A stretch of 64,000 bases of DNA from Paraburkholderia sabiae (GTDB taxonomy: Bacteria > Pseudomonadota > Gammaproteobacteria > Burkholderiales > Burkholderiaceae). Under the pieces are notes generated by a model. It was given only the letters and a program-made list of their open reading frames with translations. It was not told the origin of the DNA and made no database searches. This document shows, in pieces, positions 1 to 64,000 of this stretch. The position numbers and the translations under genes were made by a program. Position 1 is the first letter of the stretch. Each line of letters starts with the position of its first letter. The stretch is from assembly GCF_030412785.1 (NCBI RefSeq), contig NZ_CP125295.1:5518001-5582000 (forward strand), given 5' to 3'.

Positions 1-80
1 CGTCGATCTGCCGTGACGGCAGCGCGTGGAAGTGGGCGTCGGCCGAACCCGCGACCGAGCGCTGGGGCTCGCTGCAATGA
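1..80 (+). CDS. C-terminal end of a lipoprotein paralogue (partial)
   Basis: The frame that reads through from the window edge to TGA at 78-80 ends in WKWASAEPATERWGSLQ. This is nearly the same as the end of the next gene (WKWASAEPAVDRWGNLQ), so the window opens inside a tandem paralogue of that gene. Its stop codon overlaps the ATG of the next gene (ATGA, 77-80), which indicates an operon with translational coupling. Only about 25 residues are visible, so function cannot be judged. Confidence 0.75.
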   Translation, partial: SICRDGSAWKWASAEPATERWGSLQ

Positions 81-637
81 ACGCGCGCGACGCACTCGCA
101 ATCGGACGCGTGAGCGGCGCAACAGCCGCGCGGCTCGCGCTGGTCGGCGCGCTGTGCATTGGCGCAGGGGCGATCGTCAGCGGCTGCAGTTCGGCTTCCG
201 TCGGCGCGGCGGCAGGTGCTGGCGCGGGCGCGGCGACGGGCATCGTCACGGCCAATCCCGCTGTCGGCATTGGCGTCGGCATCGCCGTCCAGGCGGCCAC
301 CGACGAAGCCGTCGCGCACTATCTGCGCGTGATGCACACGGATCAACAGGACGTGATCGCCGCGCTTGCGGGCGCGATGCCCGTCGGCGAAACGCGCGAC
401 TGGAGCGTCAAGCACACGCTGCCCATCGAAAACGGTCACGGCCAGGTGCGCGTGACGCGTGCCTTCGCGTCGTCGCTGGCGATCTGCAAGGAGTTCGTGT
501 TCTCGGTCGTCGACGGCGACAAGCCCGACTCGAAGGTCTACTGGTACACGGCGAGCGCCTGCCAGGGCGACAACAAGGGCTACTGGAAGTGGGCATCGGC
601 GGAACCGGCGGTCGACCGCTGGGGCAATCTGCAGTAA
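77..637 (+). CDS. Putative glycine-zipper lipoprotein, tandem paralogue
   Basis: This 186-residue protein starts at the ATG at 77, which overlaps the preceding stop codon. An upstream in-frame start at 26 is possible but would precede the signal peptide awkwardly. A hydrophobic stretch (about residues 17-35) ends in the lipobox IVSGC with Cys37, so an envelope lipoprotein is expected. After it comes a Gly/Ala-rich segment (about 40-75) resembling a glycine zipper, then a soluble domain ending in WKWASAEP. I do not recognise a named family and the function is unknown. The gene is followed by an intrinsic terminator that an IS element has split. Confidence 0.72.
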   Translation: MNARDALAIGRVSGATAARLALVGALCIGAGAIVSGCSSASVGAAAGAGAGAATGIVTANPAVGIGVGIAVQAATDEAVAHYLRVMHTDQQDVIAALAGAMPVGETRDWSVKHTLPIENGHGQVRVTRAFASSLAICKEFVFSVVDGDKPDSKVYWYTASACQGDNKGYWKWASAEPAVDRWGNLQ

Positions 638-670
638 CGCCTTCGAATCACACCATTCGAATCGCCAGAA

Positions 671-689
671 AAAAGGGGAGCCGCGGCTC
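671..689. terminator. Bidirectional intrinsic terminator split by IS copy 1 (left half)
   Basis: Joining the left flank (671-689) to the right flank after the duplication (2131-2136) restores A-rich sequence, GGGGAGCCGCGGCTCCCC and a T-run: a perfect stem with A and T tracts on either side. It would terminate both the lipoprotein gene and the convergent ABC operon. The core GAGCCGCGGCTC is now present at both 678-689 and 2119-2130, the 12-bp target duplication. Confidence 0.85.
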
Positions 690-2118
690 TAATGCCGTTC
701 AGTTAAGGTCTCTTTTGAGGAACCGAACGGTATAGCGAAACGGTCTGGATTTGACGGCCCGAGCGCAACTGCGCCCGGGCCGTTTGTCGTTGGGAAGTTG
801 CTTGAGCCGCTCGCGCAGGCGCCTGAGCAGCGCTGGCAGTTTGCCGTACGAGCGCGTCACGGCCGCCCACGTCATTTCGTACTGAATGGTGTGAAACGCG
901 CGGATGAAGCTCAGCTCGTCGGGTGCGTGCCGGGCGTCGAGTGCCGCCCTGGCCATCTCCAGGCGAATCAGGTTATAGGCGATCAGAGCCCCCCAGAACT
1001 CCTGATAGACACCTTGTACGGTCTGGCTGCGAAGGGTCAGTTCCATGCCCAGCATCGACTGCTTCAGTTCATGGTAGCTGGTCTCGATCTGCCAGCGACG
1101 CTCGTAGCACGACACAATGTCAGCCGCCTTGAAACGCCTTCGATCAGTCAGGGACGTGAGCAATGTCCGTTGCCGGCCACGTGCATCGACGGCCAGCACG
1201 GCGCGCGCCTGCCAGAATTCGGGCAGCTCGGGGCATTTCGTGCGGGCCTGCGGCGACACACGCATGCGCACGATCTGGTCACCGTCGCACCCGCTCACGA
1301 CCTCCCAGCGCAGGTTCGATCTGGCCGGGATGATGAAATGCCGGTTCTCGCCGCCTGAAGCCAGATTGCACAGGATCTGGGCCGACAGGAACCCCTTATC
1401 AAAAACGGTAATGGAGTTGTCTGGCACACGAGGGATGAGCTCACGCGCCCAGATCATCTCATTGATATCGTAAGGGCCGAACCCGGCATCACACACCAGA
1501 TGCGTCGCCAGGGCGGTGAGCGTGACCGCGCGCAGTTGGGGATAGCTGCCCACCCGACCGTGAGCGGCAGCCGAGGCGCCGAAATGCCTGCGGTTGGCGA
1601 CACTGTCGGTGGTTCGCAGCGTCGTGCCATCCATCGCGAATAGCGAGAATCCCTTGAACAGGTACTTCGCCTGATCCTGCGCGATCCAGTTCCGGGCCGA
1701 TTCATGAAACAGCCACGCCAGGGGGGCGGCGCCGATACGCTGCCGCGCCTGGGCGATGGCGCTCTTGCTGACAAATGACGCATCGGGTGCGGGTAGCGCA
1801 AGGTCCAGTTCATCGACGACCTCGCTGATCGACTGGTGCCGATACAACGCCAGCGCAATCACTAGCCACACGACCTGCTGTGCGGGTAGCCGACGCCGAC
1901 GCACGCTGGCACTGCCACTGGCCTGCACCGCATACTCGATCCATTTGTACGGCAGATGCTGGCCCAGCCGGTCCCAATCGAGCGGCGGCTGTGATTCAAC
2001 AAGGAGGCGCAAATCATCGACCAGCATGGCGATGAAAGTTAACATCGCCACGCCGCGTTTACAACCAATTCGAGCTACCAATAAAAATGCCGTTCAGTCG
2101 CTTAACTGAACGGCATTA
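690..2118 (-). mobile_element. IS4-family insertion sequence, copy 1 (1429 bp)
   Basis: The element has 18-bp terminal inverted repeats, TAATGCCGTTCAGTTAAG at 690 and its complement ending at 2118. It is flanked by a perfect 12-bp direct repeat, GAGCCGCGGCTC (678-689 and 2119-2130), a duplication length consistent with the IS4 family. It contains one transposase gene on the minus strand whose stop codon lies within the left repeat. The right end also holds an internal hairpin (ATGCCGTTCAGT, six bases, ACTGAACGGCAT). It differs from copy 2 (52538-53966) by one base, A at 967 against C at 52815, so the transposition is recent. Confidence 0.95.
699..2045 (-). CDS. IS4-family transposase (DDE)
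   Basis: This transposase moves the surrounding IS by cut-and-paste. The expected DDE elements are visible in order: FAMDGTTLR (first Asp), ITVFDKGFL (second Asp) and YERRWQIETSYHELKQS, the YREK-like region with the catalytic Glu. The first ATG is at 2045 (448 aa); in-frame TTG (2081) and GTG codons upstream would extend it slightly. The protein ends in KRDLN with the stop inside the terminal inverted repeat. It carries Ile in YNLIRLEM where the second copy has Ser. No frameshift is seen, so it is probably active. Confidence 0.93.
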   Translation of the reverse strand: MLTFIAMLVDDLRLLVESQPPLDWDRLGQHLPYKWIEYAVQASGSASVRRRRLPAQQVVWLVIALALYRHQSISEVVDELDLALPAPDASFVSKSAIAQARQRIGAAPLAWLFHESARNWIAQDQAKYLFKGFSLFAMDGTTLRTTDSVANRRHFGASAAAHGRVGSYPQLRAVTLTALATHLVCDAGFGPYDINEMIWARELIPRVPDNSITVFDKGFLSAQILCNLASGGENRHFIIPARSNLRWEVVSGCDGDQIVRMRVSPQARTKCPELPEFWQARAVLAVDARGRQRTLLTSLTDRRRFKAADIVSCYERRWQIETSYHELKQSMLGMELTLRSQTVQGVYQEFWGALIAYNLIRLEMARAALDARHAPDELSFIRAFHTIQYEMTWAAVTRSYGKLPALLRRLRERLKQLPNDKRPGRSCARAVKSRPFRYTVRFLKRDLN

Positions 2119-2184
2119 GAGCCGCGGCTCCCCTTTTTCATAGCACTACCCTGCTGGAAACCAGGCAATCAGGCAACCAGGCAA

Positions 2185-3531
2185 TCAGGACTCGACGTCC
2201 TCGAGACTGAAGATTTCCGTCTGGTCGTTATACGAGAAAATTTCCGCGTAACGGCCCCAGTTGATGACGGCGTCGAGCGTCTCTTCGGCGGCGCTGTCCG
2301 ACAGGAAGTCTTCCAGCTCCTGCTCGAAGCGCACGCGCGGCGCGCGATGCCCCGGGCGCTCGTTCAGCACCTTCTTGATCCGCGCCGCGAGCGGCACGTG
2401 CTTCAGCAGGTGATCCGCGAACATCAGCTTTCGCTCCTGCGTACCGAACTCGGCGAACACGCGCGCGGGCGGCGTCAGGAAAATGTCGCCCTCGCGGACG
2501 TCGGCGAAACCCAGGTGCTGCAGCACTTCGGCGATAGGGAACAGATCGTCCACTTCCAGATGCAGCGAGCGCGCGATTTCCGGCATGTCCGCGCGGCCGT
2601 GATACGGCGCGGCAGCGAGCGTTTCGATCAGACCCGCCATCAGGTTGGTCGACACATGCGGCAGCCAGCTATGCAGCTCCAGGCCCTTCTTGGTCTTTTC
2701 GTCCGTCTGACGCGCCGTCATCTTCGCGTAGATGTCGTCGACGAGACGCCGGAACGCCGGGTCCAGACGGTTGCGCGGATGCTTGAACGGCACCTTGATC
2801 TCGGCGATCACGCGGCCCGGATTCGACGACAGCACGAGAATCCGGTCGCACATGAACACGGCTTCCTCGATGTTGTGCGTGACGATCAGCACCGACTTGA
2901 TCGGCATGCGGCCTTGCGTCCACAGATCGAGCAGGTCGGTACGCAGCGTTTCGGCCGTGAGTACGTCGAGCGCGGAGAACGGCTCGTCCATCAGCAGCAG
3001 CGTCGGATCGACAACGAGTGCGCGCGCAAAGCCCACACGCTGGCGCATGCCGCCCGACAGCTCGCGCGGATACGCGTTCTCGAAGCCGTCGAGACCGATC
3101 AGGTCGATCGCAGCGAGCGCGCGTTCGCGGCGCTCGCGCGCGCCCACGCCGAGCGCTTCGAGACCCGCTTCCACGTTCTGCAGCACGGTCAGCCACGGAA
3201 ACAGCGCGAAGGTCTGGAACACCATCGCGACGCCTTCGGCGGGACCTTTGAGCGGCTTGCCCATGTAGGTCACTTCGCCATCCGTCGGTTCGATCAGCCC
3301 GGCGATGATGCGCAACAGCGTCGACTTGCCCGAGCCCGAACGGCCCAGCAGACCGACGATCTCGCCTTCGCGCAGCGACAGATTGGCATCGTCGAGAACG
3401 AGCAGTTCGCCCTGCGTCTTGTTGAACCCGCGGCACACGTCCTTGACGCGCAGGATTTCTTCGCCGAGGCGCGGCGGCATCGGCGGTGTCTGGACGGGCG
3501 TGGCCGCCGTTACGGTTTTCGGATTTTGCAT
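2185..3531 (-). CDS. ABC transporter ATPase, nitrate/sulfonate type, with C-terminal AAA-associated domain
   Basis: This 448-residue cytoplasmic ATPase powers the double permease encoded just upstream. The N-terminal nucleotide-binding domain has Walker A GRSGSGKS (63-70), signature LSGGM (158-162) and Walker B LLLMDEP (178-184), in the style of NrtD/SsuB/TauB proteins. About 150 further residues (from about 300) match the AAA-associated C-terminal domain found in a subgroup of these importers, and may be regulatory. The ATG at 3531 follows the permease stop by 22 bases. No substrate-binding protein is nearby, so the substrate is not known. The 3' end is next to three 8-bp tandem repeats (CAGGCAAT type) at 2162-2185. 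Confidence 0.9.
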   Translation of the reverse strand: MQNPKTVTAATPVQTPPMPPRLGEEILRVKDVCRGFNKTQGELLVLDDANLSLREGEIVGLLGRSGSGKSTLLRIIAGLIEPTDGEVTYMGKPLKGPAEGVAMVFQTFALFPWLTVLQNVEAGLEALGVGARERRERALAAIDLIGLDGFENAYPRELSGGMRQRVGFARALVVDPTLLLMDEPFSALDVLTAETLRTDLLDLWTQGRMPIKSVLIVTHNIEEAVFMCDRILVLSSNPGRVIAEIKVPFKHPRNRLDPAFRRLVDDIYAKMTARQTDEKTKKGLELHSWLPHVSTNLMAGLIETLAAAPYHGRADMPEIARSLHLEVDDLFPIAEVLQHLGFADVREGDIFLTPPARVFAEFGTQERKLMFADHLLKHVPLAARIKKVLNERPGHRAPRVRFEQELEDFLSDSAAEETLDAVINWGRYAEIFSYNDQTEIFSLEDVES

Positions 3532-3553
3532 CGCGTTATGCCTTCAATGAATC

Positions 3554-5308
3554 TCAATCGAGCCGCAGACGGCTTTCGGCGTAGGCGTACAGCGGACGCC
3601 ACAACACGCGATTGAAGAGGGACACGAACAGGGACATCACCGCGATGCCCAGAATGATCTTCGGATAGTCGCCCGCGGCCGTGTACTCGGCGATATACGC
3701 GCCGAGTCCGTGCGCGGCGAGCTTCGTGTTGCCCCACTGCACGGCCTCCGCGACGATGCTCGCGTTCCACGCGCCGCCCGAAGCCGTGATTGCGCCCGTC
3801 ACGTAGTACGGGAACACGCCCGGCAGCATCGCCTGACGCCACCATTGCCAGCCGCGGATACGGAAATTCTTCGCGGCTTCCTTGTAGTCGTTCGGATAGG
3901 CGCTCGCGCCCGCAATCACGTTGAACAGGATATACCACTGCGTCCCGAGCACGATCAGCGGCGAGAGCCAGACGTCCGGGTTCAGATCGAACTTGACGAT
4001 CACGATCACGAAGACCGGGAACAGCAGGTTCGCCGGGAACGCGGCGAGGAACTGCGCGACGGGCTGAACCTTCTCGGCCAGCGACGGCCGCAAGCCGATC
4101 AGCACGCCGACAGGCAGCCACACCACCGATGCCAGCGCGATCAGCAGCGTCACGCGCAGCAGCGTGAAGAGACCCAGCACGAACACGTGACCGACTTCAT
4201 CGAGCGTGACGCCCGTGCGCACATAGGCGATCACGCGATACACGACGAACGCCGTCACCAGCACGACGATCACAGCCCACACGATGTCGCCCGTCTTCGA
4301 CGGCTTGTGGTCGACGGGCTTCGCGAACTTCACCGCGCTCATGCTCGGCCAGCGGATGGGCACGCGCGCAGCCTTCGCGAACATCCAGCCGATGGGCACG
4401 AGCAGACGGTGAATCAGGCGCGTGCGGCGGATCAGGTCGAGCAGCCACGACTCGGGCGCGTCGCCGGAACTCGTGTTCTCCATGCGGAACTTGTCCGTCC
4501 ACGCGACGAGCGGACGGAACAGGAACTGGTCGTACGCGAGGATCACGACGGTCATCGTCAGGATCACCCAGCCGATCGCGTGCAGGTTCTTGTCGGCGAT
4601 CGCCTGAGCCAGATACGCGCCGACGCCCGGCAGCGTGATCGTGTGATTGCCGACCGTGATTGCTTCCGACGCCACCACGAAGAACCAGCCGCCCGACATC
4701 GACATCATCATGTTCCAGATGAGGCCGGGCATCGAGAACGGCACTTCGAGCTTCCAGAAACGCTGCCACGATGTGAGGTGGAAACCCTTCGACACTTCGT
4801 CCAGATCGCGCGGCACCGTGCGCAGCGACTGGTAGAAGCTGAAGGTCATGTTCCACGCCTGGCTCGTGAAGATCGCGAAGATCGCGGCCAGTTCGGCGCC
4901 CAGCACGCGCGACGGAAACAGCGCGAGGAAGAACGTCACCGTGAACGAGATGTAGCCGAGCACGGGCACGGACTGCAGGATGTCGAGAATCGGCACGAGC
5001 ACCTGCCCCGCGCGACGGCTCTTCGCGGCGAGCGTGCCGTAGACCAGCGTGAACACCAGCGACGCCACCATCGCGGCCAGCATGCGCAGCGTGGTACGTA
5101 GCGCGTACTCGGGCAGGTTCGCGGGGTCGAGCGAAATGGGCGCGCTCTGCAACGTCGAGATGGGCGCCATCGTCTCGTGGAAGCCGACGACGGCCATCGC
5201 GATCAGGCAGATGATCAGCGGGAACGCGATGAAGTCCCAACGGTTGGGCAGCACCCGCCACGCCGACGCATTGGCGGTCCGGTTCAGGGTGAAGCTGAAG
5301 AAATCCAT
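3554..5308 (-). CDS. ABC transporter permease with two fused membrane domains
   Basis: This 584-residue inner-membrane protein contains two binding-protein-dependent permease domains in tandem, about residues 75-280 and 370-580, so one chain may form the whole channel. Each half has several hydrophobic segments and an EAA-like loop (AAKNFRIRGWQWWR in the second half; SKGFHLTSWQRFWKLEVP in the first). I chose the ATG at 5308 because GGGAGGG lies just upstream; a longer start at 5350 has no such site. It forms an operon with the downstream ATPase gene. Family members import nitrate, sulfonates, taurine or related compounds. Nothing here fixes the substrate. Confidence 0.88.
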   Translation of the reverse strand: MDFFSFTLNRTANASAWRVLPNRWDFIAFPLIICLIAMAVVGFHETMAPISTLQSAPISLDPANLPEYALRTTLRMLAAMVASLVFTLVYGTLAAKSRRAGQVLVPILDILQSVPVLGYISFTVTFFLALFPSRVLGAELAAIFAIFTSQAWNMTFSFYQSLRTVPRDLDEVSKGFHLTSWQRFWKLEVPFSMPGLIWNMMMSMSGGWFFVVASEAITVGNHTITLPGVGAYLAQAIADKNLHAIGWVILTMTVVILAYDQFLFRPLVAWTDKFRMENTSSGDAPESWLLDLIRRTRLIHRLLVPIGWMFAKAARVPIRWPSMSAVKFAKPVDHKPSKTGDIVWAVIVVLVTAFVVYRVIAYVRTGVTLDEVGHVFVLGLFTLLRVTLLIALASVVWLPVGVLIGLRPSLAEKVQPVAQFLAAFPANLLFPVFVIVIVKFDLNPDVWLSPLIVLGTQWYILFNVIAGASAYPNDYKEAAKNFRIRGWQWWRQAMLPGVFPYYVTGAITASGGAWNASIVAEAVQWGNTKLAAHGLGAYIAEYTAAGDYPKIILGIAVMSLFVSLFNRVLWRPLYAYAESRLRLD

Positions 5309-6040
5309 CAGGCGGCCCTCCCGTCGCGGCGGGACGCGCCCATGCCGCAAGCCATGATGGTCACGCTCGCGCCGTCATGAATGGCGGCCGCGCGACGGTC
5401 CGAGGATCGATCCGGAAAGCTGAATTCAGGCATGGCAAAACGCAAATGCGCGGTAAATCGTTGGCGTTGAATACGCATTGGCCGGCGACGAATACGTTGC
5501 GCGGCGCCCCGTGCGGGCCTGCACTCACGGCCGGCGCAATCGTGTTGCGCGGGCCGCCGCCAGCAGGCCGGCGAGCTTTCCTCATTTTGGACGGCACGAC
5601 ACTACTACAACCTGTGTGACAGAAACAACCGTTGACATTCAAATGTCACGCTGAATGGTTCCACAAAGGCTTCTGTAAGCAGCAGGCCGCGTGGCGCAAG
5701 GCGACAGGCTTGCCACCCGCTTGCAGCGAACCGTCGCGTGCGAGCCACATCCCGAGCCACATCCGATTGGCCGCGCCGCTATTCAGAAAGTCACGCCAGA
5801 GGCCGTTAATACCCCACACGGGACTTTCTCGCGCGCAAATCCCGACTGGCGTTGGGCCGCGCGGCGGTTAAAATCGGGAAGCGGCGAACACCTGCTGGCC
5901 GCCGGCGACGAGGACGGCGGCGCGGCGCATTATCCTGGCTCCGTGCGGTGCGCGGCAAGAATCGACAGGAGCGGCCCAGCGCCGGCGCGTTGCAACGAGA
6001 CACGTTGTTGCATGAATCAGTCAGACGGATCAGAGGGTCG
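5309..6040. other. Divergent intergenic region with an inverted repeat
   Basis: No convincing gene lies in these 730 bases between the ABC operon and the diguanylate cyclase. It contains TGACATT-CA-AATGTCA, a perfect 7-2-7 inverted repeat at 5633-5648 that overlaps a TTGACA hexamer (5632-5637), and a TAAAAT hexamer (5869-5874) that could be the -10 of the downstream gene. Open frames here have no ribosome site or recognisable protein. Confidence 0.5.
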
Positions 6041-7720
6041 ATGAAAAGGACAACCTTGCGCCAGGCATTGGGACCGGCCAGTTTCGTACTGGTCGTGCTC
6101 GCATGCTGGTTCGCATCCGGCCTGGTCGCGGACCGGATGGTACAGCAAGAACTGGATACCGCACTGCGCCAGCAGCGGCAGATGTCCGCCTCGATCGTCT
6201 ACAACATGGCCGAAGTGATCGCGAGCGACCTGGCGATGTCGCGTGCCATACCCGCCACCATGGCCGAGCTCGGCGTGATCCAGCAGGCCCTGACGCATTC
6301 GCAGAATTATGCCGCTTCAGGCGTCGACCTGGAACCCGCGCACCGCGAAGAGCTGTTGAAATCGCCGGAACTGGCGGGCATCGACGGCTTTTTGCGCGAC
6401 GCCCAGGGCTTCTCGGGCCTCGACATCATCTGGCTCGTCAACGCCAACGGACTGTGCGTCGCGGCGAGCAACGCACAGAACACGCATTCGTTCGTCGGCC
6501 TCGACATGCGCTCGCGCAGCTACCTCACCAACGCGCTGCTCGGCGCATTCGGCGAAGCATACGGCGTCGGCCGCATGAGTGGCGAGCCGGGCATCTTCAT
6601 TTCGGCGCCCGTCTACGACGACGGGCTGCTGGTCGGCGCGATCGTCGCCAAGGTCGGCATCGCGCGGCTGCGTCACTGGGTGGCGCACGCGGGCACCTTC
6701 GTCACCGACGACAACGGCGTGATCATCATGGCGCACAACGCGACGCTCGAAGGCCAGGCGATGCCGGCCTCGCGCGTCACGCAGATGAGCGCGACCGAGC
6801 GCATGAGCACCTATCATCGCGACCGCTTCCCCGCCGTCCAGATCCGGCCCGTGAAGAGCCAGGTGCGCGGCGATGCGCCGTGGGTGCCCACCGAGATCGC
6901 CGATCAGCTGTTCGACATGCCCGGCCAGCCGATCCCGACGCTCTATCAGTCGCGCAGCGGCCTGAACTCCGGGCTGTCCGCGCATCTCGTCGATCCGCTC
7001 GTCGCGTGGCCCGAACTGATGCGCAATCACAAGCGCGATCATCTGCTCGTGTTCCTGACGCTCGCGGGCACGGTGGCGCTCGCGTGGGTGATCACCGTGT
7101 CCTATCTGCGCGAGCGGCGCCATCACCGCGCGACGCGCGTGCTCGCCGAGCAGTTGCAGTCGGCGAACACGCTGCTGTCGGCGGAAGCCCGTCACGACGC
7201 GCTGACAGGCGCGCTGTCGCGCCGCTATTTCCTCGACCTGCTGCGCCATGAAATAGACCGGGCTCGCGCGACGGGCGAGCCGCTGTGCATGGCGATCGCC
7301 GACCTCGATCACTTCAAGCAGATCAACGACCGCTTCGGGCACGCAGCCGGCGACCGGGCGCTCGAGCATTTCGTCGATACCTGCCGCACCGAGCTGCGCG
7401 GCAGCGATGCGATCGGACGGCTGGGCGGCGAAGAGTTCGGCATTCTGCTGCCCACTACGCCGCTCGGCACCGGGCTCGAAGTCGTCGAACGGCTGCGCGT
7501 GCGGCTGAAGGCGACGCCGTCGTCGAAGCTGCCGCAGTCGGTGGGCTTGAGCGTGAGCATCGGCATTACGGAACTGTCGGCGGAAGACCTGCCCGAGCGC
7601 ATCATCAGCCGCGCGGACCAGGCGCTCTACGCCGCCAAACAGGGCGGCCGCGACCGCAGCGAAGCCGTGCCGCCCGACGACACCGCGCCGCCCACGCGCG
7701 CGCCCGTCAACGCCTGGTAA
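6041..7720 (+). CDS. Membrane diguanylate cyclase with dCache-like sensor
   Basis: The protein (559 aa) would make cyclic di-GMP from GTP at the inner membrane. A first membrane helix (about 12-32) and a second (about 342-362) enclose a periplasmic sensor resembling the double-Cache domain of DctB kinases (GLDMRSRSYLTNALLG, GEPGIFISAPVYDDG). A GGDEF domain follows, with the intact motif GGEEF and an RxxD inhibitory site (RGSD) five residues before it, so product inhibition is expected. The ATG at 6041 has AGAGGG upstream; the frame is open further 5' but lacks a good start. It is transcribed alone. The sensed ligand is unknown. Confidence 0.92.
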   Translation: MKRTTLRQALGPASFVLVVLACWFASGLVADRMVQQELDTALRQQRQMSASIVYNMAEVIASDLAMSRAIPATMAELGVIQQALTHSQNYAASGVDLEPAHREELLKSPELAGIDGFLRDAQGFSGLDIIWLVNANGLCVAASNAQNTHSFVGLDMRSRSYLTNALLGAFGEAYGVGRMSGEPGIFISAPVYDDGLLVGAIVAKVGIARLRHWVAHAGTFVTDDNGVIIMAHNATLEGQAMPASRVTQMSATERMSTYHRDRFPAVQIRPVKSQVRGDAPWVPTEIADQLFDMPGQPIPTLYQSRSGLNSGLSAHLVDPLVAWPELMRNHKRDHLLVFLTLAGTVALAWVITVSYLRERRHHRATRVLAEQLQSANTLLSAEARHDALTGALSRRYFLDLLRHEIDRARATGEPLCMAIADLDHFKQINDRFGHAAGDRALEHFVDTCRTELRGSDAIGRLGGEEFGILLPTTPLGTGLEVVERLRVRLKATPSSKLPQSVGLSVSIGITELSAEDLPERIISRADQALYAAKQGGRDRSEAVPPDDTAPPTRAPVNAW

Positions 7721-7869
7721 TTGTCATTCCCAGCGGGAGTCGAAGACTGGCCAGCGATGCACACTGCATCGCGCGTGTCGAAGCCGACGGGCAAGCGGAG
7801 CACAAGCAGGTATCATCGACTTTCATACGAAAGTTGTGATCACCGCTTTACGCTCCCCCGGAGGTTCGC

Positions 7870-8136
7870 ATGAAGGGAAATCTGGTCATCGTCTGCCGCG
7901 ATCAGGACGCTGACGCTTTCGATCATCTGCTCGCAGAATACGGCGCGTTTCAGACGCGCCTGTCGTCGACCACGTGGTATCTGAAGCTGGACGTGGCACC
8001 CGAAGTGATACAGGACGAGATCCTCGCGCGTCTTGGCAAGTACACGACGCACTACATCTTCGAGGCCGACACGGTGACGTGGAACACGGTGGACAGCGAA
8101 GCCGCCGCCGCGCTCAACACGCTCTTCACCGAGTAA
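7870..8136 (+). CDS. Small conserved-looking protein, possibly Cas2/SinR-like fold
   Basis: This 88-residue soluble protein has a strong ribosome site (CGGAGG, 8 bases before the ATG) and codon use like its neighbours, so it is probably real. The pattern LVIVCR, then a helix, then STTWYLKL, a second helix, and YIFEAD suggests a beta-alpha-beta-beta-alpha-beta ferredoxin-like fold. The central STTWYLKL recalls the SinR/Cas2-like small proteins that carry DSTWF-type motifs. That resemblance is from memory and pattern only. There is no CRISPR locus nearby. Confidence 0.7.
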   Translation: MKGNLVIVCRDQDADAFDHLLAEYGAFQTRLSSTTWYLKLDVAPEVIQDEILARLGKYTTHYIFEADTVTWNTVDSEAAAALNTLFTE

Positions 8137-8210
8137 AGCGCATCAATCTCTGCGCGGGGTTTCGCGGGGCCTCTCGCGTTACACGCCCCGCCCTTCTCGA
8201 ATCTTGAAAC

Positions 8211-8233
8211 GCCGCGCAGTCAATCCGCGCGGC
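8211..8233 (-). terminator. Possible stem-loop after the histidine kinase gene
   Basis: GCCGCGC (8211-8217) pairs with GCGCGGC (8227-8233) over a nine-base loop, ten bases past the kinase stop codon. Read on the minus strand it is followed by only a short T stretch, so termination would be weak or assisted. Confidence 0.35.
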
Positions 8234-8242
8234 GCATCGCAC

Positions 8243-9574
8243 TCATCCCCAGACGCTTTCCGACGCGGTTGCCGTGCGCGACACCATCTCAAGCGGGAAC
8301 GTCATCAGCACGCGCAAGCCGCGCCCACCGCTCGCCGCGTCGTTGTTGCCGATCTGCCATTCGCCGCCCGCACGCCGCACGAGCCGCTCGACGATCGCAA
8401 GGCCGAGACCGCTGTGGCCGTTGCCGCCGCGCGCCGGATCGAGCCGCACGAACGGACGGCTCGCGTTGATCAGATCCTGCGCGGCAATGCCGTTGCCGTT
8501 GTCGGTGACCGTCAGCGTGAAGCCTTGCGGCGTGCGCGCCGTCGCCACGACGACGGGCGGCGCACCGTACGCATGCGCGTTGTCGAGCAGATTGGACAGG
8601 ATGCGATCGAGCGTCGCGGCAGGCAGCTTGAAGCCGGGGCCCGCGCGCAGATCGGTCTGCACGGTCGGCGCACCGCCCGAGACGGCACGGTAGCTGCGCA
8701 CCACGCGCTCGCACTGGCCGTCGACATCTACGGGTTCGCTACGATCCGCGCCGTCGTGCGCAAACACGAGAAACTGCTCGACGATGTGCGTCATCGAATC
8801 CACATCGCGCACGACACCGTCGCGCATCTTCGCTTCTTCCATCATCTCGGCACGCAGCCGCAGACGCGCGAGCGGCGTCTTCAGGTCATGCGCGACGCCT
8901 GCCAGCATCACCGCGCGATCATTCTCGGTGCGCGCCACTTCCTGCACCATCTGGTTGAAGCCGTGCGTCAGTTGCCGCAACTCGCGCGGACCGCGTTCGC
9001 GCACAGGCGGCACGGGCAGCCCGCGCCCGAAACGCGTCACGGCCTGCGCGAGCGAGCGCAGCGGCTGCTGTAGCTGCCACGCGGCGAACAGCGCCGCCAT
9101 CACGCCCGCCGAGAAGATGATGCCGAGCCACAGCACCATCCGGTCGAGCGAGCGCGGCGGCCGCAGCGGCTGCACGGGCACGACGATCCAGCTGGCGTCG
9201 CTGGCTGCGCGCACCCACAGCGTGGGCGGCTTGCCGGGCGTGCCGACGCGCACCTGCGTCGAAGTAGGCAGACGGTCGCGCACGTCGTCGACGAAACGGT
9301 CGAGCGGCGGCGGCAGATTGGGTACTTCGGCGGGCACGTCCGCGCTCGCGGGATCGACGAGGCGCACGCGCGACGGCAGCGGCTGATCCGGCTCGCGTCT
9401 TACGTGATCGCGCACGGCGTCGACGAGGAACACGGCCTCTTCGACGGCATAACGCGTCTGCGACTGGTTGCGCTCGAAGCGAACCAGCAGGTACCACGCG
9501 AAATGCGACACCAGCAACACGCACACCACGAGCAGCGCCAGCCGCCCGAACAGCGAATCAATTGGACGCCGCAT
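8243..9574 (-). CDS. EnvZ/CpxA-like sensor histidine kinase
   Basis: This 443-residue inner-membrane kinase partners the response regulator whose gene overlaps it upstream by 17 bases. Helices at about 9-30 and 147-167 flank a periplasmic region of about 115 residues. A HAMP linker follows, then the phosphoacceptor motif VAHDLKTPLARLR with His229, and an ATP-binding domain with LLDNAHAYG (N box), DNGNGI (G1) and GHSGLGLAIVERL (G2). The kinase core looks most like EnvZ, but the gene set (regulator, kinase, divergent Spy/CpxP homologue) is laid out like cpxRA-cpxP. It is likely an envelope stress or osmotic sensor. Confidence 0.9.
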   Translation of the reverse strand: MRRPIDSLFGRLALLVVCVLLVSHFAWYLLVRFERNQSQTRYAVEEAVFLVDAVRDHVRREPDQPLPSRVRLVDPASADVPAEVPNLPPPLDRFVDDVRDRLPTSTQVRVGTPGKPPTLWVRAASDASWIVVPVQPLRPPRSLDRMVLWLGIIFSAGVMAALFAAWQLQQPLRSLAQAVTRFGRGLPVPPVRERGPRELRQLTHGFNQMVQEVARTENDRAVMLAGVAHDLKTPLARLRLRAEMMEEAKMRDGVVRDVDSMTHIVEQFLVFAHDGADRSEPVDVDGQCERVVRSYRAVSGGAPTVQTDLRAGPGFKLPAATLDRILSNLLDNAHAYGAPPVVVATARTPQGFTLTVTDNGNGIAAQDLINASRPFVRLDPARGGNGHSGLGLAIVERLVRRAGGEWQIGNNDAASGGRGLRVLMTFPLEMVSRTATASESVWG

Positions 9575-10283
9575 GTTGCTCGCCGTCGGGGACGAACACG
9601 TATCCGCGTCCGCGCACTGTCTGAATGAAGCGCGGCACGGACGGATCGGTTTCGAGAATGCGGCGCAGGCGCCACACCTGCACGTCGATGCCGCGGTCGG
9701 TGCCGTCGTATTCGGGACCGTGCAGCAGTTCGAGCAGGCGCTCGCGCGTGAGCGTGCGCATCGGGTGATTGACGAAAATCTTCAGGAGCGCGAATTCGCT
9801 GCCCGACAACGTGAGCGGCTTGCCTTCCTGATGCAGCGTGCGCGACTGGAAGTCGAGCGTGAAACGGCCGAAGGAGAACGGCTCGCGCTGTTCGGGCGCG
9901 GCCGCCGACGGCAGCGTCTTGCGGCGGCGCAATACCGCCTGCACGCGCGCCAGCAGTTCGCGCGGATTGAACGGCTTGCCGAGGTAGTCGTCCGCACCGA
10001 GTTCCAGCCCGACGATGCGGTCCACGTCGTCCGCGCGTGCCGTGAGCATGATGACGGGAATGTCGTCGCCCGAGGCGCGCAGCTTGCGCAGCGCCGTGAG
10101 GCCGTCGACACCCGGCATCATCAGATCGAGCACGATCAGGTCGGGCCGTTCGCGCTCGATACGGCGTTCCAGGGAACTGGCGTCGTGCAGCACCGAAACC
10201 TCGATGCCTTGACGGGCCAGGTAGTCGCGCAGCAGGTCGCGCAGTTCGACGTCGTCGTCGACGACAAGAATTTGAGTAGCCAT
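9558..10283 (-). CDS. OmpR-family response regulator
   Basis: The protein (241 aa) is a DNA-binding regulator phosphorylated by the kinase encoded next. The receiver domain has the acidic pair in LVVDDD, phosphoacceptor Asp53 in IVLDLMMPG, and Lys in DYLGKPF. A winged-helix C-terminal domain follows (LTGSEF-like LSGSEFALLK; VWRLRRILETD; VRGRGYVFV). The ATG at 10283 starts directly at the receiver domain; the upstream extension has no domain. Its own promoter region contains the GTAAC repeats described at 10341-10405, consistent with autoregulation. Whether it corresponds to OmpR or CpxR cannot be settled by eye. Confidence 0.92.
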   Translation of the reverse strand: MATQILVVDDDVELRDLLRDYLARQGIEVSVLHDASSLERRIERERPDLIVLDLMMPGVDGLTALRKLRASGDDIPVIMLTARADDVDRIVGLELGADDYLGKPFNPRELLARVQAVLRRRKTLPSAAAPEQREPFSFGRFTLDFQSRTLHQEGKPLTLSGSEFALLKIFVNHPMRTLTRERLLELLHGPEYDGTDRGIDVQVWRLRRILETDPSVPRFIQTVRGRGYVFVPDGEQHAASN

Positions 10284-10340
10284 GGTTTGAAGTGTAACGC
10301 GCGCCCCGATGCGTTTCCGACCCATCCGACCCGCCAAAGG

Positions 10341-10405
10341 GTTACCGGGTGTTACCGCGAAAGGCGCACGTAATGTCGCGTAACTTCCGCAAGGATACGC
10401 GTAAC
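10341..10405. promoter_or_regulatory. GTAAC tandem repeats between divergent regulator and Spy/CpxP-like genes
   Basis: On the minus strand GTAAC-N5-GTAAC occupies 10341-10355. On the plus strand GTAAC occurs at 10380-10384 and again at 10401-10405, 21 bases apart, two turns of the helix. The known CpxR box is GTAAA-N5-GTAAA, so spacing and sequence match closely. The inference is a binding site for the adjacent response regulator that controls both genes. Confidence 0.6.
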
Positions 10406-10507
10406 ACGGCCCTCGTTCGATGCCTCTACGCTGTGCCTTACCGAATGCACGCCAGTTCACCTTCGAGACGGGCGGCATCGTCGGCTAGTTGATCAAGGAG
10501 CACAGTA

Positions 10508-11059
10508 ATGTCCAAAAAAACATCACGCTTTCTCGCCGTTGCCGCTGCATCGCTCGCACTGAGTCTCGGGTCCGCCTTCGCCGCGCAGCCGTCGGACGGC
10601 CCCGGCGGCCCGGGCATGGGCCACGGCGGTCCGGGCTGGCATCATGGCGGCTTCATGAAGGAACTGAACCAGTTGCACGGGCAACTGAAGCTGAACGCGG
10701 ACCAGGAAAAGTCGTGGCAGGCCGCGCTCGACACGATGAAGCAAAGCCATGACGCCGAACGCGCGAATCACGAGCAGATGCGCCAGCAGTTCAAGCAGAT
10801 GCAGCAGCAGCCCATTCTCGATCTGAACGCGATGCACGCCGCGCATCAGCAGATCGAGCAGAAGGATGCGCAACTGCGCGAACAGACGTCGACGGCATGG
10901 CTCAACTTCTACAACGGTCTGAACGACCAGCAAAAGACCACCGTCAGCACCGCGCTCAAGCAGCACTTCGCGAAGATGGAGCAGCGTCATCAAAAGATGC
11001 GCGAGCGTTGGGAAAAGCATCGCGGCGGCGACGCGGCGGCTTCCGCTGTGAAGCCGTAA
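10508..11059 (+). CDS. Spy/CpxP-family periplasmic protein
   Basis: This 183-residue protein has a Sec signal peptide (about 1-25, ending AFA-A), a short Gly/His-rich stretch (MGHGGPGWHHGG) that could bind metal, then a largely helical, Gln-rich body. Two LTxxQ-like motifs, LNADQ and LNDQQ, are the hallmark of the Spy/CpxP family, periplasmic chaperones and stress sensors. It is divergent from the two-component genes across a region with CpxR-like boxes, the same layout as Escherichia coli cpxP. A ribosome site (AAGGAG) lies upstream and a strong terminator follows. Confidence 0.88.
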   Translation: MSKKTSRFLAVAAASLALSLGSAFAAQPSDGPGGPGMGHGGPGWHHGGFMKELNQLHGQLKLNADQEKSWQAALDTMKQSHDAERANHEQMRQQFKQMQQQPILDLNAMHAAHQQIEQKDAQLREQTSTAWLNFYNGLNDQQKTTVSTALKQHFAKMEQRHQKMRERWEKHRGGDAAASAVKP

Positions 11060-11085
11060 GCGGCAAACCCGATCGCACAATAGAA

Positions 11086-11119
11086 AACGCCACGGAAGGC
11101 AACTTCCGTGGCGTTTTTT
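11086..11119. terminator. Strong bidirectional intrinsic terminator
   Basis: AACGCCACGGAAG (11086-11098) pairs perfectly with CTTCCGTGGCGTT (11103-11115) across a GCAA loop, followed by T residues on the plus strand and by TTTTCTA on the minus strand. It separates the convergent Spy-like and pirin genes. Confidence 0.9.
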
Positions 11120-11142
11120 ATGACCCGCTCGAACGTCTGTGC

Positions 11143-11850
11143 TTAGCGCAACTGTCCCAGATCGAACAGCAGCACTTCCGCGCCTTCGCCGTTCTCGACG
11201 GTGATGCTGGTGGCGTCCGTGACCATCGCGGCATCGCCGGCCTTCAGCGCTTCGCCGTTGACCGTCACCGCGCCGCGCGCGACATGCACATACGCCTGAC
11301 GCCCCGCCGCGAGCGCGTATTCGGCGCGCTCCGCACCATCGAAGAGACCCGCGTGGATCGACGCATCGGCGTGAATCGTCACCGAGCCGTCGCGCCCTTC
11401 CGGCGACGCCACCACGCGCAGGCGCCCGCGCTTGTCCGCGTCTTCGAAGCGCTTTTCCTCGTAGCCCGGCTGATCGCCCGCGCGCTTCGGAATGATCCAG
11501 ATCTGCAGCAGGTGCAGCGGGTCGTCTTGCGAGCCATTGAACTCGCTGTGCATCACGCCCGTGCCCGCGCTCATACGTTGCACGTCGCCCGGACGGATTG
11601 TCGAGCCGTTGCCGAGACTGTCGCGGTGCGACAACGCGCCGTCGAGCACATAGGTGACGATTTCCATGTCCCGATGCCCGTGCGTACCGAAGCCCTGCCC
11701 CGCGGCGATCCGGTCCTCGTTGATCACGCGCAGCGGACCGAAGTGCATGTGCTCGGGATCGTGGTAGTCGGCAAACGAGAAGCTGTGCTTCGCGTTCAGC
11801 CAGCCGTGGTTGGCGTGGCCACGCTCGTCGGAACGGCGGATCCTGATCAT
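11143..11850 (-). CDS. Pirin-family protein (bicupin)
   Basis: This 235-residue cytoplasmic protein has the pirin N-terminal cupin with metal-binding histidines in GFGTHGHRDMEIVTYV and the motif RMSAGTGVMHSEFN, then a C-terminal cupin half (LLQIWIIPKR; YVHVARGAVTVNG). Family members bind iron; some act as quercetinases and many have no known role. The ATG at 11850 was chosen because the pirin homology begins there (IRIRRSDERGHANHGWL); upstream sequence is arginine-rich and unlike a protein. It is convergent with the Spy-like gene and divergent from the amino-acid transporter operon. Confidence 0.9.
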   Translation of the reverse strand: MIRIRRSDERGHANHGWLNAKHSFSFADYHDPEHMHFGPLRVINEDRIAAGQGFGTHGHRDMEIVTYVLDGALSHRDSLGNGSTIRPGDVQRMSAGTGVMHSEFNGSQDDPLHLLQIWIIPKRAGDQPGYEEKRFEDADKRGRLRVVASPEGRDGSVTIHADASIHAGLFDGAERAEYALAAGRQAYVHVARGAVTVNGEALKAGDAAMVTDATSITVENGEGAEVLLFDLGQLR

Positions 11851-12082
11851 CTGACTCTCTCGTGAAAATTGGCGATGACGGAAATGTATGGGCTGCGCGC
11901 ACGCGAAACAATCCGCGCCACCGCACCGGATCGTTTCAGAAATCACGGCAATGGCGCGAGGCCGCGCGACGCGCCGCGCATCGGCCGTCCCGCCGCCGTG
12001 GGAACGGGCGGCAGCGTGCCGCTGCGACGTGACGCACACGCATGTCTCTGGCGGCAAAGGGCTTTTTCCCTATTGAGATTAC

Positions 12083-12110
12083 TGGCACCGCTCGCCGGTT
12101 CGGGTAAAAT
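12083..12110 (+). promoter_or_regulatory. Putative promoter of the amino-acid transporter operon
   Basis: TGGCAC (12083-12088) and TAAAAT (12105-12110) are 16 bases apart, about 190 bases before the substrate-binding protein gene. The TAAAAT hexamer recurs at other gene starts in this window. The -35 match is only fair. No other structure is evident in 11851-12302, the gap between this operon and pirin. Confidence 0.5.
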
Positions 12111-12302
12111 ACCGCGCTTTTTGGAATGGGTCGGCGCGCCCCGGGGAACGGACGCCTGCGGACGGCCTCAGACCAGAACAGCATCGAAACAATCCGCCGC
12201 CAGTTCGGGCAGCGCATTTTTGTCCGCCTAGAATGGCGACGGCCGGCCGCAAGCGGCTGTCGTCGCCGCGCAGGCGCCGCGGCGATGGAAGTCAGGAGAA
12301 AC

Positions 12303-13079
12303 ATGAAGAAGTACGCACTGTGCGTGGCGCTCGCCGTCATGGCTTCGGGAGTCATGGCAAAAGAATGGAAAACCGTGCGCATCGGGGTCGACGCCAGTTA
12401 TCCGCCGTTCGAATCGATGGCGCCGAGCGGCCAGATGGTCGGTTTCGACGTCGATCTGACCAAGGCGCTGTGCGCGAAGATGAACGTGAAGTGCGTGTGG
12501 ATTCCGCAGGATTTCGACGGCATCATCCCGGCGCTCAAGGGCAAGAAGTACGACATCATCGTGTCGTCGCTGACCGTCACCGACAAGCGCCGCGAGCAGA
12601 TCGACTTCTCCGACAAGCTGTTCGACGCGCCCGCGCGCATGATCGCGAAGAAGGGCTCGCCGCTGCTGCCGACGGCGCAATCGCTGAAGGGCAAGCAGGT
12701 CGGCGTCGAACAGGGCACGACGCAGGAAGCGTACGCGAAGGCGTACTGGGAACCCAAGGGCGTGACGATCGTGCCTTACCAGAACCAGGATCAGGTGTAC
12801 GCGGATCTGACGACGGGGCGTCTCGACGCCGCGTTGCAGGACGAGTTGCAGGCCGATTCCGGCTTCCTGAAAACGCCGCGCGGCAAGGCGTTCGCGTGGG
12901 CCGGCCCGGAAGTGAAGGACGCGAAGACGATCGGCGAAGGTACGGCCATCGGCGTGCGCAAGGAAGACGGCGATCTGAAGGCGATGCTGAACAAGGCGCT
13001 CGCCGAAGTTCACCAGGACGGCACGTTCACGAAGCTCGAGAAGCAGTATTTCGACGTCGACATCTATCAGAGCCGCTAA
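12303..13079 (+). CDS. Basic amino-acid ABC transporter, periplasmic binding protein
   Basis: The protein (258 aa) has a signal peptide of about 19 residues (VMASGVMA) and the solute-binding family 3 fold: VRIGVDASYPPFESM near the start, GFDVDLTKALC, IVSSLTVTDKR, and GVEQGTTQEAY. The closest family is HisJ/ArgT, which bind histidine, lysine, arginine and ornithine. AGGAGA lies before the ATG at 12303. It is the first gene of an operon with two permeases and an ATPase, although about 300 bases and a hairpin separate it from the first permease. Confidence 0.92.
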   Translation: MKKYALCVALAVMASGVMAKEWKTVRIGVDASYPPFESMAPSGQMVGFDVDLTKALCAKMNVKCVWIPQDFDGIIPALKGKKYDIIVSSLTVTDKRREQIDFSDKLFDAPARMIAKKGSPLLPTAQSLKGKQVGVEQGTTQEAYAKAYWEPKGVTIVPYQNQDQVYADLTTGRLDAALQDELQADSGFLKTPRGKAFAWAGPEVKDAKTIGEGTAIGVRKEDGDLKAMLNKALAEVHQDGTFTKLEKQYFDVDIYQSR

Positions 13080-13103
13080 ACGAATCACCAGCGGCGCTAA
13101 CAA

Positions 13104-13142
13104 AAGCTCGGGGCTGGCCCGGATGGGCCCGCCCATGAGCTT
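13104..13142 (+). other. Stem-loop between binding-protein and permease genes
   Basis: AAGCTC (13104-13109) pairs with GAGCTT (13137-13142), with inner GGGC/GCCC and GGCCC/GGGCC pairs around a GGAT loop. There is no T-run, so it is unlikely to be a complete terminator. It may stabilise the 5' message or reduce expression of the permease genes relative to the abundant binding protein. The rest of the 300-base gap (13143-13379) is A-rich with no gene seen. Confidence 0.55.
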
Positions 13143-13379
13143 CGTAATACAGTCGGACCCAGCAGTAGATCAGGCAACAAACGCAACAACAACGGAAGCA
13201 AAATACGCGCTGCCGGCCGCCCAAGCTTCACAGGCCAGGCAGTCAGATTCGCACAGCGGCATGCTGTGCGCCGCACGGGAGACATCGAAGGCAAGCGGCA
13301 TCCGCCTTCGCACGAACCGCCGCAGCGTACGCATTGCCGCGTCTTTCGCGGCGCGCGGGAGCGTCGTCAAGGACTCGCT

Positions 13380-14069
13380 ATGTTCTTTCAAGGCTACGGC
13401 CCGATCATCTTTGCCGGCACGGTGCAGACCGTCAAGCTGGCTATCCTGTCGCTCGCGCTCGCATTCCTGCTCGGCCTGCTGGGCGCGGCAGCGAAGCTGT
13501 CGAAGAACCGGGTGACGTACAGCATCGGCACGATCTACACGACGCTGATTCGCGGCGTCCCCGATCTCGTGCTGATGCTGCTGCTCTTCTACAGCATCCA
13601 GATCTGGCTGAACAACCTGACCGACATGCTCGGCTGGGATCAGATCGACATCGATCCGTTCGTCGCCGGCGTCGCCGTGCTCGGCTTCATCTACGGCGCG
13701 TACTTCACGGAAACCTTCCGCGGCGCCTTCCTCGCCGTGCCGCGCGGCCAGCTCGAAGCGGGCGCCGCGTACGGCATGACGGGCTGGCAGGTGTTCGCCC
13801 GGATCATGTTCCCGCAGATGATGCGTTTCGCGCTGCCCGGCATCGGCAATAACTGGCAGGTGATGGTCAAGGCGACGGCGCTTGTCTCGATCATCGGTCT
13901 CGCCGATGTCGTCAAGGCTTCGCAGGATGCCGGCAAAGGCACGCTGCGATTCTTCTTCTTCACGCTGATGGCAGGCGCCATCTATCTGCTCATCACGACG
14001 GCGTCGAACTTCGTGCTGATGTACCTCGAAAAACGCTACTCGACTGGCGTGCGCAAGGCGGAACTATGA
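13380..14069 (+). CDS. Basic amino-acid ABC transporter permease (HisQ/ArtQ type)
   Basis: This 229-residue inner-membrane protein starts at ATG 13380 (MFFQGYGPIIFAGTVQTVKL), where homology to polar amino-acid permeases begins. Several hydrophobic helices surround the EAA loop that contacts the ATPase (GQLEAGAAYGMTGWQVF). IRGVPDLVLMLLLFY is the conserved segment of this family. The last four bases overlap the next gene (ATGA), so the two permeases are translationally coupled and should form a heterodimer. Confidence 0.92.
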   Translation: MFFQGYGPIIFAGTVQTVKLAILSLALAFLLGLLGAAAKLSKNRVTYSIGTIYTTLIRGVPDLVLMLLLFYSIQIWLNNLTDMLGWDQIDIDPFVAGVAVLGFIYGAYFTETFRGAFLAVPRGQLEAGAAYGMTGWQVFARIMFPQMMRFALPGIGNNWQVMVKATALVSIIGLADVVKASQDAGKGTLRFFFFTLMAGAIYLLITTASNFVLMYLEKRYSTGVRKAEL

Positions 14070-14779
14070 TCGAGCTGATCCAGGAATACTGGCGCAACTA
14101 TCTGTATACGGACGGCTACCGCTTCACGGGCGTCGCCATCACGCTGTGGCTGCTGGTCATCTCGATCGGCCTCGGCTTCTGTCTCTCCGTGCCGCTCGCG
14201 GTCGCGCGCGTGTCGAAGAAGAAGTGGCTGTCGACCCTGGTGTGGCTGTATACGTATATCTTCCGTGGCACGCCGTTGTACGTGCAACTGCTGCTCTGCT
14301 ACACCGGTTTGTACAGCCTGGAAATCATCCGCTCGAACGCGCTGACCAATGCGTTCTTCCGCGACGGCATGCACTGCACGCTGCTCGCCTTCACGCTGAA
14401 CACCTGCGCGTACACGACGGAAATTTTCGCCGGCGCGATCAAGGCGACGCCGTACGGCGAGATCGAAGCGGCGCGTGCGTACGGCATGTCGCAGTTCACG
14501 CTGTATCGCCGCGTGATCCTGCCGTCGGCGCTGCGCCGCGCGCTGCCGTACTACAGCAACGAAGTGATCCTCATGCTGCACGCCACCACGGTCGCCTTCA
14601 CTGCGACGGTGCCGGACATCCTGAAGATCGCGCGCGACGTCAATTCGGCCACCTACCGTTCGTTCGATGCGTTCGGTATCGCCGCCCTGCTCTATCTGAT
14701 CATCTCTTTTGCGCTCGTCTGGCTGTTCCGCCGCGCCGAGCGCCGCTGGCTCGCTTATCTGCGCCCGCAAGGCAAGTAA
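14066..14779 (+). CDS. Basic amino-acid ABC transporter permease (HisM/ArtM type)
   Basis: The protein (237 aa) is the second membrane subunit. It shows the family segment IFRGTPLYVQLLLCYTG and the EAA loop GEIEAARAYGMSQFTLYRR, with about five predicted helices. Its ATG overlaps the stop of the preceding permease. The ATPase gene follows after 30 bases. Confidence 0.92.
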   Translation: MIELIQEYWRNYLYTDGYRFTGVAITLWLLVISIGLGFCLSVPLAVARVSKKKWLSTLVWLYTYIFRGTPLYVQLLLCYTGLYSLEIIRSNALTNAFFRDGMHCTLLAFTLNTCAYTTEIFAGAIKATPYGEIEAARAYGMSQFTLYRRVILPSALRRALPYYSNEVILMLHATTVAFTATVPDILKIARDVNSATYRSFDAFGIAALLYLIISFALVWLFRRAERRWLAYLRPQGK

Positions 14780-14809
14780 CGACGGCGTACAAGCAAGTCA
14801 AGGAACCCG

Positions 14810-15595
14810 ATGAACACTCCAGCAACACCGCAAATGCTTTTCGTCGACAACCTGCACAAGCAGTACGGCGACAATGAAGTTCTCAAGGGCGTCACGCTGC
14901 GCGCGAACCGCGGCGACGTGATCAGCGTGATCGGCTCGTCCGGTTCGGGCAAGAGCACGATGCTTCGCTGCATCAACTTTCTCGAGCAGCCGAACGCCGG
15001 ACGCATCTTCGTCGAAGGACAGGAGATCCGCACGCAGAAGGACAAGCACGGCGCGCTGCGCGTGTCGGACGCAAAGCAGCTGCAGAAGATGCGCACCAAG
15101 CTGTCGATGGTGTTCCAGCACTTCAATCTGTGGACGCACATGACGGTGCTCGAGAACATCATCGAAGCGCCGCTACATGTGCTCGGCATTCCGCGCAAGG
15201 AAGCCGAAGAGCGCGCGCGTACCTATCTCGAGAAAGTGGGTCTCGCGCCGCGCCTCGAGAAGCAGTATCCGTCGCATCTGTCGGGCGGCCAGCAGCAACG
15301 CGTGGCCATCGCCCGCGCGCTGACGATGAACCCCGACGTGATGCTGTTCGACGAACCGACTTCGGCACTCGATCCCGAACTGGTCGGCGAAGTGCTGAAG
15401 GTGATGCAGACGCTGGCTGAAGAAGGCCGCACGATGATCGTCGTCACGCACGAAATGGCGTTCGCCCGTAACGTGTCGAATCACGTGATGTTCCTGCATC
15501 AGGGACGCGTCGAGGAAGAAGGTCATCCGGACGAAGTGTTCAGGAACACGAAGAGTGAGCGTCTGAAGCAGTTCCTCTCGGGCAGCCTGAAATAA
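14810..15595 (+). CDS. Basic amino-acid ABC transporter ATPase (HisP type)
   Basis: This 261-residue ATPase energises the importer. Walker A is GSSGSGKST, the Q-loop is FQHFNLWTH, the signature [15 protein letters not shown], and Walker [15 protein letters not shown]. The insertion around [17 protein letters not shown] is typical of HisP rather than GlnQ, which supports a histidine or lysine/arginine/ornithine substrate. It ends the operon and is followed by an intrinsic terminator. Confidence 0.93.
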
Positions 15596-15624
15596 CGCTG
15601 AAATGTAGTTTATGTAGTATTACA

Positions 15625-15648
15625 GGGCGCTTACCGGCGCCCTTTTTT
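15625..15648 (+). terminator. Intrinsic terminator of the amino-acid transporter operon
   Basis: GGGCGC (15625-15630) pairs with GCGCCC (15637-15642), followed by six T residues, 30 bases past the ATPase stop codon. Confidence 0.88.
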
Positions 15649-16175
15649 ATTTCCGCGCGGCCTCGCTCTTCCTCTCCTGCGGGCCCAAAAGCTTCGGCGT
15701 CCCAACATCTGCGCGAACGACAGTTCAAAACCCGCCTACTCCCGACTTTTTTCCTCGTCAATAGTGGCAATCCTTGACCCAAGTCATTAACAACGGTGTG
15801 TCCTTTACCTGACAAGGCCAGAAGCCCGTTCTGCGGCCCTCTGGACCCCACTTGTCTCATATTGGTATTGCAATTTAGAGACATCTTTACCGAGCATCAC
15901 TAATTTATTCGCCAACCGGGGGGTATTTTGCTAAATTAGTAACGAAAGTAGCAAAACAAAGTTCAAGAAAAGTAGTTTCACTTCAAAACGAACGAACAGG
16001 AGATACCGGTCGCGAGGGATCGGAAAGACGATCAGACAGCCAGCAAGGCTGCGCGTCGACAACACCACCGATCACCGCGCCACTCCCTGAAGAAAGATTC
16101 CTGCTCGGCGCTGCTGGCGTCCGGGCACCACTCGCAGTACTGGCTTTACTTTTTTGACAGGGTATGGAGGAGAAG
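15649..16175 (+). promoter_or_regulatory. AT-richer upstream region of the porin gene with inverted repeat
   Basis: About 530 bases without a credible gene. TTTTGCTA (15926-15933) is repeated in inverted form as TAGCAAAA (15949-15956), 15 bases apart, in the least GC-rich part of the neighbourhood. It could be an operator or an mRNA leader hairpin. GGAGGAG lies just before the porin ATG. Confidence 0.5.
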
Positions 16176-17306
16176 ATGAAGAAAGCTTTAGCTGCCGCAG
16201 CGCTGCTGACTTTCGGCGTTGCAGCACATGCACAGAGCAGCGTGACGCTGTATGGGCGCCTGGACGCTGGTCTGGAGTACATGACGGGTGTGCCGACGAG
16301 CGCAACGGGTAGCGGCACGGCGACGGGTAGCACGCACCGCTTCCGCGCAGAGTCCGGCGACTGGGGTACCAGCCTGTGGGGCTTGAAGGGTGCTGAAGAC
16401 CTGGGTGGCGGCTACAAGGCTGTGTTCCAGTTGGAAGGCTCGTTCAACACGATGACGGGCGCAGGCCCGGGCGGCGGCGGCCTCTTCAATCGCTGGGCGA
16501 CGGTCGGTTTCGCAAGCGATCAATACGGTACGTTCACGATGGGCCGCATGCTGTTCATCTCGAACGGCGTGTGGGACTTCGATCCGTTCGGTCAGTCGAA
16601 CTGGTCGTCGGCATCGCTGGTTCGTGGCCGCAACTGGCCGCAATCGAGCAACAACGTTGCTTACCAGTCGCCGAAGATCGCTGGCTTTGACTTCTACGGC
16701 CAGTACGCTCTGTCGAACACGACGAACTGGAACGGTAACAACCCGCTCGACGCCAACGGCAACCCGACGGGCCAGGGCCGCGAGGCAGGTGCACAGGTCA
16801 CCTACACGTCGTCGCTGTTCCAGGTTCGCGGTATCTATGACGAAATCCGCAACCCGTCGACGGGCCAGCTGACGAACTCGTACAACTACTCGCGTGAGTA
16901 CTCGGCTCTCGTGAACGTGTTCCTCGGTCAGTTCAAGATCCAGGGCGCGTACCAGGCAGTTCGCACGTCGGGTATCACGGCTGCTGCAGTTGGCACGCCG
17001 ACGACGCTCGATCACGAATGGGGCGGTGTCACGTGGCAAGCAACGCCGGCAGCTGCTCTGATCGCAGCCGTCTACCACGTGAACGGCAACAACGGTGCAG
17101 GCAACGCGACGATCTACACGGTCGGCGGCTCGTACAACCTGTCCAAGCGCACGCTGCTCGACCTGCAAGTCGCAACGGTCCAGAACAGCAAGACGGCTAA
17201 CTACGGTCTGAACGCAAACGCGGCAGGCACGACGGTCGGCACGGACAACCCGCTGCCGGGCCACAGCCAGACGGGCGTGTACGCAGGTATCCAGCACTCG
17301 TTCTAA
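16176..17306 (+). CDS. Gram-negative porin, Burkholderia type
   Basis: This 376-residue outer-membrane protein should form a trimeric beta-barrel for diffusion of small solutes. It has a 20-residue signal peptide ending AHAQ, the standard mature start SSVTLYGRLDAGLEY, the segment ESGDWGTSLWGLKGAEDLGG, and the terminal aromatic residue in HSF needed for BAM-dependent assembly. I chose ATG 16176, directly after GGAGGAG. Codon use is strongly biased, which fits a highly expressed gene. A long leader and its own terminator suggest a single-gene transcript. Confidence 0.94.
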   Translation: MKKALAAAALLTFGVAAHAQSSVTLYGRLDAGLEYMTGVPTSATGSGTATGSTHRFRAESGDWGTSLWGLKGAEDLGGGYKAVFQLEGSFNTMTGAGPGGGGLFNRWATVGFASDQYGTFTMGRMLFISNGVWDFDPFGQSNWSSASLVRGRNWPQSSNNVAYQSPKIAGFDFYGQYALSNTTNWNGNNPLDANGNPTGQGREAGAQVTYTSSLFQVRGIYDEIRNPSTGQLTNSYNYSREYSALVNVFLGQFKIQGAYQAVRTSGITAAAVGTPTTLDHEWGGVTWQATPAAALIAAVYHVNGNNGAGNATIYTVGGSYNLSKRTLLDLQVATVQNSKTANYGLNANAAGTTVGTDNPLPGHSQTGVYAGIQHSF

Positions 17307-17372
17307 TCGGACGGTGCTAACAGAACAGATGTAACAGAAACGGTTTTCACGCTGCTGCGAGAGGCGCGTATC

Positions 17373-17407
17373 GGTGCGATGTCCGAAAGGGTGTCGCACC
17401 TTTTTTT
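17373..17407 (+). terminator. Intrinsic terminator of the porin gene
   Basis: GGTGCGA (17373-17379) pairs with TCGCACC (17394-17400), followed by seven T residues. Confidence 0.88.
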
Positions 17408-17532
17408 ATTTCCGCGCGCGGCGAAGCTCTCTTCACACGAGCAACGCACCGGCGCGGTGCAACGCCGGCGCTTTTTCACTTCACGTCACGTCAACATCGA
17501 GCCGCGACAGCGCGCGGCATAAGCGGCACAAC

Positions 17533-17919
<387 letters not shown>

Positions 17920-18002
17920 CTACGCCGCACTGCACACGTTGCCAGCCTCGGGCATGACAACGCGTGCGGCGACACGCGTGCAACGGCAGATAAAGACTGG
18001 TT

Positions 18003-20060
<2,058 letters not shown>

Positions 20061-20377
20061 GTCAGAGATTCCTAAGGCGCGCACCGGGCGACGGTCACGC
20101 GCGAAACGGCGGCTATCGAACAGCGTAAATGATAAGCCGTAAGCGCATTCAAGGTCTCGATCATCTGCGCCTGCACGCCATGCCGCGCGCCTCGCGCGCG
20201 CATTTGCTTTAACATGGCCGTTCGCCGCGCCGCGGCCAGCCTGACGCCCGGGTTGCCTTGCAGCCGGGCGCGAGCCAGCCGGCAGGCGCGCAAGCCGCCA
20301 GCCCGCTTCACCCGATCCCGCCGCAATGCGAGCCAACGCGAGCGCACGGCATCAAGAATCGCCAACGGTCGAACAGA
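20061..20377. other. Divergent intergenic region upstream of nadE
   Basis: These 317 bases separate nadE from the divergent acyltransferase-like gene. I see no gene, repeat or clear promoter. The start of the plus-strand gene is uncertain, so part of this may be coding. Confidence 0.4.
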
Positions 20378-21550
20378 TTGAACCAGGAACGTTTTGATTA
20401 CCGCGCGGGCATCCTCGCTTCGCCGCTCGAAGTCGATGCCGCCGAATGGAACGCGTTGTTGAGCCGCCAGGCGCAACCCACGCCGTTCTTGCGCCATGAA
20501 TTCCTGAGCGCGCTGCATGCGACGCGCTGCGCCGTCGCCGACACGGGCTGGGGGCCGCAATTCGTCACGCTGACGGACCCGCGCACGGACAAGCTGGCGG
20601 CCGCCGCGCCCGTGTATGCGAAAGGGCACTCGTACGGCGAGTATGTGTTCGATTGGGCCTGGGCCGATGCCTACAAGCGCAACGGCCTGCCCTACTATCC
20701 GAAGCTCTTGTGCGCGGTGCCTTTCACGCCCGTTCAGGGCACGCGCCTGCTCGCCGCCGACGGTCACGCGCTGCGCCATCTCGCCGCCACGCTCGTTGCC
20801 TTTGCCGAACAGGCCGACGTGTCGTCGCTGCACGTGCTGTTTCCCACCGAACAGGAAGCACAGACGCTAACCGATCTCGGCATGATGCAGCGAGAAGGCG
20901 TGCAGTTTCACTGGCTCAACGACGGCTATCGCGACTTCGACGAGTTCCTGTCGACGCTCGAACAGAAGAAGCGCAAGAACATCCGCGCCGAGCGCCGCAA
21001 GGTGCGCGATGCGGGCGTCACGTTCCGCCGCATGCTCGGCGAAGACATCAGCGACGCCGACTGGCGGTTCTTCAGCAAGTGCTATCGGCAGACGTACCGT
21101 GAGCACTTTTCGAGTCCGTATCTGAACCTCGACTTCTTCCGGATGATCGGCGAATCGATGCCCGAGAATCTGATGATGGTCATCGCCGAATACGAGGGCA
21201 AACCGATCGCCAGTTCGCTCGTCGTCTATCAGCGCGACGGGGCGAACGCGGGCGGCACGCTCTACGGCCGCTACTGGGGCGCGCTCGAACACGTGCCCTG
21301 CCTGCACTTCGAGACCGCGTACTATCAGCCGCTCGAGTTCTGCATCGAACAGAAGCTCGGCGTCTTCGAAGGCGGTGCGCAGGGCGAGCACAAGATGGCG
21401 CGCGGCTTCATGCCGACCGTCACGCGCTCGACGCACTGGCTCGCGCATCCTGCTTTTTCGGACGCCGTTGCGCATTTTCTCGACAACGAGAAGAATCACA
21501 TTCACTCGTACGTCGACGAACTGCGCGAACACAATCCGTTCAAGGAATAA
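20378..21550 (+). CDS. FemAB-like/GNAT-fold protein (DUF482 family)
   Basis: About 390 residues. The family (peptidogalycan biosynthesis-like, DUF482) has a GNAT-related fold and no firmly assigned reaction. Recognisable segments are PTPFLRHEFLSALHATRC, EYVFDWAWADAYKRNGL, YYPKLLCAVPFTPVQGTRLL and GGAQGEHKMARGF near the end. There is no in-frame ATG at the 5' end; I chose the TTG at 20378 (reading NQERFDYRAGIL) because homology begins there, though TTG 20258 is also open. The GIY-YIG gene starts 18 bases after its stop, suggesting cotranscription. Confidence 0.82.
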   Translation: MNQERFDYRAGILASPLEVDAAEWNALLSRQAQPTPFLRHEFLSALHATRCAVADTGWGPQFVTLTDPRTDKLAAAAPVYAKGHSYGEYVFDWAWADAYKRNGLPYYPKLLCAVPFTPVQGTRLLAADGHALRHLAATLVAFAEQADVSSLHVLFPTEQEAQTLTDLGMMQREGVQFHWLNDGYRDFDEFLSTLEQKKRKNIRAERRKVRDAGVTFRRMLGEDISDADWRFFSKCYRQTYREHFSSPYLNLDFFRMIGESMPENLMMVIAEYEGKPIASSLVVYQRDGANAGGTLYGRYWGALEHVPCLHFETAYYQPLEFCIEQKLGVFEGGAQGEHKMARGFMPTVTRSTHWLAHPAFSDAVAHFLDNEKNHIHSYVDELREHNPFKE

Positions 21551-21568
21551 CAGGGAAAAGCGCGTGCC

Positions 21569-21886
21569 ATGCCGTGGTTTCTGTATCTGATCGAATGCTC
21601 GGACGGCAGCGTCTACACGGGCATCGCCACCGACGTGCAAGCCCGCTACGACAAGCATACGAGCGGCACGGGCGCGCGTTATACGCGCTCGCGCAAGCCG
21701 GTGCGTCTGCTGGCGTCGTTCGAACTCGCCGACCGGTCGAGCGCGTCGCGCGCCGAGTATCGGGTCAAGCAGCTGACGCCGGCGCAGAAATGGGAGCTGG
21801 CGTCGGGTGTTCGAACGCTGGAATCGGTGCTGCCCGTGGTTGAATTCGTTGAAGAAGCGCCAGAAAAGGATATTGCCGACGCCTGA
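21569..21886 (+). CDS. GIY-YIG endonuclease-superfamily protein (UPF0213)
   Basis: This 105-residue protein is a stand-alone GIY-YIG domain of the UPF0213/YhbQ group. The motif appears as LYLIECSDGSVYTGIATD (YLI and YTG in place of GIY and YIG), with the conserved Arg/His in VQARYDKHTSG and a Glu in SRAEYRVKQLT. Family members may act in DNA repair, but a specific role is not established. The gene is closely spaced after the FemAB-like gene. Confidence 0.88.
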   Translation: MPWFLYLIECSDGSVYTGIATDVQARYDKHTSGTGARYTRSRKPVRLLASFELADRSSASRAEYRVKQLTPAQKWELASGVRTLESVLPVVEFVEEAPEKDIADA

Positions 21887-22039
21887 TGCGTTGCGCTGCA
21901 TCATCGGCATCGTTCACACTGGCAGCAACAGTGTTTTCACGAATCGCCTCTCGACGCGCTTCCGGCGCAATCGGATACTTCCCCCACATCAACGCAACAC
22001 CCGCAACTTTCAACGGCAAGCGTCTCAAGGGGAAGCAAA

Positions 22040-22375
22040 ATGGACGAACGAAAGCGCGACAGCATGATTGCGTATCTGCGCCGCCGCATGGCTCAAGTCG
22101 GCATCAAGGTGACCGATCTGGCCACCGCACTCGCCGACGAACGACGCGCGAAAAAAGCCGTGCGCTTCCGTAGCGCATTCGGCGAAACGTGGGACGGCAA
22201 GGGCGCGATGCCGCAATGGCTGAGCAACGCCGTGAGCGCCGGACAATCGATGGAACACTTCGCAACGGGCAAGCCGGCGAAGGCAGTGAAAGCGGCGAAA
22301 GAAGAACGCGGCGGTGTCGACTGGCGCAACGATCCGTTCGCCGGCACGCGGCTGGCAACGGTGCCTGCGCAGTAA
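22040..22375 (+). CDS. H-NS-like nucleoid-associated protein
   Basis: This 111-residue basic protein has the C-terminal DNA-binding signature of the H-NS family in altered form: FRSAFGETWDGKGAMPQWL, where the classical pattern is YRDPxTGxTWSGRGRxPxWL. The N-terminal part (MDERKRDSMIAYLRRRMAQ) is helical but shorter than the coiled-coil dimerisation region of true H-NS, so oligomerisation may differ. AAGGGG lies before the ATG. Small H-NS paralogues are numerous in Burkholderia. Its targets are unknown. Confidence 0.78.
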   Translation: MDERKRDSMIAYLRRRMAQVGIKVTDLATALADERRAKKAVRFRSAFGETWDGKGAMPQWLSNAVSAGQSMEHFATGKPAKAVKAAKEERGGVDWRNDPFAGTRLATVPAQ

Positions 22376-22390
22376 ATTTGTGACGACCCG

Positions 22391-23014
22391 ATGCCGCTTC
22401 CCAATGGAGTCGATCCTGCGGGTGTGATTCATCCCGTGTGTCCGTCGGCGGGATGGATGGGCAATCGAGGTTTGCTGCATGACAGCGACGCGCACATCGT
22501 GCGTGCGTGGCGGCTCAAGGCGTGGATCACCTGCCGCCTGTCCTACAAGGGCTGGAGCCGCCAGCCGCTGATGAAGCCCGGCCGATACACCGAGCTTTTC
22601 TTTCTCGACGAAGCGACCGCGCTGAGCGCCGGCCACCGCGCATGCGCGATGTGCCGACGATCGGATTACCTCGCGTTCAAGTCGCAATGGCTCACGGCTA
22701 ACGGGTTCGAAACGAACATGCTCGCTGACGAACTCGACGGCAGGCTGCATGAAGAGCGGACTCATCGCGGCGCATCGGATGCATGGCGGCAGCCGCTAGC
22801 CGGGTTGCCCGCAGGCGTGATCGTGTTGTCGAATGACGTCGCGAGCCTGTGGGACGGCACGGCGTTGCGCCCGTGGTCGAACACAGGCTATGGCAACAAG
22901 CGCGTTCCCGACGACCTTCTAATGACCGTCAACCTGCTCACCCCGCCCTCGATCGTCGACACGATCCGACACGGCTACAGCGTTCAGCTACACGCGAGCG
23001 CGACGAACAGCTAG
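22391..23014 (+). CDS. Conserved hypothetical protein with Ada-like CxxC segment
   Basis: This 207-residue soluble protein begins 15 bases after the H-NS-like gene. I do not recognise a named family. The segment GHRACAMCRRSDYLAFK resembles the zinc-binding cysteines at the N-terminus of Ada-type proteins (CRRC pattern), though only two cysteines are close together here. Another visible segment is YTELFFLDEATALSAGHRA. It may bind a metal, but no reaction can be proposed. It is convergent with ppa. Confidence 0.7.
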   Translation: MPLPNGVDPAGVIHPVCPSAGWMGNRGLLHDSDAHIVRAWRLKAWITCRLSYKGWSRQPLMKPGRYTELFFLDEATALSAGHRACAMCRRSDYLAFKSQWLTANGFETNMLADELDGRLHEERTHRGASDAWRQPLAGLPAGVIVLSNDVASLWDGTALRPWSNTGYGNKRVPDDLLMTVNLLTPPSIVDTIRHGYSVQLHASATNS

Positions 23015-23023
23015 CCCCAAAAG

Positions 23024-23047
23024 CAAAGACGCTCCCGAAGGAGCGTC
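23024..23047 (-). terminator. Intrinsic terminator of ppa
   Basis: GGAGCGTC and GACGCTCC (23028-23035 and 23040-23047) form an 8-bp stem that, on the minus strand, has a UUCG loop and is followed by TTTGCTTTT. It lies 29 bases past the ppa stop codon. Confidence 0.82.
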
Positions 23048-23075
23048 CTGTCAGCAATCCGGCCTGAGCGTGCGA

Positions 23076-23603
23076 TTACTTCTTGAAGTTCGCGACGCCG
23101 TCCGTGATTTCCTTGTGCGCGGCGTCGATGCCCGCCCAGCCTTCGACCTTCACCCACTTGCCCTTTTCGAGCGCCTTGTATTGCTCGAAGAAGTGCTTGA
23201 TCTGGTCCTTCAGGTATTGCGGCACGTCGTCGACCGACTTCAGGTCCGCCGTCATCGGGCAGATCTTGTCGTGCGGCACGGCGATCAGCTTTGCGTCGAC
23301 GCCCGATTCATCCGTCATCTGCAGCATGCCCAGCGCGCGTGCGCGGACCACGGAACCAGCCAGCAGCGGGAACGGCGTGATCACGAGCACGTCGACGGGG
23401 TCGCCGTCGCCCGACAGCGTCTGCGGAATGAAGCCGTAGTTGGCGGGATAGCGCATGCCCGTGCCGATGAAGCGATCGACGACGAGCAGGCCCAGATCCT
23501 TGTCGGCCTCGTACTTCACGGGGTCGCTTTGCGCCGGGATCTCGATGATGACGTTGAAGTCTTGCGGAAGGTCTTTACCAGCGGGAACGTGATTGAAGCT
23601 CAT
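23076..23603 (-). CDS. ppa: Inorganic pyrophosphatase
   Basis: This 175-residue cytoplasmic family I enzyme hydrolyses pyrophosphate and so drives biosynthetic reactions. The signature DxDPxDVLV motif is present as [17 protein letters not shown], along with [16 protein letters not shown], and ECP-type residues are replaced by the usual [13 protein letters not shown]. Length and start ([20 protein letters not shown]) match the family. A TATAAT hexamer on the same strand (23752-23757) is a likely -10 element. Confidence 0.95.
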
Positions 23604-23751
23604 GGCGCTCTCTGATCAGGATGAAATGGGAACATGGCGCGCGGCGCGCGCTGCGCCACCGATACGGGACGCGGCGCCGGATCTCCGACACCGCGGCCGG
23701 ATACTGCGGCCAGACACCGCGCGAACCTGCGCGAAGACTGCGGAATGCGCC

Positions 23752-23757
23752 ATTATA
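23752..23757 (-). promoter_or_regulatory. Putative -10 element for ppa
   Basis: A perfect TATAAT on the minus strand, about 150 bases before the ppa ATG, in an otherwise GC-rich 300-base divergent gap (23604-23903). No convincing -35 hexamer was found at standard spacing. Confidence 0.45.
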
Positions 23758-23903
23758 GCCAATCGGCCGATGACACCCGCGTGGCGATCGGCGCGATAAT
23801 CGTTTCATGCGGCTCGCTGCTTCGCGCCGCCCGCCGCCGTCGCCTGTCCTTTTCGTTGTCTGGTTTGTTGCCGGTCTAACGCCCAACAAGGCAAGGAGCA
23901 TGT

Positions 23904-25343
23904 GTGGAAGATGCGAAACATTTCATCGGCGGTGAATGGACCGCGTCGTCGGGCGGGGACACGATCCCCGTGGTCGATCCTTCCGACGGCCAGCCGTTCA
24001 CCACGCTAGCACGCGGAACGGCCGCCGACATCGATCACGCCGTCCAGTGCGCGCGCCGCGCCTACGAAGGCGCATGGGGCGCCGTCAGCGCCGCCGAACG
24101 CGGGCGCCTGCTGTACCGCCTGTCGATGCTGGTCACTGCGTGTCACGAAGAACTGGCACAACTCGAAGCGCGCGACACGGGCAAGCCGCTCAAGCAGGCG
24201 CGCGGCGACGCCGCCGCCCTCGCCCGCTATTTCGAGTTCTATGCAGGCGCCGCCGATAAACTCCACGGCGAAACGCTGCCCTACCAGAACGGCTACACCG
24301 TCTTCACGATCCGCGAGCCGCATGGCGTCACAGGACACATCGTGCCGTGGAACTACCCGATGCAGATCTTCGGTCGCAGCGTCGGCGCGGCGCTTGCCAC
24401 GGGCAACGCGTGCGTCGTGAAACCCGCAGAAGACGCGTGTCTGTCCGTCTTGCGCGTCGCCGAACTCGCTGCCGAAGCGGGTCTGCCAGCAGGCGCGCTT
24501 AACATCGTCACCGGCTACGGACACGAAGCGGGCGCGGCGCTCGCGCGCCACGCGGGCATCGATCACATCTCGTTCACCGGTTCGCCTGAAACGGGCAAGC
24601 TCGTCACGCAGATGGCCTCCGAAAACCACGTGCCCGTCACGCTCGAACTCGGCGGCAAGTCGCCGCAAATCGTCTTCGCCGACGCCGATCTCGACGCCGC
24701 GCTGCCCACGCTCGTGAACGCAATCGTGCAGAACGCCGGGCAGACCTGTTCGGCGGGCAGCCGCGTGCTGATCGAGCGCAGCATCTACGAGCCGCTGCTC
24801 GATCGCCTCGCCGGCGCGTTCAATGCGCTGCGCGTCGGACCGGCACATGCCGATCTCGATTGCGGGCCGCTGATCAGCGCGAAGCAGCAGCGCCGCGTGT
24901 GGGATTTTCTCTCCGACGCGCAACACGACGGCATCGCGATGGCGGCCCATGGCGAAGTGATCGCGGAAGCGCCGGAATCCGGCTTCTATCAGGCGCCCAC
25001 ATTGCTGCGCGACGTGCCGCCCACACACCGTCTGGCACAGGAAGAAGTGTTCGGCCCCGTGCTCGCCGCGTTGCCATTCGCCGACGAAGACGAGGCGCTC
25101 GCGCTTGCCAACGGCACGGCCTACGGACTCGTCGCAGGCGTCTGGACGCGCGACGGCGGCCGCCAGATGCGCATTGCTCGTCGCGTGCGTTCGGGCCAGG
25201 TTTTCGTCAACAACTATGGTGCGGGCGGCGGCGTCGAATTGCCGTTTGGCGGCGTCAAGCATTCCGGCCACGGCCGCGAGAAAGGCTTCGAAGCGCTGTA
25301 CGGCTTCACGGTGCTGAAAACCGTCGCGATCCGGCACGGCTGA
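23904..25343 (+). CDS. NAD(P)+-dependent aldehyde dehydrogenase
   Basis: The enzyme (479 aa) oxidises an aldehyde to the acid. Catalytic Glu is in VTLELGGKSPQIV and catalytic Cys in QNAGQTCSAGSRVL; the cofactor segments VPWNYPM and FTGSPETGK are intact. It resembles betaine/gamma-aminobutyraldehyde-type dehydrogenases, but the substrate is not evident. The start is GTG 23904 with AAGGAG upstream. An SDR gene and an MFS transporter gene follow in the same direction, suggesting a small uptake and oxidation cluster for one compound. Confidence 0.9.
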   Translation: MEDAKHFIGGEWTASSGGDTIPVVDPSDGQPFTTLARGTAADIDHAVQCARRAYEGAWGAVSAAERGRLLYRLSMLVTACHEELAQLEARDTGKPLKQARGDAAALARYFEFYAGAADKLHGETLPYQNGYTVFTIREPHGVTGHIVPWNYPMQIFGRSVGAALATGNACVVKPAEDACLSVLRVAELAAEAGLPAGALNIVTGYGHEAGAALARHAGIDHISFTGSPETGKLVTQMASENHVPVTLELGGKSPQIVFADADLDAALPTLVNAIVQNAGQTCSAGSRVLIERSIYEPLLDRLAGAFNALRVGPAHADLDCGPLISAKQQRRVWDFLSDAQHDGIAMAAHGEVIAEAPESGFYQAPTLLRDVPPTHRLAQEEVFGPVLAALPFADEDEALALANGTAYGLVAGVWTRDGGRQMRIARRVRSGQVFVNNYGAGGGVELPFGGVKHSGHGREKGFEALYGFTVLKTVAIRHG

Positions 25344-25407
25344 CGCACGAGAACTCGAAGCGTTCTGGCGCACACAGCGGCGCTCACTCTAACGACAAGG
25401 AGACATC

Positions 25408-26166
25408 ATGCGGTTGACGGGCAAAACGGCCATCGTCACGGGCGGCGGCTCGGGCTTCGGCGAAGGCATCGCGAAGACTTATGCGCGCGAAGGCGCGAAC
25501 GTCGTGGTCAACGATCTGAACGGCGCAGCGGCCGAACGCGTCGCGAGCGAGATCGCGCTGGCGGGCGGCAAGGCGATCGCGGTCGCGGGCGACGTGACCA
25601 GTGCAGGCGACTGGCGCTCACTGCGCGCCGCCGCGATCGAGGACTTCGGCAGCGTGCAGATCGTGGTCAACAACGCGGGCACCACGCATCGCAACAAGCC
25701 CGTGCTCGACGTGACGGAAGACGAATTCGACCGCGTGTACGCCGTCAATGTGAAGAGCATCTACTGGAGCGTGCACGAGTTCGTGCCGTACTTCCGCGAG
25801 CAAGGCGGCGGTGTATTCGTCAATATCGCATCGACGGCAGGCGTGCGGCCGCGGCCTGGCCTCGTCTGGTACAACGGCAGCAAGGGTGCGGTGATCGTCG
25901 CGAGCAAGGCGCTCGCCGTCGAACTCGGACCGGACCGCATCCGCGTGAACTGCGTGAATCCCGTGATCGGCGAAACGGGGTTGTTGACCGAGTTCATGGG
26001 CGTCGAGGACACGCCGGAGAACCGCAAGAAGTTTCTGGCGGGCATTCCGCTCGGCCGCTTCTCGACGCCGCAGGACATCGCGAACGCCGCGCTCTATCTC
26101 GCGTCCGACGAAGCGGAGTTCATCACGGGCGTGTGTCTCGAAGTGGATGGGGGACGCTGCGTGTAG
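25408..26166 (+). CDS. Short-chain dehydrogenase/reductase
   Basis: This 252-residue oxidoreductase has the classical SDR elements: TGGGSGFGEG (cofactor binding), NNAG, catalytic Ser in NIASTAG, YNGSK (YxxxK) and VNCVNPV. Asp in VNDLN after the second strand favours NAD over NADP. It lies 64 bases after the aldehyde dehydrogenase gene, with AAGGAG before its ATG. Substrate unknown; an alcohol or sugar acid oxidised before the aldehyde step is a plausible guess. Confidence 0.9.
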   Translation: MRLTGKTAIVTGGGSGFGEGIAKTYAREGANVVVNDLNGAAAERVASEIALAGGKAIAVAGDVTSAGDWRSLRAAAIEDFGSVQIVVNNAGTTHRNKPVLDVTEDEFDRVYAVNVKSIYWSVHEFVPYFREQGGGVFVNIASTAGVRPRPGLVWYNGSKGAVIVASKALAVELGPDRIRVNCVNPVIGETGLLTEFMGVEDTPENRKKFLAGIPLGRFSTPQDIANAALYLASDEAEFITGVCLEVDGGRCV

Positions 26167-26397
26167 CCGCGCACGATCTGGAGCATGCGGCGCGCCTTGC
26201 CATTCCGCGCGCGCCGCATGGCAAAAGTCGCCTTAATCGTTGAAATATCAGTGTTTTCACTGACGCCGCGTGGCTTTTCAGCGCGCGTTGAAAGTTTAGA
26301 ATCGCGAACGGCGGTACGACATTTCCACAAAAACGAGATTCACATAGGACCAGCCTAAAAGCGCTAGCGCGCCGACGCTGGTCAATAGGAGACAAGC

Positions 26398-27717
26398 GTG
26401 TCCAGTCCTGCGAATCCGCTCCACCATCCCGGCGCAGGGGCGCCGCCTTCCACCTTCGAAGAGGCGACGTACAGAAAAGTCGCCTGGCGTCTGACGCCAC
26501 TTCTGATGCTCAGCTATGTCGTTGCATATCTGGACCGCGTCAATGTCGGCTTCGCGAAGCTCGGCATGAGTACGGACCTGGGTCTGTCCGATGCCGTCTA
26601 TGGCTTCGGCGCGGGGATTTTCTTCATCGGCTATTTCATCTTCGAGGTGCCGAGCAACATCATTCTGCATCGGGTCGGTGCGCGGGTCTGGATCGCGCGG
26701 ATCATGGTGACGTGGGGCATCGTCTCGATGCTGACGATGTTCGTCACCACGCCGACGATGTTCTACGTGATGCGCTTCCTGCTCGGTCTTGCCGAAGCGG
26801 GCTTCTTCCCTGGCATCATCCTGTACCTGACGTACTGGTATCCGGCGCAGCGGCGCGGCCGCATGACGACGTGGTTCATGACGGCGATCGCGATTTCGGG
26901 CGTGGTCGGCGGGCCGATTTCGGGCTACATCCTGAAGTCGTTCGATGGTACGAATGGCTGGCACGGCTGGCAGTGGCTGTTCCTGCTCGAAGGCGTGCCG
27001 TCCATCATCGTCGGCATTCTGGTGTTCATCGTGCTCGACGACCGCATTTCGAAGGCGACGTGGCTCACGAAGGAAGAGCGCGAACTGCTCGAACGCAACA
27101 TAGCCGCTGAAGACGCAACGAAGGAAGATCATGCGATCGGCAAGGTGATGCTGAGCCCGCGTGTGCTGATGATGAGCCTGATCTACTTCTCGTTCGTGAT
27201 GGGTCTGTACGGTGTGAGCTTCTGGCTGCCGACGATCATCAAATCGACGGGTGTCACCGATGCGTTCATGATCGGGTTGCTGTCGGCGATTCCGTTCGCG
27301 GCTGCCGTGATTGCGATGGTGTTTGTTGCGCGCAGCGCCGATCGGACGCGTGAGCGGCGGTGGCACGTTGCTGTGCCTGGTTTCGCTGGGGCGCTGGGGC
27401 TGGTGCTTTCTGTTGTCTGGGCTAAGGACACGACGCTGGCTATGGCTGCTCTCACGCTGGCTACTATGGGCATCCTGACCACGCTGCCGTTGTTCTGGAG
27501 TTTGCCTACGTCATTTCTTGCCGGTACGGGCGCTGCCGCTGGGATCGCCTTGATTAATTCCATCGGGAATCTGGCTGGGTTTCTCAGCCCCTATGCCGTG
27601 GGCTGGCTTAAGCAGGCTACTTCGGCTAATGCCGCCGGCATGTATATGCTTGCCGCGTTTATGATTCTTGGCGGGTTGTTGGCTCTTTGCGTGCCGGCGC
27701 GGTTAGTTAATCGATAG
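26398..27717 (+). CDS. MFS transporter, anion:cation symporter type
   Basis: This 439-residue inner-membrane protein has about twelve hydrophobic helices and the family-8 (ACS) signature segments YLDRVNVGFAKLGM, GYFIFEVPSNIILHRVGARVWIARIM and RFLLGLAEAGFFPGIILYLTYWYP. Such proteins import organic acids like phthalate, tartrate or hydroxyphenylacetate by proton symport. It starts at GTG 26398 after AGGAG. From about position 27300 to the stop, codon use loosens markedly (many GCT, GTT, GGG codons), unlike the first two thirds. A long palindromic repeat begins right after it. Confidence 0.9.
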   Translation: MSSPANPLHHPGAGAPPSTFEEATYRKVAWRLTPLLMLSYVVAYLDRVNVGFAKLGMSTDLGLSDAVYGFGAGIFFIGYFIFEVPSNIILHRVGARVWIARIMVTWGIVSMLTMFVTTPTMFYVMRFLLGLAEAGFFPGIILYLTYWYPAQRRGRMTTWFMTAIAISGVVGGPISGYILKSFDGTNGWHGWQWLFLLEGVPSIIVGILVFIVLDDRISKATWLTKEERELLERNIAAEDATKEDHAIGKVMLSPRVLMMSLIYFSFVMGLYGVSFWLPTIIKSTGVTDAFMIGLLSAIPFAAAVIAMVFVARSADRTRERRWHVAVPGFAGALGLVLSVVWAKDTTLAMAALTLATMGILTTLPLFWSLPTSFLAGTGAAAGIALINSIGNLAGFLSPYAVGWLKQATSANAAGMYMLAAFMILGGLLALCVPARLVNR

Positions 27718-27755
27718 CGGCGGTTTCTGGATTCTGGTTCTGGCTTCTGGCTTCT

Positions 27756-28276
27756 GCGCTGGCATCCGCGTTTTCGTATCGGTCTATTAGCGTCGCCCCT
27801 GTGCGGGGCGGCAGTTACTTTCTTTGCCGCCGCAAAGAAAGTAACCAAAGAAAGCGGCTTCTAACCTCCAGTGCCTGCCAGGATAACGCTGCGACCCACG
27901 TTCCTTGAGCCGTCGCACAGCGACGCAATACTCCGTAGAAAGCCCGCAGTCAGGCGCGCGCGGTGCGAAAGATGACACCCGCTTGGGGCACATCCGGTCG
28001 GCTTGTTTTTTTGCGTTTGCCGTCGATTTGCGGCGGCATGTGTTCCAAACTGTGTGGGATTTTCGCGCCGTGCGCGGTTGACTGCGGGCTTTATACGGAG
28101 TGGGGAGGTCGCTGCGCGACAGCTCAACTGCGGCATGCCGCGGCGGTGTCCTGGCGGGCACCGGAGGTTTGAAGCGGCTTTCTTTGGTTACTTTCTTTGC
28201 CGCGGCAAAGAAAGTAACTGCCGCCCCGCACAGGGGCGACGCTAATAGACCGATACGAAACCGCGGATGCCAGCGC
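27756..28276. repeat. Long imperfect palindromic element, copy 1 (about 521 bp)
   Basis: Two arms of about 200 bp (27756-27970 and 28060-28276) are inverted copies of each other, starting GCGCTGGCATCCGCG and ending CGCGGATGCCAGCGC. Inside each arm sits a 32-bp palindrome reading GTTACTTTCTTTGCC and its complement (27814-27845, imperfect at the centre; 28187-28218, perfect), next to a GCCCC-tgtgc-GGGGC hairpin and a GTCGC-gca-GCGAC type hairpin. A spacer of about 90 bp is asymmetric. The element fills the space between convergent MFS and hemY genes (27718-28340). Copy 2 is at 36111-36632, with its spacer inverted relative to this one. Frames through it look spurious. Confidence 0.92.
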
Positions 28277-28340
28277 ACCCAAAGAACGAAAAACAAAAAG
28301 CAAAAACCAGAATGGCGACTAGCGTCGCAGACAAAAAAAC

Positions 28341-29531
28341 TTAAACGATATTCATCGCCAGCGCACTCTCCCGATAATGCGCGCCAGCCTTATCAGCATC
28401 CCCGAGTTGCTCATGCAACCGGGCAAGTGCCCGATGAGACCGAATCTTCAACGTCTCGTTATCAGCGAGCTTAAGAGCCTGCTCAAGGAAAGACTGCGCC
28501 TTCCCCCACAACTGCTGATGCAGACACAAACGCCCCAGCGCGAACATCAGATCGGCGTCTTCGGGACGTTCCTTCCTCCAAGCTTCCGCCTTCTGAATGA
28601 GCGGCAACGCATCGCCGCCCGTGGTATCGGGATACCGCCGCAACAACCTCGCATCCCAGTTCTGCGCGAGCGCTTCCTCGACGATCTTGCGCGCCTCATG
28701 CGGACGGTTCAGCGCGACGAGCAACTCGGCCGCGAGATCCGCGAGACGCGGCGAATGCCGCTCGGTCGGCGTCAGTGAATGCCACAGTTCGAGCAGCGCA
28801 TCAGCATTGTGACGACGGTCGCGCAGCAGGTTCTCAGCCGCCAGTTGTCGCAGGCGCACAGCCACCGCGGGATGAATCGCCTCGCGCTTCTCCAGCGTCT
28901 TCACGAGCTTCAGCACTTCGCCCCAGTTCTTCAACTGCTGCTGCGCCCGCAACGCAATCTGCTGCGCGTGAATGCGTCGGCCGCCCTGCGATTGCATCTC
29001 CGTCAGCGCGAGCAGCGCACCGTCGGCATCGCGGCCATCGGCGCGCATGTCGGCCGTCGCCATCAGACGCGCGTCCTGCCAGTCGGACGAATCGATCTGC
29101 GCGAGATACTCGTCGCGGCGCGCGTACTCGTGCATCCGGTGCGCGGCGTTCGCGGCGATCAGCCCCGCCGCGCCCTTGTTGTCGGGATTGATCAGCGAAT
29201 CGCGCGCAGCCTTCTCGGCGCGCGAGAAACGGCCTGCATACAGATTGCCGATTGCATCGCGCAACGCCGCATGCGCCTTCGCGACACGCTGACGCGCGCG
29301 ATACGCGGCGACCCGCTGCGGCATACGCCAGATGTTGCGCACGATACGCAGCACCATATACATCACGATGAACGCAACGATGATGCCGACGATGAACAGG
29401 TTCAGCGAAATGTCGACGCGGTACGGCGGATAGACGAGCAGCACCTGTCCGGTATCGAAGCGTCCAACGATCGCGAGTACGACGGCAATCGCGAACAGGA
29501 ATGCGAGCCAGAGGAGTCCACGCAGCGCCAT
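28341..29531 (-). CDS. hemY: HemY-like membrane TPR protein
   Basis: This 396-residue protein has two N-terminal membrane helices (about 5-22 and 42-62) with the HemY_N pattern, then helical TPR-like repeats. In enterobacteria hemY ends the hemCDXY operon; its exact role in tetrapyrrole synthesis or membrane assembly is unclear, and it is not the protoporphyrinogen oxidase of the same name in Gram-positives. It starts two bases after the hemDX stop. Its last 200 bases use less biased codons, and the palindromic element's flank abuts the stop codon. Confidence 0.88.
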   Translation of the reverse strand: MALRGLLWLAFLFAIAVVLAIVGRFDTGQVLLVYPPYRVDISLNLFIVGIIVAFIVMYMVLRIVRNIWRMPQRVAAYRARQRVAKAHAALRDAIGNLYAGRFSRAEKAARDSLINPDNKGAAGLIAANAAHRMHEYARRDEYLAQIDSSDWQDARLMATADMRADGRDADGALLALTEMQSQGGRRIHAQQIALRAQQQLKNWGEVLKLVKTLEKREAIHPAVAVRLRQLAAENLLRDRRHNADALLELWHSLTPTERHSPRLADLAAELLVALNRPHEARKIVEEALAQNWDARLLRRYPDTTGGDALPLIQKAEAWRKERPEDADLMFALGRLCLHQQLWGKAQSFLEQALKLADNETLKIRSHRALARLHEQLGDADKAGAHYRESALAMNIV

Positions 29532-29533
29532 GA

Positions 29534-31594
29534 TTAACCCCGGTTCCGGTATTGATGCACGGCCTGCAGGCTCGTATTCAGGTTCGGCACATCGACGGCG
29601 CCCGAGCCCTCGTCGACCTGCTTGATGAGGTCGCGCACCGTCTGCACGTTCCTCGACGACGCGTCGAAATAGCGCCCAAGCGTGCTGTCGGCGGAATGAA
29701 GATCGGACTTCAGCGTCGTCTGGTTGCGCGCGAGCAGCGCAAGCCGCGCGGACAGCAGACGCAGCTTCAGATTCTCACGCACGAAATAGCCCTGATCCGG
29801 CGCGACGAGCATCGCGTCGGCGTGATCGATGCGGCGCACCTGCACGAGGCTGGTCAGCTGCTCGCCGATGCCCGCGACGAACTGGTTCCACCACACCTTC
29901 CACTTCGGCTCGCCCGTCGCCGCGGCGACGCGGTCGACGTCCTTCGGCGTCGATGCATGCGGCGTGGCGTGCGCAATCGGCGCCTCGCCCGACAGCGGCA
30001 GCTGGTCGATCTGCTCGATCGCGTTATCGAGCTTGATCGCAAGGCCCGTCAGGTCGGTGGACGGCGCGGACTTCAGCTTGTCGATGTCCTCGGCGATCGC
30101 CTTGCGTACGGCCAGCACCTGCGCGCCATCCGATGCGGCGAGACGCGTGTCGGCGCTTTGCAGCGCGAAGAGCGCGAGTTGCGTGTTGCCCGTCAGCTGC
30201 AATTGCTCGCTCGCCGCCGACAGCATCTGGCCAACTTCGGCCATCGTCCAGTCGTCGCGGTTGCGCGCGAGGTCGGCGTATTGCTGCTGCAACGCCTGCT
30301 GCGAATTCTGCGCATCGGCGAGCTTGCCTTCGAGTTGCGCGATCTGCGCGTCGGCCTGGCGCACGGTCGCGACGGCCTGATCCGTCTTCACGCGCAACTC
30401 GGCCGTCTGGGCGTCATTGGTCTGCTGGCGATGCGACAACTGCTGATCGAGCTTGATGATTCGGCGGTTCAGCGCAATGCCGCCCGCCACCGCCGCGAAC
30501 AACACCAGCGCAATGACAACCCACAGCAGCCCATTGCCCTTGGGTTTGGGCTGCTGCATTTCGTAAGGCGTAAAGGGTTGATTCGGCGGCAGCGTGTTGG
30601 CGGGCCGCGGCGCGGGGTTAGGCGTGGGAGTCGTGGATGCGTTGGTATCAGACATGCGTTCTTGTGCCGGGTTGGACTGGACCGGTGGAACTTCGGACGG
30701 TGCCGCGAGAGACAACAGCGTGCGGGCAATGCGTTCATCGCCTGCACCGGACACCGTAATGCTATCAAAACCCAATGCCCGCGCGGTTTCCGCGATGCGC
30801 GGATGGGGCGCGACGAACGTCGCGCGCTTCAGATGCGTCTGCTCGCTGGCCGTCAGGTGGTCTTGCGCGAGTTCGGCGAGATTGCGCACGCCTTCGGAAC
30901 TCGTGATGAGCCACGCGTGCGGCGCCGTCGATTCGTCCGACAGCAGCGCGTGAATGCGCGACCACGCGCCGATCGACGGCTCGGGCACGAGGCGCCGGTA
31001 GGCGGCGACGGTCTCGACTTCGGCGCCCGCTTCGCGCAGACGGTCGGCGAGCCACTCGCGCCCGCCGTCGCCGCGCACGATCAGCACGCGCCTGCCTTCG
31101 AACGCGTTCTCGCCGAGCGACGCTTCGAGCGCGGAATACAACGCCTCGGAATCGAAGCGCGCGCCGTCGCCGTTGTCGTCGGCGGCATGGCCGGGGCTGA
31201 TCACCTGGTACGCGGGCGCCTCGACGCCGTGCTTCGCGAGCGCGGCGACGCTGCCCGGACCGACGACGCCGACGGGCAGCGCATGCGGCCAGATCGCGTC
31301 GTGATTCGCGAACGCATGGTCGACGGCGTTCGGCGACACGAACACGACGAGCGCGTATTTTTCCAGCGACGCGAGCGCCGCGCGCAGCGGCGCTGGGTCG
31401 TCCGTGGCGGCGATGTCGATGAGAGGAAATTCGACGGTTGCGACACCGGCATCGTGCAGTGTCCGGGCCAACGCCTCGGACTGCCCCGCCGGGCGCGTCA
31501 GCACGACCGTCAGGCGCGAGCCCGGCGGATGCGACGAGCCTGCGCCGTCCTTGGACGGGAATGCGTCGGGTGTCGGATTCGAGCCGGCCGCCAT
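29534..31594 (-). CDS. hemDX: Fused uroporphyrinogen-III synthase / HemX protein
   Basis: The N-terminal part (about 30-295) is uroporphyrinogen-III synthase, which closes and inverts hydroxymethylbilane: LTVVLTRPAGQSEALAR at its start and VLIVRGDGGREWLADRL in its middle. A proline-rich linker leads to a membrane helix (GLLWVVIALVLFAAVAGG, about 355-375) and a periplasmic coiled-coil region typical of HemX, ending with the HemX repeat domain. HemX is often labelled a methyltransferase but lacks that domain here. The ATG at 31594 shares its A with the hemC stop (TGATG); GTG 31597 is an alternative. The fusion is common in Burkholderia. Confidence 0.92.
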   Translation of the reverse strand: MAAGSNPTPDAFPSKDGAGSSHPPGSRLTVVLTRPAGQSEALARTLHDAGVATVEFPLIDIAATDDPAPLRAALASLEKYALVVFVSPNAVDHAFANHDAIWPHALPVGVVGPGSVAALAKHGVEAPAYQVISPGHAADDNGDGARFDSEALYSALEASLGENAFEGRRVLIVRGDGGREWLADRLREAGAEVETVAAYRRLVPEPSIGAWSRIHALLSDESTAPHAWLITSSEGVRNLAELAQDHLTASEQTHLKRATFVAPHPRIAETARALGFDSITVSGAGDERIARTLLSLAAPSEVPPVQSNPAQERMSDTNASTTPTPNPAPRPANTLPPNQPFTPYEMQQPKPKGNGLLWVVIALVLFAAVAGGIALNRRIIKLDQQLSHRQQTNDAQTAELRVKTDQAVATVRQADAQIAQLEGKLADAQNSQQALQQQYADLARNRDDWTMAEVGQMLSAASEQLQLTGNTQLALFALQSADTRLAASDGAQVLAVRKAIAEDIDKLKSAPSTDLTGLAIKLDNAIEQIDQLPLSGEAPIAHATPHASTPKDVDRVAAATGEPKWKVWWNQFVAGIGEQLTSLVQVRRIDHADAMLVAPDQGYFVRENLKLRLLSARLALLARNQTTLKSDLHSADSTLGRYFDASSRNVQTVRDLIKQVDEGSGAVDVPNLNTSLQAVHQYRNRG

Positions 31595-32589
31595 CACGCG
31601 GAAGCGGCCGGGCCGCTCGCGGTGGACAGCGCGCGGACGATCTCGAGTGCGCCTTGCGCTTCGAGCTGGCTCGCGACGTCGCGGCCCAGTTCGAGCGCGG
31701 CACCCGTGGTCGGTGCAGGCGACGATGCCTGCGCGCTCAACACGCGCTGGCCGTCCGGCGTCGCGACGACGCCACGCAGATGCAGCGCGCCGTCATGCCA
31801 CGTCGCGTACGCCGCGAGCGGCACTTCGCAGCTGCCGCCCAGCGCGCGCGACACCATGCGCTCCGCCTCGACGGCAGCCGCCGTGTGCTCGTGATGCAGC
31901 GGCGCGAGCCATGCGGCAAGATCGGCGCGGTCCGCGCGAATCTCGATGCCGAGCGCGCCCTGGCCTGCGGCAGGGAGACTATCCGCGGGATCGAGCAGCG
32001 AACGGATGCGGTCGCCGAGGCCCAGGCGCTTCAAACCGGCCGCAGCGAGAATGATGGCCGCGTAATCGCCGCGATCGAGCTTGCCGAGCCGCGTGTCGAG
32101 ATTGCCGCGCAGCGGCTTCACGACCAGTTCGGGATAACGCGCGCGCAGCATCGCTTCGCGGCGCAGGCTCGACGTGCCGACCACGCTGCCGGGCGGCAGC
32201 GCGGCGAGCGAGTCGTATTGATTCGAGACGAACGCGTCGCGCGGATCTTCGCGCTCCATGATGGTCGACAGCGCGAAGCCCTCGGGCAGTTCCATCGGCA
32301 CGTCTTTCAGCGAATGAACGGCGAGATCGGCGCGGCCGTCGGCGAGCGCGTTCTCCAGTTCCTTCACGAACAGCCCCTTGCCGCCGACCTTCGACAGCGT
32401 ACGATCGAGAATCTGATCGCCGCGTGTCGTCATTCCGAGGATTTTTACGTCACAAGATGGATATAATTTGTGCAGCGCACACCGCACATGCTCGGCCTGC
32501 CACATTGCAAGCCGGCTCTCACGCGACGCGATCACAAGCGTGGCGGGCGGCGTGGGCGCAAGCGTCTCGGAATTCATTGTTTGAGTCAT
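31594..32589 (-). CDS. hemC: Porphobilinogen deaminase (hydroxymethylbilane synthase)
   Basis: The enzyme (331 aa) joins four porphobilinogens into hydroxymethylbilane. Conserved segments are [60 protein letters not shown] and [12 protein letters not shown], whose Cys binds the dipyrromethane cofactor. ATG 32589 gives [13 protein letters not shown] 32577 is equally possible because no strong ribosome site distinguishes them. It is the first gene of hemC-hemDX-hemY. Confidence 0.95.
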
Positions 32590-32942
32590 TGAACGACGGG
32601 ATGTAATAACAAACAATGTTAGCACGCGCTTCGGCAACCTCTCGCTGGCCGCACGGCCATGCCGAAGCAAGTTAGACGGAGGAGACAGGCCTGCCGCTTC
32701 CCTGCGCGCGAGCCCGTCCACCAGCCGCATCGATCGTGACTTGCGTGGCCGCCAGAAGCCCCAGCACGGTCGTGCGCGCGTCGATGCGCCGCATGCGCGA
32801 TGATTTGATGCGGCACAGCACGCGCCACCGGCCTTTCCTCCGCCGCGCGCGCCATCGTTGACAGGCTTTGAACGCAGTTCCCCGCAGTAATCGCAGTTGC
32901 AGTTCACCATTCTTTAGACCCTGGCTTTCCTGAGGAAACATC
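32590..32942. other. Divergent intergenic region between hemC and ppc
   Basis: These 353 bases must hold promoters for both hemC and ppc. A TTGACA hexamer lies at 32858-32863 on the plus strand but has no good -10 at standard spacing. No gene or repeat was seen. Confidence 0.4.
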
Positions 32943-35900
32943 GTGACGTCTTCCGGATCGGCGCGCCCTGCCCGCCGCACTACTGCCTCGCCCGATGCCG
33001 CCCCCGCATCGGCCGCTTCCGCTGCCAAGGCTTCCAAGGCCGCCAAGGCCCTGAAAGCAACGCAAGCCCTCGACTCCGGCAAAACCGGCAAATCCACGAA
33101 GACCAAGGCTGTGACGGCCAAGGCGCCCGTCAACGGCACATCGAAACGCATCAAGGCGGACGGCAAGCAGGCAGCCGCGCGCAAGCCCAAAGCGGGCAAG
33201 AACGGCGGGGCGCCCGCCCTGAAGGACAACGCCCGCACGCGTGAAGACAAGGACCAGCCGCTCTTCGAAGACATCCGCTATCTGGGGCGGCTGCTCGGCG
33301 ACGTGGTGCGCGAGCAGGAAGGCGACGAAGTGTTCGACGTCGTCGAAACGATTCGTCAGACGGCTGTGCGTTTTCGTCGCGAGGACGACAGCGTCGCCGC
33401 GCAGGCGCTCGACAAGAAGCTGCGCGCGCTTTCGCCCGAACAGACGGTGAGCGTCGTGCGTGCGTTCAGCTACTTCTCGCATCTGGCGAACATCGCGGAA
33501 GATCGCCATCGCAACCGTCGCCACCGCATTCACGATCTGGCCGGCTCGACGTCGCAACCGGGCACGATCGCGCATGCGCTCGACCGGCTCGTCGAAGCGA
33601 ATGCCGCCGCCACGCCCGTGCTGCAGCAGTTCTTCAACGACGCGCTGATCGTCCCCGTGCTGACGGCGCACCCGACGGAAGTGCAGCGCAAGAGCATTCT
33701 CGACGCGCAGCACGACATCGCGCGTCTGCTTGCCGAACGCGACCAGCCGCTGACGGCGCGCGAGCATCTGCAGAACGACTCGCTGCTGCGCGCGCGCGTG
33801 ACGTCGCTGTGGCAGACGCGCATGCTGCGCGATTCGCGTCTGACGGTCGCCGATGAAATCGAGAACGCGCTGTCGTACTACCGCGCAACGTTCCTCGAAG
33901 AAATTCCGCAGCTTTACGCCGATATCGAAGAAGCGCTCGTCGAGCACGGTCTCGATGCGCGTCTGCCGCCCTTCTTCCAGATGGGCAGCTGGATCGGCGG
34001 CGACCGCGACGGCAATCCGAACGTGACGGGCGAAACGCTCGAAAACGCGATCACGCGCCAGGCGGCAGTGATTTTCGAACACTACCTGGAGCAGGTGCAC
34101 AAGCTCGGCGCGGAACTGTCGGTGTCGAACCTGCTGGCGGGCGCGAGCGACGAGCTGAAGGCGCTTGCCCAAGCATCGCCCGATCACTCGCCGCACCGCA
34201 CCGACGAGCCCTATCGCCGCGCGCTGATCCACATGTACACGCGCCTCGCCGCGAGCGCACGCGTGCGTCTCGGCGAAGGCGTCGTGCCCGTGCGCAGCGC
34301 TGGCCCCGGCATCCCGCCGATCCGTGCCGTGCCCTACGACGATTCGTCCGAGTTCGTGCGCGATCTGCACGTGCTGATCGATTCGCTCGCCGAGCATCAT
34401 GGCGCGTCGCTCGCGACGCCGCGTCTGTCGCCGTTGACGCGCGCCGCCGAAGTGTTCGGCTTCCATCTGGCGAGCATCGATCTGCGTCAAAGCTCCGACA
34501 TTCACGAAGCAGTGATCGCCGAGCTGCTGCGCTGCGCGGGCGTCGAAAGCGACTACGCGGCGCTCACGGAAGCGGAAAAGCTGCGCGTGCTGCTGGCGGA
34601 ACTCGCGCAGCCGCGTCTGCTGCGCTCGCCGTATGTCGAGTACTCGAACCTCGTGAAGAGCGAACTCGGCGTGCTCGAACAGGCGCGCGTGACGCGCGAG
34701 AAGTTCGGCGCGCGCGCGGTGCGCAACTACATCATTTCGCACACGGAGACGGTCAGCGATCTCGTCGAAGTGATGCTGCTGCAAAAGGAAACGGGCCTGC
34801 TGCAAGGCACGCTCGGCCATCCCGTCGAAGCGGCGCGCGCGGGCGTGATGGTGATTCCCCTCTTCGAGACGATTCCCGACTTGCGCAACGCGCCGCACAT
34901 CATGCGCGATCTGCTCGCGCTGCCGGGCATCGATGCCATCATCGAGAACCAGGGCAACGAGCAGGAAGTGATGCTCGGCTATTCGGACAGCAACAAGGAC
35001 GGCGGCTTCCTGACGTCGAACTGGGAGCTGTATCGCGCGGAACTGGCGCTGGTGTCGCTCTTCAACGAGCGCGGCATCACGATGCGTCTGTTCCATGGAC
35101 GCGGCGGCACCGTCGGACGCGGCGGCGGCCCGACGTATCAGGCGATCCTGTCGCAGCCGCCGGGCACCGTCGACGGTCAGATCCGTTTGACGGAACAGGG
35201 CGAAGTGATTGCGAGCAAGTTCGGCAATCCGGAAATCGGCCGACGCAATCTGGAGACGGTCGTCGCCGCGACGCTCGAAGCTTCGCTGCTGCCGCACGGC
35301 AATTCGCCCGCGCAGTTGCCCGAGTTCGAGGACGTGATGCAGACGCTGTCGGATGCGGCGATGGCGTCGTATCGTGCGTTGGTCTACGAAACGCCCGGCT
35401 TCACCGACTACTTCTTCTCGTCGACGCCGATTGCGGAGATCGCCGAGCTGAACATCGGCAGCCGTCCGGCTTCGCGCAAGCTGCAGGATCCGAAGCAACG
35501 CAAGATCGAAGACTTGCGCGCGATTCCTTGGGGTTTCTCATGGGGGCAATGCCGGTTGCTGCTGACGGGCTGGTATGGGTTCGGCAGCGCCGTGGCCGGC
35601 TGGCTCGATGCGGCGGATACGAATGTCGAGCGTGAGCGTCGTCTGAATCAGCTGCGCAAGATGCACAAGGTGTGGCCGTTCTTTTCGAATCTGCTCTCCA
35701 ACATGGACATGGTGCTGGCGAAGACCGATCTCGCGGTGGCGTCGCGTTATGCCGCGCTCGTCACTGACAAGAAGCTGCGCAAGCATGTGTTTGAGCGGAT
35801 CGTGGCTGAGTGGGAACGCACTTCCAATGTGCTTTCCGAAATCACTGGCCGCAAGGAGCGGCTTTCCGATAATCCGTTGCTCGCGCGGTCGATCAAGAAT

Positions 35901-36044
35901 CGGTTTCCGTATCTCGATCCTTTGAATCACCTGCAGGTTGAACTCTTGAAGCGGCATCGCGGTGGGGATACGAATGTGCGCGTGCGGCGCGGGATTCATC
36001 TCACTATTAATGGGATTGCTGCTGGGTTGAGGAATACTGGTTGA
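32943..36044 (+). CDS. ppc: Phosphoenolpyruvate carboxylase with basic N-terminal tail
   Basis: The enzyme (1033 aa) carboxylates phosphoenolpyruvate to oxaloacetate to refill the citric acid cycle. Catalytic motifs are [46 protein letters not shown] and [16 protein letters not shown]. It starts at GTG 32943 with GAGGAAA upstream. The first 100 residues are rich in Ala, Lys and Pro, like a histone-H1-type tail, before family homology begins near [14 protein letters not shown]; bacterial enzymes are usually about 880-950 residues. The last 200-300 bases have loosened codon use next to the palindromic element. Confidence 0.95.
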
Positions 36045-36110
36045 TTTTTTTGCCCTGCGGGCGGCTTGTGCTTTTTTTGGCGCTTGTCGCCCGTTTTGTT
36101 TTTTTTCTTC

Positions 36111-36632
36111 GCTGGCATCCGCGGTTTCATATCGGTCTATTAGCGTTGCCCCTGTGCGGGGCGGCAGTTACTTTCTTTGCCGCGGCAAAGAAAGTAACCA
36201 AAGAAAGCCGCTTTTGAACCTCCGGTGCCCGCCAGGTTCGCGCTGCGGCATGCCGTAGTTGAGCCGTCGCGCAGCGACATCCGCACTCCGTAGAAAGCCC
36301 ACAGTCAATCGCGCGCGGCGCGATAGCCCCGCGCATAGTCTGGAGCACATACAGCCGCAATCAAACCGACGGCACAAAAAACACTCCGGCCGAATTTGCC
36401 CTAACTGGGCGTAACCCTTCACGCTGCGCATACCGGACTGCGGGCTTTCTACGGAGTGTTTGCGTCGCTGCGCGACGGCTCAACTGCGGCATACCGTAGT
36501 GCGAACCTGGCAGGCACCGGAGGTTTAAAAGCGGCTTTCTTTGGTTACTTTCTTTGCCGCGGCAAAGAAAGTAACTGCCGCCCCGCACAAGGGCAACGCT
36601 AATAGACCAATACGAAAACGCGGATGCCACCG
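36111..36632. repeat. Long imperfect palindromic element, copy 2 (about 522 bp)
   Basis: Same family as 27756-28276. The arms start GCTGGCATCCGCGG (36111) and end in the matching complement at about 36632; each carries the perfect 32-bp palindrome (36167-36198 and 36544-36575). The spacer (about 36320-36430) aligns with the reverse complement of the copy 1 spacer, with shared runs such as CCGACGGCA and AAAAAAC. The element lies between convergent ppc and methyltransferase genes. The sequence TTTTTTTGCCCTGCGG begins right after the ppc stop, and TTTTTTTGTCTGCGG, on the minus strand, right after the methyltransferase stop. Confidence 0.92.
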
Positions 36633-36676
36633 CAGCAAAAAACAAAGAATGGCGACTGGTGCCGCAGACAAAAAAA

Positions 36677-37429
36677 TCACCAGGCCTCGATCATCAGAGC
36701 ATCGAGCTTAAAAGACCCATCATCTTTAACATCAAAGTAATCGCGGACTTCATCCGGCGCAGACCCCCACAAAGCCCGAATAGCAAGAACCCGCGCCTCA
36801 GGCGTCCTCATCCTGGCGACCCACGACCCAAACTCAATATCAAGCCGCCACCGTTGGCGAACATCAACTTCAAAACCGGCGGCAGCAAAAAACGAAACCC
36901 ACTCATCCGCGCGATAGTCACGAATATGCGAGCCATCGCGCAACACCTCGACGGCCTGCAAATGCGTATCGAGCAACGGATGCTCGCTCCCGGCAATATC
37001 GATGAACAGCACGCGCCCGCCCGGCTTCAACACTCGCCGCACCTCGGCAAGCGCCAACGGCACGTCGTGCCAGTGATGCGCACTCATCCGGCTGACGACC
37101 CAGTCGAACGATGCATCCGCGAACGGCAACTTCTCGGCCGCGCCCTGCTGCGTGCGGATATTACTGAACCCGCGCTCGGCGGCGGCAGAAGCAACGGTAG
37201 CGAGCATCTGCGGCGCGATGTCGTACGCAACGACAGATCCAGCATGCGCCGCCACCGCAAAACTCGCATGCCCCGCGCCGCAACCCATATCGAGCACCGC
37301 CGCGCCCGGCGTCGCGGCCACGGATGCCGCCAGCGTCTGCAAGTCCGCCCCCGTCGCGTGAACCTGGCTCGTCAAATATGCGGCCGCCGTCGAGCCGAAC
37401 GCATCGGCCACCTGATCGTGATGCTTCAT
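36677..37429 (-). CDS. Class I SAM-dependent methyltransferase (UbiE/MenG-like domain)
   Basis: This 250-residue cytoplasmic enzyme has the SAM-binding motif VLDMGCGAGHASFAVA, an acidic residue after the second strand (VAYDIAPQML), EKLPFADASFDWVVSR and the post-motif LKPGGRVLFIDIAGSE, typical of the Methyltransf_11 group. The acceptor is unknown. It is divergent from an MmyB-type regulator across 153 bases containing two palindromes, so that regulator may control it. Its final 100 bases (coding strand rich in T) have atypical codon use beside the palindromic element. Confidence 0.88.
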   Translation of the reverse strand: MKHHDQVADAFGSTAAAYLTSQVHATGADLQTLAASVAATPGAAVLDMGCGAGHASFAVAAHAGSVVAYDIAPQMLATVASAAAERGFSNIRTQQGAAEKLPFADASFDWVVSRMSAHHWHDVPLALAEVRRVLKPGGRVLFIDIAGSEHPLLDTHLQAVEVLRDGSHIRDYRADEWVSFFAAAGFEVDVRQRWRLDIEFGSWVARMRTPEARVLAIRALWGSAPDEVRDYFDVKDDGSFKLDALMIEAW

Positions 37430-37520
37430 CGTGTGCTCCCGTTTGTGAGGTCGTGTCGAACTTCGGAAGCGGCCCGCCTGTTCGCACCGGCCGTTCCAGT
37501 CGCTACAATAGAGCCCGCCC

Positions 37521-37566
37521 TGTACCGGTACAAGTCAACCAATTATTCTGGTATCGAGATTACCAG
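37521..37566. promoter_or_regulatory. Two palindromes in the methyltransferase/regulator divergent promoter region
   Basis: TGTACCGGTACA (37521-37532) is a perfect 12-bp palindrome. CTGGTA (37548-37553) and TACCAG (37561-37566) form a second inverted repeat just before the regulator ATG; both share a GGTA half-site. They are good candidate operators for the adjacent XRE/MmyB regulator. Confidence 0.6.
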
Positions 37567-37582
37567 CCATCGCAGTCGCCCC

Positions 37583-38395
37583 ATGACCACGCCGTCTCCT
37601 GCCGATTCCGTCCCGCCGCTCGATGCGTCGCCCGCCCGCGCGCTCGGCGAATTCATCCGCGCGCATCGCGAGCGTCTGTCGCCGCAAGCCGTCGGGCTGC
37701 CGCCCGGTCCGCGCCGCCGCACGCCCGGTCTGCGTCGCGAGGAAGTCGCGCAGTTGTGCGGCGTGAGTCCGACCTGGTACACGTGGATCGAACAGGGTCG
37801 GCCCGTGTCCGCTTCCGCCGATGCCCTCGCGCGTATCGCCGTCGCGCTGCAGTTGTCGCGCGCGGAACGCGCGTATCTGTTCGAACTGGCCGCGCAGCGC
37901 GATCCCGCCGAGCCGGACCCCGCCGCCGCCGATGCCCCCACGATGCTGCTCAAGACCGTCCAGCTCGTGAACGCGCCTGCGTACGTGCTCGACCGTCAGT
38001 TCACCGCGCTCGCGTGGAACGCGCCGGCGTCGGATCTGTTCGTCGGCTGGCTGGACGACGATCACGACCGCAACCTGCTGCGCTACACGTTTCTGTCGCC
38101 GGCAGCCCGCACGCTGATCGTCGACTGGGAAATCCGCGCGCGGCGCCTCGCCGCCGAATATCGCGCGGATTCGATCCGTCACCAGAACGACGCGCCCACG
38201 CGCTCGCTGATCGATTCGCTCGCCGCCGCCAGCGACGCCTTCTCGCGCTTCTGGGCGTCGCAGGACGTCAACGAGCGCGAAGGCGGCCAGCGCCAGTTCA
38301 ATCATCCGCGCGACGGCCTCGTCGTCTACAACCAGATCACCTTCAAGCCCGCGCACCGCGAAGACCTGAAGCTCGTCGTGCTGCTGGCCGAATGA
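37583..38395 (+). CDS. XRE-family transcriptional regulator with MmyB ligand-binding domain
   Basis: The protein (270 aa) has an N-terminal helix-turn-helix (about 20-85) with the diagnostic sequence RRTPGLRREEVAQLCGVSPTW followed by YTWIEQGR, and a C-terminal MmyB/PAS-like domain (about 110-265; YVLDRQFTALAWNAPASDLF). Members of this group regulate a neighbouring dehydrogenase or methyltransferase gene, often in response to a small or fatty-acid-like ligand. The divergent methyltransferase is the obvious candidate target, with paired palindromes between the genes. ATG 37583 is directly before the domain. Confidence 0.9.
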   Translation: MTTPSPADSVPPLDASPARALGEFIRAHRERLSPQAVGLPPGPRRRTPGLRREEVAQLCGVSPTWYTWIEQGRPVSASADALARIAVALQLSRAERAYLFELAAQRDPAEPDPAAADAPTMLLKTVQLVNAPAYVLDRQFTALAWNAPASDLFVGWLDDDHDRNLLRYTFLSPAARTLIVDWEIRARRLAAEYRADSIRHQNDAPTRSLIDSLAAASDAFSRFWASQDVNEREGGQRQFNHPRDGLVVYNQITFKPAHREDLKLVVLLAE

Positions 38396-38522
38396 TCGCG
38401 TCCGTCGGCGGAAAAGCCGCCCGCGCCGCGGGTGTTAAAATCGTTGTCTCCTTCAAGGCGACGCAGCAGGCAGCACGCATGCCGCGCCGTTCGCGTCTTC
38501 ACCTCGCACACTGCCCATCACC

Positions 38523-39929
38523 ATGACGTCCCAACTGCATAAAAAAGGCGAAGCCTGGTCGGCTCGCTTCTCCGAGCCGATGTCGGAACTCGTCAAGCGC
38601 TACACGTCGTCGGTTTTCTTCGACAAGCGTCTCGCGTTCGTCGACATCGAAGGCTCGCTCGCGCACGCGTCGATGCTGGCCGCGCAAAAGATCATCGGCG
38701 CCGACGACCTCGCGGCGATCCAGCGCGGCATGGCGCAGATCAAGGGTGAAATCGAGCGCGGCGAGTTCGAATGGCAACTCGACCTCGAAGACGTGCACCT
38801 GAACATCGAAGCGCGCCTGACCGCGCTGATCGGCGATGCCGGCAAGCGCCTGCACACGGGCCGCTCGCGCAACGACCAGGTCGCGACCGATATCCGCCTG
38901 TGGCTGCGCGGCGAGATCGACCGGATCGGCGATCTGCTGAAGGATCTGCGCGTCGCGCTGCTGGACCTCGCGGAAAAGAACGCCGACACGATCATGCCGG
39001 GCTTCACGCACCTGCAGGTCGCGCAACCTGTGACGTTCGGCCATCATCTGCTCGCCTACGTCGAAATGTTCTCGCGCGACGCCGAGCGCATGCTCGACAC
39101 CCGCAAGCGCGTGAACCGTCTGCCGCTCGGCGCAGCGGCGCTCGCGGGCACCAGCTATCCGATCGACCGTCATGCCGTCGCGAAGACGCTCAGCTTCGAC
39201 GGCATCTGCGCGAACTCGCTGGATGCCGTCTCCGACCGCGACTTCGCGATCGAATTCACGGCCGCGTCGGCGCTCGTGATGACACACGTGTCGCGCTTCT
39301 CGGAAGAACTCGTGCTGTGGATGAGCCCGCGCGTCGGCTTCATCGATATCGCCGACCGCTTCTGCACTGGCTCGTCGATCATGCCGCAGAAGAAGAACCC
39401 CGACGTGCCCGAACTGGCGCGCGGCAAGACGGGCCGTGTGAACGGCCACCTGATGGCGCTGCTCACGCTGATGAAGGGCCAGCCGCTCGCGTACAACAAG
39501 GACAATCAGGAAGACAAGGAACCGCTGTTCGATACCGTCGATACCGTCGCCGACACGCTGCGCATCTTCGCGGAAATGGTCGCGGGCATCACGGTCAAGC
39601 CGGACGCGATGCGCTCGGCCGCGCTGCAAGGCTTCTCGACGGCAACCGATCTCGCCGATTACCTCGTCAAGCGCGGCCTGCCCTTCCGCGACGCGCACGA
39701 AGCCGTCGCGCATGCCGTGAAGGTTTGCGACGACCGTGGATGCGACCTGGCCGATCTGACGCTCGACGAGATGAAGGCCGAGTTGCCGAACGTCGCCGCG
39801 CTGCTCGGCGACGATGTGTTCGGCTATCTGACGCTCGAAGGCTCGGTGGCGAGCCGGAACCATCCGGGCGGCACTGCGCCGGATCAGGTGCGTGCTGCGA
39901 TTGCTGCTGTGCGGGCTACGCTCGGCTGA
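38523..39929 (+). CDS. argH: Argininosuccinate lyase
   Basis: The enzyme (468 aa) splits argininosuccinate into arginine and fumarate, the last step of arginine synthesis. The fumarase/aspartase-superfamily signature [12 protein letters not shown] is intact, as are [13 protein letters not shown] and AGTSYPIDR. Length matches the family. It is a single gene with a TAAAAT hexamer about 85 bases upstream and an intrinsic terminator 22 bases after the stop. Confidence 0.96.
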
Positions 39930-39951
39930 TAACGCTTTCGTTCGAATGCTG

Positions 39952-39986
39952 AAAGGCGGACTCTCTTGCGAGAGCCCGCCTTTTTT
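39952..39986 (+). terminator. Intrinsic terminator of argH
   Basis: AAAGGCGG (39952-39959) pairs with CCGCCTTTT (39977 on) with an inner CTCTC/GAGAG stem and TTGC loop, followed by a T-run. Confidence 0.9.
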
Positions 39987-40103
39987 GTTTGTGCCATGTT
40001 TGCGCCGCGAAGACGCAGAGACAATCGGTCGCTCCCGTCTTTCCCTTGCTTTGCGCCTCGTCGGCTAACATCACGGCAACCCTCGGCTTTACGAATCACG
40101 GTC

Positions 40104-41024
40104 ATGATCATCCGCCCACAACTCCACTGGTTCCGCATGCTGCTCGCGTGGCGCGGTTCCGTGCTGCCCGAACTGCTGCCGCGACTTTGCCTGATCTTCG
40201 CGATCTCACTGGTCGCGCTCGGCGTGCACCTTCACGTGCTCCGGATCACGGTCAACGTCAGTACGACGCCGTTCTCGCTGATCGGCATTGCGCTTGCTAT
40301 CTTCCTCGGCTTTCGCAACAGCGCGTCGTACGACCGCTACTGGGAAGCGCGCAAGCTGTGGGGACGGCTGCTGAATGAAACGCGCTCGCTGACGCGTCAG
40401 GTGCTGACGATGCCGACGGGAGACATTCCCGCCAGCGATACGCAAGCCTTCGTGCACGCGTTGGGCGCATTCGCGCATGCGCTGCGGCATCAGTTGCGCG
40501 GCACGGATCCGGCGCACGATCTGTCGACGCGGCTCGACAAGCCGCTCTTCGAGCGCGTGATGGCATCGCGCTACCGGCCCGCGACGATCATGCTCTGGCT
40601 CGGCGAATGGACGCAGCGGCAGGCGCGCGCCGGCAAGCTCGACGCATGGACCGTGCAGGCCATCGACCGCAATCTGAACGGACTATCGGATGTGCTCGGC
40701 GGTTGCGAGCGGATCGTATCGACGCCGCTGCCGTTCGCGTATTCGGTGATGATTCACCGCACTGTGTATTTCTTCTGCGCGGCGTTGCCGTTCGGACTCG
40801 TGGAAAGCGTCGGGGCGTTCACGCCGCTGTTTTCGGTGTTCGTCGCGTACACCTTTATGGCGCTCGACGCGATCGCGTCGCAGATCGAAGAGCCGTTCGG
40901 CACCGACGACAACGACCTCGCGCTCGACGCGCTGTCCGCGTTCATCGAAGATGCGGCGCGCGATCTGCTCGCACAGCCGTGCCTCACGAAGATCGCGCCG
41001 AAGGACGGCTATCTGCTCAGCTAG
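40104..41024 (+). CDS. Bestrophin-like (UPF0187) membrane protein
   Basis: This 306-residue inner-membrane protein shows the bacterial bestrophin pattern: SLIGIALAIFLGFRNSASYDRYWEARKLWG split over the pore region, several long helices, and IEEPFGTDDNDLALDALS near the C-terminus. Bacterial bestrophins form pentameric ion channels; some conduct cations rather than chloride. The ATG at 40104 was chosen because homology begins at IIRPQLHWFRMLLAWRGSVL. It is convergent with the DUF799 lipoprotein operon. Confidence 0.9.
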   Translation: MIIRPQLHWFRMLLAWRGSVLPELLPRLCLIFAISLVALGVHLHVLRITVNVSTTPFSLIGIALAIFLGFRNSASYDRYWEARKLWGRLLNETRSLTRQVLTMPTGDIPASDTQAFVHALGAFAHALRHQLRGTDPAHDLSTRLDKPLFERVMASRYRPATIMLWLGEWTQRQARAGKLDAWTVQAIDRNLNGLSDVLGGCERIVSTPLPFAYSVMIHRTVYFFCAALPFGLVESVGAFTPLFSVFVAYTFMALDAIASQIEEPFGTDDNDLALDALSAFIEDAARDLLAQPCLTKIAPKDGYLLS

Positions 41025-41038
41025 AGTGAGCATGAGGC

Positions 41039-41076
41039 ACGACGCGCGCCGCCGATCCAACCGGCGCGCGCGTCGT
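41039..41076. terminator. GC-rich stem-loop between convergent genes
   Basis: ACGACGCGCGC (41039-41049) pairs with GCGCGCGTCGT (41066-41076). There is no T-run on either side, so if it ends transcription it would be Rho-assisted or pause-based. Confidence 0.45.
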
Positions 41077-41083
41077 CAGAGCA

Positions 41084-41764
41084 TCAGTCCGTGCCGTACT
41101 TCGGCGAACGCGGACCGTACATCAGACCGTTCGGGCCGCCGCTCGACAGCAGCCTGTTGCTCGTCAGTCCCGCTACGTCGTGCGACTCGTCGCTCAGCGT
41201 ATGCGCGACCTGCTTCACGGCCGCCTGCACGAGCGCGCCGATCAGCCCGCCGCCGACGTTGACATTGGTGCCCAGCTCCTTGCCCGTCGCGCTCGCGGAA
41301 CCGGACCACAGCGTATCGCCTGAACTCAGATCGACGAGCTTCGCATTCGCCGACACCACCGTCGTGCTGTCGACGATCATGTACTTCGAACCGTACTGCG
41401 AGATCTTCGTGTACACGGCGGCGTCCGCGCCGAAGATGCTGCGCAGTTTCTCGGGCGACACATTCTGGATGTCGGTCGGCGTGGTCAGGCCGTTGTGCTT
41501 GAACGTCTCTTCCATCTCGACGACGGGCACAACGTAGTAGCCGCCTTCGGCGAGCGGCAGCGTCATTTGCGACAGCATGCCGTACGTCGCGTTCACGTCC
41601 GCCGTGTTGTTGACGGGCGGCAGGACGAGAATCGATTTGGGCTTGCTGTTGCGGAACGCGGTGTAGTCGGCCTGACGCGGTGCGTGCGCCACGCACGCCG
41701 TCAACGACACGAGAACGGATAACGCGGCGATCAGTTTCAATGAGAAAAAGCGGGTGATGGTCAT
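41084..41764 (-). CDS. DUF799 lipoprotein (GNA1162-like)
   Basis: This 226-residue lipoprotein has a signal peptide and the lipobox SLTAC (Cys24). The DUF799 body includes SILVLPPVNNTADVNATYG and GADAAVYTKISQYGSKYMIV. It is the homologue of meningococcal GNA1162. Its ATG overlaps the stop of the DUF4810 gene (ATGA), and the CsgG-like gene precedes both, the same three-gene order as GNA1164-1163-1162 in Neisseria. The three are thought to form an envelope complex with no established function. Confidence 0.9.
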   Translation of the reverse strand: MTITRFFSLKLIAALSVLVSLTACVAHAPRQADYTAFRNSKPKSILVLPPVNNTADVNATYGMLSQMTLPLAEGGYYVVPVVEMEETFKHNGLTTPTDIQNVSPEKLRSIFGADAAVYTKISQYGSKYMIVDSTTVVSANAKLVDLSSGDTLWSGSASATGKELGTNVNVGGGLIGALVQAAVKQVAHTLSDESHDVAGLTSNRLLSSGGPNGLMYGPRSPKYGTD

Positions 41765-42126
41765 TGGAATTTGCTCAGGAGAAAGTCCATGTAGGTCGAC
41801 GATTCAGGAAACGACTGCTTTTCTGCGAGCAGTTCCTGCTTCGCTTCCTGGTCCTTGCCGACGCTCGCGTACAGCATGCCGAGATGCGCATGGAATCCCG
41901 GCGGCGCCGAGGCATTCTTCGCGAGCATCTGCTGGCGAGCCTTTTCGAGCGCGTCGATCTGTTCGAGCGGACTCTTTTGCCCCTTGAAGTATTCGTAGAC
42001 CTGCGGCTGATAGCCGTCCCATTGATACAGCGAAGCCGTCTTGGTGTTCGCGCATCCCGACAGCAGCGCGCACACTGCCGCGACGGGCAGCGCGAGGCCC
42101 GTCAGCCTGTTCTTGATATTCGACAT
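41761..42126 (-). CDS. DUF4810 lipoprotein (GNA1163-like)
   Basis: The small lipoprotein (121 aa) has lipobox LLSGC after a short signal peptide, then the DUF4810 segments SLYQWDGYQPQVYEYFKG and GFHAHLGMLYASVGKDQEA. The middle gene of the three-gene lipoprotein operon, it overlaps the DUF799 gene by four bases and follows the CsgG-like gene by 36. The TPR-like helical body suggests a scaffold or adaptor. Confidence 0.9.
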   Translation of the reverse strand: MSNIKNRLTGLALPVAAVCALLSGCANTKTASLYQWDGYQPQVYEYFKGQKSPLEQIDALEKARQQMLAKNASAPPGFHAHLGMLYASVGKDQEAKQELLAEKQSFPESSTYMDFLLSKFQ

Positions 42127-42162
42127 GGTCTCGTGGTTTCGAAGTGTTGTCGTTCTTGGTTC

Positions 42163-42840
42163 TTAGTTCGCCGCCTGCAACGCACCCGCGTCGACCTGTT
42201 CGACGAGATGGTTGACGGCTTCCTTGATGGCGAGGTCGAGCACCTTGCCGTTGAGCGTGGAGTCGTACGAAGCAGTGCCGCCGAAGCCGATGATCTCGCG
42301 GTTCGACAGGCTGTATTCGCCCGCGCCCTGGCTCGACGCGATCACTTCGGACGTCGTCGTATCGACGATGTTCAGGCTGACCTTCGCGTACGCGACCTGG
42401 CTCTTGCCGCGGCCCAGAATGCCGAACAGCTGCTGGTCGCCGACTTCCTTGCGGCCGAACTCGGTCACGTCGCCCGTGATCACGTAGTTCGCACCCTTCA
42501 GCTTTTGCGTCTTGTTGGCGATCGCAGCTTCCTGTTTGATCTCGCCGAGATTGTCGCGTTCGAGCACGGAGAAGCGACGGCTCTGCTGCAGCGTGGTGAC
42601 GAGGATGGTCTTCGCCTGGCTGCCGACGCGGTCGATGCCGTCAGAGAAGATGCCGCGCATATAGCTCGAACGGTTGTCGAACTTGCCGACGGCGACGGGG
42701 ACAGGTTTGCCGGCATACGGCACAGATGCGCTACTGACTACAGGCGTCGGCAGCGCGCGCGACGCTTCCGTCGCGCACCCGCTCAGTGCCGCAGCAACGG
42801 CCGCGGCGACGAGCAGTACGCAAGGTGATTTTGCTCTCAA
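42163..42840 (-). CDS. CsgG/HfaB-family lipoprotein (GNA1164-like)
   Basis: The protein (225 aa) belongs to the CsgG/HfaB family, whose best-known member forms the outer-membrane curli export pore. Lipobox is ALSGC (Cys22), followed by VAVGKFDNRSSYMRG, FSVLERDNLGEIKQE and LKGANYVITGDVTEFG. No curli subunit genes are present, so the family here probably acts with the two following lipoproteins. No in-frame ATG exists: the start is TTG 42840, with GGGATGAAC upstream; an ATG a few bases earlier opens a different frame. Confidence 0.88.
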   Translation of the reverse strand: MRAKSPCVLLVAAAVAAALSGCATEASRALPTPVVSSASVPYAGKPVPVAVGKFDNRSSYMRGIFSDGIDRVGSQAKTILVTTLQQSRRFSVLERDNLGEIKQEAAIANKTQKLKGANYVITGDVTEFGRKEVGDQQLFGILGRGKSQVAYAKVSLNIVDTTTSEVIASSQGAGEYSLSNREIIGFGGTASYDSTLNGKVLDLAIKEAVNHLVEQVDAGALQAAN

Positions 42841-43061
42841 GATTGTTCATCCCGTTCAAAGATTGGCCCATGTCCCGGAAGCCTTTTGAATCGGGCGTGC
42901 TATGTGCGCGCATCCATCCGGCGTTCCGGTAACGGAACGTAAGATAACGGCACATATCGACGCGACTTTAAAAAACTGTCACGCGAAGCACGACATTATG
43001 CTGCGCGCATGAGATGGCCGTGCGGCTCTGAAGGTTCGAACGGGATTGAAGAACGCACGGC

Positions 43062-43763
43062 TCAGTCGTTGCCGGCCGTGTCGCCCATGCGTTTGAGTTG
43101 CGCGACGCGCGCACCGACGATATCGACTTGCGAGTGCGCATCCATCAAGGGCACGGTCGCATCGCGGTAAGCGGTCCACGCACGTTCCGCGCGCGAGAGC
43201 ACAGGACGCGAATGCGCAGGCAGTTTCGCGTGCAATCGACGGTAGTAGCGGTTCAGATCGAACATCGCGTGCTCGCATTGCGCGTCGAACGAACACGCGC
43301 GCGGGCGCTTCTTCGGATCCTGATTGCCCGCCTGCGCCGCCGCGGCACGCAGCGCGAGCGCTCGGTCGCGCACCGGCTGCAGCTGCAGGTCGGCACCGGC
43401 CAGCTGATAGGACGTGCCGTGCGTCGTCGCGAGCACGGCGGCAAGCAGCTTGCCGTCGGCTTCGCGCCAGGCCTTCCAGCGCTTCTGGCTCTCGTCCCAC
43501 TTCTTGCGCTGGGCGTCGGTCACATTCGACTGCAGCTGCTGGAAGGACTGATCCATCGACGTCTGCCACGCGAGCCGCGCCGTGTCCATGCACTGCACCT
43601 GGCCGACCGTCGACGACATGTCCGCGCGCGCGAGGCACGTGCGCATCGATGCGTCGATGGGATCGGCGGCGGCGACTTCGGCATGCGCTGCGACGGGCGC
43701 GGCCAGCAGCGCAATCGACAGCGTCAACCCCGACGCGAGCGTGTGCAACGCCGTGCGCATCAT
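43062..43763 (-). CDS. Periplasmic LprI-like protein (DUF1311)
   Basis: This 233-residue protein has a signal peptide (SIALLAAPVAAHA) and cysteine-paired DUF1311 modules: CLARADMSSTVGQVQCMDTA, and later CSFDAQCEHAMFDLNRYYRRL followed by LSRAERAWTAYRDAT. Such domains occur in LprI-type lysozyme inhibitors, though most members are uncharacterised. Its ATG shares bases with the stop of the upstream decarboxylase gene (TGATG at 43761-43765), so the two genes are probably cotranscribed, an unusual pairing. Confidence 0.82.
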   Translation of the reverse strand: MMRTALHTLASGLTLSIALLAAPVAAHAEVAAADPIDASMRTCLARADMSSTVGQVQCMDTARLAWQTSMDQSFQQLQSNVTDAQRKKWDESQKRWKAWREADGKLLAAVLATTHGTSYQLAGADLQLQPVRDRALALRAAAAQAGNQDPKKRPRACSFDAQCEHAMFDLNRYYRRLHAKLPAHSRPVLSRAERAWTAYRDATVPLMDAHSQVDIVGARVAQLKRMGDTAGND

Positions 43764-46045
43764 CACGAATCGCGCACGCAATCGACGAAGTACTCGATGC
43801 GTCCGTTGATCGTTTCGCCGACGAGCCCGTGGATATCCGTATGGAAACCCGGGAAGCGCTCGTTGAATTCACGCGCGAACTTCAGGTAGTTCACGATGGT
43901 CCGGTTGAAGCGCTCGCCCGGAATCAGCAGCGGAATGCCCGGCGGATACGGCGTCAGCAGGATCGACGTGACACGGCCTTCGAGTTCGTCGATAGGCACG
44001 CGGTCGATCTCGCGGTGCGCGAGCTTCGCGAACGCGTCGGACGGCTTCATCGCCGGTTCCATGCTCGACAGGTACATCTCCGTCGTCAGACGCGCGATGT
44101 CGTTCGCGCGGTAGACGCTGTGGATCTGCTCGCACAGATCGCGCAGGCCGATGCGCTCGTACGCCGGATGCTGCGCGACGAACTCGGGCAGCACGCGCCA
44201 CAGCGGCTGGTTGTTGTCGTAGTCGTCCTTGAACTGCTGGAGTTCCGTGACCATCGAGTTCCAGCGGCCCTTCGTGATGCCGATCGTGAACATGATGAAG
44301 AACGAGTACAGACCCGTCTTCTCGACGATGATGCCGTGCTCGGCCAGATACTTCGTGACGATCGCAGCGGGAATGCCCGTTTCGCCGAATTCGCCGTCCA
44401 CGTCGAGGCCCGGCGTGATGATCGTCGCCTTGATCGGGTCGAGCATGTTGAAGCCGTCCGCGAGCGGGCCGAAGCCGTGCCAGCGGTCGTTCGGACGCAG
44501 CATCCAGTCTTCGCGCGAGCCGATGCCTTCTTCCGCCAGCTCTTCCGGGCCCCAGACCTTGAAGAACCAGTCGTCGCCGTATTCGGCGTCGACCTTGCGC
44601 ATCGCGCGGCGGAAATCCAGCGCTTCGGCGATCGATTCCTCGACCAGCGCCGTGCCGCCCGGCGGCTCCATCATTGCGGCCGCCACGTCGCACGACGCGA
44701 TGATCGCGTATTGCGGCGACGTCGACGTGTGCATCAGATACGCCTCGTTGAAGCGGTGTTTGTCGAACGTGCTGTTCTCCGAGTCCTGCACGACGATCTG
44801 CGACGCCTGCGAAATGCCCGCCAGCAGCTTGTGCGTGGAGTGCGTCGCGAACACCAGCGCGCCCGTACGCGGACGGCCCGCGCCGATCGCGTGCATGTCC
44901 TGATAGAACTCGTGGAACTCGGCGTGCGGCAGCCACGCTTCGTCGAAGTGCAGCGTATCGAGCAGATCGCCGAGCAGATCCTTGATCATTTCGACGTTGT
45001 AGATCACGCCGTCGTACGTGCTCTGCGTGATCGTCAGAATACGCGGCTTGACCTTCGGATTCTTCGCCAGCGCCTCGCGCGCGAACGGATTCGCCTCGAT
45101 CTTCTTGCGGATGTTTTCCGGCTTGAACTCGTCGCGCGGAATCGGCCCGATGATGCCGAAGTGATTGCGCGTCGGCGTGAGGAACACGGGAATTGCGTGC
45201 GTCATCGTGATCGCGTGCAGGATCGACTTGTGGCAGTTGCGGTCGACCAGCACGATGTCACCCGGCGCAACGGTGGCGTGCCAGACGATCTTGTTCGAAG
45301 TCGACGTGCCGTTCGTCACGAAGAACAGGTGATCCGCGCTGAAGATGCGCGCCGCGTTGCGCTCCGACGCGGCAACCGGGCCCGTGTGATCGAGCAGCTG
45401 GCCGAGTTCGTCGACGGCATTGCAGACGTCCGCGCGCAGCATGTTCTCGCCGAAGAACTGGTGGAACATCTGGCCGAGCGGGTTCTTCAGGAACGCGACG
45501 CCGCCCGAGTGGCCCGGGCAGTGCCACGAGTACGAGCCTTCGTCCGCGTACTGCACCAGTTCCTTGAAGAACGGCGGCGCAAGCGAATCCAGATACACCT
45601 TCGCCTCGCGGATGATGTGGCGCGCGACGAACTCCGGCGTGTCCTCGAACATGTGGATGAAGCCGTGCAGCTCGCGCAGGATGTCGTTCGGCAGGTGGCG
45701 CGACGTGCGCGTTTCGCCGTACAGGAAGATCGGGATGTCCGCGTTGCGCTTGCGCACCGCTTCGACGAATGCGCGCAGATCGATGATCGCGGGCGCGATG
45801 TCGGGCGCTTCGCCGTCGTTGTTCTCGACGTAGGGCAGCAGTTCATCGTCGTCGATCGACAGGATGAAGCACGACGCGCGGCTCGACTGCTGCGCGAACG
45901 ACGTCAGATCGCCATAGCTCGTGAGACCCAGCACTTCCGCGCCTTCTTTTTCGATGGCCTCGGCAAGCGCCCGGATGCCTGAACCCGAGATGTTCTCGGA
46001 GCGGAAATCTTCGTCGATGATGACGACGGGGAAACGGAACTTCAT
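43763..46045 (-). CDS. Basic amino-acid decarboxylase (Orn/Lys/Arg family, PLP)
   Basis: This 760-residue PLP enzyme decarboxylates arginine, lysine or ornithine, consuming a proton. The N-terminal wing domain is full length (VVIIDEDFRSENISGSG), the PLP core has PGHSGGVAFLKNP, LHFDEAWLPHAEFH and the Schiff-base lysine in FATHSTHKLLAG at about residue 405, and the C-terminal domain ends with TPYPPGIPLLIPGER. The close fit is to biodegradative arginine or lysine decarboxylases, but the substrate cannot be fixed by eye. GGAGAAT precedes the ATG. No antiporter gene is adjacent; a DUF1311 gene overlaps its end. Confidence 0.92.
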   Translation of the reverse strand: MKFRFPVVIIDEDFRSENISGSGIRALAEAIEKEGAEVLGLTSYGDLTSFAQQSSRASCFILSIDDDELLPYVENNDGEAPDIAPAIIDLRAFVEAVRKRNADIPIFLYGETRTSRHLPNDILRELHGFIHMFEDTPEFVARHIIREAKVYLDSLAPPFFKELVQYADEGSYSWHCPGHSGGVAFLKNPLGQMFHQFFGENMLRADVCNAVDELGQLLDHTGPVAASERNAARIFSADHLFFVTNGTSTSNKIVWHATVAPGDIVLVDRNCHKSILHAITMTHAIPVFLTPTRNHFGIIGPIPRDEFKPENIRKKIEANPFAREALAKNPKVKPRILTITQSTYDGVIYNVEMIKDLLGDLLDTLHFDEAWLPHAEFHEFYQDMHAIGAGRPRTGALVFATHSTHKLLAGISQASQIVVQDSENSTFDKHRFNEAYLMHTSTSPQYAIIASCDVAAAMMEPPGGTALVEESIAEALDFRRAMRKVDAEYGDDWFFKVWGPEELAEEGIGSREDWMLRPNDRWHGFGPLADGFNMLDPIKATIITPGLDVDGEFGETGIPAAIVTKYLAEHGIIVEKTGLYSFFIMFTIGITKGRWNSMVTELQQFKDDYDNNQPLWRVLPEFVAQHPAYERIGLRDLCEQIHSVYRANDIARLTTEMYLSSMEPAMKPSDAFAKLAHREIDRVPIDELEGRVTSILLTPYPPGIPLLIPGERFNRTIVNYLKFAREFNERFPGFHTDIHGLVGETINGRIEYFVDCVRDS

Positions 46046-46060
46046 GGGCGATTCTCCAAA

Positions 46061-46094
46061 AAGAACGACCGCTGCTCAGTGAAGCGCAGCGGTC
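46061..46094 (-). terminator. Intrinsic terminator of dcd
   Basis: GACCGCTGC (46067-46075) pairs with GCAGCGGTC (46086-46094); on the minus strand it is followed by TTCTTTTT. It lies between dcd and the decarboxylase gene, so those two are separate transcripts. Confidence 0.82.
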
Positions 46095-46127
46095 ACCCGG
46101 AACTGGTGATTCAATGCGCGTTGTTTG

Positions 46128-46697
46128 TCAGGTCTTCGGCAACGTCACGCCGTGCTGACCTTGATACTTGCCGCCGCGATCCGCATAGGACACATCGCAG
46201 ATCTCGTCGCTTTCGAAGAACAGCACTTGCGCGACGCCTTCGTTCGCGTAGATTTTCGCAGGCAAAGGTGTCGTATTTGAGAATTCGAGCGTAACGTGCC
46301 CTTCCCATTCCGGCTCGAACGGCGTCACGTTGACGATGATGCCGCAACGCGCATACGTCGACTTGCCGAGGCACACCGTCAGCACGCTGCGCGGAATGCG
46401 GAAATATTCGACCGTGCGCGCGAGCGCGAACGAGTTCGGCGGGATGATGCAGACGTCGCCCTTGAAATCGACAAACGATTTCTCGTCAAAGTTCTTCGGA
46501 TCGACGATCGTCGAGTTGATGTTCGTGAAGATCTTGAATTCGTCGGCACAGCGGATGTCGTAGCCGTAGCTCGACGTGCCGTAGCTGACGATCTTGCGAC
46601 CGTCTTCCGTCGCGCGCACCTGATTCGGCGCGAACGGCTCGATCATCTTGTGCTCTGCGGCCATGCGCCGGATCCACTTGTCGGATTTGATGCTCAT
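46128..46697 (-). CDS. dcd: dCTP deaminase
   Basis: The enzyme (189 aa) deaminates dCTP to dUTP for thymidylate synthesis. Typical segments are [11 protein letters not shown] at the start, [39 protein letters not shown] and [21 protein letters not shown] with the catalytic Glu. Length matches the homotrimeric family. The ATG at 46697 gives the normal start; the frame extends upstream without homology. A terminator follows. Confidence 0.96.
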
Positions 46698-47009
46698 AGG
46701 TGAACGCTGCTGACGGGAGGTGAAATCAGGCCGGCTGACGCTTGCGCGCCGCTTTCGCAGCACGTGCCGCCGGACGAAAGGCGCTTATTTTACGCGAACA
46801 CGGCGGCCGTGCCCGATGCGAGCTGAATCGTGTTCGCTGATACGCCGCACGAGTCCTGGAAACGCGGAAGCAACGCTCGATGATGCAAAGCGAATGAGCA
46901 CGGATCTGGAAGCGGAAACAGGTGGAAAAACTGACTTTTGCGCGGCGCGCAAACGATTGGCAAGACGGAGTTGAGCTGCAGAGAAGCCGCAGAGCGCGAG
47001 CGGACGCGC
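46698..47009. other. Intergenic region between dcd and the SodC-like gene
   Basis: 312 bases. No gene, repeat or clear terminator was recognised; it should contain the dcd promoter on the minus strand. Confidence 0.4.
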
Positions 47010-47543
47010 TTATTGACGGATCAACCCGCAAGCGAGCGCAGGACCGGCGCCATGTTGCGGATACGCGTAGGGATCGGAGGCTTCGCGATGCAGCAGCACG
47101 GCGCGCTGCAGCACCGAGCGCACGCCGTCGAGCGACACGTCCGGCGCGACGATGAAGCCCGCCGCGACACCCGCTGCGTCAGCGTGAATATTGCCGAGGT
47201 CGCCTTCGACGCGCGTACCCGACTTCAACCGCTCCGCAGCCGGCGCGAACACGGCGCCCGCACCCGAACCATCGGCGGAATTGCAGTCGCCGCGCTCGTG
47301 AACCTGCAGCGCGTGATCGCTGTTCGGCGGAAGGCCCGTGAGGTTGTAGGTGACCTGAACGCCGTCCGCGCGCTCGATGAACGTGACCATGCCGCGCGTC
47401 TGGTTGCCCAGCGTCGGCAGCAGTTGCGCATCCGCGCGTTTCTCCTGTGGCTTCAGGAAGCCCATGCACCCTGACAGCAGGGCGCTGGTCGCAGCCAGGA
47501 CGACGATGGTCTTGATCGCCTCGCCGCCGATTCGTTTTCTCAT
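47010..47543 (-). CDS. SodC-like (Cu/Zn superoxide dismutase fold) lipoprotein lacking metal ligands
   Basis: This 177-residue lipoprotein (lipobox LLSGC, Cys26) has the SodC fold: HALQVHERGDC, GAVFAP, GDLGNIHAD, VLLHREASD and the final ALACGLI, with the disulphide pair Cys87-Cys172. In active enzymes the first motif is HGFHVHE; here a copper His is Gln80. The bridging His of GGHFDP is Val98, and the zinc His residues that follow are absent. Only His82, His152 and the Asp of GDL remain recognisable. Dismutase activity is therefore doubtful; a structural or weak metal-binding role is possible. GAGGATC precedes ATG 47543. Confidence 0.82.
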   Translation of the reverse strand: MRKRIGGEAIKTIVVLAATSALLSGCMGFLKPQEKRADAQLLPTLGNQTRGMVTFIERADGVQVTYNLTGLPPNSDHALQVHERGDCNSADGSGAGAVFAPAAERLKSGTRVEGDLGNIHADAAGVAAGFIVAPDVSLDGVRSVLQRAVLLHREASDPYAYPQHGAGPALACGLIRQ

Positions 47544-47731
47544 GCGATCCTCTTGTCGAGCGCCGGCCGTCCCCGCGACCGCGTTGCCGGACCTGATGAA
47601 GCCGACATGATACCGCGAGCAGGGCCGCATTCAGACCCCTTTCTACCCGCCCCCTGAAGACTTGTTCGGTTACCGCAAGCGGCGCTGCGCGGACGCTTCG
47701 AGGTCCGCACAGCGTCGCCGGATGACGCGCG

Positions 47732-48820
47732 TTACGTGTTCTGCACGACGATGGTCGGGAACTTCGAGCTCATGTCGCGCGAGCGCTCGGCGATATGAAT
47801 CGCGACCTTGCGCGCAATCGTCCGATAGATCTCCGCGACGCGGCCGTCCGGGTCCGCGGCGACCGTTGGATGGCCCGAGTCGGCCTGTTCACGGATCGCG
47901 ATATCGAGCGGCAGACTGCCCAGCACGTCGACGCCATATTCCTTCGACATGCGCTCCGCCCCGCCCGTACCGAAGATGTGCTCCTCGTGGCCGCAGTTCG
48001 AGCAGATATGCAGACCCATGTTTTCGACGATGCCGAGGATCGGAATGCCGACCTTCTCGAACATCTTCAAGCCCTTCTTCGCGTCGAGCAGCGCGATGTC
48101 CTGCGGCGTCGTGACGATCACCGCGCCCGTCACGGGCACGCGCTGCGACAGCGTGAGCTGGATGTCGCCCGTGCCCGGCGGCATGTCGACGATCAGATAG
48201 TCGAGGTCTTTCCAGTTGGTCTGGCGCAGCAACTGTTCGAGCGCCGACGTTGCCATCGGACCGCGCCACACCATCGGATTGTCCTGCTCGACCAGAAAGC
48301 CGATCGAGTTCGCCTGCACGCCGTGACCCGCCATCGGGTTCATCGACTGCCCGTCGGGCGACTCGGGGCGGCCTTCGATGCCGAGCATCATCGGCAGCGA
48401 CGGACCGTAGATGTCCGCGTCGAGAATGCCCACCGACGCGCCTTCGCTCGCGAGCGCGAGCGCCAGGTTCACGGCCGTCGTGCTCTTGCCGACGCCGCCC
48501 TTGCCCGACGCGACGGCAACGATGTTCTTCACGTTCGGCAACAGTTTGACGCCGCGCTGCACCGTGTGCGCAGCAATGTCCTGCGAGACCTGCACGCGGG
48601 TATCGGCGACACCGGGCACCGCGCGCAGCGCATTCTCGACAAGCGCGCGGATTGCGTCGAACTGACGCTTGGCCGGATAGCCGAGTACCACGTCGACGCC
48701 GACCGTGGCACCATCGACATTCACGTTCCTGAAGTTCTTCGCTGCTGCGAAGGGCCGTTGGGTGTTGGGGTCGGTCACAGCCGCGAGGGCCGCGTCGACC
48801 AAAGCCCGATCGATGCTCAT
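47732..48820 (-). CDS. apbC: Mrp/ApbC iron-sulfur cluster carrier ATPase
   Basis: The protein (362 aa) is a P-loop ATPase that delivers Fe-S clusters. An N-terminal MIP18/DUF59 domain (about 1-90) precedes the deviant Walker A SGKGGVGKSTT, the switch segment LDADIYGPSLPMMLG, DMPPGTGDIQLTLSQ, and a CxxC pair in ICSNCGHEEHIFG that binds the cluster at the dimer interface. The ATG at 48820 starts the DUF59 homology. It is divergent from the OmpA-like gene. Confidence 0.94.
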   Translation of the reverse strand: MSIDRALVDAALAAVTDPNTQRPFAAAKNFRNVNVDGATVGVDVVLGYPAKRQFDAIRALVENALRAVPGVADTRVQVSQDIAAHTVQRGVKLLPNVKNIVAVASGKGGVGKSTTAVNLALALASEGASVGILDADIYGPSLPMMLGIEGRPESPDGQSMNPMAGHGVQANSIGFLVEQDNPMVWRGPMATSALEQLLRQTNWKDLDYLIVDMPPGTGDIQLTLSQRVPVTGAVIVTTPQDIALLDAKKGLKMFEKVGIPILGIVENMGLHICSNCGHEEHIFGTGGAERMSKEYGVDVLGSLPLDIAIREQADSGHPTVAADPDGRVAEIYRTIARKVAIHIAERSRDMSSKFPTIVVQNT

Positions 48821-49089
48821 TGAGTCTCCGTGGGAACGCTTGACGCGGTGCGCGATCGAAGTCTGCGCCACGCGCGTGAAATATTGAAAGAAATTGTTAG
48901 CCGGCATTGCCTAAAACCTGTCTCATTGGCACGCTTTGCCGCGCAAGTTTTGCAATAGGGCCGAATCGCCGCCTGCCCAGTCGTCATTGTAGTGGCTGAT
49001 GCCGGGGCCTGCCGGAAGACCCTTTCCGGCTGTCGGCGCGCTTCGCGAGCCCTTGCATCCGTCGACCGTTTATTCAAGAGAGGATCCAT

Positions 49090-49740
49090 ATGAATGCAAA
49101 AATCATGACCCGCCTGTCGGCACTGGCTGTCGTCGGAGCACTGCTCGGCGGCTGCGCGACCCAGCAAGGCACGAACACGGCTGTCGGCACGGGCGTCGGC
49201 GCGGGCACGGGCGCCGCACTCGGCGCGATCTTCGGTGGCGGCAAGGGCGCGGCCATCGGTGCGGGCGTCGGCGCGGCAGTCGGCGGCGTGACCGGCTACA
49301 ACTGGCAGAACATCAAGAACAAGCTCGGCGGCGCGACCAAGGGCACGGGCACGCAGATCACCGAGCAGCCGGACGGCTCGCTCAAGCTGAACATCCCCAG
49401 CTCGGTCACGTTCGACACCAACAGCTACGCGATCAAGCCGTCGTTCGCGCCGGTGCTGACGCAGGTTGCGCAAACGCTGAACCAGAACCCGGAAGTGGTC
49501 GCGCAAGTCGTGGGCCACACGGATAGCACCGGTCAGCCGGCGTACAACCAGACGCTTTCCGTCAACCGCGCGCAGAGCGTGGCGCAGCAACTCGCCACGG
49601 ACGGCGTCGCGGCGCAACGCCTGTCGGCTACGGGCATGGGTGCGACCCAGCCGATCGCCGACAACAACACGGAAACGGGCCGCGCGCAGAACCGTCGCGT
49701 CGAGATCTACCTGCGCGCAATGGCGCAGCACGCGCAGTAA
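49090..49740 (+). CDS. OmpA-family lipoprotein with glycine zipper
   Basis: This 216-residue outer-membrane lipoprotein has lipobox LLGGC (Cys22), a glycine-zipper segment (about 30-70, GVGAGTGAALGAIFGGG) that probably embeds in or packs against the membrane, and a C-terminal OmpA-like peptidoglycan-binding domain (about 105-210) with VTFDTNSYAIKP, VVGHTDSTG and NRRVEIYL. It resembles YiaD. AGAGAGGAT is upstream of the ATG. It likely tethers the outer membrane to peptidoglycan. Confidence 0.92.
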   Translation: MNAKIMTRLSALAVVGALLGGCATQQGTNTAVGTGVGAGTGAALGAIFGGGKGAAIGAGVGAAVGGVTGYNWQNIKNKLGGATKGTGTQITEQPDGSLKLNIPSSVTFDTNSYAIKPSFAPVLTQVAQTLNQNPEVVAQVVGHTDSTGQPAYNQTLSVNRAQSVAQQLATDGVAAQRLSATGMGATQPIADNNTETGRAQNRRVEIYLRAMAQHAQ

Positions 49741-49941
49741 GTTTTTCGGGGAAGGACGCAGCTTCGCGGTCTGCTCGCGAGGTTGCGTCTGACAGATGCG
49801 GTGCCTTGCAAACTGCCGCGTGGCGAACATCACAAGCCAATCGAAAAAATTTTCGAACTCTCGTGAAAATCCGCGGTCTGTCTCTACGGTACGTGTGCGG
49901 CGATGCCGCCGCGTCACCATTCTCCTCTTGTCGTTGTTGCT

Positions 49942-49968
49942 CCGGGGCCCATAGCCCCGGTTTTTTTT
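49942..49968 (+). terminator. Strong intrinsic terminator
   Basis: CCGGGGC (49942-49948) pairs with GCCCCGG (49954-49960) and is followed by eight T residues. It lies 200 bases beyond the OmpA-like stop codon. Confidence 0.9.
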
Positions 49969-50103
49969 GCCTGCTGTTCTGGCGTGTTTCCAGGGCTCGC
50001 AGCGCATCTTTCCCAAGCAGCGAATCCCCTTCCGCTTCTACCGTACGACAACTGTGAACGCAACGTGACACGCGTCGCGCCGTCACACGCATCGCATACG
50101 CGC

Positions 50104-50131
50104 TGCCTTCGCGGGATCACGCTGGTAAAAT
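50104..50131 (+). promoter_or_regulatory. Putative metG promoter
   Basis: TGCCTT (50104-50109), 16 bases, then TAAAAT (50126-50131), about 165 bases before the metG ATG. The -35 match is weak; the -10 matches other likely promoters in the window. Confidence 0.45.
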
Positions 50132-50294
50132 CGACGGTTCGGGCCGGTTTCCCGCGACGAAAGTCCGCGCCGCCGCGTTCGATAACCCGAGCTGCATGAG
50201 CGCAACCCGCCCGTGCGGTCCTGGGCGCAGCGCCGTCCACCGACGTCGAACGTCGAGACGGCCGCCCGTACTTCCGCCAGTCCATAGAACCCAC

Positions 50295-52475
50295 ATGTCA
50301 GCAACCGACGCCACCGCGGTTCAATCCGCGGACCTCACCGCCGCCGGCGCGCCGCAGGGCCGCCGCCAGATCCTCGTCACGTCTGCCCTGCCGTACGCGA
50401 ACGGGCAAATCCATATCGGCCATCTGGTCGAATATATCCAGACGGACATCTGGGTCCGCGCGCTGCGAATGCACGGGCACGAGGTCTACTACGTCGGCGC
50501 CGACGACACGCACGGCACCCCGATCATGCTGAAGGCGGAGCAGGAAGGCATCACGCCCAAGCAGCTGATCGACCGCGTGTGGCAGGAGCACAAGCGCGAC
50601 TTCGACGCGTTCGGCATTTCGTTCGACAACTACTACTCGACCGATTCCGAAGAAAACCGCGTGCTGTCCGAATCGATCTACACGTCGCTGCAGGCGGCCG
50701 GACTGATCGAAGCGCGCGACATCGAGCAGGCGTACGACCCCGTCAAGGAAATGTTCCTGCCGGACCGCTTCATCAAGGGCGAGTGCCCGAAGTGCCACGC
50801 GAAGGACCAGTACGGCGACAACTGCGAAGTGTGCGGCTCGACCTATCAGCCGACTGAGCTGATCAATCCGTACTCCGTCGTGTCGGGCGCGACGCCCATC
50901 AAGAAGACATCGACGCACTACTTCTTCAAGCTGTCCGATCCGCGCTGCGAGAATTTTCTGCGCGGCTGGGTCGGCGGTCTCGCGCAGCAGGAAGCGACCA
51001 ACAAGATGCGCGAGTGGCTCGGCGACGCCGGCGAAGCCAAGCTCGCCGACTGGGACATCTCGCGCGACGCGCCCTATTTCGGCTTCGAAATTCCGGGTGC
51101 GCCGGGCAAGTACTTCTACGTGTGGCTGGACGCGCCCGTCGGCTACTACGCGAGCTTCAGGAGTCTTGCGGAAAAGCGCGGCCTCGATTTCGACGCGTGG
51201 ACGAAAAAAGGCGCGACGACCGAGCAGTATCACTTCATCGGCAAGGACATCCTGTACTTCCACACGCTGTTCTGGCCGGCGATGCTCGAGTTCTCGGGTC
51301 ATCGCACGCCGACCAACGTGTTCGCGCACGGCTTCCTGACCGTCGACGGCGCGAAGATGTCGAAGTCGCGCGGCACCTTCATCACGGCGAACAGCGTGAT
51401 CGAAACGGGCATGAACCCGGAATGGCTGCGCTACTACTTCGCGGCCAAGCTGAACAGCACGATGGAAGACATCGACCTGAACCTGGAAGACTTCCAGGCG
51501 CGCGTGAACAGCGACCTCGTCGGCAAGTACGTGAACATCGCGAGCCGCGCGGCGGGTTTCCTGATCAAGCGCTTCGACGGCCGCGTGCAGGACAGCGCGA
51601 TGCAGCATCCGCTGCTCGCGTCGCTGCGCAACGCGATTCCGCAGATCGCCGCGCACTACGAGGCACGCGACTACGGCCGCGCGCTGCGTCTGACGATGGA
51701 ACTCGCGGACTCCGTCAACGCTTACGTCGACACGGCCAAGCCGTGGGATCAGGCGAAGGATCCCGCGAACTCGGTTGCGCTGCATGAAACGTGCAGCGTG
51801 TCGCTGGAAGCGTTCCGTCTGTTGTCGCTGGCGCTCAAGCCGGTGCTGCCGAAGGTCATCGAAGCCGCCGAGTCGTTCCTCGGCATCCAGCCGCTCAAGT
51901 GGACAGACGCCGACACGCCGCTGACGTCGACGCGCGCGATCAACGCGTACAAGCATCTGATGACGCGCGTCGATCCGAAGCAGATCGAAGCGCTGCTGAC
52001 CGCGAACCGCGGCTCGCTGCAGCCGGCAGCTGGCGCCGAAACGCAAACGGCCGACGCCAAGGCGAAAGCCAAGGCGCACGCGAAAGCGACGGCCCACGCG
52101 CACGGCGACGCGCCCGCGAAGGCCGACGACAGCGGCATCATCACGATCGACGACTTCGCGAAGATCGATCTGCGCATCGCGAAGATCGTCGATTGCAAAG
52201 CGGTCGAAGGCTCGGACAAGCTGCTGCAACTGACGCTCGACGTCGGCGAAGAGAAGACGCGCAACGTGTTCTCGGGCATCAAGTCGGCGTATCAGCCGGA
52301 GCAGCTGGTCGGCAAGCTGACCGTGATGGTCGCGAACCTCGCGCCGCGCAAGATGAAGTTCGGCTTGTCGGAAGGCATGGTGCTCGCGGCATCGGCTGCG
52401 GATGAGAAAGCCGAACCGGGCATCTATGTGCTCGAACCGGACAGCGGCGCGAAGCCGGGCATGCGCGTGAAGTAA
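50295..52475 (+). CDS. metG: Methionyl-tRNA synthetase
   Basis: The enzyme (726 aa) charges tRNA-Met. HIGH is in [16 protein letters not shown] in [12 protein letters not shown], and the zinc knuckle has four cysteines ([18 protein letters not shown]). An Ala/Lys-rich linker (about 590-615) joins the catalytic and anticodon part to a C-terminal EMAP-II-like tRNA-binding domain ([32 protein letters not shown]), which usually mediates dimerisation. The ATG at 50295 was chosen as the first before homology. Its natural terminator has been split by IS copy 2. Confidence 0.96.
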
Positions 52476-52520
52476 CGCAGGCTCACGGCTCCCCTGGCAC
52501 CCTCGTCGCGCCAACCAGAA

Positions 52521-52537
52521 AAGCACGTCTTCGGACG
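52521..52537 (+). terminator. metG intrinsic terminator split by IS copy 2 (left half)
   Basis: Joining 52521-52537 to 53979-53989 restores AGCACGTC-TTCG-GACGTGCT followed by eight T residues, an 8-bp stem with a UUCG tetraloop. The core CGTCTTCGGACG is duplicated (52526-52537 and 53967-53978). metG transcripts may now read into the IS antisense strand. Confidence 0.88.
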
Positions 52538-53966
52538 TAATGCCGTTCAGTTAAGGTCTCTTTTGAGGAACCGAACGGTATAGCGAAACGGTCTGGATTT
52601 GACGGCCCGAGCGCAACTGCGCCCGGGCCGTTTGTCGTTGGGAAGTTGCTTGAGCCGCTCGCGCAGGCGCCTGAGCAGCGCTGGCAGTTTGCCGTACGAG
52701 CGCGTCACGGCCGCCCACGTCATTTCGTACTGAATGGTGTGAAACGCGCGGATGAAGCTCAGCTCGTCGGGTGCGTGCCGGGCGTCGAGTGCCGCCCTGG
52801 CCATCTCCAGGCGACTCAGGTTATAGGCGATCAGAGCCCCCCAGAACTCCTGATAGACACCTTGTACGGTCTGGCTGCGAAGGGTCAGTTCCATGCCCAG
52901 CATCGACTGCTTCAGTTCATGGTAGCTGGTCTCGATCTGCCAGCGACGCTCGTAGCACGACACAATGTCAGCCGCCTTGAAACGCCTTCGATCAGTCAGG
53001 GACGTGAGCAATGTCCGTTGCCGGCCACGTGCATCGACGGCCAGCACGGCGCGCGCCTGCCAGAATTCGGGCAGCTCGGGGCATTTCGTGCGGGCCTGCG
53101 GCGACACACGCATGCGCACGATCTGGTCACCGTCGCACCCGCTCACGACCTCCCAGCGCAGGTTCGATCTGGCCGGGATGATGAAATGCCGGTTCTCGCC
53201 GCCTGAAGCCAGATTGCACAGGATCTGGGCCGACAGGAACCCCTTATCAAAAACGGTAATGGAGTTGTCTGGCACACGAGGGATGAGCTCACGCGCCCAG
53301 ATCATCTCATTGATATCGTAAGGGCCGAACCCGGCATCACACACCAGATGCGTCGCCAGGGCGGTGAGCGTGACCGCGCGCAGTTGGGGATAGCTGCCCA
53401 CCCGACCGTGAGCGGCAGCCGAGGCGCCGAAATGCCTGCGGTTGGCGACACTGTCGGTGGTTCGCAGCGTCGTGCCATCCATCGCGAATAGCGAGAATCC
53501 CTTGAACAGGTACTTCGCCTGATCCTGCGCGATCCAGTTCCGGGCCGATTCATGAAACAGCCACGCCAGGGGGGCGGCGCCGATACGCTGCCGCGCCTGG
53601 GCGATGGCGCTCTTGCTGACAAATGACGCATCGGGTGCGGGTAGCGCAAGGTCCAGTTCATCGACGACCTCGCTGATCGACTGGTGCCGATACAACGCCA
53701 GCGCAATCACTAGCCACACGACCTGCTGTGCGGGTAGCCGACGCCGACGCACGCTGGCACTGCCACTGGCCTGCACCGCATACTCGATCCATTTGTACGG
53801 CAGATGCTGGCCCAGCCGGTCCCAATCGAGCGGCGGCTGTGATTCAACAAGGAGGCGCAAATCATCGACCAGCATGGCGATGAAAGTTAACATCGCCACG
53901 CCGCGTTTACAACCAATTCGAGCTACCAATAAAAATGCCGTTCAGTCGCTTAACTGAACGGCATTA
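52538..53966 (-). mobile_element. IS4-family insertion sequence, copy 2 (1429 bp)
   Basis: Same length, terminal repeats and orientation as copy 1 (690-2118); one base differs (C at 52815). The 12-bp flanking repeat CGTCTTCGGACG is unrelated in sequence to that of copy 1 but is likewise self-complementary. The two copies are direct repeats 50.4 kb apart. The DNA between them is core genome, so they are separate insertions rather than a composite transposon. Confidence 0.95.
52547..53893 (-). CDS. IS4-family transposase (DDE), copy 2
   Basis: Identical to the transposase at 699-2045 except Ser for Ile in YNLSRLEM. The substitution lies between the catalytic regions, close to the helix after the Glu motif, so its effect on activity is uncertain. 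Start ATG at 53893 by analogy; TTG 53929 is the longest in-frame alternative. Confidence 0.93.
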   Translation of the reverse strand: MLTFIAMLVDDLRLLVESQPPLDWDRLGQHLPYKWIEYAVQASGSASVRRRRLPAQQVVWLVIALALYRHQSISEVVDELDLALPAPDASFVSKSAIAQARQRIGAAPLAWLFHESARNWIAQDQAKYLFKGFSLFAMDGTTLRTTDSVANRRHFGASAAAHGRVGSYPQLRAVTLTALATHLVCDAGFGPYDINEMIWARELIPRVPDNSITVFDKGFLSAQILCNLASGGENRHFIIPARSNLRWEVVSGCDGDQIVRMRVSPQARTKCPELPEFWQARAVLAVDARGRQRTLLTSLTDRRRFKAADIVSCYERRWQIETSYHELKQSMLGMELTLRSQTVQGVYQEFWGALIAYNLSRLEMARAALDARHAPDELSFIRAFHTIQYEMTWAAVTRSYGKLPALLRRLRERLKQLPNDKRPGRSCARAVKSRPFRYTVRFLKRDLN

Positions 53967-54239
53967 CGTCTTCGGACGTGCTTTTTTTTCGCCTGTTCGC
54001 CTGCTGACGCGGCCGGCGCCTTTCTCAAAATAAGACTGCTCCTAGATTCATTCATCGGTAATTCTTCGAAAATTGAGACCAGTTTGTGACACGCACGTCA
54101 GCGACCCAGTCCGCCGACGACACGCGCATCACGGCGGATGGTTCGGCGGCGCCCACACGCCGCCAGGTCTCGCGCGGCGATCCGCCCACTTCCCCTGTTC
54201 ACACGACGCGCTCGACGAGACTCGAGCCGCGTTCACTCG

Positions 54240-56162
54240 ATGAATGACATGAGCACTGAATTTTCCCTCGATCAGTTCGAAACCCTCGTCGCCTCGCGCG
54301 ATTACGACGCCGCGCACGAGGCGCTCGTCGTGCTGATCAACACGTTCATTTCGAATCGCAGCCGTCTGCCGGGCGTCGATCTGGCCTTCGCCGATCCCAC
54401 CCGGCCCGCGAGTGAAGAAGCTGCGTTGACGCTCCAGCGCATCGCCGACGCGATCACGGTTCTCCTCGCCGATCCGCACTTCCGGTTGACGGACGTGCAG
54501 TTCAATCAGCTTTTCTCTGCCCGTCACTGGCTCAACATGCTGTTCGTCGCGTCCTCGTACGGCAGCATGGATCACATCCTGCGCGCACTGCTCGCGCACT
54601 CCGCCCAATCGAACGATCCCGAAGAAGCGAAGGCGCTGATCCGCAAACAGATCGTGTTGTACACCGTCGAATCCGAATACGACATCGACCTCGCCGATCT
54701 CGCCCAAAGCGAGCCCGTGCTGGCGACGAGCCTCGGCATGTCGGTTGTCGGTTCCGCCGTGGTGATCTCGCCGGCCGCGCATGCGAAACGTGAGCGCATG
54801 ATCGAATGGCTGCCGCGCGCGCTCGAATCCATCGAAGATCTCGACGAACTGCCGGGCTCCGCCGTCTGCGGCGCCTACATGCATTGCAGCTACTCGGACC
54901 TGCCGAACCGGCACGCGATGAAGCGCGGCATCAGCCAGCTCGTGCGCAGAAAGCTCGACTCGCTCGGCTTGCTCGCACATGAGGCAGAACCTGGTCGCGC
55001 CGTCGCGCTGGAAGCGCGGGGAAAGCGCGAAAACCACAAGCCGCTGATGATCGTCGTGCTCGAATGGTTCAACGGCGGCCATTCGATCTATCGCACGCAT
55101 TCGCGCACGATGCTCGCGGCGCGCGAACGCTTCGAAGTCGTCGCGTTCGGCGAAGAGCAGCACGTGGATGCCGCGGGACGCGAGGTGTTCGACCGCTTCA
55201 TTCCGTTCGAACATCCCGAGTATGTCGGCGAGATCGTGCGTCAGGTCGAGGACTTCGCGCGCGAGAACCGGCCTGCCGTGCTCTACATGCCGAGCGTCGG
55301 CATGTTCCCGCATACCATTTTCATGACCAACGTGCGCGTCGCGCCGCTGCAGATCGCCGCGCTCGGCCATCCCGCGACGATGCATGCCGAGTGCATCGAC
55401 TACGTGAGCGTCGAAGAAGATTTTGTCGGCGATCCGATGTGCTTCAGCGAAAAGCTGATGCGTCTGCCGAAGGACGGCCAGCCCTACGTGCCGTCGAAGC
55501 TGCTGACCGACATCACGCCGAGCGTTCCCGAGCGCGGCATGTACGTGAACATCGCCGTGACCGCGAGCGCGATGAAGCTCAATCCGCGCTTTCTCGACGC
55601 GTGCCGGCAGATCATCGAAACGGCCGGCGTTCCTGTGTGCTTCCACTTCATGACGTCGTGGGCCGAAGGTCTCGACATCGCGTATGTGCGCAAGCTGGTG
55701 GAGTCCGCGCTGCCGCGCAGCAACGTGCTCGTGTACGGCGGACTGTCGTATAGCACGTATCTGAAGGTCATCAACGTGATGGACATGTTCGTGAGCCCGT
55801 TCCCGTTCGGCAACACGAATGGCATCGTCGATGCATTCACGCTCGGCTTGCCCGGCGTGAACCTGTGCGGCCGCGAGGTATTCGAGCACATCGACAGCGG
55901 TCTGTTCGAACGCGCCGGCATGCCCGCGTGGCTGACGGCGCATTCGATCGACGAATACGTGCGCGCCGCCGTGCGCCTCGCCACGCAGCATGACGAACGC
56001 GAGGCGTTGCGCCGTCAGATGATCGAGAAGAAAGCCGTCGAGCGGATTTTCGAAGGACGTCCGGAAGCATTCGGCCGGAATGTGCTCGCGCTGGTTAATG
56101 CGCAAGCACAGAACCATGTGAAGTCGCAGACCAGCGGCAAATCGAAGACGAAGCGCAAGTAA
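54240..56162 (+). CDS. HMW1C-type cytoplasmic N-glycosyltransferase (GT41)
   Basis: This 640-residue protein matches, segment by segment, the HMW1C/ApNGT family that adds glucose from UDP-Glc to Asn in NxS/T sites of adhesins in the cytoplasm. An N-terminal helical domain is followed by YMHCSYSDLPNRHAMKR, VVLEWFNGGHSIYRTHS, LYMPSVGMFPHTIF, QIAALGHPATMHAECIDY, TASAMKLNPRFLDACRQI with the conserved Lys, and SPFPFGNTNGIVDAFTLGLP with REVFEHIDSGLFERAG. Start ATG 54240 (MNDMST). No adhesin or secretion gene lies nearby; metG and IS copy 2 precede it. A terminator follows. Confidence 0.92.
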   Translation: MNDMSTEFSLDQFETLVASRDYDAAHEALVVLINTFISNRSRLPGVDLAFADPTRPASEEAALTLQRIADAITVLLADPHFRLTDVQFNQLFSARHWLNMLFVASSYGSMDHILRALLAHSAQSNDPEEAKALIRKQIVLYTVESEYDIDLADLAQSEPVLATSLGMSVVGSAVVISPAAHAKRERMIEWLPRALESIEDLDELPGSAVCGAYMHCSYSDLPNRHAMKRGISQLVRRKLDSLGLLAHEAEPGRAVALEARGKRENHKPLMIVVLEWFNGGHSIYRTHSRTMLAARERFEVVAFGEEQHVDAAGREVFDRFIPFEHPEYVGEIVRQVEDFARENRPAVLYMPSVGMFPHTIFMTNVRVAPLQIAALGHPATMHAECIDYVSVEEDFVGDPMCFSEKLMRLPKDGQPYVPSKLLTDITPSVPERGMYVNIAVTASAMKLNPRFLDACRQIIETAGVPVCFHFMTSWAEGLDIAYVRKLVESALPRSNVLVYGGLSYSTYLKVINVMDMFVSPFPFGNTNGIVDAFTLGLPGVNLCGREVFEHIDSGLFERAGMPAWLTAHSIDEYVRAAVRLATQHDEREALRRQMIEKKAVERIFEGRPEAFGRNVLALVNAQAQNHVKSQTSGKSKTKRK

Positions 56163-56189
56163 CACGCTCTCGTATCCGCCAAAGAAAAA

Positions 56190-56221
56190 ACCGGCCAGGC
56201 GCTCGCGCCCGCCGGTTTTTT
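56190..56221 (+). terminator. Intrinsic terminator of the N-glycosyltransferase gene
   Basis: ACCGGC (56190-56195) pairs with GCCGGT (56211-56216), with an inner GGCGC/GCGCC stem and a T-run; A residues precede it, so it may also serve tamB on the other strand. Confidence 0.88.
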
Positions 56222-56247
56222 TACGTCAGTTCTAAGTCAAGCTCACG

Positions 56248-59200
56248 TCACCACCGCAGCCGGTCGAAACGCCGCGTGTATTGCAGGTCCATCCCCTGGA
56301 ACGTCCCGCCGTACGCGGCCACCGACCAGTAGCGCGTCAGGTTCACGGTCGCCTTGACCGCGTTGCTCGCCGACTGCAAGCCCTGTTCGTAGCCGATCAC
56401 GAGCCACTCGCTGATCGCCTTCGACACCATCACCACCTGCGGGTCGGTCAGACCCACTTCGCTGCGCCCGATCGAGAATTCGTCGAGTCCGAATTCCTGC
56501 GCGATCCGCTTGCCGCTCGCACTGCCGAGCAGCGCCAGCGCCGTCGTCATCGTACTTTGCTGACCGACGTTGTTGCCCTGATCGGTGCCGTGACCGAACA
56601 GCAGCCATGACAGCTTTTCGTTGTCCGGCACGTTCGGCTCCGACACCAGCTTCGCGACGGGCGACTGGATCGTGCCCGTCACCTGCACGCCCGCTTCGAC
56701 CTGCTGGTTGCGCCGCATCGCGAGAATATTGATGCCCGGATTCGCGACCGGCCCGTTGAACGTGAAGAAGCCGTTCTCGATGCCGAGCTTCCGGCCAAAC
56801 GCCGTATAGGTCGAGCCTTCCGTCACGCGCACGTTGCCGACCGCACGCAGCGGCATATTCGGCGCGCTCAGCGCGGTAATCGTGCCGCGCAGGCCGACAT
56901 CCGCGCCCTGCCCGCGGAAACGGAATTTCTGGCCGAGATCGATATCGATATTGGCGCGCGGCGCGAACGGCCCAACCGGCTTGTTCGAATTGCCGACTTC
57001 CTGCGGCTTGCCGCTCGCCACCGATCCATCCGGGCGCACCACCACGATATCGTCGCCCAGACGCGGCTCGGATTTGTCGGGCATATCGAAGAGCGCGTGA
57101 TCGATCACGAACTTGCCATTGATCGCGAGACCGCCCTGCGTGCCCGCGTTCGCGACGCTCGCGCTGCCCGACATCGTCAGTTGCCGGTCAGGCGACGCGA
57201 ACAGTTCGAGCTTGTCGGCGACGATGCTCGCCGTCAGATCAGGCTCGGCGTTATCGAGCCGCACGCGGCCCGACGCGCGCAGCGTGCCCGTCGCGCCGTG
57301 GAACTCGACCTGCTGGAAATCGACGAGGTTTTCGGACAGCGCAATCCGCACGATGCCGTCCTTCAGCTGCACGCCAAGATCGACGAGGGTCGCGGAAATG
57401 CCGTCGCCGACCAGCGATCCCGACAGATTCGGTTTCGCGACCGTGCCGCCGAGCGCGAGCTTGAGCGCGAGATGCCCGTCGAGCAGATAACTCGGCCCGA
57501 ACAGGCCGCCCGTCGTTTTCAGCGACGGCACGTTCGCGTTGATCGAGCCCGTCAGCGGACCTTCCTCGTTGACGGTCAGCACGCCATCGCGCGGCACGAG
57601 CGTCGTGTGTGCCGACGCATCGATCACGCCGATGCGGCTCGCCTGCGCGTGCACGGTCGCGTTCAGCTGGTTGCCGCCGCTGAAATCCGCGCGCGCGGCG
57701 ATGTCGGTGATGCCGAGCGGCGCGAAGCCGCGCCCCACTTCGATCGTGATGTCGCCGCCGCGCCGTTTCAGCTCGATATGGCCCGTCGCCGTGTCGGCGA
57801 GCGCGAAGTCCCAGTTGCCGTCGAACACGAGGTCGGTCTTGAGCGTCGACGGCACGCCCGTGAACTCCTGGCGCAGTTCGAGCATGCGCGCCACCGATAC
57901 GCCCGTCAGCGTGCCCGCCGAACGGATGCGCCCACGATCGAGCGCGAACGACTTCAGATCGAGCACGGCGCCTTCGAGCGTGAAGCGCGTCGCCCCGAGC
58001 GTGACGCGGCCGCCGCCAGCGCTGACCGTAAGCGGCGACTCCATGTTCAGCGCGGGCGTACCCTTGTTCGACAGGCGCGTGACCGTGCCGTCCCAGTGCG
58101 TGCCGTCGCGGGCGTCGGTGAGCTTGCCGTTCGCGGCCACGGCCAGGTCGAGCGGCCGGCCCTGCAGCGTGCCCGTCGCGGCGGCATCGAGCGTGTGCTT
58201 CGCGCGCGTGCCGTTCAGGCGCGCGGTGAGCGCGTTCAGTTCGACGCCCGCCGCGCTGACGTTGCGCGCGTCCGTCGTGAAGTTCATCGCGCCGTTGGCG
58301 CCGTCGCGCAACTCGGCGTGTCCTTCCGCATGACCGACCTTGTTCGAGCCGAAGACGACGCTGTCCGCCTTGTAGTCGAGCGCGACGTTCGGATGTTCGA
58401 ACGTGCCCGTCACGTCGCCCTGCGCCGCGACGAGGCCGGCGAGGCCGAAGCCGAGCCGCTCCAGTTCCGGCGCGTCGACATGAAAACGCAGACGATCGCC
58501 GCGCGCGCCGAAGCTGCCTTGCAGATCGACCTGATTGCCCGCCACCGACAGGTTCGCGCGGCTCGGCAGAATGCGCGAGCCGGCCAGCTGGATGGTGCCG
58601 CTGCCCGTCATCGGCAGGCCGTCGTAGACGCTTTCGCCGAGCTTGAATTCAGCCTTCGTCGTGAAGGTCGGCGCGAGCAGGCCGGTTGCCGTCAGCGTGC
58701 CGTTCACGCGCGCTTCGATCTTGCGCGAAGCGGGCGCTTTCGCTGCCGTTTTTACTTTCGGTGATGTTTTCGGCGCGTTTGTCTGCGTGCGCTTGCCTTT
58801 GCCTTTTGCCGCGCCGGCGCTGGAAGGCGCTGCGGTATGCGAAGGCGTCTGTGTCGTCAGCAACAACGGATCGAAGTCCTTCAACGTCGCCTTCAGGTTG
58901 TACGTCGAGCTGGCGTCGCGCTTGATTGCGCCGCTGAGATCGATGCGTCCCTTGCCGGCGCTCACACGCACGTCGTTGAAGCTCGTGCGCGCGCGGTCGA
59001 GCGTGATCTTGCCCTGCGCACGCAGCGACGCCTTCGGATCGTTCAGATCGAGCGTGACGCTCTGCACGTCGTCGTTCAGACGAATCGAGACGGGACCGGC
59101 GAACTGCGTCGGCCGCACACTCGACTGCAGCGCGTTCAGATCGAGCTTCGCGACGTTCAGATCGAACTGGCCGCGCTTGCCCATCAGCGCGCCGCCGCCC

Positions 59201-60552
59201 GTAATCGTCGCTTCCTTGACGAGTCGAACGTTGAGATTCGAAATGCGCTGCGCTTTCGCGTCGAGTTGCACGTCGGCGTGCGCGTCGATCAGCGGCAGCA
59301 GATGCTGGTCGATCGAGCCGGGCTTCGCGTTCACGATCGATACCTGACCGCGTACCGCAAAACCCTGCGGGCGGTGTTCGGCGTTGGCTTCTGCTTGCGA
59401 TGCGGCAGCGGGCGCGCTGGCGAGCGTTGAAGCGCTGGCGAGGATGGCGCCGCTTGCTGCGCTTGCTGACTTCGCTGAACTGGCTGAACGCGCCGGTTTC
59501 ACACCACTCGCCGCGCTCGCCGCCGAACTTGCCGAACTGGCGGCAACCGCCGCGCTCGCAATACTTGCTGCATCCTCCCCCTGCACCGGCTGCAACTCCG
59601 CGCGCACGGCGAGATCCGCCAGCGGCGCGCCCGGCGCGAATGCCTGCGGATTGACGTGGTCGAACGTCAGCGTCGCGCGCTGCAGCGGCACCTCCGCGAA
59701 CGGCGTCGCTTCGACGCGCGCGTGGCCCGTCAGCTTCATCCCCGTCGCGTCGAGTTCGGCGATCAGCGTTTCGAGCGAGCCCGACAGATGCGCGCGCACC
59801 TGCACCGCCTCGTCGTTGACCTTGCCGGAATATCCGGCGTCGCCCGTCAGCGGAAACGGGTGCATGCCGTCGAGCTTCGCCGCCGCCGTCACCGCGCCGA
59901 ACGGCGTATCGAGGCGGTCGACGGAAGCCTCGTGATGACGGCCGTCGCTGCGTCCGTGGAACAGCAGACGCCCATATTCGGACGTCGACGCGCCCTCGTG
60001 CAGCACGAGTTTCCCGACGCTCAGATCGCGCACGGCCAGTTGCAGCGGCAGGCGCAGATCCTTCGGCAGGCTCATCGGCTCGGACTTCGACGTGGACGGC
60101 GCGATGCGCGCGTCGACGGTGCCGATGTGCAGATAATCGACGATGAAACGCCAGGGCTTGTCGTCGAGCGCCCAGCGTCCGTCGATACGATCGATGCGGA
60201 TATCCGTGCCGCTGCCGTCGAGACTGCGCCAGCGCACATCGCGCATGTGCAGCCCCGTCGCAATCGAGCCGCCGTCGAGCTTGCCTTCGAGCTGTCCGTG
60301 CAGCAGCTTCACGGCCGCCTGCCACGCGTACGCGGTGCCGCGCTCGGTCACGACGACGCCATACAGCAAGCCGCCGACGATCGCGACGATCATCAACGGC
60401 GCGAAGATCGCCCACGCGATCACCTTCCACAGCCTGCGCCGCGGCTTGCGCGGAGGCGGCGGCGCGTCCGAACCCTCCGGCCCGCGCGGCGGCTCGCCGG
60501 GCGGCATACCGGACGGGTTTTCGGATGAATTCGCGGATGGGTCCGTCGTCAT
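56248..60552 (-). CDS. tamB: Translocation and assembly module subunit TamB
   Basis: This 1434-residue inner-membrane-anchored periplasmic protein spans the envelope and works with TamA in outer-membrane protein assembly or lipid transport. A Pro/Gly/Arg-rich cytoplasmic start leads to one membrane helix (IAWAIFAPLMIVAIVGGLLYG, about 50-70, split here as IAWAIFAPLMIV and AIVGGLLYG), a long beta-helical region and the C-terminal TamB domain (DUF490) ending in LQYTRRFDRLRW. An Ala/Ser-rich low-complexity insert lies at about 325-392. ATG 60552 follows a weaker TTG. tamA stops 17 bases upstream. Confidence 0.93.
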   Translation of the reverse strand: MTTDPSANSSENPSGMPPGEPPRGPEGSDAPPPPRKPRRRLWKVIAWAIFAPLMIVAIVGGLLYGVVVTERGTAYAWQAAVKLLHGQLEGKLDGGSIATGLHMRDVRWRSLDGSGTDIRIDRIDGRWALDDKPWRFIVDYLHIGTVDARIAPSTSKSEPMSLPKDLRLPLQLAVRDLSVGKLVLHEGASTSEYGRLLFHGRSDGRHHEASVDRLDTPFGAVTAAAKLDGMHPFPLTGDAGYSGKVNDEAVQVRAHLSGSLETLIAELDATGMKLTGHARVEATPFAEVPLQRATLTFDHVNPQAFAPGAPLADLAVRAELQPVQGEDAASIASAAVAASSASSAASAASGVKPARSASSAKSASAASGAILASASTLASAPAAASQAEANAEHRPQGFAVRGQVSIVNAKPGSIDQHLLPLIDAHADVQLDAKAQRISNLNVRLVKEATITGGGALMGKRGQFDLNVAKLDLNALQSSVRPTQFAGPVSIRLNDDVQSVTLDLNDPKASLRAQGKITLDRARTSFNDVRVSAGKGRIDLSGAIKRDASSTYNLKATLKDFDPLLLTTQTPSHTAAPSSAGAAKGKGKRTQTNAPKTSPKVKTAAKAPASRKIEARVNGTLTATGLLAPTFTTKAEFKLGESVYDGLPMTGSGTIQLAGSRILPSRANLSVAGNQVDLQGSFGARGDRLRFHVDAPELERLGFGLAGLVAAQGDVTGTFEHPNVALDYKADSVVFGSNKVGHAEGHAELRDGANGAMNFTTDARNVSAAGVELNALTARLNGTRAKHTLDAAATGTLQGRPLDLAVAANGKLTDARDGTHWDGTVTRLSNKGTPALNMESPLTVSAGGGRVTLGATRFTLEGAVLDLKSFALDRGRIRSAGTLTGVSVARMLELRQEFTGVPSTLKTDLVFDGNWDFALADTATGHIELKRRGGDITIEVGRGFAPLGITDIAARADFSGGNQLNATVHAQASRIGVIDASAHTTLVPRDGVLTVNEEGPLTGSINANVPSLKTTGGLFGPSYLLDGHLALKLALGGTVAKPNLSGSLVGDGISATLVDLGVQLKDGIVRIALSENLVDFQQVEFHGATGTLRASGRVRLDNAEPDLTASIVADKLELFASPDRQLTMSGSASVANAGTQGGLAINGKFVIDHALFDMPDKSEPRLGDDIVVVRPDGSVASGKPQEVGNSNKPVGPFAPRANIDIDLGQKFRFRGQGADVGLRGTITALSAPNMPLRAVGNVRVTEGSTYTAFGRKLGIENGFFTFNGPVANPGINILAMRRNQQVEAGVQVTGTIQSPVAKLVSEPNVPDNEKLSWLLFGHGTDQGNNVGQQSTMTTALALLGSASGKRIAQEFGLDEFSIGRSEVGLTDPQVVMVSKAISEWLVIGYEQGLQSASNAVKATVNLTRYWSVAAYGGTFQGMDLQYTRRFDRLRW

Positions 60553-60568
60553 GCTCAAAGTTGTGATG

Positions 60569-62347
60569 TCAGAACGCGATGCCGAGCGTCAGATACGGCC
60601 GCACGCTGCGGTTGCGCGTGCCGTACGCGATGTCGATATTCACCGGGCCGACCGGGCTGCGCCAGCGCGCGCCCACGCCGACGCCCGGATAGAAGACCTT
60701 TTCGCCCCATGCGTCGGTGGCCGTGCCGATGTCGAAGAACGCGGCCGCGCCCCAGTCGCGGTTGAACCAGTGCTGATATTCGGAAGTGGCCGTCACGAGG
60801 TACTTGGTCGGCAGAATCGAACCGCCGACGTTGTTACCGATACTCTGATAGCCGTAACCGCGCACCGAATTCGACCCGCCCGCACGAAACAGCAGCGAGG
60901 CAGGGACGCCACTCGACGGCCCGCTCGTGAACACGCCGCCCAGCTCCGCTCGAAACAGGACGAGGTCGCGCGCGCCGACGGGCAGGTACTGCTGGCCGCG
61001 CGCATAGCCGCGGATGAAAGTCTGGTCGGTGAGCGCACCCTTCACGGCAAAGCCTGCCTCGACGTGAATCAGGTTGCCCGAGCGCGGGAACAGCGGATCG
61101 TCGGTATTGCGGCGCGTCCACGACCACGCGGGCACGAGCGCGCGGCTCGTGGTCGGCGCCTGGGTGTTCTGGTCCAGCCTGTCCTGGTAGTACAGGATCG
61201 AATACGCGTAGTCGATGTACTGCGAGGTCCGGGTTCGCTGCAAGCCCGCGCGCAAGCTGTAGATACGCGTATCGGACACGTTCGTGCTGGTGTACGACAC
61301 CAGCGCGCTGTTGGTCCAGCCGCGCTGGCCGGGCGGCATCGCGAGCGTCACCTGGCCGTACTGCTGGATCTGGTCGAGCCGGCCCGCGACGGTGAACGGC
61401 CACGCCGCGCCGAACGTGTCGAGATACGAATACGAGCCCTGCACATGCGCGCCCGTGTCCGTCGAATAGCCGACGCCGCCGCGGATGCTGTTGTACGGAT
61501 ACTCGCTGACCTTCACGTGGACGGGCGTTTCGAGCGGCTTTTCGGTGTCGTTGCCGACGTCGATCGCGACGCTCGCGTAGTACGGCGTGTTCTGCAACTG
61601 GCGCTGCAGTTCGGTCACGCGCTGCACGTCGTAGACTTCGCCCGGCGAGATCGGATTCACGTTTTCGATGATGCGCTCCGGGTAGCGCCGCGGACCCGAT
61701 ACATCGAGCCCGCCCATCGTGAAAGTCGGACCGCTGTCGAAGGTGACGGACAGCTTCGCGTCGTGCGTGCGCGGATCGATCCGCGCTTCCGAACGGTAGA
61801 TCTTCGCGCCCAGATAGCGGCGAGATTGCAGCGCCTTGAGCGCCGCGTCCTTCGCATCGTCCCAGTCGCCCTGCGTGAACGGATCGCCTTCGTGCAGCGA
61901 GAACGCGAAGCGGGTCTTGTTCTCCTGCTCGGGATCTTCCGTCAGCACGGGGCCGCGAAACGACAGCGAAATCGAAGAAATGGTCGTGCGCGGGCCGGGA
62001 TCGACGGATACGCGCACGACCTTTTTATCGTCGATGGTGCGCACGTCGGTTCGCACGACGGGTGTGAAATAGCCTTCCGTCGACGCGAGATCGCGCACCT
62101 GCTGCGGCGTCGCCGTCACGAGGAAATCGAACTGCTCGGGGCTGATGTCCTCGCGTTTCGCGAAACGGGAAATGTCCAGGTGCTCTTCGAGCAGCTTGCG
62201 CAGCGCGCGCGGCTCGGCCTCGACATCGACCTTGTACGTCGGCTTCACGCGCGCGGCCCAGGCGTGCGTCGTCACGAGCAGCAGCGCGCAGAATCCGCAC
62301 GACAGACAGGCGCGCAGCAGCGTCGCGCCAAACGATGCGCGCCGCAT
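60569..62347 (-). CDS. tamA: Translocation and assembly module subunit TamA (Omp85 family)
   Basis: The protein (592 aa) is an outer-membrane beta-barrel partner of TamB. After a signal peptide (ALLLVTTHAWAA) come POTRA domains (about 30-260; FALHEGDPF-type segment FSLHEGDPFTQGDWDDAK) and a C-terminal 16-strand barrel with the Omp85 motif VRGYGYQSIG and the terminal aromatic in YLTLGIAF. The ATG at 62347 places the signal peptide at the start; a GTG six codons upstream is possible. It is the first gene of tamA-tamB. Confidence 0.93.
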   Translation of the reverse strand: MRRASFGATLLRACLSCGFCALLLVTTHAWAARVKPTYKVDVEAEPRALRKLLEEHLDISRFAKREDISPEQFDFLVTATPQQVRDLASTEGYFTPVVRTDVRTIDDKKVVRVSVDPGPRTTISSISLSFRGPVLTEDPEQENKTRFAFSLHEGDPFTQGDWDDAKDAALKALQSRRYLGAKIYRSEARIDPRTHDAKLSVTFDSGPTFTMGGLDVSGPRRYPERIIENVNPISPGEVYDVQRVTELQRQLQNTPYYASVAIDVGNDTEKPLETPVHVKVSEYPYNSIRGGVGYSTDTGAHVQGSYSYLDTFGAAWPFTVAGRLDQIQQYGQVTLAMPPGQRGWTNSALVSYTSTNVSDTRIYSLRAGLQRTRTSQYIDYAYSILYYQDRLDQNTQAPTTSRALVPAWSWTRRNTDDPLFPRSGNLIHVEAGFAVKGALTDQTFIRGYARGQQYLPVGARDLVLFRAELGGVFTSGPSSGVPASLLFRAGGSNSVRGYGYQSIGNNVGGSILPTKYLVTATSEYQHWFNRDWGAAAFFDIGTATDAWGEKVFYPGVGVGARWRSPVGPVNIDIAYGTRNRSVRPYLTLGIAF

Positions 62348-62728
62348 CGCGCGTCCGTCCGTCACTGTGCTTTCGCTGCGGCGCCTGAACGACCGCTCGA
62401 TGGCCCACCCCGCCAAACAAGACCTCCGGCTCTTTTGACGCCTGGTTGAAGAATGCCGACACCCGGCGCCGCCAGGACAGACGTGGCGCGGGGGAACGAG
62501 CGCTATTTGAACACATCGGCGGCGACGCGCACCCGACAGGCACGCGCCGCGCCGTGCCCGCCAGCAAGGCAAAACGCGCGCCCGCCTTTGACGCCGCCCG
62601 CCGGACGCGGTTCCGCCGACTTTTCACTTGACTGGCACGGGCTTGCGGTAAAATCCTGTTCTGCACCAACGGCCCCGCTCCAGACGCACATTCCGGGCGC
62701 CGTCATCTCCATTCACGGACGTCGAGCC
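62348..62728. other. Divergent region between tamA and the DUF3460 gene
   Basis: 381 bases that hold promoters in both directions. The plus-strand promoter at 62628-62654 is listed separately. No gene or repeat was recognised. Confidence 0.45.
62628..62654 (+). promoter_or_regulatory. Putative promoter of DUF3460-scpA
   Basis: TTGACT (62628-62633) and TAAAAT (62649-62654), 15 bases apart, preceded by a T-rich stretch. Spacing is slightly short for sigma-70 but both hexamers are good. Confidence 0.55.
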
Positions 62729-62914
62729 ATGTATCAATCGGATATCACGCAGTTCCTGAATCAACTGAAGCAGCAAAAGCCCACTCTCGAAGACGAGCAG
62801 CGCCGCGGCCGCGCCCTGCTGTGGGACAAGCAGCCGATCGACCTCGACGAACGCGCGTCCAATCAGGCTGCACGCGTGCAGCAGACCTCGTACGTCTACT
62901 ACCAGAACTTTTAA
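62729..62914 (+). CDS. DUF3460 family small protein
   Basis: This 61-residue protein (MYQSDITQFLNQLKQQKPTL at its start, ending VYYQNF) belongs to DUF3460, a short family largely restricted to Burkholderiales, with no known function. It lies directly before scpA: its TAA stop is followed at once by the scpA GTG, so the genes are surely cotranscribed and probably coupled. Confidence 0.88.
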   Translation: MYQSDITQFLNQLKQQKPTLEDEQRRGRALLWDKQPIDLDERASNQAARVQQTSYVYYQNF

Positions 62915-63787
62915 GTGACCACTGCCGACGAGGCCCGCGCCGCATCGGAACAATCCGACGCAGCGCTCGCCACGCCCGCCACCGATTCGACGACCAACAC
63001 CGTCGACGGCATCGCTTTCGCTCGCCTGTACGGCGAGCCGCTCTTCAAGCTGCCGCAGGATCTGTACATCCCGCCCGACGCGCTCGAAGTCTTTCTCGAG
63101 ACTTTCGAAGGCCCGCTGGACCTGTTGCTGTACCTGATCCGCAAGCAGAACTTCAACGTGCTCGACATTCCGATGGCCGATGTGACGGCCCAGTATCTCG
63201 GCTATGTCGAACAGCTGCGCAAGACCAATCTCGAACTCGCCGCCGAATATCTGCTGATGGCGGCCATGCTCATCGAGATCAAATCGCGCATGCTGCTGCC
63301 CGTGAAGAAGGCGGATACGGGCGAGGAAGCGGAAGACCCGCGCGCCGAGCTGGTGCGCCGCCTGCTCGAATACGAGCAGATGAAGCTCGCCGCGCAGCGC
63401 CTCGACCACCTGCCGCAGCTCGGGCGCGACTTCCTGCGCGCCGACGTGTACATCGAGCAGAGCATCTCGCCGCGCTTTCCCGACGTCGACACGGACGACC
63501 TGCGTTCCGCGTGGGCCGACGTGATCAAGCGCGCGAAGCTCGTCCAGCATCACAAGATTTCGCGCGAGGAACTGTCCGTGCGCGAACACATGAGCGTGAT
63601 CCTGCGCCGCCTGCAGAACGCGCGCTTCATGGAGTTCTCCGAGCTGTTCGACACGACGCGCGGCGTGCCCGTCGTGGTCGTGAACTTCATCGCGATGCTC
63701 GAACTGTCGCGTGAATCGTTGATCGAGATCACGCAGGCCGAGCCGTTCGCGCCGATTTACGTGCGGCTCGCCTATCTGCCCGCCTGA
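62915..63787 (+). CDS. scpA: Segregation and condensation protein A
   Basis: The kleisin subunit (290 aa) joins SMC/MksB-type ATPase heads in chromosome condensation. The N-terminal kleisin motif is FEGPLDLLLYLIRKQNFNVL, followed by AAEYLLMAAMLIEIKSRMLLP, and the C-terminal winged helix lies near VREHMSVILRRLQNARFMEF. The start is GTG 62915, next to the DUF3460 stop codon. The first 45 residues are Ala/Thr-rich and poorly structured. scpB is not visible downstream within the window. Confidence 0.93.
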   Translation: MTTADEARAASEQSDAALATPATDSTTNTVDGIAFARLYGEPLFKLPQDLYIPPDALEVFLETFEGPLDLLLYLIRKQNFNVLDIPMADVTAQYLGYVEQLRKTNLELAAEYLLMAAMLIEIKSRMLLPVKKADTGEEAEDPRAELVRRLLEYEQMKLAAQRLDHLPQLGRDFLRADVYIEQSISPRFPDVDTDDLRSAWADVIKRAKLVQHHKISREELSVREHMSVILRRLQNARFMEFSELFDTTRGVPVVVVNFIAMLELSRESLIEITQAEPFAPIYVRLAYLPA

Positions 63788-64000
63788 CAGGCTGCCGGGC
63801 GTGCGGGCGAACCGTTGCACGACGCCATGGCCGCGCCCTGACGCACCGGCAATTCGCCCCACTATCCAGGATTCCAGGCGTTTACCCGGCTGCCCGGAAT
63901 CGGTGCAGCGCGACAATAAATCCACTACAATCCGGCGCTTTGAAGCCGTCCCCGGACGGCCCGTCCAGCGGCTGGCCTCTCCCGGCCTCGTGTGGACTTT
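63788..64000 (+). other. Intergenic region after scpA
   Basis: 213 bases to the window end. A TACAAT hexamer preceded by AATAAATCC lies at about 63925-63932 and may be the -10 of the next gene (outside the window). No terminator was recognised. Confidence 0.35.

What the first reader, a model, noticed from the sequence alone, without database searches (positions are those of the whole stretch)
27718..28340. Long palindromic element with nested palindromes fills a convergent intergenic space (copy 1)
A 521-bp imperfect palindrome has arms of about 200 bp, and each arm carries a 32-bp palindrome plus smaller hairpins (GCCCC/GGGGC, GTCGC/GCGAC). Copy 2 (36111-36632) has the same architecture and size. 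The roughly 90-bp spacer is asymmetric and conserved between copies but inverted, so the element has a direction and behaves like one dispersed unit, not a chance hairpin. It encodes no plausible protein and has no IS ends. Both copies lie between converging genes. Possible roles are bidirectional transcription end, a topoisomerase or nucleoid-protein binding site like BIMEs, a barrier to read-through antisense RNA, or a non-autonomous mobile unit.
Basis: partly seen in the sequence, partly recalled or inferred. Interest (0 to 1): 0.82.

Follow-up and report, generated by a model that had tools for sequence, protein, structure and literature searches.

The report
Palindromic repeats with mutational halos
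A roughly 520-base palindrome found whole or in part at 121 mapped places in this Paraburkholderia-like genome sits mostly just behind the ends of genes, and the DNA on both of its sides carries a mirror-image, one-strand excess of T over C that likely comes from repeated breakage or unwinding at the palindrome.

Summary
Both window copies are real and belong to a family mapped here at 121 places, 99 of them full-length. Arm matches occur in other Paraburkholderia, in Caballeronia and, as ~90-bp pieces, in Burkholderia. Places: 61 convergent, 56 tandem, 4 divergent. Both arms of copy 1 match Rfam RF02421, an 'sRNA' candidate.

The main result was not in the finding. The strand running 5'->3' toward the element is enriched in T and G and depleted in C and A on both sides, about 1 kb into unique neighbouring genes (decay length near 260 nt). 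Both flanks exceed 0.1 keto skew at 97 of 121 elements, against 3 of 1030 element-free gaps. It is symmetric to replication direction, present on 5' sides of genes, and largely missing from orthologues without the element. Polarity is C to T and ongoing.

I read it as a recurrent break or hairpin site whose 3'-ended single strands mutate: a fossil kataegis. The enzyme is unknown. Against: strength is unrelated to arm identity, and some element-free hemY ends are also T-rich. A terminator role is weakly supported. Dispersal is unexplained. An IS481-family IS lands in the inner palindrome (15 of 15 copies listed).

The parts
27755..28280 (+). copy 1, core of the palindromic element (526 bp)
27755..27893 (+). 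copy 1 left outer arm
28139..28277 (-). copy 1 right outer arm
27814..27845 (.). 32-bp nested palindrome, left arm of copy 1
28187..28218 (.). 32-bp nested palindrome, right arm of copy 1
27792..27812 (+). inward-facing GC-rich hairpin with tail AGTTACTTTC (weak terminator-like)
28220..28240 (-). inward-facing GC-rich hairpin with tail AGTTACTTTC (weak terminator-like)
27971..28060 (+). asymmetric spacer of copy 1 between the inner arms
28315..28339 (-). outer motif of the right side (GTCTGCGACG.. with T run on the - strand), directly behind the hemY stop codon
26755..27754 (+). left halo of copy 1 (T/G-rich, C/A-poor + strand, inside the MFS gene and up to the core); 1-kb extent taken from the family average
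28281..29280 (-). right halo of copy 1 (T/G-rich - strand, inside hemY); extent taken from the family average
36111..36632 (-). copy 2, core of the palindromic element (522 bp), spacer orientation opposite to copy 1
36167..36198 (.). 32-bp nested palindrome, left arm of copy 2
36544..36575 (.). 32-bp nested palindrome, right arm of copy 2
36145..36165 (+). inward-facing GC-rich hairpin, copy 2 left
36577..36597 (-). inward-facing GC-rich hairpin, copy 2 right
35111..36110 (+). left halo of copy 2 (inside ppc); extent taken from the family average
36633..37632 (-). right halo of copy 2 (inside the methyltransferase gene); extent taken from the family average
27721..27824 (-). Rfam RF02421 Bp1_684 match, 51.0 bits (gathering 44)
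28208..28279 (+). Rfam RF02421 Bp1_684 match, 44.9 bits (gathering 44)

Best explanation
This is one of 121 mapped copies or remnants of an interrupted palindrome that is likely a recurrent DNA break site: the strand running 5'->3' toward it on both sides is enriched in T and depleted in C for about 1 kb, as would be expected if that strand were repeatedly left single-stranded as a 3' overhang and then mutated. Shown: the family, its position behind genes, the two-sided strand-switching gradient, its absence from most orthologous genes without the element, C-to-T polarity, and continued accumulation after two element-bearing lineages split. Inferred: that a hairpin or cruciform at the palindrome is cut or stalls replication, that the 5' strands are resected, and that cytosines (and less so adenines) of the exposed 3' strands are damaged or miscopied before repair from the sister chromosome. 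Its position behind stop codons would then be where such a site is best tolerated, and the T-rich flanks the unconstrained inner edge of the same gradient. How it spreads is not explained.
For: Gradient at third codon positions, inbound strand coding: T .38 and C .13-.17 at 50-200 nt, T .11 and C .40 beyond 1.5 kb; control genes T .120, C .399. Inbound strand template: T .24 (n 156) and .20 (n 968) at 50-200 nt.073-.079 beyond 2 kb. Odds of T over C 11.8-fold at 75 nt, 1.25-fold at 1250 nt, exponential length 263 nt, fitted to binned values. Keto skew 60-460 nt, both flanks >0: 119 of 121 elements against 243 of 1030 element-free gaps; >0.1: 97 of 121 against 3 of 1030 (0 of 669 tandem, 2 of 143 convergent, 1 of 218 divergent). 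Orthologues, T/(T+C) in the last 300 nt: MFS .57 and .54 with element (own, L170).04 and .08 in P. franconis and P. diazotrophica, mean .174 of 48 without; hemY .65 and .65 against mean .289; ppc .61 and .57, mean .436 over 7 loci scored with element, against .223; methyltransferase .68, mean .521 over 3, against .236 (67). No locus without element reaches .45 for ppc (0 of 73) or the methyltransferase (0 of 67). Polarity, last 400 nt, C>T:T>C = 11:1, 15:0, 9:0 (own) and 16:0, 15:0, 15:1 (L170); unique changes own 11:1, L170 26:2, shared 16:0. Symmetric to spacer (.199/.204) and to replication direction judged from regional GC skew (.200/.202, n 99, p .86). Start sides of tandem copies >0 in 54 of 56; all four divergent copies positive on both sides, 6 of their 8 flanking genes sent to Pfam and all 6 confirmed as genes. 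Elements of other genomes, mostly with other interiors: both sides >0 in 42 and >0.1 in 38 of 46 rows (one site counted twice) from 54 loci given. Precedent in yeast: inverted repeats break and raise mutation on both sides (PMC3681665, abstract).
Against: Halo strength does not depend on arm-arm identity (rho -0.04, n 99), and arms of one copy match each other hardly better than arms of other copies (0.842 against 0.838), so perfection of the long hairpin is not what matters now. Short, IS-split and arm-only copies also have halos, some one-sided. Some gene ends without a detected element are T-rich too: MFS 2 of 48 and hemY 8 of 76 loci at T/(T+C) >= .45, up to .91; four of these hemY loci hold another repeat-like unit. 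P. diazotrophica has an element at ppc with only a weak halo (.40) and derived C>T:T>C of 1:1. Two Caballeronia ppc sites and three 405-bp elements show weak or one-sided halos, although three Caballeronia plasmid copies are clearly positive. Copies more alike to another copy have slightly stronger halos (rho +0.28, p .005), which does not fit slow accumulation with age. No SbcC or SbcD passes its family cut-off, so the nuclease is unknown. No break was observed; everything is read from sequence.
Confidence: 0.5

Rival explanations
1. Replication-gap model: hairpins form in either template strand at the fork and block synthesis without a break; a gap is left on the inbound strand (lagging-strand hairpin: gap on the origin-proximal side; leading-strand hairpin: gap on the distal side).
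For: Predicts the same strands and a sub-kilobase scale (inference); no SbcC or SbcD over the family cut-off, which would leave hairpins uncut.
Against: The two sides are equal (.200 and .202, n 99), although an interrupted palindrome in E. [quoted passage not shown] An exponential fits better than the linear fall-off of uniformly placed Okazaki starts (residuals 0.21 against 3.05).
Confidence: 0.25
2. Transcription-linked model: polymerase slows or forms R-loops on entering the element from the gene, exposing the non-template strand, so the halo is transcription-associated mutation at a terminator.
For: Most flanks are 3' ends of genes (178 of 242); in tandem copies the stop side is stronger (.223 against .152).
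Against: Start sides of tandem copies show the halo in 54 of 56, and the four divergent copies show it, on the template strand of the outward-transcribed gene. Element-free convergent ends show it at 2 of 143.
Confidence: 0.08
3. Bidirectional transcription terminator or insulator kept for the gene ends beside it, the halo being a by-product.
For: 61 of 121 copies convergent, 4 divergent; at the hemY site P. franconis and P. diazotrophica hold what reads by eye as an ordinary two-way terminator hairpin, which this genome lacks; inward hairpins with T-containing tails on both arms.
Against: About 1% of 162 arms reach d>0, median -24.5, against 34% of 158 element-free convergent gene ends; 56 of 121 copies are tandem.
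Confidence: 0.3
4. Non-autonomous mobile element (MITE-like) that spreads by an unknown recombinase and survives only where it does no harm.
For: Dispersed, 0 to 238 palindrome sites per genome among 249 genomes of the family; present and absent at orthologous sites.
Against: No clear target duplication (25 pairs: shared 5-mers 3, shuffled mean 1.8; 6-mers 2, mean 0.4, largest 3); no arm beside the only Y1_Tnp match; no match in the phage collection.
Confidence: 0.35

Closest known systems
Rfam RF02421 Bp1_684 (Bp1_Cand684_SIPHT, B. pseudomallei sRNA candidate; PMC3521395)
   Same: The first ~45 model positions match both outer arms of copy 1, 51.0 and 44.9 bits; the candidate is listed among RT-PCR validated ones (Table 3, passages read).
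   Different: Described there as one ~114-nt sRNA with a possible trans-acting role; here it is the outward-read end of a long dispersed palindrome. Copy 2 does not reach the gathering score.
REP/BIME and other dispersed bacterial palindromes (ERIC, Correia and RU recalled; REP passages PMC3733652)
   Same: High copy number, extragenic, palindromic, near 3' ends of genes; REPs are targets of insertion sequences (PMC1525189, abstract).
   Different: About 520 bp with nested palindromes, no RAYT beside it, and a mutational halo. The GTAG/CGTC tags of REPs were not tested.
Fragile long inverted repeats in yeast (PMC3681665, abstract) and kataegis (recalled)
   Same: Mutations raised on both sides of an inverted repeat, attributed to long single-stranded regions after breakage.
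   Different: A natural, dispersed bacterial family; a strand-resolved signature read from sequence; no deaminase or polymerase identified.
Engineered interrupted palindrome in E. coli cut by SbcCD (PMC4245961, abstract)
   Same: Long palindrome interrupted by a spacer.
   Different: There the breaks need SbcCD; this genome has no SbcC or SbcD over the family cut-off, though the SbcC cut-off is strict (passed by 1 of 14 control genomes; SbcD by 8 of 14).

Membership tests
REP elements mobilised by RAYT (TnpA-REP) | a Y1 transposase gene flanked by the repeat | tested here: not met
   one Y1_Tnp match in the genome, no arm match at E<=10 in its 3.3-kb locus
MITE | target-site duplication at the ends | tested here: inconclusive
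   25 copies with both outer motifs: shared 5-mers 3 (shuffled mean 1.8, largest 7), 6-mers 2 (mean 0.4, largest 3); the true ends are uncertain
MITE | terminal inverted repeats shared with an autonomous element | tested here: inconclusive
   the only transposase seen inside copies is an IS481-family IS inserted in the inner palindrome, with ends of its own; no exhaustive search for an autonomous partner
Rfam RF02421 Bp1_684 | score over the gathering threshold | tested here: met
   51.0 and 44.9 bits, gathering 44, copy 1 only; copy 2 not listed
intrinsic (Rho-independent) terminator | GC-rich hairpin followed by a strong U tract (d>0) | tested here: not met
   about 1% of 162 arms
fragile palindrome with two-sided strand-coordinated mutation (kataegis-like) | C-to-T on the 3'-ended strand on both sides, switching strand at the site | tested here: met
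fragile palindrome with two-sided strand-coordinated mutation (kataegis-like) | breaks observed at the site | not testable with these tools
   needs break mapping

The most novel reading that the evidence does not exclude
The family is a set of about 130 built-in mutator sites: each palindrome is broken or unwound so regularly that the neighbouring gene ends are rewritten strand by strand, a natural bacterial kataegis carried by a dispersed repeat and tolerated across Paraburkholderia because the lineage lacks a canonical SbcCD.
Probability: 0.33. Interest if true: 0.92.

Novelty: new variant of a known kind. Interest (0 to 1): 0.8.

Why it matters
Long palindromes are regarded as unstable in bacteria, yet here about a hundred full-length ones persist, and most leave a readable record of which strand was exposed and how far. 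If the reading is right, genomes already in the databases give a break or unwinding map with strand and length scale, a mutation spectrum of single-stranded DNA in vivo over evolutionary time, and a reason why codon usage of gene ends shifts near such repeats. It also recasts an Rfam 'sRNA' family as the end of a repeat.

Tried and rejected
Co-evolving arms: a copy's own second arm is the best match in only 3 of 99 copies, so repair of the palindrome within a copy was rejected. Strong intrinsic terminator: rejected on scores (the tail score summed T positions only and was corrected). RAYT-driven REP: rejected. Phage origin: no match in that collection. Local replication origin: would enrich the outward strand, but the inward one is enriched (inference). 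Pre-existing skew at insertion sites: argued against by orthologues without the element. One-time mutagenesis at insertion: unlikely, since unique C>T continue in two lineages, but the excess of those unique changes over the rest of the same genes is modest. T-rich ends without a detected element (MFS L176 and L196; hemY L175, L176, L177, L178, L180, L181, L202, L203) were looked at only in L176, L177, L180 and L181, where another repeat-like unit lies behind hemY with skew on the hemY side: left open. Of seven plasmid records fetched one had annotation (AP028202: convergent genes); my gene caller missed one short annotated gene there, so some 'start' sides may be unrecognised stop sides; the 8 start-side genes sent to Pfam, 6 of them at divergent copies, all matched families.

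Rows dropped: gene ends more than 150 nt from the core (16 of 178) in the terminator counts. P. franconis L172 (short form) was left out of the without-element group for ppc and methyltransferase, and L171 (short form) out of that for MFS and hemY, while L171 stayed in the ppc with-element group although its contig ends inside the element. The 121 places include remnants and IS-split copies, a tandem triple counts once, and they are those lying in the stretches fetched: four further places were seen (C1:4859479, 5008376, 5091492; C2:420129) and the arm counts of 132 per strand suggest around ten more. In the element-free control, flanks were measured from the gap edges, not from 60 nt outward.

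Full report
Observation. Both copies are there as described. Copy 1 fills the space between two converging stop codons exactly (27718-28340); copy 2 lies between the ppc stop at 36044 and the methyltransferase stop at 36677. A single strand of either copy folds into one long hairpin far beyond shuffles. The family is large. A blast of the window's own genome (9.9 Mb, 4 contigs) scored 40 of 191 candidates, its limit, all full-length at 84-100% identity. An arm pattern occurs 132 times on each strand and a spacer pattern 110 times, 59 on one strand and 51 on the other. The inner palindrome occurs at 238 sites, with 0 for the reversed control pattern. In the stretches fetched a profile gave 143 hits after removal of overlaps, which merge into 121 places, 114 on contig 1 and 7 on contig 2; 99 hits are full-length, the rest remnants, IS-split copies or variants. 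Four have the same outer arms but another interior, 631-655 bp in all; one place holds three units in tandem.

Distribution. The exact inner-palindrome pattern is present in 40 of 249 genomes of the family, in 3 of 25 genera, with 0 to 238 sites per genome, and in 1 of 274 genomes drawn from the class, the window's own. A blast with copy 2 finds matches in 85 of 146 relatives, 74 of the same genus counting the window's own genome and 11 weak ones in other families of the order. In the rows listed most relatives share only the outer 80-100 bp. Named plasmid records with matches belong to Paraburkholderia (9), Burkholderia (7, pieces of about 90 bp) and Caballeronia (5); the phage collection has none. 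That the window is Paraburkholderia is inferred from the nearest PEP carboxylase loci.

Anatomy. From outside inward each side can have an outer motif (GTCTGCGACG.., found on 96 of 178 stop sides, median 9 nt behind the stop codon, and on 26 of 64 start sides), a T-rich tract, the start of the core (GCTGGCATCCGCG), an 8-bp GC hairpin with tail AGTTACTTTC or ACCTACTTTT, and the 32- to 34-bp palindrome in two versions that are each self-complementary. Rfam RF02421 matches both arms of copy 1. That family rests on Bp1_Cand684_SIPHT, which its authors list as RT-PCR validated with a possible trans-acting role (PMC3521395, passages read). I read it as the end of this repeat.

Place. Of 121 elements 61 lie between convergent genes, 56 between tandem and 4 between divergent genes. 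Element-free gaps of at least 100 bp in the same stretches are 47 convergent, 322 tandem and 188 divergent (Fisher p 2e-24 for convergent, 2e-14 for divergent). Genes were called by a codon-usage script of mine. Of 242 flanks 178 are stop sides, with a median distance from stop to core of 56 bp.

The halo. The strand that runs 5'->3' toward the element is rich in T and G and poor in C and A on both sides. At third codon positions the gradient runs from T .38 / C .13-.17 near the core to T .11 / C .40 beyond 1.5 kb where that strand is the coding strand, and from T .24 to about .075 where it is the template; A falls from .076 far away to about .04 near the core. The odds of T over C fall exponentially with a length of 263 nt. 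Both flanks (60-460 nt) are positive at 119 of 121 elements and above 0.1 at 97; of 1030 element-free gaps 243 are positive on both sides and 3 exceed 0.1. The halo is the same on both sides of the spacer and with respect to replication direction judged from regional GC skew. In other genomes it is positive on both sides in 42 of 46 element rows and above 0.1 in 38 (one site counted twice); of seven plasmid copies fetched all are positive on both sides, one of them (Burkholderia cenocepacia, a 95-bp piece) at only .01 on one side.

It follows the element rather than the gene. In P. franconis and P. diazotrophica the space behind the MFS gene and hemY has no arm match and holds what reads as an ordinary two-way terminator hairpin; the MFS end has T/(T+C) of .04 and .08 there, against .57 here and .54 in Burkholderia sp. 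Ac-20365 (L170), which has the element. Group means are .554 (2 loci) against .174 (48) for MFS.652 (2) against .289 (76) for hemY.436 (7) against .223 (73) for ppc and .521 (3) against .236 (67) for the methyltransferase. For ppc and the methyltransferase no locus without element reaches .45; for MFS 2 of 48 and for hemY 8 of 76 do, up to .91, and at four of the latter another repeat-like unit lies behind hemY. So the halo is not proven to be unique to this element. Parsimony gives C>T against T>C of 11:1, 15:0 and 9:0 in the last 400 nt of ppc, MFS and hemY here and 16:0, 15:0 and 15:1 in Ac-20365; in P. diazotrophica, without the element at MFS and hemY, 3:1 and 2:5, but also only 1:1 at ppc, where it has one. 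After the two element-bearing lineages split, unique C>T continued (11 and 26, against 1 and 2 T>C). C>G and G>T also rise in places.

Mechanism. A gradient that is centred on the element, switches strand there and is indifferent to replication direction and mostly to transcription points to a process with two ends. The inbound strand on each side is the one that remains after a double-strand break at the element and removal of 5' strands. C-to-T and A-to-G on single strands is the classical signature of exposure (recalled: mitochondrial and leading-strand asymmetries, kataegis). In yeast, inverted repeats raise mutation on both sides through breaks and single strands (PMC3681665, abstract). 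These steps are inferred. Against a simple hairpin-quality model, halo strength is unrelated to arm identity (rho -0.04) and damaged copies keep halos; copies closer to another copy have somewhat stronger halos (rho +0.28). Transcription alone is contradicted by start sides: 54 of 56 tandem start sides positive and all four divergent copies positive on both sides; the eight start-side genes sent to Pfam, six of them at divergent copies, all match families. A replication-gap variant remains the main rival. Neither SbcD (best 52.8 bits, cut-off 77.65) nor SbcC (27 bits, cut-off 478.5) passes in this genome. The SbcC cut-off is strict (1 of 14 control genomes passes; SbcD 8 of 14), so absence is suggestive only; it would help explain why long palindromes persist, and it leaves the cutting enzyme open.

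Terminator role. Inward-facing terminator-like hairpins exist on both arms, but their scores are intermediate: median -24.5, about 1% above zero, coding control median -39.9, element-free convergent gene ends 34% above zero. The T-rich 3' flanks (T .50, A .05) are better seen as the inner edge of the halo, since start sides have them too.

Dispersal. No clear target duplications, no RAYT link. At the orthologue of one site a relative (G043) has the same outer arms around a different interior, and in another (G020) the two flanks of that site lie about 60 kb apart in opposite orientation, each ending at an arm, so exchange and rearrangement at these sites happen. All fifteen full-length matches listed for an IS481-family insertion sequence sit at the centre of the inner palindrome, 13 with identical 4-bp repeats.

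Literature. Ten searches of the held library (listings seen) showed no paper describing this element beyond the sRNA candidate, nor a two-sided mutational halo around bacterial palindromes; most subscription journals and preprints are not held.

Noticed in passing
L251-L265 (own genome, e.g. C1:965623-966993): An IS481-family insertion sequence (379-aa transposase, PF13011) is inserted at the centre of the inner palindrome of this element in 15 of 15 full-length matches listed, 13 with identical 4-bp flanking repeats.
   Followed up: yes
L176, L177, L180, L181, about 3800-4950: Another repeat-like unit behind hemY (structured-looking intergenic sequence plus a small ORF beginning MPRSVKNQPASRPPVDALQYEKL) with a strong T-over-C skew on the hemY side.
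   Followed up: partly
L196 (MFS end), L175, L178, L202, L203 (hemY end): Gene ends with T/(T+C) of .49-.60 although no arm of this element is detected there; cause unknown.
   Followed up: no
G020:C3:1357300-1359000 and 1416800-1418300 (L294, L295): The two flanks of one element site of the window's genome lie about 60 kb apart and inverted in this relative, each ending at an element arm: a rearrangement with breakpoints at the element.
   Followed up: partly
own genome C1:2414061-2416726: Three element units in tandem, 425-428 bp apart, the last one carrying the IS.
   Followed up: no
own genome C1:2956977, 2973115, 3387430, 5426546: Elements with the usual outer arms but a different interior, 631-655 bp in all, like the form common in relatives.
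   Followed up: partly
own genome C1:2156140-2156669: The one full-length copy without a halo on either side (-0.04, 0.00); possibly a recent arrival.
   Followed up: no
own genome C1:2447116 (L313:658-1770): SbcD-like 370-aa ORF below the family cut-off; no SbcC over cut-off in the genome.
   Followed up: partly
window 49889-49969 (+): Rfam RF02866 ncS16, a Burkholderia sRNA family, 105.2 bits.
   Followed up: no
L171:4852-5191 and L172:12940-13065: Short forms of the element with most of the interior missing, at sites where related species have the long form.
   Followed up: partly
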